From Pelagibacteraceae bacterium (GTDB lineage: Bacteria > Pseudomonadota > Alphaproteobacteria > HIMB59), in the NCBI GenBank assembly GCA_008638215.1, contig VTPN01000004.1, positions 1 to 64,000 of the forward strand: a DNA stretch of 64,000 nt, written 5' to 3'. The translations under genes were made by a program, and so were the position numbers. Positions 1 to 64,000 of this stretch are shown piece after piece (position 1 is the stretch's first letter; each line of letters starts with the position of its first letter). The notes beneath the pieces are model-generated. The model was not told the origin of the DNA and searched no databases. It was given only the letters and a program-made list of their open reading frames with translations.

Positions 1-329
<329 letters not shown>

Positions 330-468
330 AATTACCTACTCATAAAAAACAAAGTTTTAAATTGACGTAGGTTAGACGCCGAATGTCGAGATAATTTTTT
401 TACAAAAAACTATCTTTGCCGAAATTCAACGTTATAAACCCACCGTCTATTCATTTCATATTTACTAA

Positions 469-481
469 TAATAAAGAGCAA
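469..481 (-). promoter_or_regulatory. boxA antitermination site in the rRNA leader
   Basis: The minus strand reads TTGCTCTTTATTA. It closely matches the bacterial boxA consensus TGCTCTTTAACA and sits between the rRNA promoter and the 16S 5' end. In rRNA operons boxA RNA binds NusB/NusE (S10) to block Rho-dependent termination. Position and motif agree, so the call is fairly secure. Confidence 0.75.
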
Positions 482-532
482 GAATCACTGGTGCACAACT
501 AATGGCCCAATGAGTCGAATTTTTAGTAGGAG

Positions 533-562
533 TATAACTACACTTTCTTTAGGTTTTGTCAA
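533..562 (-). promoter_or_regulatory. Predicted rRNA promoter (-35 TTGACA, -10 GTTATA)
   Basis: On the minus strand a perfect TTGACA (562 to 557) is followed after 18 bases by GTTATA (538 to 533). A TATACT two bases further on is a second possible -10 at a less favourable spacing. Transcription would start near 526, upstream of boxA. The -35 overlaps a 12-base perfect palindrome, CAAATGCATTTG (560-571), a possible regulator site. The -35 is strong; the exact -10 is uncertain. Confidence 0.6.
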
Positions 563-623
563 ATGCATTTGCAAAAAAAAATATAAAAAACAAAAATAAA
601 ATTGGTTGAAATATGTGGATAAT

Positions 624-700
<77 letters not shown>

Positions 701-750
701 ATCAGAATGCGAACGATATGTTAAAAAATTATGAATTTCAATAAAATTGT

Positions 751-827
751 TGGTAGCGGAGGAGGGATTCGAACCCCCGACACATGGATTATGATTCCAC
801 CGCTCTAACCAACTGAGCTACTCCGCC
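751..827 (-). tRNA. tRNA with CAU anticodon, probably elongator Met
   Basis: This 77-base cloverleaf is on the minus strand with CCA encoded. It starts GGCGGAGTAGCTCAGTTGGT and ends CCTCCGCTACCA, with a fully paired acceptor stem, so it is not an initiator. The anticodon loop reads ATCATAA. The body resembles alphaproteobacterial elongator tRNA-Met. A tRNA-Ile2 whose C34 becomes lysidine has the same anticodon and cannot be fully excluded; tilS, the lysidine synthetase gene, is also in this window. It precedes the fMet gene by 50 bases. Confidence 0.9.
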
Positions 828-863
828 AAGAGACCTATTGTTTTATATTAAATTTAATAATTC

Positions 864-1604
864 TTAAATAATTTTGTTTATTTCTGTTTGTATAAATTTT
901 TTAGCTTTTTGAGCATTTTTCTTATTAACTAAAGAAGTAATAACAATTTCTACACCCCTCGGTTTGCCATCAAAAATAGGATAGCTGCCGATTGAGACAT
1001 CTGTGAAATTTTTTTCTGCAATGGTAAGAATATTCGCAATTTTACTTTCAAATAATTTAGTAATAATAGATGAACTATAAAACTTATTTTTATTTTTTAA
1101 TGATTTAACAAATTCTCTCATCATCGCTTCTACAATAGATGGAATGCCAGCAAAGACATAAATGTTTTCGATATTAAACCCAGGAGCGCCACTCACTTTG
1201 TTTTTTATTAATTTAGAACCTGATGGCATATAAGCCATTTTTTTTCTAGCATCTGTTAATTCTGATTTAATTTTTTTGTAGTATTTAGATAAATCTCTAT
1301 ATGCTCCTTGATGTAGTTTATATTCACGGCCAACAGCAATTGATATGGACTCAGCAGTGATATCATCATGAGTAGGCCCAATACCTCCCGTAGTTATCAC
1401 ATAATCAAAATCTTTCTTTAACCTACGTATTTCTTTTACAATTGTTTTTTGTATATCTGGTATGACACAAACATAATTTAATAAAATACCAACTTTAAAT
1501 AACTCTCTTGCTATATGATTTATATTTTTATCTTGTGTTCTTCCTGTTAAAATCTCGTTACCTATAACTACAAGGCATGCATTTTTAATATTATTTTTAA
1601 CCAT
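864..1604 (-). CDS. CinA-like molybdopterin-binding domain protein
   Basis: This 246-residue protein is a stand-alone MoCF_biosynth (MoaB/MogA-fold) domain of the kind annotated as competence/damage-inducible protein A. Visible motifs are IGNEILTGRTQDKN (14-27) and TTGGIGPTHDD (71-81), the family's nucleotide/pterin-site loops. The C-terminal deamidase domain of full-length CinA is absent, which is usual for the short alphaproteobacterial form. Its substrate is not established. It lies upstream of the two Met tRNAs on the same strand. Its ATG is only two bases from the divergent sfsA ATG, so its promoter must lie inside sfsA. Confidence 0.85.
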   Translation of the reverse strand: MVKNNIKNACLVVIGNEILTGRTQDKNINHIARELFKVGILLNYVCVIPDIQKTIVKEIRRLKKDFDYVITTGGIGPTHDDITAESISIAVGREYKLHQGAYRDLSKYYKKIKSELTDARKKMAYMPSGSKLIKNKVSGAPGFNIENIYVFAGIPSIVEAMMREFVKSLKNKNKFYSSSIITKLFESKIANILTIAEKNFTDVSIGSYPIFDGKPRGVEIVITSLVNKKNAQKAKKFIQTEINKII

Positions 1605-1606
1605 AA

Positions 1607-2305
1607 ATGAAATTTAAAGAAAAAATATTAGAGGGTTTTTTTCTAAAACGCTATAAGCGATTTTTTGTAGATGTAATAGTTGAGGGAAATGTCATAACAA
1701 CTTATTGCCCAAATACAGGATCTTTAAGAGGAATGCTTAACGAAAAAGCCAGAGTATTGGTAACTAAAGTTGATAACCCTAAAGCAAAATTAAATTATAG
1801 ATTGGAGGCTATCAAACATAATGGAGTATTTGTTGGAATTAACACATCTTTACCAAATGGAATTATTTACGAAGCAATCAAAGGAAAGAAAATATTAAAT
1901 CATCTTCGGGGTGAAATTAAAAAAGAAGTTAAATATGGTAAAAATTCTAGAGTAGATATTTTTATAGATAATCCAAAAGGAAAAAATTGTTTTATAGAAG
2001 TAAAATCAGTTACCCTATCGAGACTAAAAGGCCTATCTGAATTTCCAGATGCTAAAACCACTCGGGGATCTAAACACTTAATTGAATTAGGAGAAATGTC
2101 AAAACAAGGTAACGATTGCTATCTTATTTACCTAATCCAACGTAAAGATGTAGAAATATTTTCTATAGCCAAGGATATTGATGAAGAATATTATGAAAAT
2201 TCAATCATAGCTAAAAATAATGGTGTGAAATTTATTGCATTTTCCTGTGACGTTTCAAAGAAAGGAATAAATCTGATAAAACAAATTAAAATTAATGAAA
2301 ATTAA
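1607..2305 (+). CDS. sfsA: SfsA, sugar fermentation stimulation protein homologue
   Basis: This 232-residue protein has the full-length SfsA layout. The N-terminal OB-like part ends in CPNTGSLRGML (34-44). A nuclease-like core follows with SRVDIFI, CFIEVKSVTL (about 129-138) and FPDAKTTRGSKHLIEL (about 147-162). SfsA was found as a maltose-metabolism stimulator in E. coli; the fold resembles PD-(D/E)XK nucleases (here D with E-V-K), but the cellular job is unsettled. The start fits the family N-terminus. It overlaps map by 11 bases, so the two are probably co-transcribed. Confidence 0.93.
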   Translation: MKFKEKILEGFFLKRYKRFFVDVIVEGNVITTYCPNTGSLRGMLNEKARVLVTKVDNPKAKLNYRLEAIKHNGVFVGINTSLPNGIIYEAIKGKKILNHLRGEIKKEVKYGKNSRVDIFIDNPKGKNCFIEVKSVTLSRLKGLSEFPDAKTTRGSKHLIELGEMSKQGNDCYLIYLIQRKDVEIFSIAKDIDEEYYENSIIAKNNGVKFIAFSCDVSKKGINLIKQIKINEN

Positions 2306-3071
2306 AACTTACAAATCAAGTGAAATTAATTCCTGTAGAGAAGCTAGTAAAATTACTGCTACTATTTTAGATGAGTTAAATAATTTAATTTCTGTAGGCA
2401 TTACAACCGATGAAATTGATAAATTTTGCTTAGATAGAATTAAAAAATTAGGAGGTTCGCCCGCCCCTCTTTTTTATCGTGGCTTTCCAAAATCTATATG
2501 CACTTCATTAAATCGTGTTATTTGTCATGGCATTCCATCTAAAGATCGTAAACTTGAGGAAGGTGATATATTAAATGTTGATGTGACTACCGTTATAGAT
2601 GGCTGGCATGGTGACTCTTCGAGAATGTATAAAGTTGGGAATATTTCTGTCAAAGCACAAAATCTTTGTAACATTACTCATGCTTGTTTAATTGAAAGTT
2701 TAAATGTAATTAAGGCCGGTTCTTCAATAAGCCTTATTGGAAAAAAAATTGAAGAAATAGCTTATCTTAATAATTTTAGCGTAGTAAAAGACTTTTGTGG
2801 TCATGGAGTTGGTCTAAAGTTTCACGAGAATCCCAGCATCCTGCATTACTATGATAAAGATTATGATAACATTAAATTTGTTGATGGCATGATTTTTACG
2901 GTTGAGCCTATGATTAATGCTGGCAAATATCACTCAAAAATTCTTAATGATGGGTGGACTGCTGTGACAAAAGATAAAACACTTAGCGCTCAATACGAAC
3001 ATACGATATATATAAACGGTGATAAAATTGAGATTCTGACAGAATCTCCTAATGGGGTTTTTTATAATTGA
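2295..3071 (+). CDS. map: Methionine aminopeptidase, type I
   Basis: This 258-residue cytosolic metalloprotease removes the initiator Met from new proteins. All five metal ligands are visible: D96 and D107 (DVTTVIDGWHGDSS), H170 (GHGVG), E204 (VEPM) and E235 (YEHT). H78 in CHGIP is the conserved substrate-site histidine. Length is normal for type Ia. The ATG lies inside the end of sfsA, and the stop overlaps the TTG start of purB, so translation is probably coupled along sfsA-map-purB. Confidence 0.97.
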   Translation: MKIKTYKSSEINSCREASKITATILDELNNLISVGITTDEIDKFCLDRIKKLGGSPAPLFYRGFPKSICTSLNRVICHGIPSKDRKLEEGDILNVDVTTVIDGWHGDSSRMYKVGNISVKAQNLCNITHACLIESLNVIKAGSSISLIGKKIEEIAYLNNFSVVKDFCGHGVGLKFHENPSILHYYDKDYDNIKFVDGMIFTVEPMINAGKYHSKILNDGWTAVTKDKTLSAQYEHTIYINGDKIEILTESPNGVFYN

Positions 3072-4357
3072 TACCAAGATACTCAAGAAAAATACTAAAA
3101 GATATTTGGGAAGATCAAAATAAATTTCAAATATGGCTTGATATTGAAATTCTTGCCTCCTCAGCAATGGAGCAATTAGGTCAAATTCCAAAAGGAACAA
3201 CATCTAAAATTAAAAAAAAAGCTAAATTCAAAGTCAGAGAAATTGAACAAATTGAAAAGAAAACAAAGCATGACGTTATTGCTTTTTTAACAAATGTTGC
3301 AAAATATGTAGGACCAGATTCTAGATTTATTCATAAAGGTCTTACTTCGAGTGATATCTTAGACACATCTTTTTCCATTCAGCTTAGCCAAGCAAGTAAC
3401 ATTATCAAAAAAGGCTTGGAGGATTATGGCAAAGTTCTAAAAAAACTGGCTATAAAACATAAATATACAGTTTGTATAGGACGAAGCCATGGTATCCATG
3501 CTGAAACAACTACTTTTGGTCTAAAGATCCTTGGATATTTTGAGGAAAATAAAAGAAATTTGGAGAGATTAAAAAGAGCAATTAACCAAATTCAAACTAT
3601 TCAAATGTCAGGTCCTATAGGCACATACTCTAACATTGACCAAAGAGTTGAAAAAATAGTGGCTAAGAAATTAAAGTTTTCAATTGAACCTGTATCCACA
3701 CAAATTATTCCGCGAGACCGACACGCAGAACTTTTTAGTGTATTTTCATTAATTGCAAGTTCGCTAGAAAGGCTTGCGACAGAAATAAGACACTTACAAA
3801 GAACAGAAGTCCTTGAGGTTGAAGAGGGTTTTGGAAAAGGGCAAAAAGGTAGTTCAGCCATGCCTCATAAAAAAAATCCTATCTTATCAGAGAATGTTTC
3901 TGGACTAGCAAAAGTCATCAGATCCCTAATAATTCCAGCTCTTGAAAATATCACAACTTGGCATGAGAGAGATATTAGCCATTCAAGTGTTGAAAGAATT
4001 AATGCCCCTAATGCAACCATTACACTTGATTTTGCTGTTCAGAGAATGATTGATATTATAAATAATCTTGTCGTTCATGAAAAAAATATGCTTGCAAATG
4101 TAGGGCTACTAAAGGGACTTCCTTTTTCGCAGAATGTTCTAATATTTCTTATTGAAAATCGAGTATCTAGAGAGAATGCCTATAAAATTGTTCAGGAATG
4201 TGCTCTTAAAACTTGGAATGAAAAAACTGATTTTAGAGTAAATTTACTTAGTCATCCGATTTTATCAAAATTTAAATTATCAAAAAAAATTGATCAAATT
4301 TTTACTAACAAAAATTTATTTAAAAACGTTGATTTGATCTTTAAAAGAGTTATCTAG
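3068..4357 (+). CDS. purB: Adenylosuccinate lyase
   Basis: This 429-residue fumarase/aspartase-family enzyme works twice in purine synthesis: SAICAR to AICAR plus fumarate, and adenylosuccinate to AMP plus fumarate. The signature loop GSSAMPHKKNP is present near residue 262, with RSHGIHAETT for the catalytic His region and TSSDILDTS. The start is TTG at 3068, overlapping the TGA stop of map; the resulting MIPRYSR matches the family's usual N-terminus. It begins a run of purine genes (purB-purC-purS-purQ-purL) with almost no spacing. Confidence 0.97.
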   Translation: MIPRYSRKILKDIWEDQNKFQIWLDIEILASSAMEQLGQIPKGTTSKIKKKAKFKVREIEQIEKKTKHDVIAFLTNVAKYVGPDSRFIHKGLTSSDILDTSFSIQLSQASNIIKKGLEDYGKVLKKLAIKHKYTVCIGRSHGIHAETTTFGLKILGYFEENKRNLERLKRAINQIQTIQMSGPIGTYSNIDQRVEKIVAKKLKFSIEPVSTQIIPRDRHAELFSVFSLIASSLERLATEIRHLQRTEVLEVEEGFGKGQKGSSAMPHKKNPILSENVSGLAKVIRSLIIPALENITTWHERDISHSSVERINAPNATITLDFAVQRMIDIINNLVVHEKNMLANVGLLKGLPFSQNVLIFLIENRVSRENAYKIVQECALKTWNEKTDFRVNLLSHPILSKFKLSKKIDQIFTNKNLFKNVDLIFKRVI

Positions 4358-5074
4358 ATGGTTTCGAAAATGAAAAAATTATACGAAGGCAAAGCAAAAA
4401 TTATATATGCGAAATCAGCTCATCAAGTAGTTGCTACTTATAAAGATGATGCTACAGCTTTTAATAATCTTAAAAAAGGATCTATTAAAAATAAAGGTAT
4501 AATTAATAATTCTATTTCTTCTTATTTATTTGATTTACTTAATAACTGTAATATCCCAACTCACTTCCTGAAAAAAATTAATCAAAAATCTCAACTTTTA
4601 AAAAAAGTAGATATTATTCCAATCGAAGTTTTAGTTAGAAATTATTTTGCTGGCTCATTATCCAAAAAATTTGGCGTCAAAGAAGGCACTCCTCTTTCAG
4701 ATACTTTAATTGAATATTGTCTTAAATCAGATGAGCTTGGAGATCCACACATTAGTTCAGAACATATTTTAAATTTAGGGCTTTGCTCACTTGAAGAATT
4801 AGAATTGATTGATGAATACTCTCTAAGAATTAATGATATACTTAGAGGTATCTTCTATTCTATTGGAATTAATTTAATTGATTTCAAGTTAGAATTCGGC
4901 ATTTGCAAAAAAACAAAAAAAGTCATCCTTGCTGACGAAATTTCCCCGGATACATGCCGACTATGGGATTTAAAAACTGATAAGAAATTGGATAAAGATC
5001 GCTTTCGAAGAGATCTTGGCGGTGTTGAAGAAGCTTATCAAGAAGTTCTCGAACGATTGAATATAAAATCATAA
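4358..5074 (+). CDS. purC: SAICAR synthetase
   Basis: This 238-residue phosphoribosylaminoimidazole-succinocarboxamide synthase joins CAIR and aspartate using ATP. Visible motifs are KLYEGKAK near the N-terminus (nucleotide loop), YKDDATAFN, PIEVLVRNYFAGS and the C-terminal LADEISPDTCRLWD. The first ATG directly follows the purB stop. A second in-frame ATG at 4370, giving MKKLYEGKAK, is also plausible, and no clear Shine-Dalgarno decides between them. The stop shares a base with the purS start. Confidence 0.97.
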   Translation: MVSKMKKLYEGKAKIIYAKSAHQVVATYKDDATAFNNLKKGSIKNKGIINNSISSYLFDLLNNCNIPTHFLKKINQKSQLLKKVDIIPIEVLVRNYFAGSLSKKFGVKEGTPLSDTLIEYCLKSDELGDPHISSEHILNLGLCSLEELELIDEYSLRINDILRGIFYSIGINLIDFKLEFGICKKTKKVILADEISPDTCRLWDLKTDKKLDKDRFRRDLGGVEEAYQEVLERLNIKS

Positions 5075-5313
5075 TGAGATTTAAAATTCTAATTCGATTA
5101 AAAAGCCAAATACTCGAACCCCAAGGTAAAGTAATCGAACAATCGTTAAAAAGTTTAGGTTTTGAAGATTTTAGCAATATTAGGCAAGGTAAACTTATTG
5201 AAATTGATCTTCCAGACTCTCTTAATGAAAGAGAAAGGCTAGAAAAAATTGATGCTGCTTGTAAAAAGTTATTAGTTAATGAAATAATTGAAGAGTACGA
5301 AGTACTTGGATGA
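5074..5313 (+). CDS. purS: FGAM synthase subunit PurS
   Basis: This 79-residue protein is the small subunit of the three-part formylglycinamidine ribonucleotide synthase (PurS-PurQ-PurL). It starts MRFKILIRLKSQILEPQGK, the family's beta strand followed by the conserved LDPQG-like turn (here LEPQG). Residues SLGFEDFSNIRQGKLIEI and the end LLVNEIIEEYEV also match. PurS bridges PurQ and PurL and helps ammonia transfer. It lies between purC and purQ with one- and four-base overlaps. Confidence 0.95.
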   Translation: MRFKILIRLKSQILEPQGKVIEQSLKSLGFEDFSNIRQGKLIEIDLPDSLNERERLEKIDAACKKLLVNEIIEEYEVLG

Positions 5314-5990
5314 ATTTTAAATCAGCTGTAATTACTTTCCCTGGATCAAATTGTGATAGAGACGCCCTTACGTATCTAAAAGATTTAACTCAGGGAGAGG
5401 TATTAAATATCTGGCATGAAGAGTCATCTTTACCCAATGTAGATTTAGTCATACTACCTGGGGGTTTTAGCTTTGGAGATTATCTTCGTTCTGGAGCAAT
5501 GGCTTCAAAAAGCAAAATTATTAAGGATGTTATAAGCCATGCCAATGATGGAAGATATCTTTTAGGTATATGCAATGGGTTTCAGATACTGACTGAAATT
5601 GGTTTATTAAAAGGTGCATTGATTCAAAATAAATCTATAAAATTTTTAGGAAAAGACTGTTACATAAAAAAAAAATTCAATAATAAATTTAATTGTAATA
5701 TTCAAAATAATGAAGTACTTCAAATTCCTGTAGCTCACAACGAAGGAAATTTTTACTGTGATCAAGAAACATTAAATTATTTACATGATGAAGAGCTAAT
5801 TGCCTTTGAATACTGTAGTAGCGAATACTCGCTTGATGATGCAAATATCAATGGCTCCCTTGATAACATTGCAGGAATTACAAATAAAAATAAAAATGTT
5901 CTTGGAATGATGCCTCATCCGGAAAGGGCCTATCAGGACTTTCATCTCTCAAATCATGGAAAAAAAATTATTGAGTCGATTTTATCATGA
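5310..5990 (+). CDS. purQ: FGAM synthase glutaminase subunit PurQ
   Basis: This 226-residue class I glutamine amidotransferase supplies ammonia to PurL. The nucleophile elbow is GICNGFQ near residue 90, and the catalytic His-Glu pair is in MMPHPERAY near the C-terminus. PGGFSFGDYLRSGA (about 50-63) is the typical oxyanion region. Its start overlaps the end of purS by four bases, and its stop overlaps the purL ATG, so the complex is made from one transcript. Confidence 0.97.
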   Translation: MNFKSAVITFPGSNCDRDALTYLKDLTQGEVLNIWHEESSLPNVDLVILPGGFSFGDYLRSGAMASKSKIIKDVISHANDGRYLLGICNGFQILTEIGLLKGALIQNKSIKFLGKDCYIKKKFNNKFNCNIQNNEVLQIPVAHNEGNFYCDQETLNYLHDEELIAFEYCSSEYSLDDANINGSLDNIAGITNKNKNVLGMMPHPERAYQDFHLSNHGKKIIESILS

Positions 5991-8152
5991 ATGATGAAAT
6001 AATTTTACAGCATGGTCTGACACTAGAGGAATTTAAAGTTATTAAAGACTACTTAAAAAGAGATCTGACAATTGAAGAATTGGGAATTTTCTCAGCTATG
6101 TGGAATGAACATTGTTGTTACAAAACTTCAAAGAAATGGCTAAAAAAGCTTCCTACTAATAATGAGATAGTCATACAAGGACCTGGTGAGAATGCAGGAA
6201 TAATCGATGTAAAAGATAATGATGGCATAGCATTTAAAATTGAAAGTCATAATCACCCTAGCTATATAGAGCCCTTCAATGGATCTGCCACTGGAGTTGG
6301 AGGAATTTTAAGGGATATCTTTACTATGGGCGCTAGGCCCATTGCTACTTTAGACTCAATTCGATTTGGAAATATATCATCAGATAAAACAAAATATTTA
6401 TTAAATGGTGTTGTTCATGGTATTGGGCATTATGGAAATTGCATCGGCATTCCCAATATTGGCGGGGAATGTGAATTCGATAAATCCTATGATTACAATA
6501 ACTTAGTTAATGCCATGGCCATAGGTCATGTTAAAAATGACTCAATTTTTTACTCTAAACCCAAAACAATCGGTGGTTTAATTGTTTATATTGGCTCAAA
6601 AACTGGAAAAGACGGTATCCATGGAGCGAGCATGGCATCTGATGTTTTTTCTGAAGATGATGAAGATGAAAAAAGACCCTCTGTTCAAGTTGGGGACCCT
6701 TTCATGGAGAAATTATTAATGGAGGGTTGTCTAGAATTAATGTCCTCAGGCTTAATTGAATCAATGCAAGATATGGGTGCGGCCGGAATTACTTCGTCTT
6801 CTGTTGAGATGGCCTCGAAAGGGAATGTTGGTGTGCACATAAACCTCGATAAGGTGCCCTTACGTCAACCCCTTACTCCTTATGAGATTTTACTCTCTGA
6901 GAGTCAGGAAAGAATGCTGGCTGTTATAGAAAAAGACAATAATGAAAAAATTAAAGAAATACTTAAAAAGTGGCAGATTGACTATGAAGTTATAGGAGAA
7001 ATAACAAACACTAAAAGGGTCGTCTTTTCCTCTAATGAAAAAATTGTTGTAGATTTGCCTGTAGATATCATTGTTGATGATGCTCCTGAATACGATCGAG
7101 AATTTTCACTTCCAAAAAAAAGGAAATATAGAAATTTTGATATATCAAATTTAAGTATCGAAAAAACAGTATCAAACTACATGAATAATTTAAATTATTT
7201 AGATAAGAGTTGGATATACAACCAGTATGACTCGACTGTCATGGGAGACACCATTAAAGAACCTGGTCAATCTTCAGGAGTGGTTAAAATACACAATACT
7301 GATAAAGCTATTGGTGCGACTACTGACTGTAACCCACTTTACATTCGAATAAATCCAGAAAAAGGAATGATTCATACTGTTTTAGAAGCCTATAGAAACC
7401 TTGTTGCTTCCAACATAAAGCCTATGGCTATTACGAATAATCTTAATTTTGCTAGCCCACTTGATCCAAATATTATGGGCGAGATCGTTTTATCTATTAC
7501 TGGTTTATCCAATATAGCTAAAAAATTAGACACTCCGATCGTATCCGGGAACGTTTCTCTTTATAATCAAACTAATGATAGACCAATAAATCCTACTCCC
7601 GTAATTGGAATGGTTGGCTGTAATTCAAATTGGAAAAAAATATTACAAAATAAATTTATCAATGAAGATGATGAGTTAATTTTATTAGGTAACAGTCTCG
7701 GGATTGACTTCAGCCCCTATTATCTTCAAGATCAAAAAATTGTCAGTTCAATTTCTGAATATAATGAATTAAGCATGCCCGACATCGATTTAGAAATAAA
7801 AACTGCTAAATTGATTCAAGAAGCTGCAGATAAAAATCTTATTCAGTCATGTAATGACATATCCAGAGGGGGTGTGTTTATGTCTTTAATGAAAATGACT
7901 CAAAAAAAACTTGGATTTTCTATAATGTTAGATGATGATAAAGATGTTTTTTGTGAATACTCAGCAGGCTATATCTTAACCATTGATCCAAAAAATAAAG
8001 ATAGAATAGTTTCCATGTTCAAGAAAGAGCGAATTAATTTTTTATCTATAGGTCAAGTTAAATTAGATAGTTTTGAAATAAATTCCAAAAAATTTAATTA
8101 TTCTGATATGATTGAGAAATATTATAAAAACTTTGCTAAAATTATTAATTAA
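5987..8152 (+). CDS. purL: FGAM synthase subunit PurL (small form)
   Basis: This 721-residue ATP-dependent synthetase subunit converts FGAR to FGAM with ammonia from PurQ. The length is that of the small PurL used with PurS and PurQ, not the 1,300-residue fused form. Visible motifs are MWNEHCCYKTSKKWL (about 40-54), ESHNHPSYIEPFNGSATGVGG (phosphate loop) and DMGAAGITSSSVEMASKG, with a repeated second half (GATTDCNPLY, SCNDISRGG). The stop is followed at once by the bolA ATG. Confidence 0.98.
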   Translation: MNDEIILQHGLTLEEFKVIKDYLKRDLTIEELGIFSAMWNEHCCYKTSKKWLKKLPTNNEIVIQGPGENAGIIDVKDNDGIAFKIESHNHPSYIEPFNGSATGVGGILRDIFTMGARPIATLDSIRFGNISSDKTKYLLNGVVHGIGHYGNCIGIPNIGGECEFDKSYDYNNLVNAMAIGHVKNDSIFYSKPKTIGGLIVYIGSKTGKDGIHGASMASDVFSEDDEDEKRPSVQVGDPFMEKLLMEGCLELMSSGLIESMQDMGAAGITSSSVEMASKGNVGVHINLDKVPLRQPLTPYEILLSESQERMLAVIEKDNNEKIKEILKKWQIDYEVIGEITNTKRVVFSSNEKIVVDLPVDIIVDDAPEYDREFSLPKKRKYRNFDISNLSIEKTVSNYMNNLNYLDKSWIYNQYDSTVMGDTIKEPGQSSGVVKIHNTDKAIGATTDCNPLYIRINPEKGMIHTVLEAYRNLVASNIKPMAITNNLNFASPLDPNIMGEIVLSITGLSNIAKKLDTPIVSGNVSLYNQTNDRPINPTPVIGMVGCNSNWKKILQNKFINEDDELILLGNSLGIDFSPYYLQDQKIVSSISEYNELSMPDIDLEIKTAKLIQEAADKNLIQSCNDISRGGVFMSLMKMTQKKLGFSIMLDDDKDVFCEYSAGYILTIDPKNKDRIVSMFKKERINFLSIGQVKLDSFEINSKKFNYSDMIEKYYKNFAKIIN

Positions 8153-8386
8153 ATGCCCATTGAACAAAAAAAATTAGAAATTTTGATTGCTGATAAGTTT
8201 CCAGAGTCAAAAATTATAGTCGAGGACCTAGCCGGAGATAACAACCACTATTCAGTTACTATTGAAAGTTCAAAATTCAATGGTCTTTCTAGAATACAAC
8301 AACATCAATTAGTTTATCAGTCATTAGAAGGATTAATGGACTCAGAATTACATGCTATGCAACTTAAAACGAAAGGTACAACTTAA
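8153..8386 (+). CDS. BolA-family protein
   Basis: This 77-residue protein has the small alpha-beta BolA fold: an N-terminal helix (EQKKLEILIADKFPESKIIVEDL), the strand DNNHYSVTIESSKFNGLSRIQQHQLVYQSL and the terminal HAMQLKT. It has the conserved His in HAMQLKT used for iron-sulfur binding together with a monothiol glutaredoxin. The gene for that partner follows directly, overlapping by one base, which supports a role in Fe-S trafficking. Which BolA subtype it is cannot be decided by eye. Confidence 0.92.
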   Translation: MPIEQKKLEILIADKFPESKIIVEDLAGDNNHYSVTIESSKFNGLSRIQQHQLVYQSLEGLMDSELHAMQLKTKGTT

Positions 8387-8727
8387 TGGAACTAGACAAT
8401 ACAACGAAAGAAAATATTGAAAAAATGATTGGGGAAAATGAAGTATTCCTTTTTATGAAAGGAAATCCTGATTTTCCTATGTGCGGTTTTTCATCAGTGG
8501 CTAGTGCGATACTTAAGAAATGTGGAGTAAATTTTAGCCATTGCAATGTTTTAGATGATGAGAAAATTCGAGAAGGAATTAAAATTTTCTCAAATTGGCC
8601 TACAATACCTCAGCTTTATATTCAAAAAGAATTTGTTGGTGGTTGTGACATAATGAAAGAAATGGCTGAGTCTGGAGAATTAATTGAGCTATTTAATACT
8701 AGAGGAATTAAAACTGAAATAAGCTAA
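8386..8727 (+). CDS. grxD: Monothiol glutaredoxin (Grx4/GrxD type)
   Basis: This 113-residue protein carries the CGFS active site (33-36, in PMCGFSSVA) and the family motifs FMKGNPDFP, WPTIPQLYI and GGCDIMKEM. CGFS glutaredoxins bind a [2Fe-2S] cluster with glutathione and pass it on, often paired with BolA, encoded immediately upstream. It ends the purine/BolA run and converges on rpsD with a five-base gap containing a weak AT stem. Confidence 0.95.
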   Translation: MELDNTTKENIEKMIGENEVFLFMKGNPDFPMCGFSSVASAILKKCGVNFSHCNVLDDEKIREGIKIFSNWPTIPQLYIQKEFVGGCDIMKEMAESGELIELFNTRGIKTEIS

Positions 8728-8748
8728 TTTTATTATCTAGAATAAAAT
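8727..8748. terminator. Possible weak bidirectional terminator between grxD and rpsD
   Basis: A perfect but all A/T inverted repeat, ATTTTATT / AATAAAAT around ATCTAG, spans the convergent stops. It includes the end of the rpsD reading frame. Position is right for a shared terminator, but the stem lacks G-C pairs, so it may be chance in AT-rich DNA. Confidence 0.3.
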
Positions 8749-9350
8749 TCAACTACTAAATTTGGTTCCATTTGAACCGGATAAGGAACATCAGTCAGCT
8801 GAGGACCACGAATAAACTTACCTAAACATTTAGAGATTTCTAATTGTAAGTATTCAGGAACCTCTCTTTCATTTGAACTTAGTGTTTGAATAATCATTGG
8901 GATATTTTGGCTTTCTTGTTGTAAAGAAATTTCGTCACCATCTTTTACTTGATAAGATTTCTTATCTATCACTTTACCATTAACCATAACATGTCCGTGA
9001 TTAACTAATTGCCTAGCAGCGAATACAGTAGGAGCAAATTTAAGCCTAAATACTACGGCATCAAGACGTCTTTCTAGAAGTTCAATTAAAATTTGGCTCG
9101 TGTCACCCCTTTTTCTTGATGCTTCTTGATATATTTTTAGAAACTGCTTTTCAGTGATATCTCCATAATATTTTTTTAATTTCTGTTTTGCGGCTAACTG
9201 AACTCCGAAATCAGATAGTTTTCTTTTTCTTGCCTGACCATGCTGACCAGGACCATAGGGTCTTCTGTTAAAAGGGCTTTTAGGCCTACCCCATAAATTT
9301 AAACCAAGTCTTCTATCAATTTTGTGTTTTGAAGATGCTCTTTTTGTCAT
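8733..9350 (-). CDS. rpsD: Small-subunit ribosomal protein S4
   Basis: This 205-residue protein starts [21 protein letters not shown]. It has the YGPGQHGQ segment (about 32-39) and the S4 RNA-binding domain [23 protein letters not shown]...[17 protein letters not shown] (about 93-140). S4 binds the 5' domain of 16S rRNA and starts 30S assembly. Here rpsD stands apart from any ribosomal operon and has its own predicted promoter (9361-9388). The leader is only a few bases, with an 11-base direct repeat and no Shine-Dalgarno. Confidence 0.98.
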
Positions 9351-9353
9351 GAA

Positions 9354-9382
9354 TTGGTGTTTTATATAGATTTGGTGTTTTA
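9354..9382 (-). repeat. 11-base direct repeat upstream of rpsD
   Basis: TAAAACACCAA occurs twice on the minus strand, at 9382-9372 and 9364-9354, with an 18-base period. The second copy ends three bases before the rpsD ATG and overlaps the predicted -10. It could be a control site, or chance. Confidence 0.5.
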
Positions 9383-9388
9383 AGTCAA
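9361..9388 (-). promoter_or_regulatory. Predicted rpsD promoter
   Basis: On the minus strand TTGACT (9388-9383) and TATAAA (9366-9361) are separated by 16 bases. Transcription would begin around 9355, leaving about five bases before the ATG at 9350, so the rpsD mRNA is predicted to be almost leaderless. It lies between the trmJ stop and rpsD. Confidence 0.55.
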
Positions 9389-9389
9389 T

Positions 9390-10076
9390 TTATTTTGTGA
9401 GAAATTTAATGATACCATAGGCTGTTTTTAGCATTTTTTGATCAATATTTGTTGATTTGATAAAACTTCTGAGCGTCAATTCCAAATTCTCTGCTTTGGC
9501 TTTTATAGTTGTAAATCGGCGATTTTTTAATAATTGCATTAAATAACTGATAAATTTTTCCGTCTCTTCGGATTTGAGGCCGTTTTGAAAAATTTTTTCT
9601 TCTGATACCGAAGTTGGCCTGCTTAGCATATAGGCCACAAGGGCAACAGAATGGGAAAGATTAAGAGATTTATTTTTTTGAGTAGGAATGGTCAAGATAT
9701 AGTTAGCATAAGATATTTCTTTATTGCTTAAGCCATTATTTTCTTGGCCAAATAGAATGGTAATTTTTTTAGAATCTAATTTTTCAATATCCTCAAAATT
9801 GATTAATGGAATTGATAAGTCCCTTCTTCTAACTGAAGTGGCTATAACCATATTTGATTTAGCAATTGCTTCAGGAATTGATTTGAACGTTTTAACTTTT
9901 TTGGCTATTGACTCAAAATGTTTTGAAGACCTAATGCCCTTATCATTTGGCCATACTTTTTTTGGGTTTATTAGGTTAATATCATCAAAACCAAAACACC
10001 CAAGAGATCGAATAGACATTCCTATATTTTCAGATAACTGAGGTTTATTTAAAAGAAATTGAATTTTTTTTTTCAA
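9390..10076 (-). CDS. trmJ: tRNA/rRNA 2'-O-methyltransferase, TrmJ-like (SPOUT)
   Basis: This 228-residue SpoU/TrmH-superfamily enzyme is of the type that methylates the 2'-O of residue 32 in tRNAs. Trefoil-knot motifs are visible: the N-terminal LNKPQLSENIGMSIRSLGCFG (motif 1), TILFGQENNGLSNKEI (about 103-118) and SLNLSHSVALVAYML (about 136-150). The start is TTG at 10076, overlapping the cimA TGA stop and followed at once by a run of ten A. No other start gives the complete first motif. TrmJ is the best family member by length and motifs, but a related SPOUT enzyme remains possible. Confidence 0.85.
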   Translation of the reverse strand: MKKKIQFLLNKPQLSENIGMSIRSLGCFGFDDINLINPKKVWPNDKGIRSSKHFESIAKKVKTFKSIPEAIAKSNMVIATSVRRRDLSIPLINFEDIEKLDSKKITILFGQENNGLSNKEISYANYILTIPTQKNKSLNLSHSVALVAYMLSRPTSVSEEKIFQNGLKSEETEKFISYLMQLLKNRRFTTIKAKAENLELTLRSFIKSTNIDQKMLKTAYGIIKFLTK

Positions 10077-11668
10077 GAATTTTTAATTAACTTAAAAATT
10101 AAACTTTCTCTTAATGCATTGTAGGAAGCATCAATGATATTAGTTGAAACTCCCACAGTAGTCCAAAAATTACCTTCTTTATCCTTAGATTCAATAATAA
10201 CTCTTACTATTGCATCAGTACCTTTTTCTGATGAAAGAATTCTAACTTTAAAATCAGTAAGTTCTAAATCTTCTAGAACAGGATAGAAACTCATTAGAGA
10301 TTTTCTTAAAGCCTTATCAAGTGCATTAACAGGACCATTTCCAATCTCGACATTCATGTATTCTTTTTTATCAACAATAATTCTCACTGTTGCTTCAGAC
10401 TCTGTAACTAGGTCTCCTCTCGCATTCCATCTTCTATCATCTATAACTTTAAATCTTATTAATTCGAAATAGTTTGGTATTCCAAAGAGTGTCTCTCTTG
10501 CTAAAATTTCAAAACTTGCAAGTGCTTGGTCAAAAGCATACCCCTTAAACTCTTTGTCCTTTATCCTCTGCAAAAGTAAATCTAACTTATCTTTATGATC
10601 GTCAGGGTTAATGCCAACTGTATTCAAAAGGGATATAACATTTGAACGACCAGATTGATCAGAAATCACTATTTTTCTTGTATTACCTACTAATTGAGGG
10701 TCTATATGCTCATAAGTTTTTGGATCTTTATTAATTGCCGAAACATGAAGGCCTCCTTTATGAGAAAAGGCATTCTCTCCTACATATGGCTGTTGGGTAT
10801 TTGGGCTTCGATTTAGGATTTCATCTAGTAAAAGAGATGTTTTTTTTAATAAAGTGAGATTTTCTCTCGGAATAGATGAATCAAATTCTGTCTTTAATAA
10901 AATTGAAGGTATGACTGAGACTAAATTTGCATTTCCACATCGCTCACCAAGTCCATTGATAGTTCCTTGTACTTGTCTAACTCCTGCCATGACAGCAGCC
11001 AAGGAATTAGCTACAGCATTTTCTGTATCATTATGAGCGTGGATACCGAGTCTTTCTCCGGGAATTTTTTTGATAACTTCTGATACAATTCTTTTTACTT
11101 CATGGGGTAATGTTCCACCATTAGTGTCGCATAACACTATCCATCTAGCATCATTTTTATAAGCTTCAAGCAAGCAATTCATTGCAAACTCTGGATCTAA
11201 CTTATAACCATCAAAAAAATGCTCTGCATCATACATTGATTCAATGCCCTTTTGATTAATGTACTGAATACTTTCACCAATCATTTGAAGATTATCTTCT
11301 TTGGAAATTCCCAATGCTTTTTCAACTTGATAAGCTGAAGATTTGCCAACAATACATATATGACCTACATTTGTGTTAATTAAACTATTCAAACCTGGGT
11401 CATTAGAAACGCTAGTAGATGGGCGTCTTGTCATTCCAAAGGCAACTAAATTCGACTTATTTAAATTAATAGATGATTGAAAAAACTTATCATCAGTAGG
11501 ATTAGAACCTGGCCATCCGCCTTCAATATAATCAATTCCCAACTCATCTAAAGCTGAAGAAAATTTTATTTTATCATCTACTGAAAAATCAACTCCTGTT
11601 GTTTGTTGACCATCTCTTAAAGTAGTATCAAAAAAAAATATTTTATTTGGATTTATATTTTCTTCCAT
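10073..11668 (-). CDS. cimA: (R)-citramalate synthase
   Basis: This 531-residue member of the HMGL/isopropylmalate synthase family condenses pyruvate and acetyl-CoA for threonine-independent isoleucine synthesis. It opens with FFFDTTLRDGQQTTGVDFSVDDK (metal-site DTTLRDG). It has HAHNDTENAVANSL, the paired His ligands, and QGTINGLGERCGN. The C-terminal part (about 400-531) matches the LeuA regulatory domain. Length and the TTGVDFS variant fit the CimA/NifV-like subgroup rather than LeuA or homocitrate synthase. It overlaps the cysS end by 16 bases. Confidence 0.93.
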   Translation of the reverse strand: MEENINPNKIFFFDTTLRDGQQTTGVDFSVDDKIKFSSALDELGIDYIEGGWPGSNPTDDKFFQSSINLNKSNLVAFGMTRRPSTSVSNDPGLNSLINTNVGHICIVGKSSAYQVEKALGISKEDNLQMIGESIQYINQKGIESMYDAEHFFDGYKLDPEFAMNCLLEAYKNDARWIVLCDTNGGTLPHEVKRIVSEVIKKIPGERLGIHAHNDTENAVANSLAAVMAGVRQVQGTINGLGERCGNANLVSVIPSILLKTEFDSSIPRENLTLLKKTSLLLDEILNRSPNTQQPYVGENAFSHKGGLHVSAINKDPKTYEHIDPQLVGNTRKIVISDQSGRSNVISLLNTVGINPDDHKDKLDLLLQRIKDKEFKGYAFDQALASFEILARETLFGIPNYFELIRFKVIDDRRWNARGDLVTESEATVRIIVDKKEYMNVEIGNGPVNALDKALRKSLMSFYPVLEDLELTDFKVRILSSEKGTDAIVRVIIESKDKEGNFWTTVGVSTNIIDASYNALRESLIFKLIKNS

Positions 11669-12987
11669 TTTGTTCCACTTTTTGTATCTTCTAAAATAAT
11701 TCCTTCTTTTAAGAGTTCTTCTCTAATCTGGTCGGCTATTTCAAAATTTTTATTTAACTTCGCATCGGCTCGGCGAGTTATCATATTTTCAATGTGATCA
11801 TTATCAAGGTTTATTTCTAAATCTTGATAATGAGGTATCAAGCCCAAAATAGACAATCCATTGTTAAAATAATTAGAAAGCTCTTTATCTTTAGGTGATT
11901 TTTTGAGTTCATTGAAAATTTGTTGTAATCTCATAAGAGCCTGAGGGGTGTTTAAATCATCCTCTAAGGCTTCTAAAAAAGCTTGATCTAAATCGTTGTT
12001 GGTAGACTCTTGTATGAAATCTCTCCATTTTGAAACAATATTTGATGAATATTTTAATAAGTCATTTGAGAAATCAATTGGTTGTCTATAGTGCGTTGTT
12101 AAAATCGCATATTTGATTGATGTGGGATTATGATGGGTCAAAAGCTCATTCATAATTGTAATATTTCCCAAAGATTTTGACATCTTCTCCCCTTGAAAAT
12201 TAATAAATCCGTTATGAAGCCAATAATTAGCCATCTTCTGATCGTGGCAACAGGTCGATTGGGCTATTTCATTTTCATGATGTGGAAAAATTAAATCTAG
12301 ACCACCGGCATGGATATCAATAGTAGGTCCTAATAGTTCTGCAATCATGGCTGAGCATTCAATATGCCACCCAGGTCTTCCTTTGCCCCATGGACTTTCC
12401 CAATAAGGTTCATTATCTTTTGAGGGTTTCCATAATACGAAATCTTCTGGATTCTTTTTATATTCTGCTACTTCCACTCTAGCCCCGTTAATAATATCTT
12501 TAAAAGATAGTTTTGATAAAGCGCCATATTCTTTAAATTTTTTTGATTCAAATAAGACGTGATGTGAGGATACATACGCATATTCTTTTTCAACTAATAT
12601 TTTGATCATATCTATCATTTTATAAATATATTCTGTTGCTTTTGGTTCGTATGTTGGCTCTAAGATTGAGAGATGATTTAAATCTTCATGATAAACTTTT
12701 TGAGCTTCTTCAACTAATTGATTAGTTGAAATTTTAAGTTCATTTGCTTTATTTATTATTTTATCATCTATATCAGTAATGTTTCTAACATAAGTAACAT
12801 TTTCTTTTCCAAATTTTAATTGAAGTATTCTAAATAAAATATCAAAAACAATTATAGGTCTAAAATTTCCTATATGTGGATTATTATAAAGAGTTGGCCC
12901 ACAAGCATACATCTTAATTGAATTTTTATTAATAGGAATGAAGTCTTCTTTAGTTTTCGTAAGAGTATTAAAGAGTTTTAAAGTCAT
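11653..12987 (-). CDS. cysS: Cysteinyl-tRNA synthetase
   Basis: This 444-residue class I aminoacyl-tRNA synthetase has the HIGH motif as NPHIGNFR (about 36-43, after the Zn-ligand CGPTLYN) and KMSKSLGN as the KMSKS motif. Other Zn-site residues are in WHIECSAM and HHENEIAQ. The C-terminal anticodon region is present with KSGTKWKKI at the end. It overlaps the gltX end by 20 bases and the cimA start by 16, within a dense minus-strand run. Confidence 0.97.
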   Translation of the reverse strand: MTLKLFNTLTKTKEDFIPINKNSIKMYACGPTLYNNPHIGNFRPIIVFDILFRILQLKFGKENVTYVRNITDIDDKIINKANELKISTNQLVEEAQKVYHEDLNHLSILEPTYEPKATEYIYKMIDMIKILVEKEYAYVSSHHVLFESKKFKEYGALSKLSFKDIINGARVEVAEYKKNPEDFVLWKPSKDNEPYWESPWGKGRPGWHIECSAMIAELLGPTIDIHAGGLDLIFPHHENEIAQSTCCHDQKMANYWLHNGFINFQGEKMSKSLGNITIMNELLTHHNPTSIKYAILTTHYRQPIDFSNDLLKYSSNIVSKWRDFIQESTNNDLDQAFLEALEDDLNTPQALMRLQQIFNELKKSPKDKELSNYFNNGLSILGLIPHYQDLEINLDNDHIENMITRRADAKLNKNFEIADQIREELLKEGIILEDTKSGTKWKKI

Positions 12988-14308
12988 TTAAATTATTTTT
13001 AATTTCAGTAAATCCATAATATTCAAATAAATCTTTTACAGAAGGACCATTATCATTTCCGGTGAGAAGATACCTTGTATTAATAAAAATATCCTTTTTT
13101 GTAAGATTAGAGTCTAATTGAATAAGTTGCTTGGTATATCCTTCAAAGTCTAAACCATCAAATTTATTTAAGTTAGCAAGTAGTAATTTAACAAACATAT
13201 CTGAAGGTGTTTTTTCAACTCTTTTTCTTCTAATGATTTCTAGAAACTCCAAAATATCATCATATTTATCAACATTATTTTTAATTAAACTCCACTCAGT
13301 TTCTTTAATATTAAATTGAGCCAAATTATTAAATTCATCTAGCAATTCCTTTAGGTTGAATGTTCTTAGCGTAAGTTTTTGGAAGTGATTAATTTTAGAT
13401 AAGTCTAATTTAGGAAGATTTTTTGATATTTTTGATAAATCAAAATCAACATACTTTTTTTTGGATATTTCCTTAAAACTATAGTCTGCATTAAGGCCTA
13501 CGGAATACAAATATGATAGAATACTTTCTGTTGAAAAGTTTTGTTCTCTAAATTTTTTAATAGAAATTGAGTCAACATTTCTTTTGCTTAACTTTGTTCC
13601 ATCTTCATTTAACATCAATGGATTATGCCCAAAACTGGGTGCTTGTGAATCTAGGCTTTGAAAAATTTCCAAATGGACTGCAGAGTTAGATAAATGATCC
13701 TCACCTCTTATAATATGAGTAATTTTCATATCTATATCATCCACTACACTTGGAAAATGATATAAATAACTTCCGTCTGCCCTTCTTAAAACAGGATCAG
13801 ATTGAGAAGATAAATCTACTTCAGTTTTCCCTTTCACTAAATCATTCCATTGAACTTTATTCTGAGATAATTTAAATCTCCAGTAAGGACTTTTGCCAGC
13901 TAATATTTCTTTTTCAATGTCTGCTTTGGTTAAATTCAATGCTTCTCTATCATAAATAGGAGGTTTGCCTGCTTTTAACTGTAATTTTTTTTTAATTTCA
14001 AGATCCTCATTAGACTCGAAACAAGGATAAACTAATTTTTTAGAGATAAGTTGATCAAATATTTGATTATACCGATCAACTCTTTTACTTTGGAAGTAAG
14101 TTTCATCATAATCTATATTTAACCATTTCAAATCTGAAGCAATAGAAAGAACAAATTCTTCCTTGCTTCTTTCTTGATCAGTATCGTCATACCTGAGAAT
14201 AAATTTTCCATTATTTTTTCTGGAATAAATCCAATTCAAGAAACAGGATCTTAAATTTCCTAAATGAAGATTTCCAGTTGGACTAGGAGCAAACCGTGTT
14301 GTTATCAT
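12968..14308 (-). CDS. gltX: Glutamyl-tRNA synthetase
   Basis: This 446-residue class I synthetase has FAPSPTGNLHLGNLRS (6-21) as HIGH motif and GTKLSKRNVDSI as KMSKS motif. RYDDTDQERSKEEF and IRGEDHLSN are family landmarks. Alphaproteobacteria often carry two GltX copies, one sometimes charging tRNA-Gln for later amidation. Which role this copy has cannot be told from this window alone. The ATG overlaps the pncB stop as ATGA. Confidence 0.95.
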   Translation of the reverse strand: MITTRFAPSPTGNLHLGNLRSCFLNWIYSRKNNGKFILRYDDTDQERSKEEFVLSIASDLKWLNIDYDETYFQSKRVDRYNQIFDQLISKKLVYPCFESNEDLEIKKKLQLKAGKPPIYDREALNLTKADIEKEILAGKSPYWRFKLSQNKVQWNDLVKGKTEVDLSSQSDPVLRRADGSYLYHFPSVVDDIDMKITHIIRGEDHLSNSAVHLEIFQSLDSQAPSFGHNPLMLNEDGTKLSKRNVDSISIKKFREQNFSTESILSYLYSVGLNADYSFKEISKKKYVDFDLSKISKNLPKLDLSKINHFQKLTLRTFNLKELLDEFNNLAQFNIKETEWSLIKNNVDKYDDILEFLEIIRRKRVEKTPSDMFVKLLLANLNKFDGLDFEGYTKQLIQLDSNLTKKDIFINTRYLLTGNDNGPSVKDLFEYYGFTEIKNNLNDFKTL

Positions 14309-15432
14309 TTTATTTTTTTTAGTAAATACTCTCTAGACACCTTTACTCGTGGGGTTTTTCCATACTTAATAATATCTGCTGTAGCATAAGTTTCTGACCA
14401 TTTTTCAGGCAAATAACTGCCCGTCCCTATTATGTCTATGGGTGTTTTTGCTAAAGCCATAGCTCGACATTTATTATTTGTAAAACCACTTGAGGCAATA
14501 ATTTTAACTTTTTTAAAACCAAACTTGTCTAACTGAGATCTAAGATGCCATATTGCTGAAGCCGAAACGCCCGGTCCTACAAGATGTCTCAGTTCGTCAT
14601 CAGAACGGTATTCTTTAATAGATCCGGGTGCAAATTTTTCTAGTACTTCATAGGACTTTGCCATATCTAAGCCCTCTACATACCTTCCACTTGGTGTATC
14701 CAATCTAATTAATACCTTTCCTTTTTTAGATAAACTATCAAAGTAATTACATACTTGTATAGAGTCAGTAATTTCTTTTCCAAAATAATCTGGCAATACT
14801 ACCAAATCATTTTTTGGGAAGGTCTGATGAAACATCTTCACTGCTTCCAATGTAGAACCTGCATATCCTATTATTGCATGCGGCATGGTCCCTAAGGCTT
14901 TATTAGATGGAAAAAAATGAGAAGTTGCTGATATAGATGTTCCTACAAATCCCATTGCTTTATTTTTTTTTGCAGCCTTCGATCCAACAGAGGAAGCGTA
15001 GGACATTAATTCAGACATTTCGGAACCAGCACAATGTCTAGCATCCATTGCAATAAAAGAAGTTTTCGGAAGGTCAATGCACATTTGATAGGCATTAGCA
15101 GCGGCTATACATGCAGGCCCTATCTTTTGTAAAAAAAGAGTTTCAAGATCAACAATATTTTGAAATGAACCTTTAATGTAAAGAATTGGCTCTCCTGCAC
15201 CAAAATATTCACCTTCTTTATATGGAGTTTTAGTTTGTATTTTTATTTTTCTTTCTTTGGCTACTGCCTTTATCCAATCAATCGCTAACTTAAGAGCAAC
15301 AATGCCTGGTCTTCTAATAAAGACAGCATAAGTAACATCTAAATCTCCATATTTTTTTATAATCTGTTTGGATTTTAAAAAATAATTATCAGTGTAGGAA
15401 TTTATAAAGTCTTTGTTAATTTTATTATTCAT
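14305..15432 (-). CDS. pncB: Nicotinate phosphoribosyltransferase
   Basis: This 375-residue enzyme makes nicotinate mononucleotide from nicotinate and PRPP in NAD salvage. Visible motifs are FIAMDARHCAGSEMSEL, the catalytic-His loop LGTMPHAIIGYAGS, LIRLDTPSGRYVEGLDMA and the phosphate-binding SSGFTNNKCRAMA plus DIIGTGSYLPEKWSETYATAD. It is shorter than E. coli PncB but similar to other short bacterial forms. It lies between aroG and gltX in the same direction, with a four-base overlap to gltX. Confidence 0.88.
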   Translation of the reverse strand: MNNKINKDFINSYTDNYFLKSKQIIKKYGDLDVTYAVFIRRPGIVALKLAIDWIKAVAKERKIKIQTKTPYKEGEYFGAGEPILYIKGSFQNIVDLETLFLQKIGPACIAAANAYQMCIDLPKTSFIAMDARHCAGSEMSELMSYASSVGSKAAKKNKAMGFVGTSISATSHFFPSNKALGTMPHAIIGYAGSTLEAVKMFHQTFPKNDLVVLPDYFGKEITDSIQVCNYFDSLSKKGKVLIRLDTPSGRYVEGLDMAKSYEVLEKFAPGSIKEYRSDDELRHLVGPGVSASAIWHLRSQLDKFGFKKVKIIASSGFTNNKCRAMALAKTPIDIIGTGSYLPEKWSETYATADIIKYGKTPRVKVSREYLLKKIK

Positions 15433-15446
15433 ATTGAATAAAAAAA

Positions 15447-16796
15447 TTAAACGATATCACCATTTGACAGAAGATCAGCTAGTAAAAAAGATAATTCTAA
15501 GGATTGATTAACATTAAGTCTTGGATCACAAAAAGTATGGTACCTATCTCCTAAATTTTCATCTTTAATTTCATCAGGTCCACCAACACATTCTGTGACA
15601 TTGAGACCTGTAAGCTCTAGATGCACACCTCCAGGAATACTTCCTTGAGATTTATGGATCTCAAAGAACGACTTAATTTCACTTAAAATATTCTCTGTTG
15701 CTCTTGTCTTATAACCTGAATTGCTCGTAGATGTGTTTCCATGCATAGGATCACAAACCCAAGTTATATTAAGGCCTAATTTATCAATTTCTTTTAATAA
15801 TTGTGGAAAAGTAGATTGAATCTTTTCTGCACCCATTCTGACTATTAAAGTTAGTCTTCCCCCCTCATTTTCAGGATTAAGAATTTCAATATTTTTCTTT
15901 AAATCATCAATATTTGTCGATGGGCCAACCTTTAGTCCAAGAGGATTTTTAATTCCACTTAAGTAATGTATATGTGCGCCATCAGGATCTCTTGTTCTAT
16001 CTCCTACCCAAAGAAAATGAGAGTTTACATTATACCAATCACCTGTTGTGCTATCTATACGAGTAAAAGCTTCCTCATAAGGTAAAAGTAAGGCTTCATG
16101 GCTTGTATAAAAATCTGTTTCACGAAGTTCACGAGTATTTTTTTCATTTATTCCGCAAGCATTCATAAATTTAATACTTTCCTCAATTTTCTGAGAGATT
16201 GATTTGTATTTTTGAGTAGACTCAAAATTATTAGCAAAATCTAAATTCCATTTATTTAATTGAGTTAAGCTAGCAAATCCCCCTTGGGCAAACGCTCTTA
16301 ATAAATTTAATGTTGCTGCTGAATGATTATAAGCTTGCATCATTCTTTGAGGGTCTGGTTCACGAGACTCTTTTGTAAATTCGTGTGAATTAATAATATC
16401 ACCTCTATAGCTTGGAAGTTTTAATCCATCTTTTTCCTCAAAATCAGAACTTCGAGGTTTTGCAAACTGTCCTCCGATCCTTCCTAATTTTACAACTGGT
16501 GTATTGGTAGCATAAGTTAAGACAACAGCCATTTGGAGTATCAGCTTAAAGGTATCTCTTATGGTATTAGGATTTAATTCGCTAAAACTCTCAGCACAAT
16601 CTCCGCCTTGAAGATAAAAAGCCTCACCTTTTTGAACTTGATATATTTGTGATTTTAAAGATCTAGTTTCTCCAGCAAAAATTAAAGGCGGCATTGAAGA
16701 TAGACTATCGAGAACACTATTTAACTTATTTTCATCAGAATAAGTAGGCAATTGTTTTGCCTCATAACTTTTCCAACTATTTTTTGACCATTTCAT
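15447..16796 (-). CDS. DAHP synthase, class II (plant type)
   Basis: This 449-residue enzyme makes the first shikimate-pathway compound from phosphoenolpyruvate and erythrose 4-phosphate. Class II landmarks are clear: YLQGGDCAESFSEL (metal Cys), KLGRIGGQFAKPRSSDFE, GMKVGPST-like LKVGPSTNIDD, WVCDPMHGNTSTSNSG and HLELTGLNVTECVGG. Length is normal. It is unrelated in sequence to E. coli AroF/G/H. A TATAAT at 16806-16811 suggests its own near-leaderless promoter. Confidence 0.96.
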   Translation of the reverse strand: MKWSKNSWKSYEAKQLPTYSDENKLNSVLDSLSSMPPLIFAGETRSLKSQIYQVQKGEAFYLQGGDCAESFSELNPNTIRDTFKLILQMAVVLTYATNTPVVKLGRIGGQFAKPRSSDFEEKDGLKLPSYRGDIINSHEFTKESREPDPQRMMQAYNHSAATLNLLRAFAQGGFASLTQLNKWNLDFANNFESTQKYKSISQKIEESIKFMNACGINEKNTRELRETDFYTSHEALLLPYEEAFTRIDSTTGDWYNVNSHFLWVGDRTRDPDGAHIHYLSGIKNPLGLKVGPSTNIDDLKKNIEILNPENEGGRLTLIVRMGAEKIQSTFPQLLKEIDKLGLNITWVCDPMHGNTSTSNSGYKTRATENILSEIKSFFEIHKSQGSIPGGVHLELTGLNVTECVGGPDEIKDENLGDRYHTFCDPRLNVNQSLELSFLLADLLSNGDIV

Positions 16797-16805
16797 GAGC
16801 AGAGG

Positions 16806-16811
16806 ATTATA
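16806..16811 (-). promoter_or_regulatory. Candidate -10 (TATAAT) for the DAHP synthase gene
   Basis: A perfect TATAAT on the minus strand ends nine bases before the ATG at 16796, so transcription would start about three bases ahead of the start codon. No good -35 is seen at 16-18 bases, so confidence is low. Confidence 0.35.
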
Positions 16812-16840
16812 TTGTTAATAATATTAAATTAAAGTTTTTA

Positions 16841-18127
16841 TTAGTTTTTTTGAAGAAAAGGAAACTTTAAAGAAAACTTAGGTAAAGAAGGATTAAATTT
16901 ATTAGCGTCAAATGTATCAAGAGTTTTTTGCTGAGGATCTATATATTTAAATTTTTGTGAGAAAACTGGAGATTTCTTTTTAAGGTTTGAATTTAATTCA
17001 ACCATGGTAATGACACCAGATGACGATACTAAATAATAGCAAAAGTCCAAATTCAATAAATCGTAAGCGCTATCATTAATTTTAGCATCGCATTGATTGT
17101 TAGAAGAAGAGTTAGCTAATAATATAGTATTAATTTTTTGTTTTGGGGACAAATTAGAAGAGCAAATAAGATTAGACTCACTTTTTAATAATGAGTATAT
17201 CGATTTTAATGAACCTTCAATTTTTATATCAGGTAAAAAATTACCTTTAACAAATATAGAGTTTGATTGATTGTCATCTATGGCATTTGTAAAAAAATAA
17301 TTTTGCTCTGTATAAAAATTGTTAACTTCTAAAATTTGATTAGAAAAGGAAAATGGTCCCGAGAGCCTCAGTAAGAATTTAAAAATATGGGAATTTAAAA
17401 AGTTTGGCAAAAAGTTATAAAATGTAAAAAATATTTTATTGATATAGTTGATATAGTTATCGCTTGACTTAATATTATTTTTTGGATCTTTTAGAAAAAT
17501 ATGTAAGAAGTTTGCAAGTTGATAACAAATTCCTAAAAAACTTTTATTTTTAATTGAAATAGTTTTTTTTAATTTATTATTTTCTAGAATTGAAATTTCT
17601 AACGGAAGATGGCAAGTTAATATTTTATTTTCATTAATTTTATGATTGAATACCTTTCTTGCATAGGACTTAAGGGTGACAATATTATCAGCAATAAGGT
17701 GGGCGGTAGTATTATTTGGAAAGATTATGTTTATATTTTTAGATTTTAAATTAGTAAAAAAAGAAGATGAATATTTGTGATCTAAATTTTCGAAAATATA
17801 TGAATAAAAGATTTTATCATTTTCTGATTTTAGAAATATTCCCATTTCTTCATTTACCTGAGAATGATTTTTCTCAGTATGGCAAAAACTTATTTGACTA
17901 CCAATTATTGGCTCTCTGAGTAAGAGCTTTGATTTACTTAAAATTCCATAAGTATCAAGCACAGTAAACTTTTCAGTATTCTTGATTAAATTTTTGGGCA
18001 AAAAATACTTATGATAATTTGAAATATCTTGAGTATTACTGCTTAACTTAACATTGGTAATTGATATTTGAGTTAAAATATCTGCAATTGCTTTATTATT
18101 TGAAATTAAATTATTTAAAACTTGCAT
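16841..18127 (-). CDS. Unrecognised 428-residue protein in the glmU-glmS unit
   Basis: I do not recognise this protein. It is 428 residues, rich in Asn, Ser, Lys, Leu and Phe, with no signal peptide, no convincing membrane helix, no nucleotide-binding loop and no Cys/His cluster. Predicted character is mixed alpha/beta. Local features are an LPLEISILENNKLKKTISIKNK stretch near the middle, a Phe-rich stretch FFTFYNFLPNFLNSHIFKFLLRL (about 230-252) and a Phe-rich C-terminus. Its ATG directly follows the glmS stop, so it is probably co-transcribed with glmU-glmS. The AT-rich codon use matches its neighbours, and an uninterrupted frame of this length in so compact a genome argues that it is functional. 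Confidence 0.8.
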   Translation of the reverse strand: MQVLNNLISNNKAIADILTQISITNVKLSSNTQDISNYHKYFLPKNLIKNTEKFTVLDTYGILSKSKLLLREPIIGSQISFCHTEKNHSQVNEEMGIFLKSENDKIFYSYIFENLDHKYSSSFFTNLKSKNINIIFPNNTTAHLIADNIVTLKSYARKVFNHKINENKILTCHLPLEISILENNKLKKTISIKNKSFLGICYQLANFLHIFLKDPKNNIKSSDNYINYINKIFFTFYNFLPNFLNSHIFKFLLRLSGPFSFSNQILEVNNFYTEQNYFFTNAIDDNQSNSIFVKGNFLPDIKIEGSLKSIYSLLKSESNLICSSNLSPKQKINTILLANSSSNNQCDAKINDSAYDLLNLDFCYYLVSSSGVITMVELNSNLKKKSPVFSQKFKYIDPQQKTLDTFDANKFNPSLPKFSLKFPFLQKN

Positions 18128-19930
18128 CTATTCTACAGTTACTGATTTTGCCAGATTTCTTGGTTGATCAATATCAGTTCCTTCACTTAAAGCAAAATAA
18201 TATGAAATTAATTGAAGGGGAATAGTATAAATGAAAGGTGTGTCAATAATGTTTTCTTTAGGCATATTAATCACTTTAATCTCTCCGTTAATTTTGCTCA
18301 TATTTTTTACACTTGATAAAATTATAATTTTTCCATTTCTGGCCGAGATTTCTTGAGCATTTGATAAAGATTTTTCAAATAAATCATTATTAGGAATAAG
18401 ACATACTGTAATCGAGTTCTTGTCTATTAGGGCAATAGGTCCATGCTTCATCTCACCTCCGGGAAAGCCTTCACTGTGCATATAAGAAATTTCTTTTAAC
18501 TTTAAAGAACCCTCGAGAGCAATGGGGTATACAATATTTCTGCCAATGAAATAACAAGCATTTGCTTCTGATAATTTTTTTGAAATTATTTTAGCACTAG
18601 GAGTAAATTCTTTAATAAGTTTTTCAATTTTTAAAGGTAGTTTATTTAATAGATTAATATTCATTTTATAAGTTTGATTAGTAATAGTTTTTTCCATTTT
18701 TCCAACTTCAAGTGCTAAGTTAGCTAGGCTAAGTAATTGACAAGTAAAGGCCTTAGTTGAGGCAACCCCTACTTCCTTTTGAGCATATGTGGGAATAGTA
18801 ACTTCAGCCTCTCTCACCATACTGCTTACTAAAGAGTTTGTAATAACTAATGATTTGTGATTGTTTTTTTTGACATATTTTAATGCCATTAATGTGTCCA
18901 TTGTTTCGCCTGATTGTGAGATAAAAACATAGAGAATTTTTTTATTTTTATGAATTTTCTTATATCTCAGTTCTGAAGCTAACTCTGCACTCACTTCTTT
19001 ATTAGTAAAATGATTAAAATAATATTCTCCCACCATTGCGGCATGATAGGCAGTACCACAGCCTACTAATACAATTTTATCCACTTCAAAGAGATATTTA
19101 AATTTTAACTCAAAATCGATAAAGTATTCAGAATTATATTTTGATTGTGTACTTTTTAGTACGCTAGGTTGTTCATGTATTTCTTTTAACATGAAGTGTT
19201 GAAAATTAGCTTTATCATAGGGGTTGAGGTATGAGATATTTTTTTGAAATAAAATTTTATTTTTTTTGTTCAGGTAGCTAATTTTATTTTTATTTATTTT
19301 AATTATATCTCCATCCTCACAGTGAAAAATTGTATCATGATAGTTGGAAAGAATTGATGAGTCAGAACATATATAAAATGAATTATTTTTATTTGAAATT
19401 GCTATGGGACTGCCATTTTTTAAAACATAAAAGCAATTATTTTTTTTTATGAAAATAACAAATGCAAAATTTCCTCGAATTGTTTTTTGAAAAACTTTAA
19501 TTGCATCATCAGCATCCTTATATTTATCAATCAAATAACTCAAATAATAAAAACTAACTTCAGTATCAGATTTAATATTTTTTGGAATTTCATTATATCG
19601 ATTTTGAATTTTTGAATAATTTTCAATTATACCATTGCACACCAATGTTAGGTTTTCATTAGAAAAGGGGTGCGCATTATTCCTACTTACAATTCCATGT
19701 GTTGCCCATCGAGTATGCCCAATGACCCCAGAAAAAATCTTGTCAGATATATTTTTAGATTTATTTTCTAAATTTGAAATTTTACCTACACTTTTGATAG
19801 TTCTTATTTTTTGATCAGAAAATAATGAAATGCCTGCAGAGTCATATCCTCTGTACTCTAATTTCTTTAAAATTTCTATCGCATCTACCTTTAAAGATTT
19901 AGAATTTAGGATACCTACAATACCGCACAT
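18128..19930 (-). CDS. glmS: Glucosamine-6-phosphate synthase (glutamine-dependent)
   Basis: This 600-residue enzyme forms glucosamine-6-phosphate from fructose-6-phosphate and glutamine, the entry to amino-sugar synthesis. The N-terminal glutaminase has catalytic Cys2 (MCGIVGILNS) and LEYRGYDSAGIS, HTRWATHG and CNGIIENY. Two SIS isomerase domains follow (VGCGTAYHAAMVGEYY, SQSGETMDTLMAL, EVGVASTKAFTCQL). The end DQPRNLAKSVTVE is the family's C-terminal tail. Its start shares a base with the glmU stop (TAATG). No glmS ribozyme could fit in that junction. Confidence 0.98.
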   Translation of the reverse strand: MCGIVGILNSKSLKVDAIEILKKLEYRGYDSAGISLFSDQKIRTIKSVGKISNLENKSKNISDKIFSGVIGHTRWATHGIVSRNNAHPFSNENLTLVCNGIIENYSKIQNRYNEIPKNIKSDTEVSFYYLSYLIDKYKDADDAIKVFQKTIRGNFAFVIFIKKNNCFYVLKNGSPIAISNKNNSFYICSDSSILSNYHDTIFHCEDGDIIKINKNKISYLNKKNKILFQKNISYLNPYDKANFQHFMLKEIHEQPSVLKSTQSKYNSEYFIDFELKFKYLFEVDKIVLVGCGTAYHAAMVGEYYFNHFTNKEVSAELASELRYKKIHKNKKILYVFISQSGETMDTLMALKYVKKNNHKSLVITNSLVSSMVREAEVTIPTYAQKEVGVASTKAFTCQLLSLANLALEVGKMEKTITNQTYKMNINLLNKLPLKIEKLIKEFTPSAKIISKKLSEANACYFIGRNIVYPIALEGSLKLKEISYMHSEGFPGGEMKHGPIALIDKNSITVCLIPNNDLFEKSLSNAQEISARNGKIIILSSVKNMSKINGEIKVINMPKENIIDTPFIYTIPLQLISYYFALSEGTDIDQPRNLAKSVTVE

Positions 19931-21219
19931 TATCTTTTAAAGTTTTTCAAATTTTTTTGCTTCGCCCTACTTATGGAAAAATAATTTTTGGGAACATTCT
20001 TTGTAATTACCGATCCTGCGGCAATGTATGAATTATTACCAATATTAACCGGAGCAATAATTGAGGAATTTGTACCGATAAAACAATTATCACCAATTTT
20101 TGAATGAAATTTATTTTTTCCATCAAAATTACAAGTTATAGTGCCAGCTCCAATATTAGAGTTTTTACCAATCGTGCTATCTCCCAAATATGATAGGTGA
20201 TTAACTTTAACTTTACTTGCCAACTTAGAATTTTTTATTTCAACAAAGTTACCTATTTTAACATCATCTTGTAAAATAGCCTCTGGTCTTAGTCTTGCAA
20301 AAGGTCCTATTAAGCAATTTTTTCCAACATAACAATTTTCTAAGTATGAAAATGATTTAATAGTAGTTCCTTTTAAAATCTTAACTCCTTTTTTGATAAC
20401 AACATTAGGCTCTATAATAACATCTTTTGATATCTGAACATCAGTTTCTATATATACCGTTTCAGGATGTAAAATTTTTACACCAGAATTTATTAATTTG
20501 GATTTGATTATATCTTGTGAAATTTTTTCCAAATCATTTAATTCTTTAAAATTATTTACTCCTAATATAGGAGATTTATCATTTATATAAGCTTTCAATT
20601 TCAAATTCTGCTTATGAGAAATATCTATTAAATCTGTGATATAGTATTCTTTCTTTATTTTATTTTTTATAAGACTAAAAACGTTCTTGATAGATTTTTT
20701 TGATATTAAAAAAATACCTGTATTTACTAATTTGACATTTTTTTCGTCTGCATTACAGTCCGACTCTTCTACTATCTTTATTAGCCTGTCCTTATTTAGA
20801 ATTATCCTGCCATATCCACTGGGGTTATTGGCATTTTGAGATAATACAGAAATATCAACTTTTGATTTAATTCCATCAGATAAAAAATTATTGATAATTT
20901 TATAATCAAATATTGGCGTATCGGCTAGAAGAACTAGATAATAATCAAAATTCTTATTAGAATTATAAAATTGTTTGATCGCCCCTCCTGTTCCATCAAT
21001 AGGGTTTTGTATAAATAGCTCCTTATTTTTACTTTCAATAAAATGAGAATTTGTCTTGCTTGTTATTATCTTTATTTGATTAATATTCTTATTTTTTTCT
21101 AAAGCTTCTATATTAAAATCAATTAACTGCTTTCCCGAAATGGAGTGAACAAATTTTGGTAAATCTGAATTGAATCTTTTACTTTTACCTGCAGAAAGAA
21201 TAATGGCGCAAATTTTCAT
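19930..21219 (-). CDS. glmU: Bifunctional UDP-GlcNAc pyrophosphorylase / GlcN-1-P acetyltransferase
   Basis: This 429-residue enzyme acetylates glucosamine-1-phosphate and couples it to UTP, giving UDP-GlcNAc. The N-terminal uridyltransferase half has ILSAGKSKRFNSDLPKFVH (8-26, nucleotide loop) and IDGTGGAIKQF. The C-terminal half is a left-handed beta helix of hexapeptide repeats (INSGVKIL...IGPFARLRPEA...GAGTITCNFDGKNKF...GTNSSIIAPVNIG). It is a little shorter than the E. coli enzyme. With glmS next door and glmM at 49073-50425, the whole route to UDP-GlcNAc is in this window. Confidence 0.96.
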   Translation of the reverse strand: MKICAIILSAGKSKRFNSDLPKFVHSISGKQLIDFNIEALEKNKNINQIKIITSKTNSHFIESKNKELFIQNPIDGTGGAIKQFYNSNKNFDYYLVLLADTPIFDYKIINNFLSDGIKSKVDISVLSQNANNPSGYGRIILNKDRLIKIVEESDCNADEKNVKLVNTGIFLISKKSIKNVFSLIKNKIKKEYYITDLIDISHKQNLKLKAYINDKSPILGVNNFKELNDLEKISQDIIKSKLINSGVKILHPETVYIETDVQISKDVIIEPNVVIKKGVKILKGTTIKSFSYLENCYVGKNCLIGPFARLRPEAILQDDVKIGNFVEIKNSKLASKVKVNHLSYLGDSTIGKNSNIGAGTITCNFDGKNKFHSKIGDNCFIGTNSSIIAPVNIGNNSYIAAGSVITKNVPKNYFSISRAKQKNLKNFKR

Positions 21220-21251
21220 AAAGTAGTAAAATAATAGTAATAGATCTAAGC

Positions 21252-21280
21252 TTTACACTAAAAATATATCTAATTATGTA
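21252..21280 (+). promoter_or_regulatory. Predicted promoter for the threonylcarbamoyl-AMP synthase gene
   Basis: TTTACA (21252-21257) and TATGTA (21275-21280) are 17 bases apart. The ATG at 21285 begins four bases after the -10, so the transcription start would fall on or beside the start codon, giving a leaderless mRNA. No Shine-Dalgarno is present, consistent with that. Confidence 0.4.
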
Positions 21281-21284
21281 AATT

Positions 21285-22220
21285 ATGACGATAATTGTAA
21301 AAAAAAATTTTTCACCATCTCTATTTAATATAATTAAACATAAAATTAATAATCAAGAGTTGGTAAGTCTTCCTACTGAGACAGTCTATGGCTTAGCAGG
21401 TCTTGGCACAAACATAAAATCTGCAAACAAGATTTATCAGATTAAAAATAGGCCGCTTCACAAAAAACTGATATTTCATTGTTCTGACATAAAAATGGTC
21501 AAAAGATTTTTTTTCTTAGATCAAGAAAACGAAATTTTAGCTAAAAGATTTTGGCCTGGTCCAATTACCTTAATTTTAAAGAGAAAATCACTTCAAATTC
21601 CAAAATCACTAACTCTAAATAATGATTGTGCTGTTAGAATACCAAGAAACGATTTTACAATAGAGGTAATAAAAAAAATAGGCTCACCTTTGGTAATGCC
21701 TTCAGCAAATAAATTTAAAAAATTAAGTCCAATTAATGCAAAGATGGTAGCGGAACAATTTAAAGATACTAATTTATTCATAATTGATGGGGGTAAATGC
21801 AGCGTTGGACTAGAGTCAACTCTAGTAAAAATACGTAATAGTGAATTAGAGGTTATCAGACCAGGAAAAATAAGCATAGAACAGCTTAAAAAGGAATTAC
21901 CTTATATTAGTACAAAGAAAAATGGTGAGAAGTTTTTTTCAGGAACTTCTAAAAAACACTATTCACCAAACAAAAAGATTTACTTAGATGTGAAAAAACC
22001 ACTAAATAAAACTGCCTATCTAAATTTTGGAAAAAAACATAAAAAAGAATTTAAAAATCTAAGTCAAAAAGGAAGTCTCAATGAAGCTGCTAAAAATTTA
22101 TATCATTTTATTTTTTTAGCAGATCAAAATAAAAATTTTAAAACAATATCAATTGCCCCTATTCCTCATCGTGACATTGGTGAAGCAATTAATGATCGTT
22201 TAAAAAGGGCATCAAAATGA
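21285..22220 (+). CDS. L-threonylcarbamoyladenylate synthase (Sua5 type)
   Basis: This 311-residue Sua5/YciO/YrdC enzyme makes threonylcarbamoyl-AMP from threonine, bicarbonate and ATP for the t6A37 modification of tRNAs reading ANN codons. The YrdC domain fills the first 200 residues: LVSLPTETVYGLAGLGTN, KIYQIKNRPLHKKL, RFWPGPITLILKRK, VRIPRN and MPSANKF. The extra C-terminal third (from about 215) corresponds to the Sua5 domain, so this is Sua5-like rather than the short TsaC. The stop overlaps the next ATG as ATGA. Confidence 0.93.
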   Translation: MTIIVKKNFSPSLFNIIKHKINNQELVSLPTETVYGLAGLGTNIKSANKIYQIKNRPLHKKLIFHCSDIKMVKRFFFLDQENEILAKRFWPGPITLILKRKSLQIPKSLTLNNDCAVRIPRNDFTIEVIKKIGSPLVMPSANKFKKLSPINAKMVAEQFKDTNLFIIDGGKCSVGLESTLVKIRNSELEVIRPGKISIEQLKKELPYISTKKNGEKFFSGTSKKHYSPNKKIYLDVKKPLNKTAYLNFGKKHKKEFKNLSQKGSLNEAAKNLYHFIFLADQNKNFKTISIAPIPHRDIGEAINDRLKRASK

Positions 22221-23482
22221 AATTTCCAAAAATAGTTAGGGAAAATAACAATAGAATAATTGCTTTCCCCACAAATACAAAAGAAGTCTCAAATATAGTA
22301 AAGTTTTCAAAAAAAAATGGTTTGAACATCATTCCTCTGGGGGGAGAAACAAATAGAGTTGATGGCACAAAACCTGATAAAAAATCTAAAAATATATTCA
22401 TTAGCTTCTCTAAAATGAAAAAAATTTTAGAAATAGATACAGATAATTTAATCATGACTGTTGAAAGTGGAGTTACGCTTCAAAAAATTCAACAAAAATC
22501 ATTATCCAAAAATTTGTTTTTCCCGGTCAACATTGCCCCTAGTGATAAATGCACGATTGGAGGAAATATTTCAACCAATGTTGGTGGGCTTCAAACACTA
22601 AAATATGGAAATATTGAAGATCATATAAATGGACTAGAAGTTGTAATGTCTGATGGAACAGTCTTAAATTTTTTAAGTAAATTAAAGAAAGATAACTTTG
22701 GTCCTAAATTGTGGAAAATTTTTTGTGGTTCTGAGGGTATTTTTGGAATAATTACTAAAGCAAATTTAAATTTAAAACCTAAAAATAAATATAAAACGAC
22801 ATATTTTCTTGAATTAAGAAACTTAGATAAAACAATTTTACTATTTAAAAGATTAAGAAATGCATTTTATGATCATCTAACTAGTTTTGAAATTATTTTT
22901 CCTATCCCTAGCTCCATATTACTAAATCAAAAATCTAACTTTCACCTAATAGTGGAAATGCATTCAAATGAAAAAAACAAGTTCCAAAAACCTTTAAAAG
23001 ATATTTTTCAAAAATATCTAGCTAAAATAATTAAAATTGAAAATAATATTAAGAATTCTTGGATTTGGAAAAAAAGAGAAGAACTTGTTCATATACAGAA
23101 GGATTTAAAATATAATCATAAATTCGATATTTCATTGCCCTTATCTCATTGGAAGAATTTTATTTCAAAGACTAATAAATTTATAAAAACCAACAAGCAA
23201 TTTTCACCCTATTTTTTTGGCCATTTAGGTGATGGAAATTTACATTGTAATTTCAAAGTTGAGAATGAAAATGAAAAAGATATTAAACTTTTATCTAAAT
23301 ACATTTACGAATTAACGTTATCTCTTAATGGAAGCATTGCGGCAGAGCATGGACTTGGACAAAAAAAGAATATGCTCCTTAAGAGATATAAATCAAAAAA
23401 ATATTATAATTTTTTGATAAATTTCAAAAAATATTTAGATCCAAATAAAAATCTTGGGGTTAATAAGCTATTTAAGTCCTAA
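22217..23482 (+). CDS. FAD-linked 2-hydroxyacid oxidase/dehydrogenase
   Basis: This 421-residue flavoprotein of the GlcD/D-2-hydroxyglutarate/D-lactate dehydrogenase family oxidises a D-2-hydroxyacid. The PCMH FAD domain has IIPLGGETNRVDG (about 34-46) and DKCTIGGNISTNVGGLQTLKYG. The C-terminal FAD-oxidase domain has GHLGDGNLHCNF (metal/substrate His) and SIAAEHGLGQKKN. It is shorter than the usual 460-480 residues. The exact substrate (2-hydroxyglutarate, lactate or glycolate) cannot be read by eye. It is coupled to the upstream Sua5-like gene, a pairing common in Alphaproteobacteria, and converges on the next gene with a 15-base overlap. Confidence 0.88.
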   Translation: MKFPKIVRENNNRIIAFPTNTKEVSNIVKFSKKNGLNIIPLGGETNRVDGTKPDKKSKNIFISFSKMKKILEIDTDNLIMTVESGVTLQKIQQKSLSKNLFFPVNIAPSDKCTIGGNISTNVGGLQTLKYGNIEDHINGLEVVMSDGTVLNFLSKLKKDNFGPKLWKIFCGSEGIFGIITKANLNLKPKNKYKTTYFLELRNLDKTILLFKRLRNAFYDHLTSFEIIFPIPSSILLNQKSNFHLIVEMHSNEKNKFQKPLKDIFQKYLAKIIKIENNIKNSWIWKKREELVHIQKDLKYNHKFDISLPLSHWKNFISKTNKFIKTNKQFSPYFFGHLGDGNLHCNFKVENENEKDIKLLSKYIYELTLSLNGSIAAEHGLGQKKNMLLKRYKSKKYYNFLINFKKYLDPNKNLGVNKLFKS

Positions 23483-24757
23483 GTAATCTTTGAGTTTAAA
23501 ATAGCTCATCGCTAGGACTAAAAGCGGGGTATCAACTAAACCAAAGCCAGGAAAATTGTGATGACGTATTTTTTCAAACAAGCGAAAATTCGAATCATAT
23601 GATGTTAGCGTTTGTGCTAACATTTTTCCAACCATAGTCGTTAATGCAAGACCATGACCGGAATAACCCTGAGCAAAAAAAATATCTCTACTAATCGCCC
23701 CTATATGAGGAAATCTATTTGCCGTAATTGCCACATGGCCGCTCCATGTACACAATGCCTTAAATTTTTCAATTCCTGGAAGTATTTTTTGAATACTTTT
23801 TTTAAGAGAATTTTCCAGATTAATTGGATCAATATTTGAATAACTTACTCCCCCACCAAATATTAAATTACTGTTTCCATCTAACCTAAAGTAATTGAGA
23901 ACAAAAAGCATATCGCCTACAGTAATTTTTCTTTTAAAATAAGCAGACAAATATTTTTCTGGAATATCAGTATAAGCAGACACATATGTTTTTACTGGCA
24001 TAATTTTTCTTCGAAGTTCTTTATTTAAATTATTCAGATATGCATTACAACATAAGACCATCTTGTCAGCTGTAACCTCGAAGTTATTAGTTAGCTGTAT
24101 TTTTATTTTACCATTTTGTTTATATGACAAAACCTCTGTTTCCTCATAAATCTTACAATTTTTATTTTTGAGTACTTCTTTAGCTAATCCGAGGCAATAA
24201 TTTAAAGGATGGATTTGTCCACACTCTGAGTCAAACATTGCTGACTGATAATATGGGCTATCGAAATAATCTTGCATTTGATTTTTTGACAAATAACGAG
24301 CAGATTTATATTCAAATTGATTTTGAAGTTGATCGACAAATCTTTTTAATTCTTCGTCATGTGATTTTGTAACACTTGTCAGCAAATAGCCTTCAATCAA
24401 ATCACAGTCTATTTTAAGTTCTTTAATATTTTTTTTTACTTCTCGAACTGCATCAACAGTAAAATTCCACAAAGTTTTGATTTCATCTTCACTATGTTTT
24501 TGCCGTGAATAATCCTCTGAAGAAAAGCCATGCAATAATTGTCCACCATTTCTTCCAGTAGCACCCCAACCTACCTTATTCTTCTCTAAAATTACTATAG
24601 TGAGCTCTGGATTGGCTTTATTAAGATAATAAGCGGTAGATATCCCCGAAAGTCCTGCTCCTATTATACAAACATCACATTGTATGCTTTCATTTAATTT
24701 GTTAGAATCTAAGCTATATGCTTTCGTTCTTACATAATAATTATCTGAATAATTCAT
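23468..24757 (-). CDS. puuB: FAD-dependent amine oxidase, gamma-glutamylputrescine oxidase-like
   Basis: This roughly 429-residue DAO/DadA-family flavoenzyme has the dinucleotide-binding motif VCIIGAGLSGISTAYYL near the N-terminus, GWGATGRNGGQLLHGF next to it, and the C-terminal RFPHIGAISRDIFFAQGYSGHGLALT typical of PuuB. PuuB oxidises gamma-glutamylputrescine to the aldehyde with release of ammonia and H2O2. The start chosen is ATG at 24757 (MNYSDNYYVRT); in-frame TTG 24775 and ATG 24766 are further upstream. It faces the puuA-like gene across 40 bases. Specificity is inferred from family and neighbours; a sarcosine- or other amine-oxidase role is possible. Confidence 0.82.
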   Translation of the reverse strand: MNYSDNYYVRTKAYSLDSNKLNESIQCDVCIIGAGLSGISTAYYLNKANPELTIVILEKNKVGWGATGRNGGQLLHGFSSEDYSRQKHSEDEIKTLWNFTVDAVREVKKNIKELKIDCDLIEGYLLTSVTKSHDEELKRFVDQLQNQFEYKSARYLSKNQMQDYFDSPYYQSAMFDSECGQIHPLNYCLGLAKEVLKNKNCKIYEETEVLSYKQNGKIKIQLTNNFEVTADKMVLCCNAYLNNLNKELRRKIMPVKTYVSAYTDIPEKYLSAYFKRKITVGDMLFVLNYFRLDGNSNLIFGGGVSYSNIDPINLENSLKKSIQKILPGIEKFKALCTWSGHVAITANRFPHIGAISRDIFFAQGYSGHGLALTTMVGKMLAQTLTSYDSNFRLFEKIRHHNFPGFGLVDTPLLVLAMSYFKLKDYLGLK

Positions 24758-24778
24758 CAGATACATAAATAACAAATT

Positions 24779-24784
24779 TTATAC
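24779..24784 (+). promoter_or_regulatory. Candidate -10 (TTATAC) for the puuA-like gene
   Basis: TTATAC lies 13 bases before the ATG at 24798, within the 40-base divergent gap. A TATACT at 24791-24796 is too close to the ATG to act for this start. No clear -35 or Shine-Dalgarno is seen. Confidence 0.25.
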
Positions 24785-24797
24785 ATCACTTATACTT

Positions 24798-26150
24798 ATG
24801 AATAATTACATAGAATGGTTTAAAAAGAATAAAATTACAGAGGTGGAGTGCCTAATTCCTGATAATTCAGGTATTCCCCGAGGTAAGATTCTTCCAACTA
24901 AAAAATTTTTAAGTTCTTTCGAATCTGGGGGGCTAAGATTACCTCTGCATTTATTCTTATTATCGGTATCGCGGAGTGTCTCTTATTCAATTGATGAACA
25001 ACTTTTAAATCCTACCGATGGTGATTTTATACTCAAACCCGATTTTAATACTTTGAGACTAGTTCCATGGTATGAAGAACCAACAGCTCAAATAATTTGT
25101 GATGCGGTTGATAGCAATGAAAAAGAAATAGAGGTTTATTCAAGAGGAATTTTAAAAAGAGTAATAGGTTTATTCAATAACATGGGTATTGATCCAATTA
25201 TAGCTCCAGAAATTGAATTTTATCTGGTTAAAAAAAATAACGATCCAGACTACCCTCTTGAAACACCCTCTGGTCAATCAGGACGTACAGAAAAAGGAAA
25301 TCAGTCATACGGAATCGATGCTATTAATGAATTTGACCATATTTTCGAAGATCTCTACGACTATTGTGAGGCACAAGATTTAGACGTGGAGAACATTAAT
25401 CATGAGGACGGTCCTGCCCAAATGGAGATTAATTTTAAACATGGAAATCCTTTAGACTTAGCTGATCAGGTTTTTTTATTTAAAAGAACTCTCAGACAAA
25501 CAGCTCTCAAACATAATCTCTATGCAACTTTTATGGCAAAACCCCTGGAAGACTCTCCCGGAAACTCAATGCACATTCATCAATCCCTATTAAAAAGAGG
25601 AAAACCGATATTTGTAAATCAGGATTTAAAAACAACCAACTACTTTGACCGATATCTAGGGGGATTGCAAAAATACTCAAAATCATTCCTACCGTTATTT
25701 GCCCCCAATGTTAATTCATTTAAGAGATTAAGAGGTTACTGGGAGGAAGGAACACCATTCAATTTAAATTGGGGTTATGAGAATAGAACATGTGGGTTTA
25801 GAGTTCCAAACTTTAACTCCCCTCATCAAGCTAGGATCGAAAATAGACTCTGTGGTTCTGATGTTAATCCTTACTTAGCTATTGCTGCTACCCTAGCTGC
25901 TGGATATTTAGGGATAAAAAAGAAATTGAAAGCTACGCAAGAAACAAAAAAATCTGCCTATAACGTCAATGTTTCTCTTACTGAAAGTATTTACCAATCT
26001 ATTGATATTTTTTCACGATCAAAAGAGGCCAAAGAAATATTTGGAGAGACGTTCGTTGAACTTTTTTGTTCTATAAAAGATTTAGAAGTAAATGCTTACA
26101 ATAAAATAATTACAGCCTGGGAGCGTGAATATTTACTTTTGAACGTTTGA
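24798..26150 (+). CDS. puuA: Glutamine synthetase family protein, gamma-glutamylputrescine synthetase-like
   Basis: This 450-residue GS-fold ligase has IAPEIEFYLV (metal Glu), NHEDGPAQMEINFKHGNPL, SPGNSMHIHQSL (metal His) and the ATP/glutamate-site RLRGYWEEGTPFNLNWGYENRTCGFRVP and RIENRLCGSDVNPYLAIAA. It lacks the long N-terminus and adenylylation-loop Tyr context of true GlnA, and resembles PuuA, which joins glutamate to putrescine using ATP. Neighbouring amine oxidase, putrescine importer and agmatine genes support this. Other gamma-glutamyl-amine ligases of the family are possible. Its end overlaps the convergent potI stop by 18 bases. Confidence 0.85.
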   Translation: MNNYIEWFKKNKITEVECLIPDNSGIPRGKILPTKKFLSSFESGGLRLPLHLFLLSVSRSVSYSIDEQLLNPTDGDFILKPDFNTLRLVPWYEEPTAQIICDAVDSNEKEIEVYSRGILKRVIGLFNNMGIDPIIAPEIEFYLVKKNNDPDYPLETPSGQSGRTEKGNQSYGIDAINEFDHIFEDLYDYCEAQDLDVENINHEDGPAQMEINFKHGNPLDLADQVFLFKRTLRQTALKHNLYATFMAKPLEDSPGNSMHIHQSLLKRGKPIFVNQDLKTTNYFDRYLGGLQKYSKSFLPLFAPNVNSFKRLRGYWEEGTPFNLNWGYENRTCGFRVPNFNSPHQARIENRLCGSDVNPYLAIAATLAAGYLGIKKKLKATQETKKSAYNVNVSLTESIYQSIDIFSRSKEAKEIFGETFVELFCSIKDLEVNAYNKIITAWEREYLLLNV

Positions 26151-26951
26151 TCGATTCACAAAATAAAATATAACTGCAGCAATTACCACAAATAACATAA
26201 TCATTGAGGATAATGCATTTACCTCAGGGCTTAACCCTAATCTTACTTTTGAAAAAACAACTATAGGTAATGTATTTGCCCCAGGGCCAGTTGTAAAACT
26301 AGCAACAACTAAATCATCCAATGAAAGAGTAAAGGCTAAAAGCCATCCTGAAATTATTGAAGGTAAAATTACTGGAGCTGTGATTTTCCAAAAAATTTTA
26401 TTTGGCAAGGTGCCTAGGTCTTGGGCAGCTTCCTCAATATTTTTATCATAACTACTTAATCGAGATTGGATTATAACAGCAACAAAAGCTACAGAAAAAG
26501 TAATATGTGAAATTAATACCGTTAATTGACCTTTGCTTGAAGGAAATCCAATTAAATGATTTGAAGAAATAAAAAAAAGAAGTAAAGAAAGGCCTAAGAT
26601 TATTTCCGGCATCACTAAGGGAGATGAACTTAAAAAAATAAAAAATGGCCGAGCCGGAATTTTAGGAATTCTAACTAATGAATATCCAATCATCACTCCT
26701 AAAAGTGTTGCAAATGTAGCAGATAAAGATGCGATCTTTATACTAATCATAAAAGCTTCTAATATTTGCTCATTTCTAAAAAGTTCTCCATACCATCTAA
26801 AAGAAAATCCTTTCCATACCATCACTCTTTTATTGTCATTAAACGAATAAACAATCAAAGTCAGAATAGGAAAATACAAAAATGCAAATCCAATAGTTAA
26901 GAAAAAAGATTTAAGAAAAATTTTATTCATTTTTAAAATGATATTTTGCAT
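26133..26951 (-). CDS. potI: Polyamine ABC transporter permease, PotI/PotC type
   Basis: This inner-membrane permease of about 272 residues has six hydrophobic segments. The first is FFLTIGFAFLYFPILTLIVYSF. The cytoplasmic EAA loop is IEEAAQDLGTLPNKIFWKITAPVILPSII (about 177-205), which docks with the ATPase. A later in-frame ATG at 26930 (MNKIFLKSFF) overlaps the potH stop by eight bases and may be the real start. It is the last gene of the potF-potG-potH-potI run, in the E. coli potFGHI order. Confidence 0.93.
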   Translation of the reverse strand: MQNIILKMNKIFLKSFFLTIGFAFLYFPILTLIVYSFNDNKRVMVWKGFSFRWYGELFRNEQILEAFMISIKIASLSATFATLLGVMIGYSLVRIPKIPARPFFIFLSSSPLVMPEIILGLSLLLFFISSNHLIGFPSSKGQLTVLISHITFSVAFVAVIIQSRLSSYDKNIEEAAQDLGTLPNKIFWKITAPVILPSIISGWLLAFTLSLDDLVVASFTTGPGANTLPIVVFSKVRLGLSPEVNALSSMIMLFVVIAAVIFYFVNRSNVQK

Positions 26952-27819
26952 ACATTAATTGAAATATAATTATCGGAACCACCAAAATAAATATACCTGA
27001 CATGGCTAAAGCACTGGCAATTGGCCAGTCTCTATTTACAAAAAACTCATCCCAAATTATTTTACCAAAATATAACTTATCACTTCCCCCTAATAGTTCA
27101 GGAATAACAAATTCTCCTACCACAGGGATAAATACCAACATACTGCCAGCCATAATACCTGGTAGAGATAAGGGGATAATTACTTTAATAAAGGTTTTAA
27201 AAGGTTTTGCGCCTAAGTCACTTGAGGCATCAATTAAATTCAAATCAAATTTTACTAAATATCCATATAACGGTAAAATCATGAATGGTAAATATGTATA
27301 AACCACACCTAGAATCACAGCATAATGGTTATGTAACATGGACAAAGGCTGATCAATAATGCCAAATTTTATCAAAATAGTATTGATTACCCCTGAGCCT
27401 TGTAAGATAACTTTCCATGCGTAAACTCTTAATAAAAAAGATGTCCAAAAAGGGATAATTAAGAGAATAAGAAGTAAATTTCTTATATTTTCTTTTGATT
27501 TTGCAACATAAAAAGCAATCGGATATCCAATTAGCAAACATATCAACGTAGATGTAAGTGCCAAATTTAATGAATTTAAATAAGATCTTAAATAAAATGA
27601 GTCTGAAAATATAAATAGATAATTTGATAAAGTTACATTTATTGAAAGGCCTTCCTCTGAAAAAGCAAACATATCTCGATAAGGTGGCATGCCCCACTCA
27701 GATACAGATATTGAAATCTTAAATATTAATGCAAGTGGGATAAAAAAAAATAAAACTAACCAAAAGTAGGGTGTAAAAACAAACCAAAAGTTTTGTTTTT
27801 TTAGAAAATTAGTCATCAA
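26923..27819 (-). CDS. potH: Polyamine ABC transporter permease, PotH/PotB type
   Basis: This 298-residue inner-membrane protein opens with the hydrophobic FTPYFWLVLFFFIPLALIFKISI. It has the EAA loop IDASSDLGAKPFKTFIKVIIPLSLPGIMAG (about 195-224) and the family stretch FIPVVGEFVIPELLGGSDKLYFGKII. It forms the heterodimeric channel with PotI. The gene overlaps the ends of potG by 11 bases and potI by 29, so it is translated as part of one operon. Confidence 0.94.
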   Translation of the reverse strand: MMTNFLKKQNFWFVFTPYFWLVLFFFIPLALIFKISISVSEWGMPPYRDMFAFSEEGLSINVTLSNYLFIFSDSFYLRSYLNSLNLALTSTLICLLIGYPIAFYVAKSKENIRNLLLILLIIPFWTSFLLRVYAWKVILQGSGVINTILIKFGIIDQPLSMLHNHYAVILGVVYTYLPFMILPLYGYLVKFDLNLIDASSDLGAKPFKTFIKVIIPLSLPGIMAGSMLVFIPVVGEFVIPELLGGSDKLYFGKIIWDEFFVNRDWPIASALAMSGIFILVVPIIIFQLMYAKYHFKNE

Positions 27820-28867
27820 AGAAAAAAATGGAGTCTTCGCTCCAAGTACAAATCACTTTATCGTCCCATTTAATTTTAAGGTTCCTTGAAACTTCTTCAT
27901 TTTGCATGAATGCATAAAAATTAAAACCATTAGACTCAATCAAATATTTTGTATAACTACCTAGATAAGCCACCTCTTTGATTACTCCAATACATTGATT
28001 TTGAGTATTTTGATTTTCTAATTTTTGAATTTTTATTTTTTCAGGTCTTATCAGACATAATTTTTTATTTTTAGAAGAATTATTAGAAATTTCTAAATTT
28101 AATTCTTTGATGATTAGTTTTTGATCAATTAGATTTAAATTAAATAAGTTTGCAGTACCTATAAAATTAGCAACGTATTTATCTGAGGGCTTTTCATAAA
28201 TCTCAACTGGATTCCCAATCTGAAGTATATTTCCTTCTTTCATGATGGCCATTCTATCAGATAAGGACATTGCCTCCTCTTGATCATGGGTTACAATTAT
28301 AAATGTGATACCTAATTTGTATTGAAGGTTTACAAGCTCAAACTGAGTTTGAACTCTTAATTTTTTATCTAATGCAGCTAAAGGTTCATCTAATAATAAA
28401 AGTTTAGGTTTTTTTACTAGACAGCGTGCCAATGCCACTCTTTGCTGTTGTCCTCCTGAAATTTCATTAATTTTTCGGCTCTCTAAACCTGTCAATTCAA
28501 GAAGAGTAGTAATTTCATTTACTCTTTGGTCGATTTCTTTTTTGTCTAAATCTTCCTCTTTAAGTCCAAATTCGATATTTTTTTTTACATTTAAGTGAGG
28601 AAATAAAGCATAATTTTGAAACATTATGTTTAGAGGTCTCAAATAAGGAGGTAGAGTTGTAATATCCTGTCCATCTAGATAAATTTTTCCACTATCAGGT
28701 TTTTCAAAACCAGCAATTATTCTTAATAATGTAGATTTTCCACATCCAGATGACCCTAAAAGGCTAAATAGTTCTGACTTATTTATATCTAAGCTAACAT
28801 TATCTAAAGCTTTGGTATTTCCAAAAGTCTTAGACAAGCCATCTATCTTAAGAAAAGGATCAAGCAT
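27809..28867 (-). CDS. potG: Polyamine ABC transporter ATP-binding protein, PotG/PotA type
   Basis: This 352-residue ATPase powers the permease pair. Walker A is LLGSSGCGKSTLLRIIAGF (about 36-54), the signature is ISGGQQQRVALARCLV, Walker B is LLLLDEPLAALDKKLR and the switch His is in IIVTHDQEEAMSLSD. The C-terminal part (from about 270) is the TOBE-like regulatory domain. It is separated from potF by a strong stem-loop (28878-28912), while it overlaps potH, so it probably receives less transcript than potF. Confidence 0.96.
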   Translation of the reverse strand: MLDPFLKIDGLSKTFGNTKALDNVSLDINKSELFSLLGSSGCGKSTLLRIIAGFEKPDSGKIYLDGQDITTLPPYLRPLNIMFQNYALFPHLNVKKNIEFGLKEEDLDKKEIDQRVNEITTLLELTGLESRKINEISGGQQQRVALARCLVKKPKLLLLDEPLAALDKKLRVQTQFELVNLQYKLGITFIIVTHDQEEAMSLSDRMAIMKEGNILQIGNPVEIYEKPSDKYVANFIGTANLFNLNLIDQKLIIKELNLEISNNSSKNKKLCLIRPEKIKIQKLENQNTQNQCIGVIKEVAYLGSYTKYLIESNGFNFYAFMQNEEVSRNLKIKWDDKVICTWSEDSIFFFDD

Positions 28868-28877
28868 CTAAAAATAT

Positions 28878-28912
28878 AAAAGCACAACCTGTAAATCACA
28901 AGTTGTGCTTTT
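28878..28912 (-). terminator. Intercistronic stem-loop after potF (partial terminator)
   Basis: An 11-bp perfect stem (AAAAGCACAAC with GTTGTGCTTTT) and a 13-base loop lie between the potF stop and the potG start. On the minus strand the stem is followed by TATATTTTT, so it looks like a rho-independent terminator. Because potG follows with no room for another promoter, partial read-through is expected, raising binding-protein dose over permease. It may also protect the potF mRNA 3' end. Confidence 0.75.
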
Positions 28913-28926
28913 CATAAATTAATAAT

Positions 28927-29994
28927 TTATTGAGCTGATTTAAAGCTATTGAAAACTCTAGAAGAAATTCTAGATTTTTGTGGAGAGTCAGCAGTATCTG
29001 CAAATAGCTTGAGTAAAGTCTCCTCTGTTGGGTAAATTGCAGGATCCTCTAATATTTCAGGATCAATTAAACCCTCGGTTGTATTAGCAACTAAGTTTGG
29101 ATTGGAATACCAAACATAATTAGTAATTTCAGCTACTACTTCTGGTCTCAAAATATAGTCAATAAATTTATGCGCATTATCTACATTCTTAGCATCTGCT
29201 GGAATGCCCATCATATCAAACCAAATAACGGTACCCTCGTTTGGAATAGAATACCATACCTCTTCAATTTCTTCATAAGCAGCAATGAATACATCTCCAG
29301 ACCAACCAACAGCTAAACAAATTTCACCATTTGCCAAATCATCAATGTATTGAGATGAGTCAAAATATTTAATGTAGGGTCTAATTTGTTTTAAAAGCTC
29401 TAGCGCTTCTTCATTCGCTTTTGTATTTTCTGTATTTGGATCATAACCGAGATAGTTTAAAGCAATTTCAACTACTTCACTTGGCGCATCAAGCATAGCT
29501 ACTCCACAATCAGCATATTTTGAAATTTCATCTGGGTTAAAAATAATATCCCATGACTCAACATCTCCGCCTCTTTCTTCAACAGCAGCTACATTGTAAC
29601 CAATTCCAGTAGTTCCATACATATAATTAACTGAATATTGTCCACCAGGATCATGTGCATCAATTTTTGCTAGAACGCTTGGATCAAGATTTGATAAATT
29701 TGAAAGTTTAGATTTGTCTAACTTCTGAAAAACTCCTGCTTTAATTTGGTTTTCCAAAAAAGAACCTGAAGGGACAACTAAGTCATAACCACTTCCGCCC
29801 GCTAAAAGCTTTGCTTCTAATACTTCGTTAGAGTCAAAAACATCATAAGTTACATCAATCCCAGTTTCTTCTTCAAAATTAGCAATGGTATCTTCTGCAA
29901 TATAGTCAGACCAGTTGTAAATAAAAAGCTCTTCTTTAGCATTCAAACTAAATGGTAACGCTAAAAGAAAAACGATTGATAAAATTTTTTTCAT
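28927..29994 (-). CDS. potF: Putrescine/polyamine periplasmic binding protein, PotF/PotD type
   Basis: This protein of about 355 residues begins with the signal peptide MKKILSIVFLLALPFSLNA (cleavage near residue 19). It continues EELFIYNWSDYIAEDTIANFEEETGIDVTYDVFDSNE, the classic start of the PotD/PotF family, with YMYGTTGIGYN and GWSGDVFIA further on. The start is ATG at 29994: an upstream in-frame TTG at 30009 would translate the Shine-Dalgarno (AGGAG at 30006-30002, seven bases from the ATG). The strong RBS and following stem-loop fit high expression. PotF rather than PotD is inferred from gene order and the agmatine/putrescine neighbours. Confidence 0.95.
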   Translation of the reverse strand: MKKILSIVFLLALPFSLNAKEELFIYNWSDYIAEDTIANFEEETGIDVTYDVFDSNEVLEAKLLAGGSGYDLVVPSGSFLENQIKAGVFQKLDKSKLSNLSNLDPSVLAKIDAHDPGGQYSVNYMYGTTGIGYNVAAVEERGGDVESWDIIFNPDEISKYADCGVAMLDAPSEVVEIALNYLGYDPNTENTKANEEALELLKQIRPYIKYFDSSQYIDDLANGEICLAVGWSGDVFIAAYEEIEEVWYSIPNEGTVIWFDMMGIPADAKNVDNAHKFIDYILRPEVVAEITNYVWYSNPNLVANTTEGLIDPEILEDPAIYPTEETLLKLFADTADSPQKSRISSRVFNSFKSAQ

Positions 29995-29998
29995 ACGA

Positions 29999-30006
29999 CC
30001 TCTCCT
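29999..30006 (-). promoter_or_regulatory. Strong ribosome binding site of potF
   Basis: AGGAGAGG on the minus strand sits just before the ATG at 29994. Many genes here have no recognisable Shine-Dalgarno, so this strong site marks potF as highly translated and decides its start codon. Confidence 0.8.
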
Positions 30007-30035
30007 CAATAAAAAATTTATAGTAATTTAATAAT

Positions 30036-30041
30036 ATTATA
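30036..30041 (-). promoter_or_regulatory. Candidate -10 (TATAAT) for potF
   Basis: A perfect TATAAT lies 41 bases before the potF ATG, in the gap after aguB. No good -35 is seen 16-18 bases upstream, so an activator-dependent or false promoter is possible. Confidence 0.3.
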
Positions 30042-30047
30042 GTTTAT

Positions 30048-30905
30048 TTAAAAATCACAGATTTTTTTATATAAATCAGGTCTTCGATCTCTAAAATTTC
30101 CCCAAGATTGGCGGTATTTTTTTATTTCATCTAAATTAAACTCTTGAGAGATAATACCTTCAGAATTTTCATCCATTTCTTTAAGTATATTGCCCATATG
30201 GTCCGTAATAAAAGAGCTACCATAAAAATTAAGAGTAATATCTTTTTCTGTTTCTAGTCCAATTCGATTGGATGCAATTACTGGAATTTGGTTTGCAGCT
30301 GAGTGACCTATCATAACATTTCGCCAATGAAATTTTGAATTAATTGTTGGGTCATGAGGTTCGGAGCCGATAGCAGTAGGGTATAAAAGTATATCTGCTC
30401 CCATCAAAGTCATAGATCTGGCACATTCAGGGAACCATTGATCCCAACAAATACCACAACCTATATTCCCAAAATCTGTTTTAAAAACTTTAAAACCTGT
30501 ATTTCCAGGGGTGAAGTAAAATTTTTCATTATATCCTGGCCCATCAGGAATATGGGATTTTCGATAAACCTCACTTAAACTACCATTAGAATTAATTAAG
30601 ATCAGAGAATTAAAATAATTTTGCCCTTGTTTTTCAAAAAAACTAATAGGAATAACAATATTATTTTTTTTACAATAATTTGAAAAAATAGAGAATAACT
30701 CATTATCCGAACTTGAAATAGCGTAATCAAAAAATTTAGCATTTTGAGTAGAACAGAAATACTCAGTTTGAAATAGCTCTTGCAGTAAAAAAATATTTAC
30801 TCCTTCGGCGACAGCTTGATCGGCTAAATTCAAAGCTTTATTTATATTATCTTTAATATCCCCTTTTGTCGTTGGGAACTGAGAGGCTGCTACTTTAATT
30901 TTCAT
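30048..30905 (-). CDS. aguB: N-carbamoylputrescine amidase
   Basis: This nitrilase-family hydrolase of about 285 residues converts N-carbamoylputrescine to putrescine, CO2 and ammonia. The catalytic triad is visible as Glu in LLQELFQTEYFC, Lys in YRKSHIPDGPGYNEKFYF and Cys in GCGICWDQWFPECAR. The start chosen, ATG 30905 (MKIKVAASQFPTT), gives an ATGA overlap with the aguA stop and fits the family N-terminus. A longer in-frame start at 30932 would lie inside aguA. It acts after AguA and precedes the putrescine importer genes. Confidence 0.94.
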   Translation of the reverse strand: MKIKVAASQFPTTKGDIKDNINKALNLADQAVAEGVNIFLLQELFQTEYFCSTQNAKFFDYAISSSDNELFSIFSNYCKKNNIVIPISFFEKQGQNYFNSLILINSNGSLSEVYRKSHIPDGPGYNEKFYFTPGNTGFKVFKTDFGNIGCGICWDQWFPECARSMTLMGADILLYPTAIGSEPHDPTINSKFHWRNVMIGHSAANQIPVIASNRIGLETEKDITLNFYGSSFITDHMGNILKEMDENSEGIISQEFNLDEIKKYRQSWGNFRDRRPDLYKKICDF

Positions 30906-31885
30906 ATTTTTGGTACATTCATCGTCACGCAATGAATATTTCCTCCTCCATAATTTATATATGATGTTTCAATCATTTTTATTTTTTTATTTGGAAATAA
31001 CGATTGAAATATATCATAAACCTGTAAATCCTCATCAGTATTAAATTTAGGAATAATTAGAGAATTTTTGCAAAAATAAAAATTGATATATGAGGCTACT
31101 AAAAATTTATTATCAATTTGAATCTTGCTGGGTAGAGGTATTTCAATAATTTCATTTATTGGATTTATTCTAAAAAGATTTTCTTTAACTAGTTCTTTTG
31201 CTTCTTGAAGAATATTATAATTTTTAGATTTAGTATCTTTAGTGCTTGCTATTAAGAATTGATTATTTCCTATCGGACAAAAAATATTATCTATATGCCC
31301 ATCAGTATCATCGCCAAATAATCCTGATTTAAACCAAATTATATTATTCAAACTAAAATATTTTTTTAATTCTTCTTCTAAAAATTGTTTTGAAAGATTA
31401 TTACGATTAGGATTTAAAAGAACACTTTCAGTAGTAAATAAATTTCCCTGATCATCGTAGGTTATTCCCCCGCCCTCTAAGGTAATTGAAGACCTCTTAA
31501 ATGGAATTTTGAATTGATTACAGATAATATCTGATATCAAATTATCATTTTTAAAATTTGGATATTTTCCATATCCGTTAAAATTAAAATTAATTGAGTT
31601 TAAATCTTTACCTTCTCTATAAAATATAGGGGCAATGTCTCTCATCCATGAGTCATCTAGATTGGCTTCTATGATTGAAATTTCTTGATTTGAAACTGTT
31701 AATCTACAGTCTTTCATATCTTGAGGATTACAATAAATATAAACAGGTTCTTCTTCTGATATCTGATTAGCGAGATTTGAAATTTCTTTTCTTGCTGACT
31801 GAATATGAGGGCCGTAAAGTTCTAAATTGCATGGCCATGCAATTAAGCATTGTGCATGATCATACCATTCTGGAATAAGTTTCAT
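30902..31885 (-). CDS. aguA: Agmatine deiminase
   Basis: This 327-residue guanidino-modifying enzyme of the porphyromonas-type PAD family hydrolyses agmatine to N-carbamoylputrescine and ammonia. Landmarks are DSWMRDIAPIFY, LEGGGITYDDQGNLFTTESVLLN, DDTDGHIDNIFCP (catalytic His/Asp) and the C-terminal INYGGGNIHCVTMNVP with the nucleophilic Cys. Slightly shorter than the usual 340-370. It starts the minus-strand run aguA-aguB-potF-potG-potH-potI and faces the saccharopine genes across 50 bases. Confidence 0.95.
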   Translation of the reverse strand: MKLIPEWYDHAQCLIAWPCNLELYGPHIQSARKEISNLANQISEEEPVYIYCNPQDMKDCRLTVSNQEISIIEANLDDSWMRDIAPIFYREGKDLNSINFNFNGYGKYPNFKNDNLISDIICNQFKIPFKRSSITLEGGGITYDDQGNLFTTESVLLNPNRNNLSKQFLEEELKKYFSLNNIIWFKSGLFGDDTDGHIDNIFCPIGNNQFLIASTKDTKSKNYNILQEAKELVKENLFRINPINEIIEIPLPSKIQIDNKFLVASYINFYFCKNSLIIPKFNTDEDLQVYDIFQSLFPNKKIKMIETSYINYGGGNIHCVTMNVPKI

Positions 31886-31935
31886 TTTTATTTATCTATA
31901 CAAATTATAATTAAAATATTTTAATGTGAAGATTA

Positions 31936-33048
31936 ATGATCATAAACAAAATTCATTGGTTAGGTGTAGGTTTATCTTCTCCCCCAGGTATTCTTTATCT
32001 AAAAGATGAAGGATATGAGCTTTTAGTTTGGAATCGATCGGTTGATAAAGCTAAATCTCTACTGGAAAATAAAATTAATATTAATTATTTAGATTTTTCA
32101 AAATTCTCTAATCAATTAAATAAGAATGATTTAATTGTATCGATGCTCCCTGCCTCAATGCATTTCGAAATTGCCGAACTTGCAATCAAAAATAAATGTC
32201 ACTTTGTTACCTCCAGCTATTATGATCCTCAATATCAAAAATTAGAACAAAAATTTATCGATAATGATTGTCTATTTATGTGTGAATGTGGTCTAGATCC
32301 TGGAATTGACCACCTATTCGCACATAAAATAATTCAAGAATTTGAAAATAAAAATTATGCAGATATACAATCAATTGAATTCAAGAGTATGTGTGGGGGC
32401 TTTCCTGAAATACCTAATAATTTTAAATATAAATTTAGCTGGTCGCCCCTAGGCGTTTTAAAAGCTCTCAATACACCTGCAAAATTTATTGAGAATTTTT
32501 CTGAGAAAAGATCAGAAAAACCTTTTAAAAAAATTAATTATATTAAATTCAATGATGAGAATTATGAATCTTACCCAAATAGAGACTCAATTCCATATAT
32601 TAAAGAATACAACTTGATTAAATATTCAAATATTTTGAGTCACTTTGAGAGAGGAACAATTAGGCTGGGTGGTTGGTCAAAAGCATGGGAAGGAATTTTT
32701 GAAAACATTGAAGATAAAGTTGATTTAGAAAATCTTAGTAAAAAATTATGGAAAGAAAATCAATATGATATAAATGAAAATGATAGGGTATTACTTTATG
32801 TAAATGTGAACGCCAAAAACTCTAATCAAGAAGAAATTTTTAACAAAACTCTCTATTTAGACGAGTCCCGTCCAATCATCAAGTCTAGTATGTCTCAATG
32901 CGTTTCTCTTACTGTTGCGTTTACAATTGAGTGCGTAATCAGTTGTCAAAATAAAAATGGAATTCATAGAATATTTCATGATGAAAAAAATGTTAATTAT
33001 ATTTTAAATAAATTAAATGATTATGGAATTAAAACTAAAGAGCTATGA
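31936..33048 (+). CDS. Saccharopine dehydrogenase (L-glutamate-forming, LYS9-like)
   Basis: This 370-residue protein matches the LYS9 family, which interconverts saccharopine with aminoadipate semialdehyde and glutamate. Landmarks are DLIVSMLPASMHFEIAELAI, CECGLDPGIDHLFAHKII, MCGGFPEIPNNFKYKFSWSPLGVL and YPNRDSIPYIKEYNL followed by FERGTIRLGGW. The N-terminal Rossmann start is HWLGVGLSSPPGILYL. Carboxynorspermidine dehydrogenase is a relative and was considered because of the polyamine genes nearby, but the SWSPLGV and YPNRDS motifs and the LYS1-like partner favour saccharopine. Overlaps the next gene by four bases. Confidence 0.85.
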   Translation: MIINKIHWLGVGLSSPPGILYLKDEGYELLVWNRSVDKAKSLLENKININYLDFSKFSNQLNKNDLIVSMLPASMHFEIAELAIKNKCHFVTSSYYDPQYQKLEQKFIDNDCLFMCECGLDPGIDHLFAHKIIQEFENKNYADIQSIEFKSMCGGFPEIPNNFKYKFSWSPLGVLKALNTPAKFIENFSEKRSEKPFKKINYIKFNDENYESYPNRDSIPYIKEYNLIKYSNILSHFERGTIRLGGWSKAWEGIFENIEDKVDLENLSKKLWKENQYDINENDRVLLYVNVNAKNSNQEEIFNKTLYLDESRPIIKSSMSQCVSLTVAFTIECVISCQNKNGIHRIFHDEKNVNYILNKLNDYGIKTKEL

Positions 33049-34160
33049 ATATTTGTATTCTTAAAGAGCATAAGCTTAATGAATTTAGAAGCCCCCTCGT
33101 TCCTGAGGATATAAAACGATTAAAGAAAAAGTATCCTAGATATAATTTTTATATCGAACCGTCTAAAAACAGAATTTTTTCAGATAGTCTTTTTTATCAA
33201 TCAGGCTGTGAAAAATACATATCTCAAAAAATTGATTTATATCTCTCTATTAAGGAGGTATCAGCGAAACAAATAAAAAAAAATCAAAACTTTATGATGT
33301 TTTCTCATACGATCAAAGGACAGGAATATAATATGCCACTTTTAAGAAAGATTTTAAAAAATGACTGTTCTTTAATTGACTATGAATTGTTGAAGGATAA
33401 AAAAAATAAAAGGCTAATTGGATTTGGTTACTTTGCGGGAATCATGGGAGCATTCTTAACAATAAAAAATCACCTCAAAGTCACTTCTCCTAAAAAATAT
33501 TCTTATAAAATTGATGAATTATTAGAAATACTTTCAAAAAAAAATTTGAATAATTTACGTATACTTATTACAGGAGAAGGCGCAGTTTCAAATGGTGCGC
33601 AATTTTTTTTAAAGAAAATAGGAATTAAGGATAAAAAAACTTTCAAAAAGAATAAATATAGCTCTTACTTCAAAGTTTTATCTCCTAGTGAGTATTATAA
33701 AAGACTTGATAAAAAGTTTAACCTTAACGATTTAATGAATGGTATCGGCACCTATCAGTCAATCTTTCCAAATTACTTTAAAGAATATAATATTTTTCTT
33801 TCCTGTCATTATTGGGATCAGAGATTTCCTAAATTATTTGAATTAAACCAAGTTAATAAAGATTTTTTTCAAACTATTGGCGATATTACTTGTGATATTA
33901 ATGGCTCAGTTCCGACCACCTCAAGAAGCACAACTTTAACAAAACCTTACTATAAATTTAAGAAAACTAATATTATGGCAGTCGATAATTTACCCAGTGC
34001 ATTACCAAAAGAATCCTCTGAACATTTTAGTAAAATACTTACGTCTCTACTTCCTTCAATTTTGAATAGTCTAAATAAAGAGAGTATTGAAGAATTTTAT
34101 ATTTCTAAAAAAGGTTATCTTAATTATAGATATATCAATCTATTACAAAATCTAATTTAA
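33045..34160 (+). CDS. Saccharopine dehydrogenase (L-lysine-forming, LYS1-like)
   Basis: This 371-residue protein resembles LYS1 and the lysine-ketoglutarate reductase half of the LKR/SDH fusion. It begins NICILKEHKLNEFRSPLVPEDIKRL, the alanine dehydrogenase/PNT N-terminal pattern. It has FSHTIKGQEYNMPLLRKIL, SLIDYELL, GFGYFAGIMGAF, and a nucleotide-binding segment LRILITGEGAVSNGAQFFL (about 176-194). The C-terminal part has GDITCDINGSVPTTSRSTT, like the family's substrate loop, and AVDNLPSALPKESSEHFS. With the LYS9-like gene it would convert lysine plus 2-oxoglutarate to aminoadipate semialdehyde plus glutamate, most likely in catabolism. Confidence 0.85.
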   Translation: MNICILKEHKLNEFRSPLVPEDIKRLKKKYPRYNFYIEPSKNRIFSDSLFYQSGCEKYISQKIDLYLSIKEVSAKQIKKNQNFMMFSHTIKGQEYNMPLLRKILKNDCSLIDYELLKDKKNKRLIGFGYFAGIMGAFLTIKNHLKVTSPKKYSYKIDELLEILSKKNLNNLRILITGEGAVSNGAQFFLKKIGIKDKKTFKKNKYSSYFKVLSPSEYYKRLDKKFNLNDLMNGIGTYQSIFPNYFKEYNIFLSCHYWDQRFPKLFELNQVNKDFFQTIGDITCDINGSVPTTSRSTTLTKPYYKFKKTNIMAVDNLPSALPKESSEHFSKILTSLLPSILNSLNKESIEEFYISKKGYLNYRYINLLQNLI

Positions 34161-34751
34161 GATTAAGTAAAGACCTGTCAATATAAGCAAAAGAGCAAAT
34201 AGATACTCAAGTAATTTCTTAATAAATTGATTTGAAATCATTGTTTTTATTAAACTTCCAAATAAAGCCCACATACTTATGCATGGAAAACTAACAAGAG
34301 AGGACATAACACCAGTAAAAAGAACAGCTATCCATAATTTCTCTTCTAAAGGCATGAAACCAGAAGCGACTGTGATGGCTATTGTCCAAGCTTTAGGGTT
34401 AATCCACTGAAATAAAGCTGCTTCATAGGCCTTTAGGGGTCTTCCAGACTCCTTTTGATAATCTTTAATAGAACCTATCATTTGGTAAGCCAGATATAAA
34501 AGATATCCAAAGCAAAACCAACGTAATATGCTCTGTAGTTCTGGATAATCAATTAAAATAAATCCCAATCCCAGGCAAATTAATGATATCTGGACAGCAT
34601 GACCAAAGGCAATGCCTGCAATGTGTGGCATTGATCTTTTGAAACCAAATTTTAAACCAGAAATAGTAAGCATAGCATTATTTGGACCAGGGGTGATAAA
34701 CATCACTGTATAGTAAGATACCAGCGCTATAACTAAGGGTAACTCGATCAA
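34152..34751 (-). CDS. LysE/RhtB-family amino-acid exporter
   Basis: This 199-residue inner-membrane protein has about six hydrophobic segments. It opens IALVSYYTVMFITPGPNNAMLTISG, with the family hallmark TPGPNNAM (about 20-27), followed by GFKRSMPHIAGIAFGHAVQ and FQWINPKAWTIAI. These proteins export amino acids such as lysine, threonine or homoserine lactone; the substrate cannot be read from sequence. The nearby lysine-catabolism genes make a lysine-related role possible but unproven. It converges on the LYS1-like gene with a nine-base overlap. Confidence 0.9.
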   Translation of the reverse strand: MIELPLVIALVSYYTVMFITPGPNNAMLTISGLKFGFKRSMPHIAGIAFGHAVQISLICLGLGFILIDYPELQSILRWFCFGYLLYLAYQMIGSIKDYQKESGRPLKAYEAALFQWINPKAWTIAITVASGFMPLEEKLWIAVLFTGVMSSLVSFPCISMWALFGSLIKTMISNQFIKKLLEYLFALLLILTGLYLILN

Positions 34752-34754
34752 ATA

Positions 34755-35375
34755 TTATTTAATTGAGAATTTTTGATTATCAAAAAGAACATGAATAGGG
34801 ACTCCAGTAGACAATTCAACTGAATTAATTTCATCTGGACTATAAATGTTCATAACAATTAGTAGAGCTCTTAAAGAGTTTCCATGAGCGGCAATCAAAA
34901 TATTTTGATTATCATTATTTTGAATTTCTTTAAAAATTACCTCATCAAAGTATGATCGAACTCGAGCAACCACATCCTCTAAACTTTCTCCATTAGGAGG
35001 TTGGTCAGAGTAGCCCCTTCTCCACTTATGGACTTGTTCCTCTCCAAACTTATCTGCGGTCTCCTGTTTATTAAGTCCGGTTAAATCTCCATAATCTCTC
35101 TCATTAAGATTGATATTTTTAATAATTTTTCCATTTTTGTTTAATTCTTCCCATTGTGATAAATTTTCGAGGATAATTTTTGCAGTATCTTGGGCTCTTT
35201 TTAATTCACTAGTGAATACTAAATCAAACTTCAATTCTAAATCTTTGAAATTTTGGCCTGCTTTATTAGCTTCTTCGACGCCTTGGCTTGATAATTCAAT
35301 ATTCTTAAAACCTGTAAACAAATTCAATTTGTTCCACTCACTTTGACCATGTCGGATTAATAAAATATTTTTCAT
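34755..35375 (-). CDS. gpmA: 2,3-bisphosphoglycerate-dependent phosphoglycerate mutase
   Basis: This protein of about 206 residues interconverts 3- and 2-phosphoglycerate. The phosphohistidine motif is LLIRHGQSEWN at the N-terminus. FTGFKNIELSSQGVEEA, TSELKRAQDTA, LNERDYGDLTGLNK, RRGYSDQPPNGESLEDV and AAHGNSLRAL follow. The ATG at 35375 is preferred to an in-frame start at 35411, which would overlap the divergent fumC start; the chosen length matches the short alphaproteobacterial form. It precedes the lysE-type gene by three bases in the same direction. Confidence 0.95.
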   Translation of the reverse strand: MKNILLIRHGQSEWNKLNLFTGFKNIELSSQGVEEANKAGQNFKDLELKFDLVFTSELKRAQDTAKIILENLSQWEELNKNGKIIKNINLNERDYGDLTGLNKQETADKFGEEQVHKWRRGYSDQPPNGESLEDVVARVRSYFDEVIFKEIQNNDNQNILIAAHGNSLRALLIVMNIYSPDEINSVELSTGVPIHVLFDNQKFSIK

Positions 35376-35403
35376 TGATTGTGATATATAGTATTTATTA
35401 ATT

Positions 35404-36792
35404 ATGGTCAAATTTCGATTAGAAAAAGATAGCTTAGGTGAAGTTAAAGTTGAAAGTAATAAACTTTGGGGAGCTCAAACACAAAGATCGATACAAAATT
35501 TTCAAATAGGAGTTGGTAAATTTCATTTTCAAACGGTATTCATTGAGGCGCTAGCCCTCCAAAAAAAAGCATGTGCCTTAGCTAATTACGACTGCAAACT
35601 TCTTTCAAAAAAAAATGTTGAAACAATTTCAAAGGTTTGTGATTTAATCATAGATCAAAAACTTAAAGATCATTTCCCATTAGTAGTTTGGCAAACTGGT
35701 TCAGGTACGCAAATTAACATGAATTTGAATGAAGTAATTGCCAATAAATCTAATTTGCTTTTAGGATCCAAACTTCCTAGCAATAAACCACTTCACCCTA
35801 ATGATGATATAAATAAATCGCAATCATCAAATGATACAATTCCAACAGCGATGCATATCGCTACAGTTTTGCTCATCAAAAGAGAACTCTTGCCCGCTAT
35901 TTCTAATATAAAAAAGTCTCTCAAAAAGAAAGTTAAAGAGTTTGATAAAGTCATTAAAATTGGAAGAACACATACTCAAGATGCTACCCCTATTAAGTTG
36001 TCTAATGAATTTTTAGCTTTTCATGATCAAATAGATTATGCTGAAAAGAAAATTGTTCAAAGTTTAAATAAATTATTTCAATTAGCTCAGGGTGGAACTG
36101 CTGTGGGATCGGGGGTAAACGCTCCAAAAGATTTCTCAAAATATTTTATTAATTATTTAAAAAAAATTACCAAACTCCCATTTAAATCTGCATTAAATAA
36201 ATATGAGGCCCTAGCTTCTCACGATGTATTTATTGAGGTGATGTCTGCAATGGAAATATTAACGAGTTCACTTTTTAAAATGGCTAATGACATTCGAGTC
36301 TTATCTTCAGGACCAAGAAGCGGAATAGCCGAATTAATTCTTCCAGCAAATGAACCTGGTTCATCCATTATGCCGGGTAAAATTAATCCTACACAATGTG
36401 AAGCCTTGTCCATGGTCTGTGCGCATGTAATTGGTCTTAGATCATCAGTTTCATTTGCTTGTACCCAAGGTCATTTTCAACTCAATGTTTATAATCCGGT
36501 TATTATTCATAATACCCTTGATGCTATCCAATTGCTCAGCGAGGCAATTAAATCCTTTGATCAAAACTGTTTAATAGGAATAAAAGCAAATCTAAAAAGA
36601 ATTAAAGAACTTTTAAATAATTCATTAATGCTTGTAACCCCCCTAACAAAAATTATAGGTTATGATTTAGCCTCAAAAGTAGCCCTTAATGCCTATAACA
36701 AAAATATCTCACTAAAAGAGTCTTGTTTAGAACTTACCTCTTTATCTGAAAGTGATTTTGATAAATACACTAATCCTAAAAATATGGTTTAG
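35404..36792 (+). CDS. fumC: Fumarate hydratase, class II
   Basis: This 462-residue iron-free fumarase hydrates fumarate to malate in the TCA cycle. Visible motifs are LWGAQTQRSIQNF (about 22-34), TGSGTQINMN, HPNDDINKSQSSNDTIPTAMH, GRTHTQDATPIKL and the superfamily signature GSSIMPGKINPTQCEA. Length is normal. It diverges from gpmA over 28 bases. It overlaps the convergent lpxC stop by four bases, leaving no room for a separate terminator. Confidence 0.97.
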   Translation: MVKFRLEKDSLGEVKVESNKLWGAQTQRSIQNFQIGVGKFHFQTVFIEALALQKKACALANYDCKLLSKKNVETISKVCDLIIDQKLKDHFPLVVWQTGSGTQINMNLNEVIANKSNLLLGSKLPSNKPLHPNDDINKSQSSNDTIPTAMHIATVLLIKRELLPAISNIKKSLKKKVKEFDKVIKIGRTHTQDATPIKLSNEFLAFHDQIDYAEKKIVQSLNKLFQLAQGGTAVGSGVNAPKDFSKYFINYLKKITKLPFKSALNKYEALASHDVFIEVMSAMEILTSSLFKMANDIRVLSSGPRSGIAELILPANEPGSSIMPGKINPTQCEALSMVCAHVIGLRSSVSFACTQGHFQLNVYNPVIIHNTLDAIQLLSEAIKSFDQNCLIGIKANLKRIKELLNNSLMLVTPLTKIIGYDLASKVALNAYNKNISLKESCLELTSLSESDFDKYTNPKNMV

Positions 36793-37646
36793 TGGATTTG
36801 ATGGATAAGATAATTATCCTGAGATTTAAATAATTCTTTTAAAAGATTGTTAGTAATAAAGTGACCAGTTTTAAAACCTTTATATTGACCAATGATAGGG
36901 TATCCGGATAAGTACAAATCACCTACGACATCTAAAACTTTATGTCTCATCAATTCATTTTCATACCTTAATCCCTCTTTATTCAATGGTTTACGATCTT
37001 TGATCACAATAGCATTATTTAAAGATCCTCCTTTAATTAGGTTTTGGGATTTTAAATATTCAATTTCATGAAAAAAGCCAAATGTTCGAGCTTTTGAAAT
37101 TGACTCGATATAGTTACCATTTAAATTTTTAATAGTGATATCTTGATCCTCATATTTTCCCTCAAAACTAGATTGGAGGTAAATATTTAAACCTTCGTTT
37201 ATAGACTCATTAGGCAATAATTCAGCAAAACCATAATCACATTCAAACTTTACGGGTCTTTTAATTTCTAAAATATTTTGATTATTAATTTGCTCTTTAA
37301 GACCTGATTTTAAAATTTCATCAACAAAAATTTTTGAGCTACCATCAAGGATAGGTACTTCGAGATTATCAATTAATATCTCACAATTATTTATATGCAG
37401 TCCAGCTAAAGCGCTCAAAAGATGTTCAACGGTTTTTACTTCAATATCGTTCAATCCTAAATTAGTTGAAAATTTAGTAGAGACAACATGATCCCATCGA
37501 GCTGGAATAATTTTTCCTAAATCTGTTCTGTTGAAGAAAATACCAGTATTTTCTTCTGATGGCATAAGTATGATATTTGTCTTAACACCTGAATGAAGAC
37601 CAACTCCAGAAAAAGAAATAGGTTTCTGGATACTAAAATTTTTCAT
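36789..37646 (-). CDS. lpxC: UDP-3-O-acyl-GlcNAc deacetylase
   Basis: This 285-residue Zn enzyme performs the committed step of lipid A synthesis. Landmarks are ISFSGVGLHSGVKTNI, TVEHLLSALAGLHINNCEI (Zn His), ILDGSSKIF and the second metal/catalytic segment LMRHKVLDVVGDLYLSG. A lipid A-bearing outer membrane is therefore likely. It follows ftsZ at the end of the dcw cluster, as in many Proteobacteria, after a 72-base gap in which I see no clear terminator. Confidence 0.97.
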   Translation of the reverse strand: MKNFSIQKPISFSGVGLHSGVKTNIILMPSEENTGIFFNRTDLGKIIPARWDHVVSTKFSTNLGLNDIEVKTVEHLLSALAGLHINNCEILIDNLEVPILDGSSKIFVDEILKSGLKEQINNQNILEIKRPVKFECDYGFAELLPNESINEGLNIYLQSSFEGKYEDQDITIKNLNGNYIESISKARTFGFFHEIEYLKSQNLIKGGSLNNAIVIKDRKPLNKEGLRYENELMRHKVLDVVGDLYLSGYPIIGQYKGFKTGHFITNNLLKELFKSQDNYLIHQIH

Positions 37647-37718
37647 ATAGAAAATTATTAAAGAAAATAGCTAAAAGTATTACTTTATAATTGTAAAACT
37701 TTGTATTGATCGGAGGAT

Positions 37719-39248
37719 TTACTGATTTGATCCTTTTCTAAGGTAGGATGGGGTATCAATATCCTCCAATAGCTCTTTTTCGGCATTAATATCAGTTATC
37801 TCTGAAATCTCAGCACCTTCATTTTGATTAGAGGAGCTATTATTACTTGTCTCTTCCACAACATCACTAAAAAGAAATAAATTTGGATCGGTTTTGGACT
37901 TTTTGGGTCTAGATTTTTTATCTCCAGGGTTTGATTCTTCAGATAACTTTTTACTCTCTTTATCAGAAGACATCAAATTAGAGAGCATACTAAAAAATCC
38001 AGTTTTTTTCTTTTCCTCTAGATTTTTATAATTTACAGATATTTCTTCTTGTTTTTCTTTAGTGCTATCTTCAACAATCTCTGAAATATCCTCATCTTGT
38101 GAAGATAAGTTAAATTCATAACTGTTATAGTTACTCTCGGTATTTAATTCACTCTCATTTCCAGATATTGATTCTGTTTTTAATGGTTCATTTGAAGAAT
38201 TATTAGAAAGCTTGCTTTGAATTGAACTGAACCCAGAATGCTTAGTTTCTGTTTCTGGATAATATAAAATCTTCTTACCTGTGGCCTCAATGCCAGTTGC
38301 AAAGATACTAATCTTTAACTTACCTTGAAGGGTCTCATCAATTAATGAACCAAAAATAATATTTGCATCGGGATTAACGCTTTGTCTAATAATATTAGCA
38401 GCATGATCCACTTCTAATAAAGTCATATCGCTACCACCTGAAATATTAACAATAACACCCTTTGCAGTATTCATGTCAATATTTTCGATAAGTGGATTTG
38501 TTAATGCTAAGTTAGAGGCCTCAACTGCTTTGTTATCGCCCTCAGCTACTGCGGTGCCCATCATAGCAAATCCCATTTCTTTGATGACAGTTCTCACATC
38601 AGCAAAATCTAAATTTATTAAACCCGGTTGAGTAATTAAGTCAGTTAAACCTTTTACGCCATCAAATAGTACATTATCGGCTTTTCTAAATGCTTCAGCA
38701 AAAGAAGTTTGTTCATTTGAAACTTTAAATAAATTTTGATTTGGAATAATTAAGAGAGTATCAACATTATTTTTTACTTCCTCTAGACCTTGAAGAGCTA
38801 AATTCATTCTCTTTGTTCCCTCAAAGTTAAATGGGGTTGATACTATAGCTACAGTTACAATGCCGAGTTTTTTTGCAATGCTCGCAATTACAGGGAGTGC
38901 ACCTGTTCCTGTACCTCCACCAAGTCCTGCAGTAATAAAGAGCATATTTGTATTCCTTAATTCCTCAGAGATTAAATCAATACTTTCTTCTGCCGCTTCT
39001 TTGCCAACAGATGGGTCTGCGCCAGCACCCAAACCCTTAGTTTTTTCAAGACCTAATTGAATACGATTATAGCAAAGTGAATTTTCTAATGCTTGCGCGT
39101 CAGTATTAGCAACGATAAATTCTACATTATTCAAATTAGATTGAATCATGTTATTAACAGCGTTACTTCCTGCTCCGCCAACACCCATAACTGTTAATGA
39201 TGGCTTTAAGTTTTTTTGATCTAATACTGGTTCTATATCTAGTGTCAT
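37719..39248 (-). CDS. ftsZ: Cell division GTPase FtsZ
   Basis: This 509-residue tubulin homologue forms the division ring. The GTPase domain has VMGVGGAGSNAVNNMI (near 21-36), NTDAQAL, the tubulin signature AGLGGGTGTGALPVIA (about 106-121) and FAEAFRKADNV. A long variable acidic/Ser-rich linker (about 330-490) follows. The protein ends DIDTPSYLRKGSNQ, the conserved C-terminal peptide that binds FtsA and other partners. The length comes from the linker, as in other Alphaproteobacteria. It lies 21 bases after ftsA. Confidence 0.98.
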   Translation of the reverse strand: MTLDIEPVLDQKNLKPSLTVMGVGGAGSNAVNNMIQSNLNNVEFIVANTDAQALENSLCYNRIQLGLEKTKGLGAGADPSVGKEAAEESIDLISEELRNTNMLFITAGLGGGTGTGALPVIASIAKKLGIVTVAIVSTPFNFEGTKRMNLALQGLEEVKNNVDTLLIIPNQNLFKVSNEQTSFAEAFRKADNVLFDGVKGLTDLITQPGLINLDFADVRTVIKEMGFAMMGTAVAEGDNKAVEASNLALTNPLIENIDMNTAKGVIVNISGGSDMTLLEVDHAANIIRQSVNPDANIIFGSLIDETLQGKLKISIFATGIEATGKKILYYPETETKHSGFSSIQSKLSNNSSNEPLKTESISGNESELNTESNYNSYEFNLSSQDEDISEIVEDSTKEKQEEISVNYKNLEEKKKTGFFSMLSNLMSSDKESKKLSEESNPGDKKSRPKKSKTDPNLFLFSDVVEETSNNSSSNQNEGAEISEITDINAEKELLEDIDTPSYLRKGSNQ

Positions 39249-39269
39249 TTTATCCCCGCAAATATCTAC

Positions 39270-40460
39270 TTATAGTAGGTCTACGAATCTTTTGTACCAT
39301 ATTTTGTTTGAAAAAGAATCAATTTTTTTTAAAAAGTCTTCTTTTTCCATAGTCTTATGAGATTGAAGCCAATAAGCACAATATATAGACATAAAACTTG
39401 AGTCATTTAAAACTTTGGGAATACCTGACGAGCTAGGTGGTTCTAATATTTGTATATCTTGTCCGAACTTACTTCGAAAATACGTTTGAAAGTTTTTCAT
39501 TTTAGCCCCTCCGCCTGTAAACAAGTAAGAGTAGAAATTTTTATCTTCAGGCAGAATCTTAAAAATTAAATTAAAAATTTCATCAAGACGAGAAATAACG
39601 ATTTTCTTTATGTAGTCATGTTCAATTTTATTTTTAATATTATTTCCAAATTCTTCCCAAACTGGAATTTCAATAGATGGATTTCTACTATCAAATAAAT
39701 CAATTGTTGAGATTTTCAATTTTTCAGCAAAATCAAAACTAACATTAAGCATTTTAACGAGATCATCAGATATTAATTTAGATCCTATTGGAATTGTTTT
39801 AATAAAAGATAGTTGTTTATTTTTAACCATAATAATATTTGTATGATTAAAACCAAAATCAATTAAAGCTACATTATTTTTAGTAATTTTTTTATTCTTC
39901 ATATAAAAGAAATATGAAGTTGTTGTATCTAAAAAGTTAATGACTTTAATTTGAAGTTTTTGAAAAATATTCATTAAAATATCAATTTGTTTTTGTTCAA
40001 TCAATGAAACTAAAGAGATCATAGATAGCTTGTTGCAAATTAAACCTATTGGATTTTCCGTAATCAAATTGTCATCAATTTGATAATGAGATGTATATAA
40101 ATTTTGATTATATTCAGAGTTCTTATTTAGATTAAATTTAGATAATTTTCTTAAATCATTATTTTCTATAATTGAATTTTCTAAATTTAAACTATTTTTA
40201 ATTTTTTTAATTTTTATACTATTATTTGATAATAAAATGTAACTATTCTTAATAATAAAATTTGATTGTTTTTCAGCTTGTACTATAGATTTATGAATGC
40301 TGTCGACAAAATCATCAAATCCAATGACATTGCTTCCATCATAGCCTTGAGTATTTGATTTTCCAATACCCTCAATATTAGGCTTTCCATCAATTTCAGA
40401 ATAAATAATGGTCTTTATAGAGAAAGAGCCTATTTCTATGATGGTATTGAATTGCTCCAA
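39270..40460 (-). CDS. ftsA: Cell division protein FtsA
   Basis: This 396-residue actin-fold protein anchors FtsZ at the membrane. ATPase-fold elements are IIEIGSFSIKTIIYSEID (phosphate 1), VALIDFGFNHTNIIMVKNK (phosphate 2) and YLFTGGGAKMKNFQTYF (adenosine loop). It is divergent and short of the canonical DxGT motifs, so family assignment leans on its position between ftsQ and ftsZ. A C-terminal amphipathic stretch (FSNKIWYKRFVDLL) could be the membrane-targeting helix. It lies one base after ftsQ. Confidence 0.92.
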   Translation of the reverse strand: MEQFNTIIEIGSFSIKTIIYSEIDGKPNIEGIGKSNTQGYDGSNVIGFDDFVDSIHKSIVQAEKQSNFIIKNSYILLSNNSIKIKKIKNSLNLENSIIENNDLRKLSKFNLNKNSEYNQNLYTSHYQIDDNLITENPIGLICNKLSMISLVSLIEQKQIDILMNIFQKLQIKVINFLDTTTSYFFYMKNKKITKNNVALIDFGFNHTNIIMVKNKQLSFIKTIPIGSKLISDDLVKMLNVSFDFAEKLKISTIDLFDSRNPSIEIPVWEEFGNNIKNKIEHDYIKKIVISRLDEIFNLIFKILPEDKNFYSYLFTGGGAKMKNFQTYFRSKFGQDIQILEPPSSSGIPKVLNDSSFMSIYCAYWLQSHKTMEKEDFLKKIDSFSNKIWYKRFVDLL

Positions 40461-40461
40461 T

Positions 40462-41112
40462 TTATTTGGCCCTTATTGTTTTTTCATGGAAATTTCTTAA
40501 ATCTAAATACTCCTGAAAATTAGTATTCCTTTTAAGAATCTCATAATTTTGTTTAATAAATACTAACAAATCTTTAGTAATTTTCTTGGGTAACATAATT
40601 ATTTGGCCATTAACAAGATATAAATTATATCTTCGACCATCTACATATTCAATTTGGCTAACTTGAAATAGATTACTAATTTCCAACAGAAATTGTCTTA
40701 GATAGTTATTGATTTGAATGGAATTACTAGAGATATCTTCTAGATCAATGGAGTTAATATAATTTTGTGTGAAAAACTTAAAGGAAGCCAATGTGTTGTC
40801 AGTAAATATTATTTCTTCGTTAATAAGATTTTTAGCAAATGGCTCCTTGATTTTTATATTAATATCAATTTCAAAATTTTTTCTATTCACCAAATAACTT
40901 TTAATGAATGTAAAGTTATCAAAAAAATTATCTAAATTTTCTAGATTATTTGTAATCTCCATTTCGAAATCTGAACTAAGTTCATTATTATTAAAGTTAA
41001 TTATTGTCGGATCTGAATTTAGATAAAATTTATAAATCAAAAATGAAAAGAAAAAAAGTAAAAGAAGAGATATAAGGCTAATAAAATTATAATAGGATTT
41101 TTTTATTCTCAT
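40462..41112 (-). CDS. ftsQ: Cell division protein FtsQ
   Basis: This 216-residue bitopic inner-membrane protein has a single N-terminal membrane helix (about 11-28, FISLISLLLLFFFSFLIY), then a periplasmic region with the POTRA/FtsQ layout. The sequence is weakly conserved and the POTRA core is hard to confirm by eye; the call rests on topology and on the ddl-ftsQ-ftsA order. It links cytoplasmic and periplasmic divisome parts through FtsL/FtsB. The ATG overlaps the ddl stop as ATGA. Shorter than E. coli FtsQ (276). Confidence 0.85.
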   Translation of the reverse strand: MRIKKSYYNFISLISLLLLFFFSFLIYKFYLNSDPTIINFNNNELSSDFEMEITNNLENLDNFFDNFTFIKSYLVNRKNFEIDINIKIKEPFAKNLINEEIIFTDNTLASFKFFTQNYINSIDLEDISSNSIQINNYLRQFLLEISNLFQVSQIEYVDGRRYNLYLVNGQIIMLPKKITKDLLVFIKQNYEILKRNTNFQEYLDLRNFHEKTIRAK

Positions 41113-41999
41113 GAAGAGAAAATTATTTTTTCAATGAGAGATAAATAACTTATTTTATTATATTGCGCTTGTTCAGGTGCTAAAGAAATAGGTGTTAATC
41201 CAGGATGGGTATTTAGTTCTAAAAAATAAAATTGGTTACTTTTTGAGTCTAAAATAAAATCTAATCTCGCAATAGAGCGACACCTGCATTTTTTAAAAAT
41301 GATTTTTGATAAATTCAATAAATATTCATAATTTTTTTTTGATATTCTTGCTGGTAAATAATGATTACTTTTTCCATAGGTATATTTAGCCTTAAAATCA
41401 TAATGATCACTATCAAAAGTTATCTCCGTAACTCCTAAAGCTTTAATTTTTCCTTTGTCCTCAATAATAGTTACAGTTAATTCTTGGCCATTTATTTTTT
41501 CTTCGATTAAAATATCTTTATCAATTTTAAGATTTTTTAATTCTTTGAAATTATAGATTAATTTTACTCCTTTAGATGAACCGTCCGCATTAGGTTTTGC
41601 AATTAAAGGGAATTTAATATCATTAATTTCATATAATTCTTTAGGTGAACCTATATTTAATTCTTTTTTTAAAAAATTCTTAAGTAACCTTTTATTAAAA
41701 CATAAAGCTGAAGAGAAATCGTCAGAGTGAGTTATGGGAATATTGTATTTTTTGGCTAGACAAGAAATTCCGCCATCTTCACCAAATTCTCCATGTAATG
41801 CATTAAAAATTAAATCAGGTTTAGATTTGAATAATTCAATTAAATTATTTTTTTTTAAATCAAAAAATTTAACTTTATAGCCATTATTATTCAAACTATT
41901 GAATACATTTTTACCTGAATTAATTGAAACTGATCTTTCACTGGACCATCCTCCCGCAACAATTACTATATTTAATTTTCTTATATCTTGAAAACTCAT
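41109..41999 (-). CDS. ddl: D-alanine--D-alanine ligase
   Basis: This 296-residue ATP-grasp enzyme makes D-Ala-D-Ala for peptidoglycan. Motifs are VVAGGWSSERSVSINSGKNV (near 13-32), NALHGEFGEDGGISCLA, FPLIAKPNADGSSKGVKLI (ATP-grasp) and the C-terminal RSIARLDFILD...FYFLELNTHPGLTPISLAP with metal/catalytic residues. Size is that of the short DdlB type. The ATG overlaps the murB stop as ATGA. Confidence 0.97.
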   Translation of the reverse strand: MSFQDIRKLNIVIVAGGWSSERSVSINSGKNVFNSLNNNGYKVKFFDLKKNNLIELFKSKPDLIFNALHGEFGEDGGISCLAKKYNIPITHSDDFSSALCFNKRLLKNFLKKELNIGSPKELYEINDIKFPLIAKPNADGSSKGVKLIYNFKELKNLKIDKDILIEEKINGQELTVTIIEDKGKIKALGVTEITFDSDHYDFKAKYTYGKSNHYLPARISKKNYEYLLNLSKIIFKKCRCRSIARLDFILDSKSNQFYFLELNTHPGLTPISLAPEQAQYNKISYLSLIEKIIFSS

Positions 42000-42862
42000 A
42001 CAATAATGAGTTCTTGATCAAGTTTAATTTGATGTTTTTGCTCGACCTTAGATTTTATTGTTTCAATAAAGCTGATGACTTTATCTGCACTTATATAAGG
42101 ATCATTTTCAAAAAAATTTGAGTGTTTTTTAGAAAGTCTAATCGGCCCTTCATAAAAACTTGAATCCAAACTTGATTTTATTAATTTCCAAGCGTTATGA
42201 TTGGGGGGATTTTTAAAAATACTTCCACAACAATTTACTTTTTGTGGCTGAGTATCATGTCTATTTTTATCATAAACTTCCATTAAACTTTTTATTTTAG
42301 TTTGATCTCCGAGTTGTTTTTTAAATTTACCAAAAAGAATAATAGTATTTTTTCTTTGAAAACCTTTCCTATATGAAAAATCTAAATCTTCAATACTTTC
42401 CTCTTTTACTGATTTACTTTTAATATCATAATATAAAATACTTATTAAATAATCTTTGATTTCTTTTCCATAGCAGCCTGCATTCATAAATATATTTCCG
42501 CCAATCGTTCCTGGTATAGTATAAAGAAATTCATATCCTTGAATTGAGTGTTGATAACAATATTTTGAAAAATAACTATCTAAAACTGCTGAACCTACAA
42601 TTAAGACATCATTTTCTATTTTAATTTTTGCAAAATTTCCAGCGAGTTTAATAGCAAGGCCATCAAACCCTTTATCCTTAATCAATAAATTAGAAAAATT
42701 TCCAATAGGAATGATATTTTCTTCACTTAGTAAGTCTTTATTATTTTGTAAATCATCAAGATTTTTAAATTTAATTAACTTTGAAATCAGACCTCCAGAT
42801 TTAAGCCAAGAAATCTTTGAAGAGTCATAATTTTTAAAAATAATGCTATCTTCTGGATTCAT
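41996..42862 (-). CDS. murB: UDP-N-acetylenolpyruvoylglucosamine reductase
   Basis: This 288-residue FAD enzyme reduces UDP-GlcNAc-enolpyruvate to UDP-MurNAc. Motifs are IIPIGNFSNLLIKDKGFDGL (FAD loop), GYEFLYTIPGTIGGNIFMNAGCYGKEI, FSYRKGF and NCCGSIFKNPPNHNAWKLI, with the C-terminal ligand HSNFF. Two Cys replace the usual single Cys/Ser in the CGSxFKNP loop (CCGSIFKNP). It overlaps the murC end by 17 bases and ddl by four. Confidence 0.96.
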   Translation of the reverse strand: MNPEDSIIFKNYDSSKISWLKSGGLISKLIKFKNLDDLQNNKDLLSEENIIPIGNFSNLLIKDKGFDGLAIKLAGNFAKIKIENDVLIVGSAVLDSYFSKYCYQHSIQGYEFLYTIPGTIGGNIFMNAGCYGKEIKDYLISILYYDIKSKSVKEESIEDLDFSYRKGFQRKNTIILFGKFKKQLGDQTKIKSLMEVYDKNRHDTQPQKVNCCGSIFKNPPNHNAWKLIKSSLDSSFYEGPIRLSKKHSNFFENDPYISADKVISFIETIKSKVEQKHQIKLDQELIIV

Positions 42863-44222
42863 AAAAAAATCTCATTTGAGCAGAAATACTTCCTGCTCCA
42901 GCAGAAACAATTATTTTATTATTTGTTGTGGCAATCAAATTATCTAATAATTTAAATAGTTCCTCATATGTATCTAAATAACTGACTTTATTACGGCTCA
43001 ATACATTTAGGTCATTAACTAAATTTTTAGAATTTTTCATATTTTTTTCAAAATTTTCACCTGCTGAATATGTTTTCAAAATAATCAAATTTTTAGTATT
43101 TTTTAGTATTCTTATATAATCAGAGTATAAATCATTTAATCTAGAAAAACGATGCGGTTCGATGATTAAAAAAAAGTCTTTTTTTTTGAATAATTTACAA
43201 ACTTCTATCAATTTTTGTATTTCTGTTGGGTGATGGGCATAGTCATCAATAAATATTGAATTTTTTATTTTTCCAAGAGTATTCATTCTTCTTTGAATAC
43301 CTTTAAAACTCATTAGATCTTTATTTGAGATTTGAATATCTAATTTTTTTATTACCGACATAATAGCAGTTAAATTTTGAACATTATGTTCACCCAGAAG
43401 AGGTGAATTTACTTTTGTGATTTTTTTTACATCCTTTTGAAATAACTCAAACTTGGACTCATTTTCGTTTAATTCATTAATTTTATAAAAAAAATCAGAA
43501 TTATTTGACTTCCCATATGTAGTTATATTTTTAGAAAGATTAGATAATTTGTTAAGAAAAAGATCATCATTATTAATTATGACTAATGAATTTTTAGAGA
43601 CTTTTTTTATATAATTTTTAATTTTAGTCTTGAGGTTTGTATAACTCTTATAATAATCTAAATGCTCCCTATCTACATTGAGATAAATTAAAATCTTAGG
43701 ATTAAGTTTAAAAACAGTTCCATCACTTTCATCGGCCTCAACAACAACATATTCACTATCTGTTAAATAAATATTTTGTCCAAAATTATTCATGATTCCT
43801 CCGGTTAAAATAGTGGGATTTAATCCTGAACAAACTAAAAGATGACCTAGCATTGAAGTAGTAGTTGTTTTTCCATGAGAGCCAGTTACAACAATTGTAA
43901 ACTTATCGTTGCATATTAATTGTAAGAGTTTTGAACGATTATAGAATGGTATATTATTCTTTTTGGCAGCTTCTATTTCAGGATTGTCTTTAATAGCTGA
44001 AGAAAAGAAAATTATATCTTTTCCCTTCACATTAGAGGGCTTATGACCAATTTGAACGGGTATACCATTTTTTTTTAAAACTATCGTATTAGGATTAATG
44101 GCGATATCACTTCCGGTAACATCTACTTTATTTTGTTTAAGATAAACAGCTAGAGCACTCATCCCAATGCCATTTATACCAATGATATGTACTTTCTTAT
44201 TTACGAGATCTAATAGCTTCAT
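42846..44222 (-). CDS. murC: UDP-N-acetylmuramate--L-alanine ligase
   Basis: This protein of about 458 residues adds L-Ala to UDP-MurNAc. The N-terminal Rossmann part has VHIIGINGIGMSALAVYL. The Mur ligase ATP loop is VVTGSHGKTTTTSMLGHLL, then VVEADESDGT, LNVDREHLDYY, and FIDDYAHHPTEI with EPHRFSR in the C-terminal domain. The start chosen is ATG 44222 (MKLLDLVNKK), giving an ATGA overlap with murG; an in-frame GTG at 44237 would add five residues inside murG. Confidence 0.97.
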   Translation of the reverse strand: MKLLDLVNKKVHIIGINGIGMSALAVYLKQNKVDVTGSDIAINPNTIVLKKNGIPVQIGHKPSNVKGKDIIFFSSAIKDNPEIEAAKKNNIPFYNRSKLLQLICNDKFTIVVTGSHGKTTTTSMLGHLLVCSGLNPTILTGGIMNNFGQNIYLTDSEYVVVEADESDGTVFKLNPKILIYLNVDREHLDYYKSYTNLKTKIKNYIKKVSKNSLVIINNDDLFLNKLSNLSKNITTYGKSNNSDFFYKINELNENESKFELFQKDVKKITKVNSPLLGEHNVQNLTAIMSVIKKLDIQISNKDLMSFKGIQRRMNTLGKIKNSIFIDDYAHHPTEIQKLIEVCKLFKKKDFFLIIEPHRFSRLNDLYSDYIRILKNTKNLIILKTYSAGENFEKNMKNSKNLVNDLNVLSRNKVSYLDTYEELFKLLDNLIATTNNKIIVSAGAGSISAQMRFFYESRR

Positions 44223-45217
44223 CTGGTTAAATAACACAATATTTTTTGCATAGAAAATGGATTAATAAGAGAATTAAAATATTCCTCGGATATTTTTTTA
44301 GAATGGGGTATATCAAAGTTATTTAAAGAATATCCATGAATTTTAAAATAATTTAAATTCAAAGTTTGATGACCATCACGTGAATGTAAATGTGGAATAA
44401 AATAAACATTATTATTATTATAAAGTATCTCATGCAATGAGCCCGATCCAGATCGTGAAATAATAAGATCAAAATCTTTAAAATTTAAACTTCCATTGAA
44501 AGTGAAGAAATCAATATCTACGTCTAAATTTTTATATTCACTAGAGATTTCTTCTTTATATTTTTTTGGCACTTGGATATAAAATCTAAGTTTTTTAATT
44601 AATGCACTTTCAATTTTTGTAAGTTGACTAGATAAAAATTTATTGAGCTCTAAAGAACCCGCGCTTCCACCTATCAATAAGATATTGATTAATTTGGGAT
44701 CTAAATTATCAAGATTTTTATCTAGATTAGTAAAAAAATTACCTACAAATATCTCTTTGGCTTTAAATTGATTATTAGGAAACGATGTAAATACATTATG
44801 GGCAACAAGATAATTAAATTTATTTGCAAGTCCGTATATAAAGTTTTGTTCATGAAAATTTATATGGTGACCTTTAAAAAAAAAAATATTAGTTATTTTC
44901 GCAAAATACAATATTGGAACACTTATGAAACCCCCAAAACCCAATATAGTTACTTTATTGTTAAGCAAAATTTTGCCAATTTTCTGAATAATCTTAAATA
45001 AAAAAGTAATTTTATTAATTGAGTTTATTTGAATTACATTTTTTTTATCATATTCAATTAAGTGCAAATAATCTTGACCAACCTCATTGGTAATAAATAA
45101 AATTTGATCTGAGCTACAGTGATGGGAAAGTTCGTTTAAATATTTTATCGCAGGCAAAATATGACCACCAGAAGAGCCAGCAATAACAATATGTTTGATA
45201 TTATTTTTCAATAACAA
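44219..45217 (-). CDS. murG: UDP-GlcNAc--lipid II precursor transferase MurG
   Basis: This 332-residue GT28-family glycosyltransferase adds GlcNAc to lipid I at the cytoplasmic membrane face to form lipid II. Landmarks are IVIAGSSGGHILPAIKYL (13-30, normally GGTGGH), ILGFGGFISVPILY, INFHEQNF, ILLIGGSAGSLELNKFL (second G loop) and DLIISRSGSGSLHEIL (UDP-GlcNAc site). Divergent but with every family landmark in order. Its start overlaps the end of a small membrane-protein gene by 17 bases, where ftsW stands in most dcw clusters. Confidence 0.93.
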   Translation of the reverse strand: MLLKNNIKHIVIAGSSGGHILPAIKYLNELSHHCSSDQILFITNEVGQDYLHLIEYDKKNVIQINSINKITFLFKIIQKIGKILLNNKVTILGFGGFISVPILYFAKITNIFFFKGHHINFHEQNFIYGLANKFNYLVAHNVFTSFPNNQFKAKEIFVGNFFTNLDKNLDNLDPKLINILLIGGSAGSLELNKFLSSQLTKIESALIKKLRFYIQVPKKYKEEISSEYKNLDVDIDFFTFNGSLNFKDFDLIISRSGSGSLHEILYNNNNVYFIPHLHSRDGHQTLNLNYFKIHGYSLNNFDIPHSKKISEEYFNSLINPFSMQKILCYLTR

Positions 45218-45473
45218 TTTCTCTTTTTACTTTATTATCCTCAATATTAATGATTTGAAAAATAATTTTATCTTTTTCAATAATTTTATGTTGATAATGT
45301 TTTTCATCTAAAAGAAATATCTCTGCCATATTAATGTCACTTATTGATATTTTTTGAAATTTATCATTTTCACCGTATTTATAGAAAACTCCCATTATAA
45401 TTGCTATAATGGCTAATATAATTAGTATGCCCTGAAATATAATAAGACTAAGCAAAAACTTTTTTTTTAACAT
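45201..45473 (-). CDS. Small single-span membrane protein, DUF6476-like layout
   Basis: This 90-residue protein has a Lys-rich N-terminus (MLKKK), one long membrane helix (about 6-30, with LIIFQGILIILAIIAIIMGVFY) and a 60-residue, probably periplasmic tail of alternating short strands ending NKVKREIVIEK. The layout recalls the small DUF6476 proteins that sit beside rluA genes in Alphaproteobacteria, and here rluA is the divergent neighbour six bases away; this match is weak and by shape only. It overlaps murG, so it leads the murG-to-lpxC transcript. Function unknown. Confidence 0.7.
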   Translation of the reverse strand: MLKKKFLLSLIIFQGILIILAIIAIIMGVFYKYGENDKFQKISISDINMAEIFLLDEKHYQHKIIEKDKIIFQIINIEDNKVKREIVIEK

Positions 45474-45479
45474 TTATAA

Positions 45480-46229
45480 ATGAATAAATTTTATTTATAT
45501 CAAAAATTTAATATTGAAATTTTATATGAGGATAATGATATAGCAATATTAAATAAACCCTCAGGCTTGCTAACTCATAAAAAGTCTCTATCAGATAACT
45601 CTCCCTCCCTGGCAGAGAGTTTAAAAACAAACTTTAAAATTGAAGATGATGAAGTTTTAAAAGAAGGAATAGTACATAGACTTGATATTGATACCAGTGG
45701 AATTATTATTATCGCAAAGAACAAAGAGATTAAAATTCTCTTTCAAAATAAATTTAAAAATAGGGAGTTAGAAAAAAATTATTTAGCATTTAGCTATGGA
45801 GTACTCGATCAAAATTTTATTCAGATCGACAAGAATATATCCAGACAAAAATTTCAAAGAACAAAATTTGATACTACAGACATTGGGGGCAAAAATGCAT
45901 TAACCAATGTAGAAAATTTAAAGATATATTATGGCTCCATTAGCAAATTAAATTGTCAAATAATTACTGGTCGAACGCATCAAATAAGAGTTCACTTGCT
46001 TAGTTTGGGGTTACCAATAATTGGAGATAAACAATATCAATTAAATAAAGAGCAAAAATTTAGATTATCTAATTTACCTAATAAAGTAAGTGAAATAGTA
46101 ACAAACTTTCCAAGGCAAGCGCTTCACTCTCACAAACTGGCTTTTATTCATCCAAAAAGTCAAAAAGAGATTAAAATAACTTGTGATCTACCTGATGACA
46201 TGAAAGATTTAGAACATAACTTACAATGA
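45480..46229 (+). CDS. RluA-family 23S rRNA/tRNA pseudouridine synthase
   Basis: This 249-residue protein has the RluA core. IAILNKPSGLLTHKK (about 22-36) is motif I, IVHRLDIDTSGIIIIAKN (catalytic Asp in HRLD) is motif II, LEKNYLAF comes next and TGRTHQIRVHLLSLGLPIIGDKQY is motif III. No N-terminal S4 domain is visible, so it is the short RluA-like form. The RNA target cannot be told (23S 746/tRNA 32 or the RluC/RluD sites). It overlaps rpoH by four bases, a conserved alphaproteobacterial pair. Confidence 0.92.
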   Translation: MNKFYLYQKFNIEILYEDNDIAILNKPSGLLTHKKSLSDNSPSLAESLKTNFKIEDDEVLKEGIVHRLDIDTSGIIIIAKNKEIKILFQNKFKNRELEKNYLAFSYGVLDQNFIQIDKNISRQKFQRTKFDTTDIGGKNALTNVENLKIYYGSISKLNCQIITGRTHQIRVHLLSLGLPIIGDKQYQLNKEQKFRLSNLPNKVSEIVTNFPRQALHSHKLAFIHPKSQKEIKITCDLPDDMKDLEHNLQ

Positions 46230-47119
46230 ATATAGAAAATAAAAATTTACTTCCTGTTATTACCTCTGAAAATGACATCTATCCTTATTTAAAAAAGATC
46301 AATCAGTTTCCAATGCTTTCTGATGAGGAAGAAAAAAAACTCGCCATAGATTGGTTAAAAAATGGTAATACCAAATCTGCTCAAAAATTAGTAACTAGCC
46401 ATTTAAGATTAGTAGCAAAAATTGCTATGGGTTATCGAGGGTATGGGCTACCTCTTTTTGATTTGATTTCTGAGGGTAATCTGGGGCTCATTCAAGCTAT
46501 TAGAAAATTTGATCCAGATAAAGGTTTTAGACTAGCGACCTATGCGATTTGGTGGATAAGAGCTTCGATACAAGAATACGTCCTTCACAGTTGGTCTTTA
46601 GTTAAGATTGGCACAACTGCGGCTCAAAAGAAGCTATTTTTTAATCTTCGTAGATTAAGAAACCAATTAAAAAAGTATGAAGAAGGGTATCTTACAAACG
46701 ATCAAATTAAATCAATATCCCAGGACTTAGGCGTAACAGAGGATGAAGTAAAACAAATGGAAGGTAGAGTTTTTAATCAAGACTTTTCATTAAATACTCC
46801 TTTGAATGATGAAAATGACTCTGAGTGGATTGACCAGGTTGAAGATGAAAATATAGATCTAGTTAATCGAGTTGAAGAAAGAGATGAACTTGATAAGCGT
46901 AAAGCGCTATATAGTCAAGCTGTTAAAAAATTGGAACCTCGAGAACTAGAAATCTTAACTGCAAGAAGATTAGATGAGGAACCCAAAACCCTTGAGGATC
47001 TTAGTCAAAAATATTCAATAAGTCGGGAAAGAGTTCGCCAGATTGAAAATAAAGCAATTAAAAAATTACAAGAAGAAATTAAATTAATTTCCGAAACTAA
47101 ATTACTTCCAAAAAACTAA
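46226..47119 (+). CDS. rpoH: RNA polymerase sigma factor RpoH (sigma-32)
   Basis: This 297-residue sigma-70-family factor directs heat-shock transcription. Region 2 has SHLRLVAKIAMGYRGYGLPLFDLISEGNLGLIQAIRKFDPDKGFRLATYAIWWIRASIQEYVL. The RpoH box appears as QKKLFFNLRRLR (about 132-143). Region 4.2 has LEDLSQKYSISRERVRQIENKAIKKL. The RpoH box separates it from RpoD. FtsH, the protease that degrades RpoH in E. coli, is encoded at 50453-52381. No other sigma factor is in the window. Confidence 0.96.
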   Translation: MNIENKNLLPVITSENDIYPYLKKINQFPMLSDEEEKKLAIDWLKNGNTKSAQKLVTSHLRLVAKIAMGYRGYGLPLFDLISEGNLGLIQAIRKFDPDKGFRLATYAIWWIRASIQEYVLHSWSLVKIGTTAAQKKLFFNLRRLRNQLKKYEEGYLTNDQIKSISQDLGVTEDEVKQMEGRVFNQDFSLNTPLNDENDSEWIDQVEDENIDLVNRVEERDELDKRKALYSQAVKKLEPRELEILTARRLDEEPKTLEDLSQKYSISRERVRQIENKAIKKLQEEIKLISETKLLPKN

Positions 47120-47125
47120 TTATTT

Positions 47126-48379
47126 TTATCGAATTATTGTTTGGTTTCTCTCTGGGCCAAGAGAAATAATTTTAATAGGTATTTCTAAATATTCTTCTAT
47201 ATATTGAATATAATTTTTTAGGGACTGAGGCATAGAGTCAAAATCCTTAACCTTAGTGATATCACCCCAAGATTGAAAGATTTTAAAATCATCTTCATTT
47301 AAAGAAAATGATTTTAAAGAGTCGCTATCATTAAAATTTATTTCTTCAAATGATTGGCCTTGGTAGCTTTTACAAATTTTGATTTCTTCTAAGTTATTCA
47401 ATACATCTATTTTTGTAATGCAAAGCTCATTTACTTGATTAATTTGACAACTATATTTTAAAGAAACTAAATCCAACCAACCACATCGTCTTTTTCTTTT
47501 GGTCACTGTTCCATACTCTACCCCCGTTTCAGCGATATAGTCGCCAATTTGATCGAAAAGTTCTGAAGGAAATGGACCATTACCTACTCTAGTTGCATAA
47601 GCCTTGAAAATACCTACTGTCTGATAATCAACTTGTAAACCTGAGCCGATCATAATATTTGATGAAATGGTATTTGAGGATGTTACGAATGGGTAAGAGC
47701 CATGATCCAAATCTAACAAAGCGCCTTGAGCGCCTTCAAACAAAATTTTTTGTTGATTAAAATTTTTCTTAATAAAACTATTATCAACAATTAAAGAACC
47801 TACTTCCTTATAAAAACTATCAAGAATTGTCAGGTATTGATCAATATTTATTGCCTCTTCCTGATATGCATTCAAGACTGGGTCATAAAATTTTTTAATG
47901 CTTTCAAGTTTCTCTTTAATTTTATCTAAGCTTTTAAGGTCATATAATTTAATACTTTTTCTTCCAACTTTATCTTGGTAAGCAGGTCCTATACCTTTAG
48001 CGGTTGTACCGATCTTATCTTCTCCGGTAAGAATTGACTCATTAATTTTATCTAATTGTTTATGGTAGGGAAGTATCAAAGGAATGTTTGAAGATAGATA
48101 AATATTTGGATTGGATATTTTTTCACAAATTTGCTGATATTCTTTTAAAAAATGATCAGGATCAAGCACTATGCCCTGGCCAAGAAAACAAACTTTTCCT
48201 CTAATCACACCTGATGGAATTAAATTAAGTTTGTAAGTAACATCTTCAACTATAACTGTATGGCCAGCATTATTACCTCCTTGATAACGAGCAACTAAAT
48301 CAAATTTTTCAGATAAATAGTCTACAATTTTTCCTTTGCCTTCATCACCCCATTGTAATCCAATCACAGCTTTGTTCAT
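47126..48379 (-). CDS. purA: Adenylosuccinate synthetase
   Basis: This 417-residue GTP-dependent enzyme joins IMP and aspartate, the first step from IMP to AMP; PurB (3068-4357) completes it. The P-loop is GLQWGDEGKGKIVDYL (about 7-22), then NNAGHTV, TTAKGIGPAYQDKVGR, FEGAQGALLDLDHGSYPFVTSS and TRVGNGPFPSEL. Its ATG overlaps the hisZ stop as TAATG, the hisZ-purA pairing found in many Alphaproteobacteria. Confidence 0.97.
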   Translation of the reverse strand: MNKAVIGLQWGDEGKGKIVDYLSEKFDLVARYQGGNNAGHTVIVEDVTYKLNLIPSGVIRGKVCFLGQGIVLDPDHFLKEYQQICEKISNPNIYLSSNIPLILPYHKQLDKINESILTGEDKIGTTAKGIGPAYQDKVGRKSIKLYDLKSLDKIKEKLESIKKFYDPVLNAYQEEAINIDQYLTILDSFYKEVGSLIVDNSFIKKNFNQQKILFEGAQGALLDLDHGSYPFVTSSNTISSNIMIGSGLQVDYQTVGIFKAYATRVGNGPFPSELFDQIGDYIAETGVEYGTVTKRKRRCGWLDLVSLKYSCQINQVNELCITKIDVLNNLEEIKICKSYQGQSFEEINFNDSDSLKSFSLNEDDFKIFQSWGDITKVKDFDSMPQSLKNYIQYIEEYLEIPIKIISLGPERNQTIIR

Positions 48380-49083
48380 TAGATGATCTCCACTAAGTTA
48401 TCGACATTACAAGAAAAGCCAAAACCATCAATTTTTTTATTACTTTTCTTATATTGGTACCCGCCCCCCTGGGCTAAAATTTTTTTTGTTTTATCTGAGT
48501 ACACATAGAAAAAAATATCTCGATGATAGTCTTTTGAGAAAAAGTTTTTTTCTAAATTAATTTTATAAGGAGCTTTTATTGCTTTATTAAATGAATTTAC
48601 ATATGTATTTATTTTATTAGTAGGGCTTTTTGAATTAAAAACAAAGTTAGATTTATTATTAATTTTAGGATCTGTAAAAATATAAATAAAATTATTCTTG
48701 AGTATCTTTTTTAGAAGTCTATCAAGAATTTTTATTACTTCTACAAATGACTCCATCTTTGGTCGATTAATAATTTCTAATCCATGTTGTCGGTATTGTT
48801 TAATACTCTTATTGACCAAGTCGGGTTTAAAAACATCCCCCATATAATATAAGAAATGTTCAGACTTAAAGTCATGTGTTAAAATTGTATTAATCACCTG
48901 GCCAGTTATATCTGAGCGAAGAACTATATCTGAGGAAAAATCTAATTTTTGGTTTTCGACTATTGATGTAAAAATACGAGAAAATCTTTGATCCTTAGCA
49001 AGTAAATTTGTGAAGTTATTGTCTAAATATTCATATTTACCGGCAGTTTGGGAATATTTAGTATCAAACGAATTAACAAGCAT
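48379..49083 (-). CDS. hisZ: ATP phosphoribosyltransferase regulatory subunit HisZ, shortened
   Basis: This protein of about 234 residues is a class II synthetase-like paralogue that activates the short form of HisG in histidine synthesis. Recognisable motifs are VLRSDITGQVINTIL (motif 2 region), HFLYYMGDVFK, RQHGLEIIN, and the C-terminal AQGGGYQYKKSNKK and GFGFSCNVDNLVEI. Typical HisZ has 320-400 residues, so the middle insertion is lost. The ATG at 49083 (MLVNSFDTKYSQ) is preferred to an in-frame TTG at 49098. Its pairing with purA supports the call; hisG lies outside the window. Confidence 0.82.
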   Translation of the reverse strand: MLVNSFDTKYSQTAGKYEYLDNNFTNLLAKDQRFSRIFTSIVENQKLDFSSDIVLRSDITGQVINTILTHDFKSEHFLYYMGDVFKPDLVNKSIKQYRQHGLEIINRPKMESFVEVIKILDRLLKKILKNNFIYIFTDPKINNKSNFVFNSKSPTNKINTYVNSFNKAIKAPYKINLEKNFFSKDYHRDIFFYVYSDKTKKILAQGGGYQYKKSNKKIDGFGFSCNVDNLVEII

Positions 49084-50425
49084 TTGCAATAATTTCAATA
49101 ATATTTTTTTCTAATTTTCTTAGAGCTGTTACTTTTATATTTCTTGGCTGATATTGCAAGTTTACTCTCAATAAGGGTTCAGTGCCAGAGGGGCGAATTA
49201 CAAAAAATAAATTTTTGGATTTTAAAAGAAAGTTTAAGTCTCTATAGATTTTAGCTTCATTTTGGAAAAATTTTTCACGATCAATTTTTTGATTAATTTC
49301 AACTACCTTTAATAAATTGAGGCCTTTTTTTAATTCAGATAGCTTTTTGTTTTCTTTTAAAATAATTGTTAGAACACGTAAGGCTGTCGACATTCCGTCT
49401 CCAATCAAAGCGTCTTCTTTAAAAATAAAATGGCCTGAAGGCTCCCCACCAAAATAATGACCGTTGGATTGAATTTCATTTAGAATATTTTTATCCCCTA
49501 CTTTGACTCTTTTGAGTTTTAATCCAATATTTTTCAAAGATATATCAAGGCCAAAATTAGCTATTTCATTAGTAACAATAGTCGATCCTTTTTTTAGGGT
49601 TTTATTTTTTAGATAAAATTTAGCTAAAATAAATAATAACTCCTCTCCTAAAATAGGTTCACCTTTTTCATCGATAATAATAAGCCTATCGCCATCTCCA
49701 TCTAAACATATCCCTATATCTGATTTTCTTTTTTTAACTAGTTTTGACGCCCTTTGGGGGAATAAGGAACCACATTTTTGATTAATATTAGTACCATTAG
49801 GCTTATCACCTAAAGTATCTAACTCTACTCCTATTTCAAATAACACCTCAGGTGCTACTTTATAAGCCGCTCCATTAGCGCAATCTAAAACAACTTTTAA
49901 TTTTGTATAATCTAAATTTTTTAATATATTTTGTTTAAGTGCTTCTGAGTATCTTCCGATAGCATCTTTGAGTCTTACAGCCTTACCGTAGTTCGATGGT
50001 TTGATTTTAAAATTATCAAAATCATAATTAAAAAAGAAATCTTCTATTTTTCTTTCCTCTTCAGCTGTTATTTTGTAACCACTACCTGAGAAAAATTTTA
50101 ACCCATTATCTTGATACGGATTGTGAGATGCTGTAATCATCACAGAAAAATCTGCCCTTAAAGATTTGCTTAGAATGGTTAGAGCCGGTGTTGGCAGTGG
50201 GCCTACCAAGACTACATTTACACCCATGGAAATAAATCCAGAAGTAAGCGCTGGTTCAAATATGTAGCCAGACAATCGCGTATCTTTATTAATAACAACT
50301 CTTGAGATTGAGTTTTTTTTCTTGAGAACAATTGATGCGGCTTTAGCTAATTTTAAAATATTCTCAGCAGTTAGAGGATATTTACCCACTTCACCACGAA
50401 TACCATCAGTTCCAAAAAGTCTCAT
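49073..50425 (-). CDS. glmM: Phosphoglucosamine mutase
   Basis: This 450-residue alpha-D-phosphohexomutase converts glucosamine-6-phosphate to the 1-phosphate, between GlmS and GlmU. Motifs are LFGTDGIRGEVGKYPLT (N-terminus), the phosphoserine loop MITASHNPYQDNGLKFF, the Mg loop CLDGDGDRLIIID, the sugar loop GGEPSGHFIF and the phosphate loop RPSGTEPLLRV. All four mutase domains are complete. Overlaps hisZ and follows ftsH in the same direction, a common alphaproteobacterial order. Confidence 0.98.
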   Translation of the reverse strand: MRLFGTDGIRGEVGKYPLTAENILKLAKAASIVLKKKNSISRVVINKDTRLSGYIFEPALTSGFISMGVNVVLVGPLPTPALTILSKSLRADFSVMITASHNPYQDNGLKFFSGSGYKITAEEERKIEDFFFNYDFDNFKIKPSNYGKAVRLKDAIGRYSEALKQNILKNLDYTKLKVVLDCANGAAYKVAPEVLFEIGVELDTLGDKPNGTNINQKCGSLFPQRASKLVKKRKSDIGICLDGDGDRLIIIDEKGEPILGEELLFILAKFYLKNKTLKKGSTIVTNEIANFGLDISLKNIGLKLKRVKVGDKNILNEIQSNGHYFGGEPSGHFIFKEDALIGDGMSTALRVLTIILKENKKLSELKKGLNLLKVVEINQKIDREKFFQNEAKIYRDLNFLLKSKNLFFVIRPSGTEPLLRVNLQYQPRNIKVTALRKLEKNIIEIIANAC

Positions 50426-50452
50426 AGAGATAACTTCTTATTAGATATAGCT

Positions 50453-52381
50453 TTAGTTGGGAAGTGGAAAGTTTTGATCTTTTGTAAAAGAGGGTAAAGG
50501 TCCTTTATTTGAAGGACTTTTTTGCATATCATCGGAAGGCTTATCTATATCGTCAGAAAGATCTTCTCTTTTAGGCTTAATACCTTTTAACAAATTTTTA
50601 ATTTCTTCTCCGGTTAAGGTTTCGTATTCCAAGAGTCCCTTGGCAATAATATGGAGATCTTTCATGTTCTCAGTGAGAATTTTTCTTGCTCTTGTTTCGG
50701 CTTCTTGAACCAATCGAATTACCTCTTGGTCAATAATACGGGCAGTTTCCTCAGAAATATTCTTTGACTGGGTTACTGAGTGTCCTAAAAATACTTCTTC
50801 TTGATTGCCAGTATAGCGAACTCTTCCTAATTTCTCGCTATAACCCATTTGGGTAACCATAGCTCTTGCTAAATTAGTAACTTGTTGTATGTCACCTGCT
50901 GCGCCTGAGCCAATTTTTTCAGGACCAAAAATAAGTTCTTCGGAGATACGTGCGGCGACTGTTACGACTAACTTATCCAAGTATTCATCTTTTCGATGAA
51001 TAACTTTATCTTGCTCGGGAACGCTCATAACAAAACCCAAAGCGCGTCCTGTAGGGATAATAGAAGATTTATAAATAGGATCAGCATTTTTACAATTTAG
51101 ATTTGCTAGAGCATGTCCAGCTTCATGATAAGCTATTACTTCTTTTTCAGAGTCAGAGATAATCTTAGATCTATTTTGAGTGCCAAGCATAACTTTATCT
51201 TTTGCATCTTCAAAATCATCCATAGTTACTATTTTTTTATTTTTTCTTGCTGCTATCAGTGCAGCTTCATTAACAATATTTGCTAAATCAGCTCCAGAAA
51301 ACCCAGGGGTAGATCTTGCAATAGCGATAGTTTTAACAGATTTATCCATCTTTATTTTTTTGGTATGAACTTTTAAAATTTTATCGCGACCAATAATATC
51401 TGGGGCAGGAACAACTACTTGTCTATCAAATCTTCCTGGCCTTAAAAGTGCTGGGTCTAATACATCAGGCCTATTCGTTGCGGCTACAATAATGACACCT
51501 TCATTAGCCTCAAAACCATCCATTTCAACGAGAAGTTGATTTAAAGTTTGTTCCCTCTCATCGTTACCTCCGCCTAATCCAGCGCCACGGTGTCTACCGA
51601 CCGCATCAATTTCATCAATAAAAATTATACAAGGTGCATTTTTTTTACCTTGCTCAAACATATCTCTCACTCTGCTTGCGCCCACACCTACAAACATTTC
51701 AACAAAGTCTGAACCCGAGATAGAGAAAAATGGTACGCCAGCTTCACCGGCAATCGCCCTAGCAAGTAATGTTTTACCTGTTCCTGGGGGTCCCACAAGA
51801 AGAGCGCCCTTAGGAATTTTTGCTCCTAATCTTTGAAATTTATGAGGGTCTTTCAAAAACGAAACTACTTCTTCTAACTCTTGCTTTGCTTCATCAATTC
51901 CAGCAACATCACCAAAAGTTACTCTTTGCTTATTCTCATTTAATAACTTTGCTTTAGATCGGCCAAAACCCAGAGCACCACCACCTTTGCCAGATTGCAT
52001 TTGGCGCATAAAGAAAATCCATACTCCAATCAATAAGAGCATTGGGAACCAAGAAACAAAAATACTTAGTAAAGGATGCATCCCTGATTGTTCGGGCTTA
52101 GCATTTATGGCAACTTTATTTGCATTTAAAGTTTGAATTAAATTGGGGTCCCTCGGCGCATATGTAGAAAAGTTTATACCATCCATAGTTTGCCCATAAA
52201 TATTATTTCCTTGGATTTCTACAGATTTAATTTCTCCATTTTCAGCTTTATCTAATAAGGTGGAATAAGTATATGTAACTGATGAATAATCAGTTTGTGA
52301 ATTTTTAAAAACATTAAATAACCCTAATAATATCAAACTGATAATTATCCAGACAAATATGTTTTTTGAGAAATTTTTCAT
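50453..52381 (-). CDS. ftsH: ATP-dependent zinc metalloprotease FtsH
   Basis: This 642-residue membrane AAA+ protease degrades membrane proteins and regulators such as RpoH and LpxC. The N-terminus has a membrane helix (about 8-25), a periplasmic stretch and a second helix near 105-125. Walker A is [14 protein letters not shown], Walker [12 protein letters not shown], the second region of homology has [21 protein letters not shown] and the zinc site is AYHEAGHAL. Two known E. coli substrates, RpoH and LpxC, are also encoded in this window. Confidence 0.98.
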
Positions 52382-52430
52382 TAGTTTTGTATTAAAATAT
52401 ATATAGTTATCTTTGCTTACGTTTAAACCC

Positions 52431-53381
52431 TTATGTGAGATTTAAACATATTTTTTTATCAAAAGAAGCAATTTTTCCTCCAAAAACAGACCTTTTTATA
52501 AAAATATCTTTCTTAAAAGAGGAAATAATCTTAATAAAATTTAAGATATTTTCAAAACGAGGCTGTTTTTTTAAAAATAATCTAGAATTATAGTAAAAAG
52601 ATTGAACAACCAAAATCTGAAGAGTTTTATTTAGATTCATTAATTGATTAACCTTAATTTCAAATTTTTGGTTGCTTATCTTAAAAAAGAAATTGGTATA
52701 AAATTTTTTTACAATTTCAATATCATTCAAAGAAACAATTTCTCTTTCTATAACTTTAGCAGCATTGGAATTTAAAGAGAAATAATGACGAACTTTGTTT
52801 CTGGTATAGTCTAATTCAAAATTAGATCGGTCTTCAAACCATAATAATTTATTTTTTTTTGCATAAGATCGAATTTTGTCTTTTGTAAAATAAACTAAAG
52901 GTCTGTGGATGTTTAAAGAGTCTATTTGTTCATTGAAAATATTTGAAAGTCCAAAAATATTTGAGGATTGAATTTTTCTGAGAAAGTAACTTTCTTTTAA
53001 ATCATCAAAATGGTGACCAAGAAAAATTTCTTTTGTTTTTAGAGTTTTTGATAATTTTAGAAAATAAAGATGTCTTGCTTGACGAGCATTTTTCTGAAAA
53101 GAATTTTTATTTTGACCTAAATTTATTTTATTTATGATTAGATTTTTTTTTGGAATTTTATAATGCTGTATAAATTGAAGAATTTCATATTTTCCCTCAG
53201 CTCTTTTTTGATGATCAAAAAAAACATAAAAAAGATTTTTAGATTTAAAAAAATCAGCTTGTAAAATTAAATAATATAAGACAGTACTATCTAAACCACA
53301 AGATAGGGAAATTAATACTTTTTGATTAGGTGAAAAATTTTTTTGAAGATAATTAAAAAAAAATTTTTTATTTAAATGCAA
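52431..53381 (-). CDS. tilS: tRNA(Ile)-lysidine synthetase
   Basis: This 316-residue PP-loop ATPase attaches lysine to C34 of tRNA-Ile2(CAU), so it reads AUA. The PP loop is [16 protein letters not shown] (near 23-38), where the usual SGGxDS reads SCGLDS. Also visible are [27 protein letters not shown] and [16 protein letters not shown]...WFEDRSN...[10 protein letters not shown]. The C-terminal tRNA-binding domains of longer TilS are missing or reduced. It sits upstream of ftsH, the usual tilS-ftsH order. Confidence 0.92.
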
Positions 53382-53385
53382 TTTA

Positions 53386-54405
53386 TTAATTGATAATTAG
53401 TCCGCATTCTTCCTCATCTTGAAGAGTTTTTGCGTCATCAATAATATTTGGGTTATTTAAATAATCATCAGAAAAAATGATATCTTCCATAATTAAACAA
53501 CCATTTTCTTGATCGCCAATACCAAACAATGATTTTCCAAGCCAAAAATAATTTTCAGCTTTAAATCTTTCAATATTTTCAAAGTCTCGATGGCGGATTC
53601 CAAAAAATTTCACTGACTCAATAATATTGTTCTCAATGTAATTAGTTCGCCCCAATAGGTAGTATGCTTCTGCTAGCTTGTCTTGATCTTCAGAGCCTGA
53701 TTCAATTATAAGCATTAAGTTCTCAATTGCTTTCTGGTTATCAAGGCTAGCTAAACTTTGCTTTGCTAATTGCAACTGTTCTTCTAAATCTATTATGGGT
53801 TTGCTGAGATTAATCTCTCTCTCCTCAATTAGGGAGTCTAATTCAGATAAAGTAGCTAAATCCTCCTCTGAGGGTTCTGAATTGATAATTTTCTGATCAT
53901 CTAAACTAGAAATTGAAAGCTTCCCTAAAGTCTGTTTTGGAAGATCTTCGACTGAATTGGCTTCGTCCGCTTTGTTAACATTGGACTGAGTGATTGATAA
54001 ATCTTGAGTCGATGGTTCTTCGTTTGATTTTTCTACAACAAGATTAGAGGAGCTTTCTTCGATATTTAAATTATTAGAGCTAGTTATTTTTTTATTTTGA
54101 TCAAATTGCGGAGAAGTATAAAGTTGATATAAATTTGTTATATCATCTTTCATATCTATCATTTGCTTTTCAATAGAAATAAACTTTTCCAATAAAAGTT
54201 CTATTTGGCTATTGATTTTACTCAAATCTTGATTATTTGAGCTGCTAACAGTGTCGGATTTATTTTGATAAACAAATTTTTGCAAATCAATAATATCTTT
54301 TTTTACTCTTTCAAGATCTGTTTCAATTTTATTATGATTTTGAGAAAAGGAATTTGAACTAATAAAAATGAAAATTGTAATTAGTAATGATTTTACAATA
54401 TACAT
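53386..54405 (-). CDS. cpoB: CpoB/YbgF, Tol-Pal associated periplasmic coiled-coil/TPR protein
   Basis: This 339-residue protein has a signal peptide (MYIVKSLLITIFIFISSNSFS, cleavage near 21), an N-terminal coiled coil (about 25-90), a long low-complexity Ser/Glu/Asp linker (about 100-200) and C-terminal TPR-like helices (AIENLMLIIESGSEDQDKLAEAYYLLGRTNY, ENYFWLGKSLFGIGDQENG). The third TPR is divergent. CpoB coordinates peptidoglycan synthesis with outer-membrane constriction. Position directly after pal supports the call. Its start codon lies eight bases after a strong stem-loop, which may limit its translation. Confidence 0.88.
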   Translation of the reverse strand: MYIVKSLLITIFIFISSNSFSQNHNKIETDLERVKKDIIDLQKFVYQNKSDTVSSSNNQDLSKINSQIELLLEKFISIEKQMIDMKDDITNLYQLYTSPQFDQNKKITSSNNLNIEESSSNLVVEKSNEEPSTQDLSITQSNVNKADEANSVEDLPKQTLGKLSISSLDDQKIINSEPSEEDLATLSELDSLIEEREINLSKPIIDLEEQLQLAKQSLASLDNQKAIENLMLIIESGSEDQDKLAEAYYLLGRTNYIENNIIESVKFFGIRHRDFENIERFKAENYFWLGKSLFGIGDQENGCLIMEDIIFSDDYLNNPNIIDDAKTLQDEEECGLIIN

Positions 54406-54413
54406 TTTTGATT

Positions 54414-54439
54414 AAGGTGCTCAAATTATTGAGCACCTT
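54414..54439 (-). promoter_or_regulatory. Strong stem-loop between pal and cpoB
   Basis: An 11-bp perfect stem, AAGGTGCTCAA / TTGAGCACCTT, with a four-base loop lies between the pal stop and the cpoB ATG. It ends eight bases before the ATG, so it would cover the ribosome-binding region. No U-run follows on either strand, so it is not a standard terminator; it may stabilise the pal mRNA end or lower cpoB translation. Confidence 0.7.
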
Positions 54440-54452
54440 CAAAGAATTAAAA

Positions 54453-54905
54453 TTAATTTGTTACTATGGTAACACTACGTCTATTTTGGCTGTAAGCAGT
54501 TTCATCAGAGCCTACAACTTCAGGTCTTTCTTTTCCCCAACTAATATATTCCATTCTATTAGTATCAACGCCAGCTTGAGCTAAATAAGAATAAACAGCA
54601 AAAGCTCTCTTATCACCTAGAGCTAAGTTGTATTCTCTAGTTCCTCTTTCATCAGCATGACCTTCAATGGTAATATTAGTATCAGAATATTGCATTAACC
54701 AAGCGGCTTGAGCATCTAGAGTTGATTGAGCATCTACTGTAAGCTCAGAGCTATCAAACTCAAAAAATACTCTATCACCAACATTGACAATTAAATCTTC
54801 TTGGGTGCCAGAGTTGATAGAAGCATCTCCGCCTTGGTTTGTAGTAGCCGCACAAGAGGCTAAAAAAAAGCCAGTGGCGACTAAAAGTAGTAATTTTTTA
54901 AACAT
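54453..54905 (-). CDS. pal: Peptidoglycan-associated lipoprotein Pal
   Basis: This 150-residue outer-membrane lipoprotein has the lipobox LASC (Cys18, after FKKLLLLVATGFF) followed by a short linker. The OmpA-like peptidoglycan-binding domain is VFFEFDSSELTVDAQSTLDAQAAWL...TIEGHADERGTREYNLALGDKRAFAVYSYL...ISWGKERPEV. It bridges outer membrane and wall and binds TolB. A GGAG eight bases before the ATG is a clear Shine-Dalgarno, and the 129-base gap to tolB suggests its own promoter. Confidence 0.98.
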   Translation of the reverse strand: MFKKLLLLVATGFFLASCAATTNQGGDASINSGTQEDLIVNVGDRVFFEFDSSELTVDAQSTLDAQAAWLMQYSDTNITIEGHADERGTREYNLALGDKRAFAVYSYLAQAGVDTNRMEYISWGKERPEVVGSDETAYSQNRRSVTIVTN

Positions 54906-55034
54906 TATTATCTCCGCGTAAGTATTTATTAACTATAGTCATGATACATAAACACTGAATTTATAGGAAATCAAGATAATAATTGTTGAGAAATAATGAG
55001 TAAGATAAATAATTTCTACCTTTGAAAGATAGAT
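54906..55034 (-). promoter_or_regulatory. tolB-pal gap with possible pal promoter
   Basis: This is one of the longer protein-gene gaps in the window (129 bases). On the minus strand TTGATT is followed after about 18 bases by TATGTA, and GGAG precedes the ATG. This suggests separate transcription of pal, but the promoter match is weak. Confidence 0.35.
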
Positions 55035-56351
55035 TTATAAAAGGGGTGACCATGCGGGGTCACTTCCATCTCTTGGGGTTGGGATGATTCTCTCGTTATA
55101 ACCCGTAATATCGATGAAATGAATAGTTGTCTCGCCACCGGTTCCATCTAAATTAGATTTATTTTGACGATGAAATATTAAATATCTTCCGTTTGGTGAC
55201 CAAGCAGGAGATTCAAGGGAAAAATCTCTGACAATAACTCTTTCGTTGTTTCCATCAGGATCCATAACTCCTATATGAAAATTACCTTGGGTTAACTTTG
55301 TAAAAGCTATTAAATCTCCCCTTGGTGACCAGACGGGATTGCCGTAAACCCCTTTGCCTTTTGAAATTCGTTTTGTGTTATTACCCTCTTTATCCATAAT
55401 ATAAAGCTGAGGACTCCCCCCCCTATCAGAATTAAAGACTATTTTTTCACCATCAGGGGAAAAAGAAGGAGAAGTATCAATACCAGAGTCACTAGTAAGT
55501 CTTTTGATATCCCTAGTATTCAGATCCATTAAATAAATTTCGGAATTTGCACTCTTTGAGTCAGAAAAAGACATAACCACACTTTTACTATCAGGTGAAA
55601 ATCTTGGTGCGAAAGTCATACCTGGAAAATCTCCAACTATCTCTCTTTCTCCTGTTTTTAGATTATATATATAAACTCGAGGTAAATTATCTTTGTATTC
55701 CATGTAAGTAATAATTTGATTGTTTGGAGCAAATCTTGGGGTGAGGACAAGATTTCTTCCATCGGTTAAAAATTGATGGCTATCTAGATGACCATCTTGA
55801 TCCATTATAGCTAATCTTTTAATTCGTTGATCTAGAGGTCCCACTTCAGATACATAAACTATCCTGGTATCAAAATAGCCTGTTTCCCCTGTAATTCTCT
55901 CATAAACTATATCGCTGACAGTGTGGCCCACTCTTCTAATTAGACTCTCATCGGGGATAGTAAGTTGAAGTTTTTCAATTTCTTTGGCATTAAACACATC
56001 ATACAATCTCATTCGTAAGCGAATACCTTTGTCAGTCTTCATTACATCTGCGCTTAACAAAAATTGTGCTTTAATTAACTTCCAATCTTCAAACCTTGGG
56101 ACTTTTTCTACAAGATTATCGGATTGAATATATAAGTCCTCATTGACAGTATAAAAGAGTCCTGAGTTAGTAAGATTATTAGATATAATTTCCCTTAGAG
56201 TATTGCCGTATCTGGAGGTATCCGCATCCTCACCAAATACTTGGGTTATCGCAATTGGAGTTGGTTCAACCTTCCCCTGAGCAATGGTTACTTCTAAAGC
56301 GGCATAAGAGTTATAAGTAATAAAGAAAAAAGCTAATAAATATTTAATCAT
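55035..56351 (-). CDS. tolB: Tol-Pal periplasmic protein TolB
   Basis: This 438-residue periplasmic protein has a signal peptide (MIKYLLAFFFITYNSYA, cleavage near 17), an N-terminal alpha/beta domain (about 20-160) that contacts TolA, and a six-bladed beta propeller with TolB repeats (RFSPDSKSVVMSFSDSKSANSEIYLMDLNT, SPSFSPDGEKIVFNSDRGGSPQLYIMD, PAWSPNGRYLIFHRQ). The propeller binds Pal. Position between tolA and pal is canonical. Confidence 0.98.
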   Translation of the reverse strand: MIKYLLAFFFITYNSYAALEVTIAQGKVEPTPIAITQVFGEDADTSRYGNTLREIISNNLTNSGLFYTVNEDLYIQSDNLVEKVPRFEDWKLIKAQFLLSADVMKTDKGIRLRMRLYDVFNAKEIEKLQLTIPDESLIRRVGHTVSDIVYERITGETGYFDTRIVYVSEVGPLDQRIKRLAIMDQDGHLDSHQFLTDGRNLVLTPRFAPNNQIITYMEYKDNLPRVYIYNLKTGEREIVGDFPGMTFAPRFSPDSKSVVMSFSDSKSANSEIYLMDLNTRDIKRLTSDSGIDTSPSFSPDGEKIVFNSDRGGSPQLYIMDKEGNNTKRISKGKGVYGNPVWSPRGDLIAFTKLTQGNFHIGVMDPDGNNERVIVRDFSLESPAWSPNGRYLIFHRQNKSNLDGTGGETTIHFIDITGYNERIIPTPRDGSDPAWSPLL

Positions 56352-56403
56352 TATATGTTTTTACTAAATTTCATGATTTTAATATTATTATATTAATTTT
56401 TTA

Positions 56404-57408
56404 TTAATCAAACATCCAGCTGAAATCAAAGGTAAAATTAATTTCTTTCCATTGATCATATTTATCCTCTGGCAAAAGTAGTGGACTACAATCCGGATTG
56501 TTAACCGCACGCATAGCGGCCTCTGCAGCAGTTCTAAATGAGGGGTCATTTAATTTTTCTTTATTAACTACCAAGGCACTTTTTACAGTTCTGTCTGGGT
56601 TTACCTCAATAAATATGACTGGCTTAATTTCTTTAAGGTTTGCGACGCCTACATTTAAATTTAGACACGAGTGTAATTGCTGTCTAAGAAGATCAATTTC
56701 AGAAATGGTCATGGTAGCTGCTACTTTTTCAGTAAATACCTCTTCTTGCTTTACTTCTGATGTTTCTTGTACTTTTTTAAATTCTTGATCTGCATTTTCT
56801 AAATCTTTTAAAACTGTGCTTACGTTGAATGTTTTTTTATTTGGTTTTTTCTTCATCACAATTTCTAAATTATCATAAGGTTGTTCTATATCTCTTGGTT
56901 CGGGTTTTTCCTTTAACTGTATTTCAAAATCATTCTGAATAGGGGTTGGAGCATTTTCTTCTTTTTCAATAATCTTTTCCTCAAGAACTTCATCAATAAC
57001 GAATTCATTGGCTTGATTAGAAGAATTATCTACTAAGATTTCCTCTACCTCGTTTATCTCTGGCTCCATTATTTCAGGGGCTATCTCTTTTACTGGTGGT
57101 TCGGGCTCAGATACCTCCGGTAATGTTTCTTCAATTGTCTCTTCTTGAAACGTTGGAATGATTTCGTTGATTTCCTCTTGAAATTCTGGGGCGGCCGTTT
57201 CTTCTTCAACAATAAACATTTCAATAGGAAGGATCATTGGAATATCACTGACTTCTTTTTGAAAAGTAAAATTAATCATTGGAATTAAGATCAATAGATG
57301 AATTAAAAAAGATAAAAACTGAAAAAATAAATCACCTTTTCTGTATGAAAGGTCTTCAAAAAATATAATTAATCTCCGAAAAGGATTATAAAGAGAGATT
57401 GTACTCAC
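56404..57408 (-). CDS. tolA: Inner-membrane/periplasm-spanning protein TolA
   Basis: This 334-residue protein has one N-terminal membrane helix (about 28-48, FFQFLSFLIHLLILIPMINF), a long Glu/Pro-rich middle (about 60-215), and a C-terminal TolA/TonB-like domain with KPVIFIEVNPDRTVKSALVV and FRTAAEAAMRAVNNPDCSPL. The middle is acidic and Pro-rich rather than the Ala/Lys-rich helix of E. coli TolA. It carries proton-motive energy from TolQR to TolB-Pal. It directly follows tolR. Confidence 0.93.
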   Translation of the reverse strand: MSTISLYNPFRRLIIFFEDLSYRKGDLFFQFLSFLIHLLILIPMINFTFQKEVSDIPMILPIEMFIVEEETAAPEFQEEINEIIPTFQEETIEETLPEVSEPEPPVKEIAPEIMEPEINEVEEILVDNSSNQANEFVIDEVLEEKIIEKEENAPTPIQNDFEIQLKEKPEPRDIEQPYDNLEIVMKKKPNKKTFNVSTVLKDLENADQEFKKVQETSEVKQEEVFTEKVAATMTISEIDLLRQQLHSCLNLNVGVANLKEIKPVIFIEVNPDRTVKSALVVNKEKLNDPSFRTAAEAAMRAVNNPDCSPLLLPEDKYDQWKEINFTFDFSWMFD

Positions 57409-57804
57409 TTAACTAGGTTTTTTTGTAACAAGAGCTATCTTAAGAAAACCGGATGTATTCAATGCTCCTAAAACTTTCATTACCTCACCATAATTAATTG
57501 AAGTGTCCGCTCTGAGAAAGATACGAATATCATTATTAGAACCGGCAATAATCTTGACTTTAGAAATTAATTCATCAAAAGCAATTTGATCTTCACCTAA
57601 ATAAATTTGATTATTTTCATTAATAGAAATCTCTAGGGGTTCTTTTTGAGCATCAAGAGAGTTAGATTCAACTTTGGGAAGGTTGACAGGTACCCCTACG
57701 GTCAGCAGTGGGGCAGTAACCATAAAAACAATGAGCAGGACTAACATCACATCTACCATCGGAGTGACGTTAATATTAGAGACTGGAAGATTTTTTTTTC
57801 TCAT
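57409..57804 (-). CDS. tolR: Tol-Pal energy protein TolR
   Basis: This 131-residue ExbD/TolR-family protein has one membrane helix (about 13-34) containing the proton-channel Asp in INVTPMVDVMLVLLIVFMV, followed by a periplasmic domain (LPKVESNSLDAQKEPLEISIN...IRADTS-like FLRADTSINYGEVMKVLGAL). It forms the TolQ-TolR motor. Spacing to tolA and tolQ is zero, typical of the operon. Confidence 0.98.
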   Translation of the reverse strand: MRKKNLPVSNINVTPMVDVMLVLLIVFMVTAPLLTVGVPVNLPKVESNSLDAQKEPLEISINENNQIYLGEDQIAFDELISKVKIIAGSNNDIRIFLRADTSINYGEVMKVLGALNTSGFLKIALVTKKPS

Positions 57805-58503
57805 TTAGTTAACTTGACGAGAAATAATATTTATAAGGTCCTTTCCAAAGCTTTCTGCCTCAGATAGATATGTATCAATTTTTGAATTGATCATATTGTA
57901 GAATGCAGTGGAAGGGATGGCCACAAACAAACCAAGAGCTGTTACAAAAAGCGCCTCTGCTATCCCAGGTGCTACCACAGCTAAGTTAGTATTTTGAGCA
58001 ATCGCAATCGCTTGAAAGCTATTCATGATTCCCCATACCGTTCCAAAGAGTCCGACAAATGGAGCCACCGAGCCAGAGGAAGCTAGAAAAGAAAGACCCT
58101 TATTGAGTCTAGTGTCTTCCACAGCAATCGAAAGATCTAAGGATGTATATAATCTTTGTATAAAAGAAGAGTCTATTTTATTTTTTTGTAAACGAGACTT
58201 TTCATACTCTCCCATGATGTTTCTAAAAATATTAGAATAACTCTCTTGATCGAAGTCTTCAATTTGCTGATATAATTCATCCAAAGAAATTCCTGACCAA
58301 AAATGATTTTCAAACTGTTTTGAAATTTTGGTCTGCTTGTTGATAAGTAAGATTTTTTGGATAATAGTTTTCCATGATTGAATAGAAAAAATTACAAGAA
58401 GGAAAATAACAATTTTTACAACCCAATCAGATTTCAAGAACATTCCAAACATAGAAAAATCAACTGATCCTTCTAATGCCGCTAAATTTACAACTTCTTC
58501 CAT
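57805..58503 (-). CDS. tolQ: Tol-Pal energy protein TolQ
   Basis: This 232-residue ExbB/MotA-family inner-membrane protein has helix 1 near 30-48 and helices 2-3 near 140-205. The conserved segment is GSVAPFVGLFGTVWGIMNSFQAIA, followed by LAVVAPGIAEALFVTALGLFVAIPSTAFYN. It pumps protons with TolR to energise TolA. It starts four bases after the nuclease gene stop, with GAGGAT serving as Shine-Dalgarno inside that gene's end, so the two are translationally linked. Confidence 0.98.
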   Translation of the reverse strand: MEEVVNLAALEGSVDFSMFGMFLKSDWVVKIVIFLLVIFSIQSWKTIIQKILLINKQTKISKQFENHFWSGISLDELYQQIEDFDQESYSNIFRNIMGEYEKSRLQKNKIDSSFIQRLYTSLDLSIAVEDTRLNKGLSFLASSGSVAPFVGLFGTVWGIMNSFQAIAIAQNTNLAVVAPGIAEALFVTALGLFVAIPSTAFYNMINSKIDTYLSEAESFGKDLINIISRQVN

Positions 58504-58506
58504 TAT

Positions 58507-58875
58507 TTAATCCTCATTATTTTCAATTTCGATAGAATTTATTTTATTTTTCAGTTCTTTAGAAACCTCACTAAAGTCATCTGAATGTACCATTATCCAA
58601 AAACCAGGTCTATTTTTTTCACACAATGCAATCACTGGAGTTTTTTTTTCTTTATCAGCTAAAACTTTCGTTTCATCCCAAAGTTTGACAGCCGTGTGCT
58701 TTGCTCTTAATTTACATTCAATGAATAGATTCTCGTGAATAACATCTGAATGAGTAACTTTAGAGTTGATACCGCTCAAAGCATTACGGACGCCACCAAA
58801 AAACCTGGCTACTAATCGTTCCCTGTTCTTCCAAGCTTTATCAGGCACTTGAACTATCCAATAAGGAGCTATCAA
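58507..58875 (-). CDS. Probable PD-(D/E)XK nuclease, Hjc-like layout, between yebC and tolQ
   Basis: This 122-residue protein keeps the acid/lysine spacing of small PD-(D/E)XK nucleases: E19 (NRERLVARFFGG), D44 (HSDVIHENLF) and E53-C-K55 (FIECKLR), as in archaeal Hjc-type resolvases. A later stretch ends RPGFWIMVHSDDF. Gly-Gly-Arg/Ser-Gly elements (RFFGGVRNALSG) resemble the resolvase loop. In many Proteobacteria ruvC-ruvA-ruvB lies between yebC and tolQ; here only this gene is present. The start is TTG 58875 inside the yebC end, with an in-frame GTG at 58848 as an alternative. The nuclease family is likely; Holliday-junction activity is inference. Confidence 0.8.
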   Translation of the reverse strand: MIAPYWIVQVPDKAWKNRERLVARFFGGVRNALSGINSKVTHSDVIHENLFIECKLRAKHTAVKLWDETKVLADKEKKTPVIALCEKNRPGFWIMVHSDDFSEVSKELKNKINSIEIENNED

Positions 58876-59581
58876 AATCTAAGTTGGAGAAACAATTTTG
58901 AACGTCATCATTATCTTCTAAATCTTCATTTAATTTAATTAAGCGATTTAATTCATCTACTTTATCAATATTGACCGTCATGTTAGGTTTCCAAATAATT
59001 GATGCACTCTCAATTTCCATATTTCTCTCTCTCATTACCTTTTCCAATGAAGCTAAGTCTTCAAATTTGCAATATATATAAGTAACTCCATCATCAATGT
59101 TATAATCGTCTAAACCGTGGTCAAGTAGTTGCTCTAAAGTGGGATCATCTAAATTTCCTTGGATTTGAATTTCACCTACTTTGTCAAAATTAAAACTAAC
59201 ACTTCCTGTTTCTCCTAAATTTCCTCCATTTTTTGAAAAAATAGATCGAATTTCAGAAGCGGTTCTATTTTTATTATCCGTTAAAGCCTCAACTATAAAA
59301 GCTGTACCAAAAGGGCCATAACCTTCATAGCGGACTTCGGTGTAGTCAGTGGTATCAGTATTGTTTTTATTTATTGCTCGATCAACATTATCTTTTGGCA
59401 TATTCACACTACGAGCATTATTTATTGCTAATCGAAGTCGCGGGTTTGACTCAGGGTCGGTTCCCCCTATTTTTACGGCAATTTGAATTTCTTTTCCAAT
59501 TTTGGCAAATTGTTTTGCTCTTTTCTTATCTTGAGCTCCTTTGCGATATTGAATATTTTTAAACTTGGAGTGACCTGCCAT
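58841..59581 (-). CDS. yebC: YebC/PmpR-family protein (TACO1 family)
   Basis: This 246-residue cytosolic protein belongs to the YebC family, annotated as transcription regulators and more recently implicated in relieving ribosome stalls. Motifs are MAGHSKFKNIQYRKGAQDKKRAKQFAKIGKEIQIA, NPRLRLAINNARSVNMPKDNVDRAI, YEGYGPFGTAFIVEALTDNKNRTASEIRS and GGNLGETGSVSFNF. All three domains are present. Its end overlaps the nuclease gene by 35 bases. Confidence 0.96.
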   Translation of the reverse strand: MAGHSKFKNIQYRKGAQDKKRAKQFAKIGKEIQIAVKIGGTDPESNPRLRLAINNARSVNMPKDNVDRAINKNNTDTTDYTEVRYEGYGPFGTAFIVEALTDNKNRTASEIRSIFSKNGGNLGETGSVSFNFDKVGEIQIQGNLDDPTLEQLLDHGLDDYNIDDGVTYIYCKFEDLASLEKVMRERNMEIESASIIWKPNMTVNIDKVDELNRLIKLNEDLEDNDDVQNCFSNLDFDSSLLDSSSA

Positions 59582-59584
59582 AAC

Positions 59585-60400
59585 CTAAGATAGTAAATTA
59601 CGATCTAAAACACCACCTATTTGAATCGATCGTATCGTACTTTTTTGTCCCTTATTCGAGCATATAATTGCTCCAGAAATTGTCGCTTCCCCTTCGGCGG
59701 GCTCTAATCGAGGGATATTTGATTCTGATCTCATTCTTTTGATAGCATTCTCTTTTTTCATTCCAATAACAGAATTATAATCACCAGTCATTCCTATATC
59801 TGTTTGAAAGCAAGTACCTTTATCTAGAACCCTTGCATCCATAGTGGGAATATGAACATGAGTGCCATAAATAGCTGTGAATTTTCCATCATAGTTTTGA
59901 GCAATACCATTTTTTTCTGAAGTCACCTCTGCATGGACTTCTAAAAAAGAGTAGTCGATTTGATGATCATTAATAATAGACAAAAGTTTTGTATCAATCG
60001 CCTCAAAGGGATTGCTTAAAGGTAAATCGATAAAAGATTTTCCATGCACTTGGGAGACCAGTATTCTCTCTCCATTAGAATGAGTAAAAATTTTATAGCC
60101 TTGACCAGGAGAGTCTTCTGTAAAATTCAGAGGTCTTATTATATTATGATCAGGGTTATCTTGCATGTAAGTGATAATTTCTTCTTTTTTCCAAGCATGA
60201 TTACCTAAAGTAACAGCATTAGCGCCCCAACTAATGATATCTTCATAAATTTTTCCTGTGATGCCATAACCTCCAGCAGAATTTTCTCCATTGATGATTG
60301 TGAAATCAATGGAGAATTTCTTTTGGATTTTCTTTAAATTATTTTGAAGAGCATTTCTGCCTGAACGACCAACTACATCTCCAATGATTAAAAAATTCAT
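59585..60400 (-). CDS. YmdB-family metallophosphoesterase (TIGR00282)
   Basis: This 271-residue protein carries the calcineurin-like metal motifs of the YmdB family: MNFLIIGDVVGRSGR (D8), IINGENSAGGYGI (metal Asn/Glu), TLGNHAWKKEE and GTHVHIPTMD with TDIGMTGDYNSVIG. Characterised relatives hydrolyse 2',3'- or 3',5'-cyclic nucleotides; the in vivo substrate here is unknown. It overlaps the upstream cyclo-ligase gene by four bases and precedes yebC. Confidence 0.93.
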   Translation of the reverse strand: MNFLIIGDVVGRSGRNALQNNLKKIQKKFSIDFTIINGENSAGGYGITGKIYEDIISWGANAVTLGNHAWKKEEIITYMQDNPDHNIIRPLNFTEDSPGQGYKIFTHSNGERILVSQVHGKSFIDLPLSNPFEAIDTKLLSIINDHQIDYSFLEVHAEVTSEKNGIAQNYDGKFTAIYGTHVHIPTMDARVLDKGTCFQTDIGMTGDYNSVIGMKKENAIKRMRSESNIPRLEPAEGEATISGAIICSNKGQKSTIRSIQIGGVLDRNLLS

Positions 60401-60960
60401 ACTTGATAAGTAATATTCTCTGTACAGATATAATCAACTTTTTCATCAAAGCTATCTTGAAATTGATAGGGTGTTTTCTGGTTTTCAAAAGCCGCAAGAA
60501 TAGAAATAATTTTCTTTTTTTGTTTTAAGTGATTTAGAGTGCGATCGAAAAAACCTCCTCCATATCCGACACGATAGCCTTTCTCATTAAAAGCAGAGCA
60601 GGAAGCAATGATAATATCTGGATCTCTTTCGTTGATACTGGTGGGCTCCATAATACCCCCAAATCCTTTTTCCAGTTTTGAGGAGCCGGGAGAATAAAAA
60701 AAATATTTTAAGGGATGATGGTTATCGATCACTTTAGGGAGCAGGCAGGTTAATCCTCTTTTTTCTAATTCTGATACCATCAAAAGGACATCAACTTCAT
60801 TTTTGTATGGATAAAACAATCCAATGCTCTGGGCCGATACAAAATTAGAAACTAATTTTAAAATACCATTATTAATTAATATTGAATGTTCCCGAAGAAT
60901 AGCTGGTGACATCTCTTGGCGAATATTGAGATGATGTTTTCGAATATCTTTTTTATTCAA
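60397..60960 (-). CDS. 5-formyltetrahydrofolate cyclo-ligase
   Basis: This 187-residue YgfA/MTHFS-family enzyme uses ATP to convert 5-formyl-THF to methenyl-THF. Motifs are RKHHLNIRQEMS near the N-terminus (conserved Arg/Lys), GLFYPYKNEVD and CSAFNEKGYRVGYGGGFFDRTL (phosphate/ATP loop). It overlaps zapA by eight bases, so the zapA-ygfA gap that carries 6S RNA in gammaproteobacteria does not exist here. Confidence 0.94.
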   Translation of the reverse strand: MNKKDIRKHHLNIRQEMSPAILREHSILINNGILKLVSNFVSAQSIGLFYPYKNEVDVLLMVSELEKRGLTCLLPKVIDNHHPLKYFFYSPGSSKLEKGFGGIMEPTSINERDPDIIIASCSAFNEKGYRVGYGGGFFDRTLNHLKQKKKIISILAAFENQKTPYQFQDSFDEKVDYICTENITYQV

Positions 60961-61285
60961 TTGATAATTGATGATCTAATTTTTGAAAAATTTGCTCGAT
61001 ATCTAATTTTAGATTTTGATTTTCTTTTTGAAGTTCTTGAATGCGGCTTTCGTAAAAAAGTTTTTGGTTAAGCGAGTCTTGTAAGATTTTCTCTTTTCTT
61101 AAAATTTCCTCCATGGATTTTAAGTACGCGATTAGGGCCGATGTTAAAAAAGGGACATTTTCTTTTTTTTCATTATCAATCAGTTTGCTAATCGTCTGAC
61201 CAATTTCTTTTACTCGCTCTACATTATGATCAGAACACTGAATCTTTAAAGGTCTGCCTCCTATACTTAAGGTCAGATTAGGCAT
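60953..61285 (-). CDS. zapA: Cell division protein ZapA
   Basis: This protein of about 110 residues has the ZapA N-terminal fold, NLTLSIGGRPLKIQCSDHNVERVKEIGQTISKLID, and a long C-terminal coiled coil (about 55-110). ZapA cross-links FtsZ filaments; FtsZ is encoded at 37719-39248. The start chosen is ATG 61285 (MPNLTLSIGG), inside the upstream gene's end; an in-frame TTG at 61294 is less likely. Family length is normal. Confidence 0.92.
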   Translation of the reverse strand: MPNLTLSIGGRPLKIQCSDHNVERVKEIGQTISKLIDNEKKENVPFLTSALIAYLKSMEEILRKEKILQDSLNQKLFYESRIQELQKENQNLKLDIEQIFQKLDHQLSIE

Positions 61286-61538
61286 CGATATCAATAGATC
61301 CTAGAAGGTCTTCTATTTTTGCTGTGGCTTTATCAATTAGTTCAGATTTTTCTGTGAGCTCCCTTTGCTGATGTTCCAATTGCTCTTTTAATTCCCGCTC
61401 TCTTCTTTCCAGGTAATTAACTTTTGCCTCAAGTTCCTCCCTCAGTTTTGTGAGTTCTTGATTGCTAGTTTTGTAGTTTTCCAATTTTAGGGCAATTTGT
61501 TCAATTTTTTGAAGTATTTGTTGTTGAAATTCGTTCAT
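61278..61538 (-). CDS. Small coiled-coil protein, DUF4164-like
   Basis: This 86-residue protein is almost entirely a predicted coiled coil (heptads from about residue 8 to 75, rich in Glu, Lys, Leu and Gln), ending IEDLLGSIDIDA. It resembles the small DUF4164 proteins that precede zapA in many Alphaproteobacteria, and overlaps zapA here. A role with ZapA in division is plausible from position, but not shown. It diverges from tkt over 35 bases. Confidence 0.85.
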   Translation of the reverse strand: MNEFQQQILQKIEQIALKLENYKTSNQELTKLREELEAKVNYLERRERELKEQLEHQQRELTEKSELIDKATAKIEDLLGSIDIDA

Positions 61539-61573
61539 ACTTTAATTATTAAGTATTACACAGAGTTATTCCA

Positions 61574-63514
61574 TTGAAAAATTACACAGACCTTGCCAAC
61601 TGCATTCGATTTTTATCCATAGAAGCCGTTGAAAAAGCAAAATCAGGTCATCCAGGAATGCCGATGGGAATGGCAGACATAGCCACTGTGCTCTTCCATG
61701 ACTTTTTAATTCATAATCCCAAAGATCCAACTTGGAATCTTCGAGATCGATTCGTTCTTTCGAATGGTCATGGTTCAATGCTTCTATACTCCTTGCTTTA
61801 TTTAACAGGATACAAAAAAATAACTCTCGATCAGATAAAAAACTTTAGACAATTAGGTGCCATTACAGCAGGGCACCCCGAGTATGAACCTGATGCGGGG
61901 ATTGAAATAACCACGGGACCTCTGGGCCAGGGTATTTCCAATGGAGTGGGAATGGCTCTTGCCCTCAAAAAATATTGCCAAGAAAATAAATTTCAAAGAA
62001 CACCAAAAGTTTATGTTTTTTGTGGTGATGGATGTTTAATGGAGGGAATAAGTCAAGAGGCTATCAGTCTTGCAGGGCACCTACAGCTAGATAATCTCAT
62101 TTTAGTTTATGATAATAATAAAATAAGCATTGATGGTTCTACTGACTTATCTTTTAGCGATGATACCAATCTTCGTTTTCAATCTGTACATTGGGACGTC
62201 TATAATGGTAAAGGGCATGACCATCAGAATATCCAACAACTTTTTAAAAAATCACAGAATGCAAAAAAACCTACGCTCTTGAATTTCAAAACTATTATTG
62301 GTTTTGGATCTCCGAATAAATCAGCAAAAGCTTCATCTCATGGATCTCCTTTAGGCCAAGATGAAATACTACTTACAAAACAAAAACTACAATGGAGCGC
62401 AAAACCCTTTTCCATTCCATCCAATCTTTTATCTTTATGGAGAAAGTCAGCAGATAGGAATCAAAAACTATACAATCAATCCAAAAAATTGCTCAAGAAT
62501 AATCAGAGCTCTATAGATAACTTTAAAAATCAATTTGATAAATTTTTTGACTCGATCGCTTCTGATTTTAAATCTTTTAACTCGCCGCAAGCTACAAGAA
62601 AATCATCCGAAAGTGTTTTGAATTATATTCATGCCTCTATGCCCATCTTAGGGGGATCAGCTGATTTAACTGGCTCCAATAATACCAAAGGTAAGAATAT
62701 GGCAATTTTGAATCAAAATAATTTTCTAGGTCAGTATATCCATTACGGAGTGCGTGAACATGGGATGGCTGCAATCATGAATGGCATTGCCGCAACAAAA
62801 TTATTTAAAACTTATTCTGGAACTTTTTTGAGTTTTGCAGATTATATGAAACCCAGTCTGCGATTAGCTGCGCTGATGCAAATTGATCCAATTCAGGTTT
62901 TCACGCATGATTCAATTGGTTTGGGAGAAGATGGGCCTACGCACCAGCCTATTGAACAACTAAATATGCTTCGTCTCATTCCTAACAGTTATGTCTTTCG
63001 TCCCTGTGATATGATGGAGACTATTGCCTGCTGGAAAGAAGCGTTGAAAATTTCAAATGCCCCTTCATTTATTTGCCTTTCTCGTCAAAATTTACCCCAA
63101 ATATCAAACAAAAAAATCAATCTAAAAAGTTTTAAAGGTGCTTATGTGATTTATCAAACATCCAAAAATAATGATATTACCCTTCTAGCTACTGGCTCTG
63201 AAGTTTCCCTTGCTATAGAAACTGCCGACCTCCTTCAAAATGATAATATTGCAGTCAAGGTTGTTTCCATGCCAAGCACATCCCTTTTTGATCAACAACC
63301 AGCATCGTTTCAAAAAAAATTATTACAGTCTAAATTGAATCAAGTCTTTGTCATTGAAGCTGGTTCAACAATGTACTGGAATAAATTTACGACAATAGAA
63401 AATATCTTTGGAATTGATGACTTCGGTGCTAGTGCGCCAGCCAAGGACGTTTACAATAAATTTGGACTAACTCCAAAAAAAATATCATCAACAATTAAAA
63501 AGAGGATTAAATAA
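61574..63514 (+). CDS. tkt: Transketolase
   Basis: This 646-residue thiamine-diphosphate enzyme transfers two-carbon ketol units in the pentose phosphate pathway. Landmarks are KAKSGHPGMPMGMADIATVLF (about 20-40), NGHGSMLLYSLLYLTGY, GHPEYEPDAGIEITTGPLGQGISNGVGMA, the ThDP motif CGDGCLMEG...DNNKISIDG and the C-terminal half with HDSIGLGEDGPTHQPIEQL. The start is TTG 61574 and fits the family N-terminus. The short 35-base divergent gap must hold promoters for both directions. Confidence 0.97.
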   Translation: MKNYTDLANCIRFLSIEAVEKAKSGHPGMPMGMADIATVLFHDFLIHNPKDPTWNLRDRFVLSNGHGSMLLYSLLYLTGYKKITLDQIKNFRQLGAITAGHPEYEPDAGIEITTGPLGQGISNGVGMALALKKYCQENKFQRTPKVYVFCGDGCLMEGISQEAISLAGHLQLDNLILVYDNNKISIDGSTDLSFSDDTNLRFQSVHWDVYNGKGHDHQNIQQLFKKSQNAKKPTLLNFKTIIGFGSPNKSAKASSHGSPLGQDEILLTKQKLQWSAKPFSIPSNLLSLWRKSADRNQKLYNQSKKLLKNNQSSIDNFKNQFDKFFDSIASDFKSFNSPQATRKSSESVLNYIHASMPILGGSADLTGSNNTKGKNMAILNQNNFLGQYIHYGVREHGMAAIMNGIAATKLFKTYSGTFLSFADYMKPSLRLAALMQIDPIQVFTHDSIGLGEDGPTHQPIEQLNMLRLIPNSYVFRPCDMMETIACWKEALKISNAPSFICLSRQNLPQISNKKINLKSFKGAYVIYQTSKNNDITLLATGSEVSLAIETADLLQNDNIAVKVVSMPSTSLFDQQPASFQKKLLQSKLNQVFVIEAGSTMYWNKFTTIENIFGIDDFGASAPAKDVYNKFGLTPKKISSTIKKRIK

Positions 63515-63517
63515 AAT

Positions 63518-64000
63518 ATGACAAAGAAGAAAATCGCAATCAATGGTTTTGGGCGTATTGGTCGACTTGTTTTTCGTGCCTACCTAGAGCGAGCAAAAGA
63601 ATTTAACGAAACATATGAAATTGCCTATATCAATGATTTAGCTGACATTGATTCTAACATTCATCTTTTAAAATACGATAGTGTTCACGGAGCCCTCAAA
63701 CAAGAAATCAGCAAAATAGGTGATGATAAGTTTTCTGTGGGCGAAAACGAAATTACTGTTACCTCTGAACGCAATCCGATTGATCTCAAATGGGGAGATA
63801 AAGGAGTTGATATTATTTTAGAATGCACGGGTGTCTTTGCATCAAAAGAAAAAGCGATGGCTCACATTGAGAGTGGGGCAAAAAAGGTTATCGTTTCGGC
63901 CCCTTGTACTAATGCAGATTTTACTGTTGTCCAAGGCGTTAACCATCAAGAATTAAATAACGATCATGTGGTTATTTCAAACGCTTCATGCACAACAAAC
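63518..64000 (+). CDS. gap: Glyceraldehyde-3-phosphate dehydrogenase, N-terminal part (cut by window end)
   Basis: The first 161 residues are visible and the frame is open to the window edge. The NAD-binding domain starts MTKKKIAINGFGRIGRLVFR, and INDLADIDSNIHLLKYDSVHG follows; the Asp of INDL is the usual NAD-preferring residue. The visible part ends SNASCTTN, the active-site Cys motif. It starts three bases after the tkt stop; tkt-gap(-pgk) is a common alphaproteobacterial order. Glycolytic or gluconeogenic direction cannot be told. Confidence 0.96.
   Translation, partial: MTKKKIAINGFGRIGRLVFRAYLERAKEFNETYEIAYINDLADIDSNIHLLKYDSVHGALKQEISKIGDDKFSVGENEITVTSERNPIDLKWGDKGVDIILECTGVFASKEKAMAHIESGAKKVIVSAPCTNADFTVVQGVNHQELNNDHVVISNASCTTN

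Follow-up and report, generated by a model that had tools for sequence, protein, structure and literature searches.

The window analysed here, a stretch of 64,000 nucleotides, belongs to a draft assembly of 1.23 Mb in 72 contigs (92% complete) and carries a small putative nuclease gene between yebC and tolQ. The minus-strand order in this genome is ymdB, yebC, the nuclease gene (termed Hjc-like below), tolQ, tolR, tolA and tolB. The features that define the locus are as follows.

59585..60400, minus strand: ymdB-like phosphoesterase gene, outer upstream anchor of the slot (Pfam 2e-85; synteny)
58841..59581, minus strand: yebC (TACO1/YebC), upstream anchor of the ruvCAB slot (Pfam 2.6e-50; synteny)
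58841..58848, minus strand: 8-base overlap between the end of yebC and the start of the Hjc-like gene (from the sequence and the starts of relatives)
58507..58848, minus strand: Hjc-like phage-type resolvase gene, activity inferred; 113 aa, GTG start; E10, D35 and E44-x-K46
57805..58503, minus strand: tolQ, downstream anchor of the slot (Pfam MotA_ExbB 1.4e-34; synteny)
57409..57804, minus strand: tolR, part of the tolQRAB operon downstream of the slot (homology and collinearity in relatives)

An earlier note described a 122-aa open reading frame at 58507-58875 on the minus strand, with E19, D44 and E53-x-K55, lying between yebC and tolQ and overlapping yebC by 35 bases. The frame exists, its residues stand at those positions and its location is right; its start is not. 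In every relative the homologous protein begins at the codon aligned to residue 10 of the longer frame, which is ATG, or GTG in one case. The corresponding codon in the window is GTG at 58846-58848, with GGAT 7 bases upstream. Because the relatives start at this codon, the gene is placed at 58507-58848, and a 113-aa product initiated at GTG is the most likely reading of the sequence. The 122-aa version with a TTG start at 58875 was rejected on the same ground, and the overlap with yebC shrinks to 8 bases. Translation of yebC and the Hjc-like gene is inferred to be coupled through this overlap. Downstream, 3 bases separate the stop codon from the tolQ ATG at 58503.

Alphaproteobacteria that bear ruvC and keep this locus have the order yebC-ruvC-ruvA-ruvB-ybgC-like-tolQ, and Pfam confirmed the three ruv genes at the slot in one of them (L185). 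The earlier description of the slot as the usual seat of ruvC, ruvA and ruvB therefore holds, with a ybgC-like gene added before tolQ. All carriers of the Hjc-like gene that were examined show ymdB-yebC-Hjc-like gene-tolQRAB, as far as their contigs reach. They comprise both families of the order (f1 and f2) and, as a third family, f23, represented by G120 and the related records L163 and L164 (only L164 being from MarineAlpha6_Bin4). A tree of YebC, TolQ, TolR and TolB groups the three families against six ruvC-bearing outgroups, too few to establish a sister relationship.

RuvABC is a near-universal three-gene machine that cuts crossed DNA strands after recombination. The RuvC model (TIGR00228) gave no match of any score in 100 of 100 relatives from the genus and the order. 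RuvB stayed below its cut-off in all 100 relatives searched, as did RuvA in all 60 searched for it, a set that left out f23. Weak RuvB-profile matches occur in every relative; they are short or low-scoring, far below the cut-off, and consistent with other AAA+ proteins. Weak RuvA matches were likewise rejected, being confined to model positions 100-162 (helix-hairpin-helix) inside frames of 915-926 aa. One relative (G030) is a single contig of 1.41 Mb, 99% complete, in which RuvC, RuvA and RuvB are all absent, so gaps in draft assemblies do not explain the loss. The absence of ruv genes first remarked in the window thus extends to the whole assembly and to this near-complete relative; RuvABC encoded elsewhere in the genome, which would have refuted a replacement, was not found. 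RecG, which the earlier note had proposed to look for, is present. Its match in the source assembly spans 625 positions and scores 570 bits. This is short of the curated cut-off of 659, but the match is clearly distinct from a second frame of 1007 aa that is inferred to be Mfd-like.

Of 100 relatives, 89 carry the Hjc-like gene, among them all 20 that are at least 90% complete. Its closest named carriers are HIMB59-clade alphaproteobacteria of marine origin, one of them alpha proteobacterium HIMB59 isolate MED-G104. Within-genus dN/dS, computed pairwise, ranges from 0.015 to 0.09, with dS near saturation for many pairs; by this measure the gene is under strong purifying selection. Its four catalytic residues (E10, D35, E44 and K46) are invariant across an alignment of 33 host and phage sequences. 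Distribution, dN/dS and residue invariance together identify it as a genuine gene and not a chance frame. In the class, 386 genomes are at least 85% complete: seven carry the Hjc-like gene, 361 have RuvC, and none has both. Fisher's test gives 2e-9 for this exclusion, without correction for kinship among genomes that are not phylogenetically independent. The proposal that RuvC, and perhaps RuvAB, gave way to a one-gene resolvase is supported by the absence of RuvABC, the shared slot and the retention of RecG.

The phage profile phrog_2002, annotated as "Holliday junction resolvase", matches all 33 aligned host and viral members (best 1.2e-10); the window protein scores 5.4e-8 over profile positions 16-120 of 130. 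Hjc-type motifs II (hDhhXp) and III (hhhEhK), as defined in PMC8805305, are fulfilled by S34-D35-V-I and L-F-I-E44-C-K46. The residue preceding the catalytic Asp is Ser or Ala in this family, and Ser in Thermus phage enzymes too. The full archaeal motif I, (G/P)x4E x9-11 G(F/Y), is not met: A5 replaces G/P, and Gly occurs at E+8/E+9 without (F/Y) at the motif I spacing; motif I is only partly satisfied. No Pfam or NCBIfam family exceeds its cut-off for the window protein. The archaeal Hjc family PF01870 matches 2 of the 33 members, at best with E 0.15, and its gathering cut-off is not reached. Searches of PDB sequences with the single protein and with a profile returned chance matches only and did not reach any solved Hjc.

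An AlphaFold2 model of the protein has a mean pLDDT of 85.8 and a pTM of 0.78. In Foldseek searches against the PDB, Hjc of A. fulgidus and P. furiosus makes up most of the top matches, each individually weak (E 0.056-0.24, probability mostly 0.5-0.93, TM 0.35-0.51). In a viral structure library, six matches pass 0.001, and several of the first fifty are annotated as Holliday junction resolvase. The structural comparison proposed in the earlier note thus points to resolvases, consistently but only weakly by any single PDB match. Alignments by hhalign are marginal, both to the Hjc of Thermus phage P23-45 (E 0.007 but probability 5%) and to PDDEXK_15 proteins; the effective diversity of the alignment is only 1.6. 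Among all open reading frames of P23-45 and SIRV2, profile A1 ranks the known Hjc 1/421 and 1/132, but profile A2 does not rank it first, so this ranking lends weak support only. The pattern R-x-P-L-S-G...D...E-x-K is common to this family and Thermus phage Hjc, and partly to SIRV2 Hjc. The identification as an Hjc-like PD-(D/E)XK nuclease therefore stands, and one as archaeal Hjc itself does not. As the predicted fold is Hjc-like but membership in PF01870 is not met, the label phage-type, Hjc-like PD-(D/E)XK resolvase is preferred. On motifs and model, the protein resembles Hjc and probably works like it; activity is inferred without cleavage data, and no assay of any member of this exact group was found in the literature.

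Homologues are also found in viruses. In IMG/VR, 54 contigs carry homologues, which reach ~77% identity to members of the genus. Gene context could be read only where contigs were long enough and scanned (L069, and L106 in part). There, the marine podovirus homologue lies between a small-terminase-like gene and terL, overlapping terL (L069, 5226-7715), and a T7-type head-tail connector gene is near. A junction-cutting enzyme next to packaging genes would be expected in a phage that has to debranch its DNA before packaging, as is established for the T4 and T7 endonucleases. The viral contigs (L055-L108) range from 31 to 45% GC, which suggests several hosts. Two variations were observed among viral members. 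In Bacteroides phage BS162P1 (L054:5323-6315), an Hjc-like domain, ~41% identical, is C-terminal in a protein annotated as homing endonuclease I-HmuI. In L096:1934-2218 and L098:6001-6285, E-V-K replaces E-C-K, as in Thermus phage and archaeal Hjc.

Other RuvC-less lineages of the class show comparable arrangements. In family f89, probably SAR11-like (an unconfirmed inference), single-contig genomes of 1.20-1.32 Mb have ymdB-yebC, an insert of 164 or 165 aa, and tolQRAB, in one case with a ybgC-like gene before tolQ. The insert is the RuvC-like phage resolvase phrog_1770 (E 5e-37), which the RuvC profile does not recognise. In family f44, ymdB-yebC is followed by a 168-aa insert and by two genes that we take to be tilS-like and ftsH-like from their own sequences, without a search; tol-pal is not at this locus. 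That insert matches PDDEXK_15, "Phage putative PDDEXK endonuclease" (2.7e-21), and also phrog_244, "RusA-like Holliday junction resolvase".

L216:9428-9925, minus strand: f89 phrog_1770 RuvC-like gene in the yebC-tolQ slot
L217:10405-10899, minus strand: f89 phrog_1770 RuvC-like gene in the yebC-tolQ slot
L218:5070-5564, plus strand: f89 phrog_1770 RuvC-like gene in the yebC-tolQ slot
L213:1745-2251, plus strand: f44 PDDEXK_15 / phrog_244 gene after yebC
L214:9437-9943, minus strand: f44 PDDEXK_15 / phrog_244 gene after yebC

RuvB above the cut-off is absent from the f89 and f44 genomes tested. Strong matches of the f89 type (E <1e-90) are confined to that family (4 of 386 class genomes), and strong matches of the f44 type to f44 (3 of 333). 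Four genomes with canonical RuvC also give weaker f89-type matches (1.9e-37 and below); these copies are possibly phage-borne. A pattern method found no relatives of PDDEXK_15 in viral contigs, though annotated phages have PDDEXK_15. Altogether, 14 of 25 RuvC-less class genomes have one of the three phage-type resolvases, the seven Hjc-like carriers included. Two genomes (G406 and G432) were counted as RuvC-less from their absence among RuvC matches, without a reading of the slot. Three more (G116, G176 and G285) lack a RuvC match but retain RuvB, which makes a gap in the assembly or divergence of RuvC the probable explanation. For the other eight of the 25, no substitute resolvase offers an explanation. 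In one further observation, the ~2.2 kb that separate yebC from a ybgC-like gene in G288 contain no open reading frame of at least 55 aa (L219:5144-7300), as if ruvCAB had decayed in place.

Current evidence supports, with good though not complete confidence, an in-place replacement of ruvC, ruvA and ruvB between yebC and tolQ by a phage-type, Hjc-like PD-(D/E)XK Holliday-junction resolvase in the HIMB59 clade and an additional marine family. Junction cleavage, dimer formation, the housekeeping role and transfer from phage to cell are inferred. RuvCAB could instead have been lost simply by streamlining, the gene being a domesticated phage nuclease with another job, such as debranching or restricting phage DNA or controlling superinfection, while RecG with YqgF, or nothing, handles junctions. 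The proximity of phage copies to terminase genes makes DNA packaging the probable ancestral role and would suit this reading, as would three genomes (G218, G274 and G288) in which RuvC and RuvB are absent and no substitute is visible at the slot. For a defence gene, however, mobility and a patchy distribution would be expected; this one occurs in all near-complete members searched within the order, under strong purifying selection, and never together with RuvC. It also occupies the exact ruvCAB slot, where other lineages hold different Holliday-junction resolvases. We regard such a change of job as improbable.

Even less credence is given to a different sort of PD-(D/E)XK nuclease (Mrr-like, Vsr-like or RNA-directed) with only its fold in common with Hjc. 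That fold is common to many nucleases, the Foldseek list against the PDB also includes tRNA-splicing and viral cap-snatching endonucleases, and no Pfam family passes; yet phrog_2002 matches all members, annotated Holliday junction resolvases abound in the viral structure search, the Thermus phage pattern is shared, and the locus is the yebC-tolQ slot. A further alternative concerns origin alone and leaves the replacement of RuvCAB intact: the gene may be cellular and vertically inherited in the hosts, the phages having acquired their copy from them. The AU test does not reject monophyly of the host copies (p 0.107 with three families, 0.26 with two), and the identical slot in all carriers suggests one acquisition. 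Nevertheless, in the best topology of the gene tree the three host families are dispersed among phage sequences, viruses supply the more distant relatives (L054, L101 and L102), and phrog_2002 is a phage family. A cellular origin is therefore doubtful while keeping some weight, and because host monophyly is not rejected and the best tree mixes hosts with phages, the number and direction of captures remain unsettled.

Under the replacement of RuvCAB by the Hjc-like enzyme, the protein would act as a dimer, by analogy with Hjc, and bind the four-way junctions left by RecA, whose presence was not looked for. Paired metal-dependent nicks would be made using E10, D35, E44 and K46. Branch migration, normally the job of RuvAB, may be spontaneous or performed by RecG, the likely (inferred) branch migrator in these carriers. 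Expression of the gene would be coupled to yebC and tolQ, as that of ruvC was.

Several known systems resemble this arrangement in part. Phage resolvases of phrog_2002 have the same catalytic residues and are up to 77% identical, whereas the window copy is fixed in the chromosome, in a housekeeping operon of bacteria without RuvABC. Archaeal Hjc (A. fulgidus 2wcz/2wj0, P. furiosus 1gef) provides most of the best PDB structural matches and the same catalytic logic, but TM reaches at most ~0.5, no sequence match is significant and the spacing of motif I is different. Hjc_15-6, from a Thermus phage, is an active archaeal-like phage resolvase of solved structure, and its E-SD-ExK signature corresponds to E10, S34-D35 and E44-C-K46 of the window protein (PMC8805305). 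Small size and R-x-(P/A)-L-S-G before the Asp are common to both; sequence similarity is marginal, however, and the C-terminal parts diverge. Between Glu and Lys, the Thermus phage resolvases have Val, where most members of the present family have Cys.

RecU, which also belongs to the PD-(D/E)XK superfamily, offers a cellular comparison. In Firmicutes and Mollicutes, this non-orthologous resolvase replaces RuvC while RuvAB is kept, and its gene rarely colocalises with ruvAB (PMC1193525). The Hjc-like carriers differ in that RuvAB is also missing and the new gene sits in the old slot. E. coli RusA lies in a prophage, alongside intact RuvABC. Prophage resolvases have been noted as a possible substitute (PMC1193525), and RusA is alike in being a phage-type resolvase that could in principle work for the host cell. 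The Hjc-like gene is different, being fixed in an operon where RuvABC is absent. In a survey of 117 species, RuvAB and RuvC/RecU were nearly universal, and RuvAB was absent from only 2 RecA-bearing genomes (PMC1193525). No paper on ruv loss or resolvase replacement in HIMB59 or SAR11 was found, in a search that most subscription journals lay outside.

A whole order of ocean bacteria thus lacks RuvC, RuvA and RuvB, and separate reduced lineages lack RuvC and RuvB; each of these groups has a phage-type resolvase in the same position after yebC. The balance tips slightly towards a broader reading, in which swaps recur at the yebC-tolQ slot among reduced Alphaproteobacteria, RuvCAB having been replaced there at least three times by different one-gene phage-type enzymes (phrog_2002, phrog_1770 and PDDEXK_15), and in which free-living, presumably recombining marine bacteria can do without RuvAB-driven resolution. 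Phage enzymes would then have been captured repeatedly into a core repair locus. The resulting prediction is that one promiscuous small nuclease together with RecG suffices for housekeeping recombination, and these bacteria offer a direct means of testing what purpose RuvAB serves.
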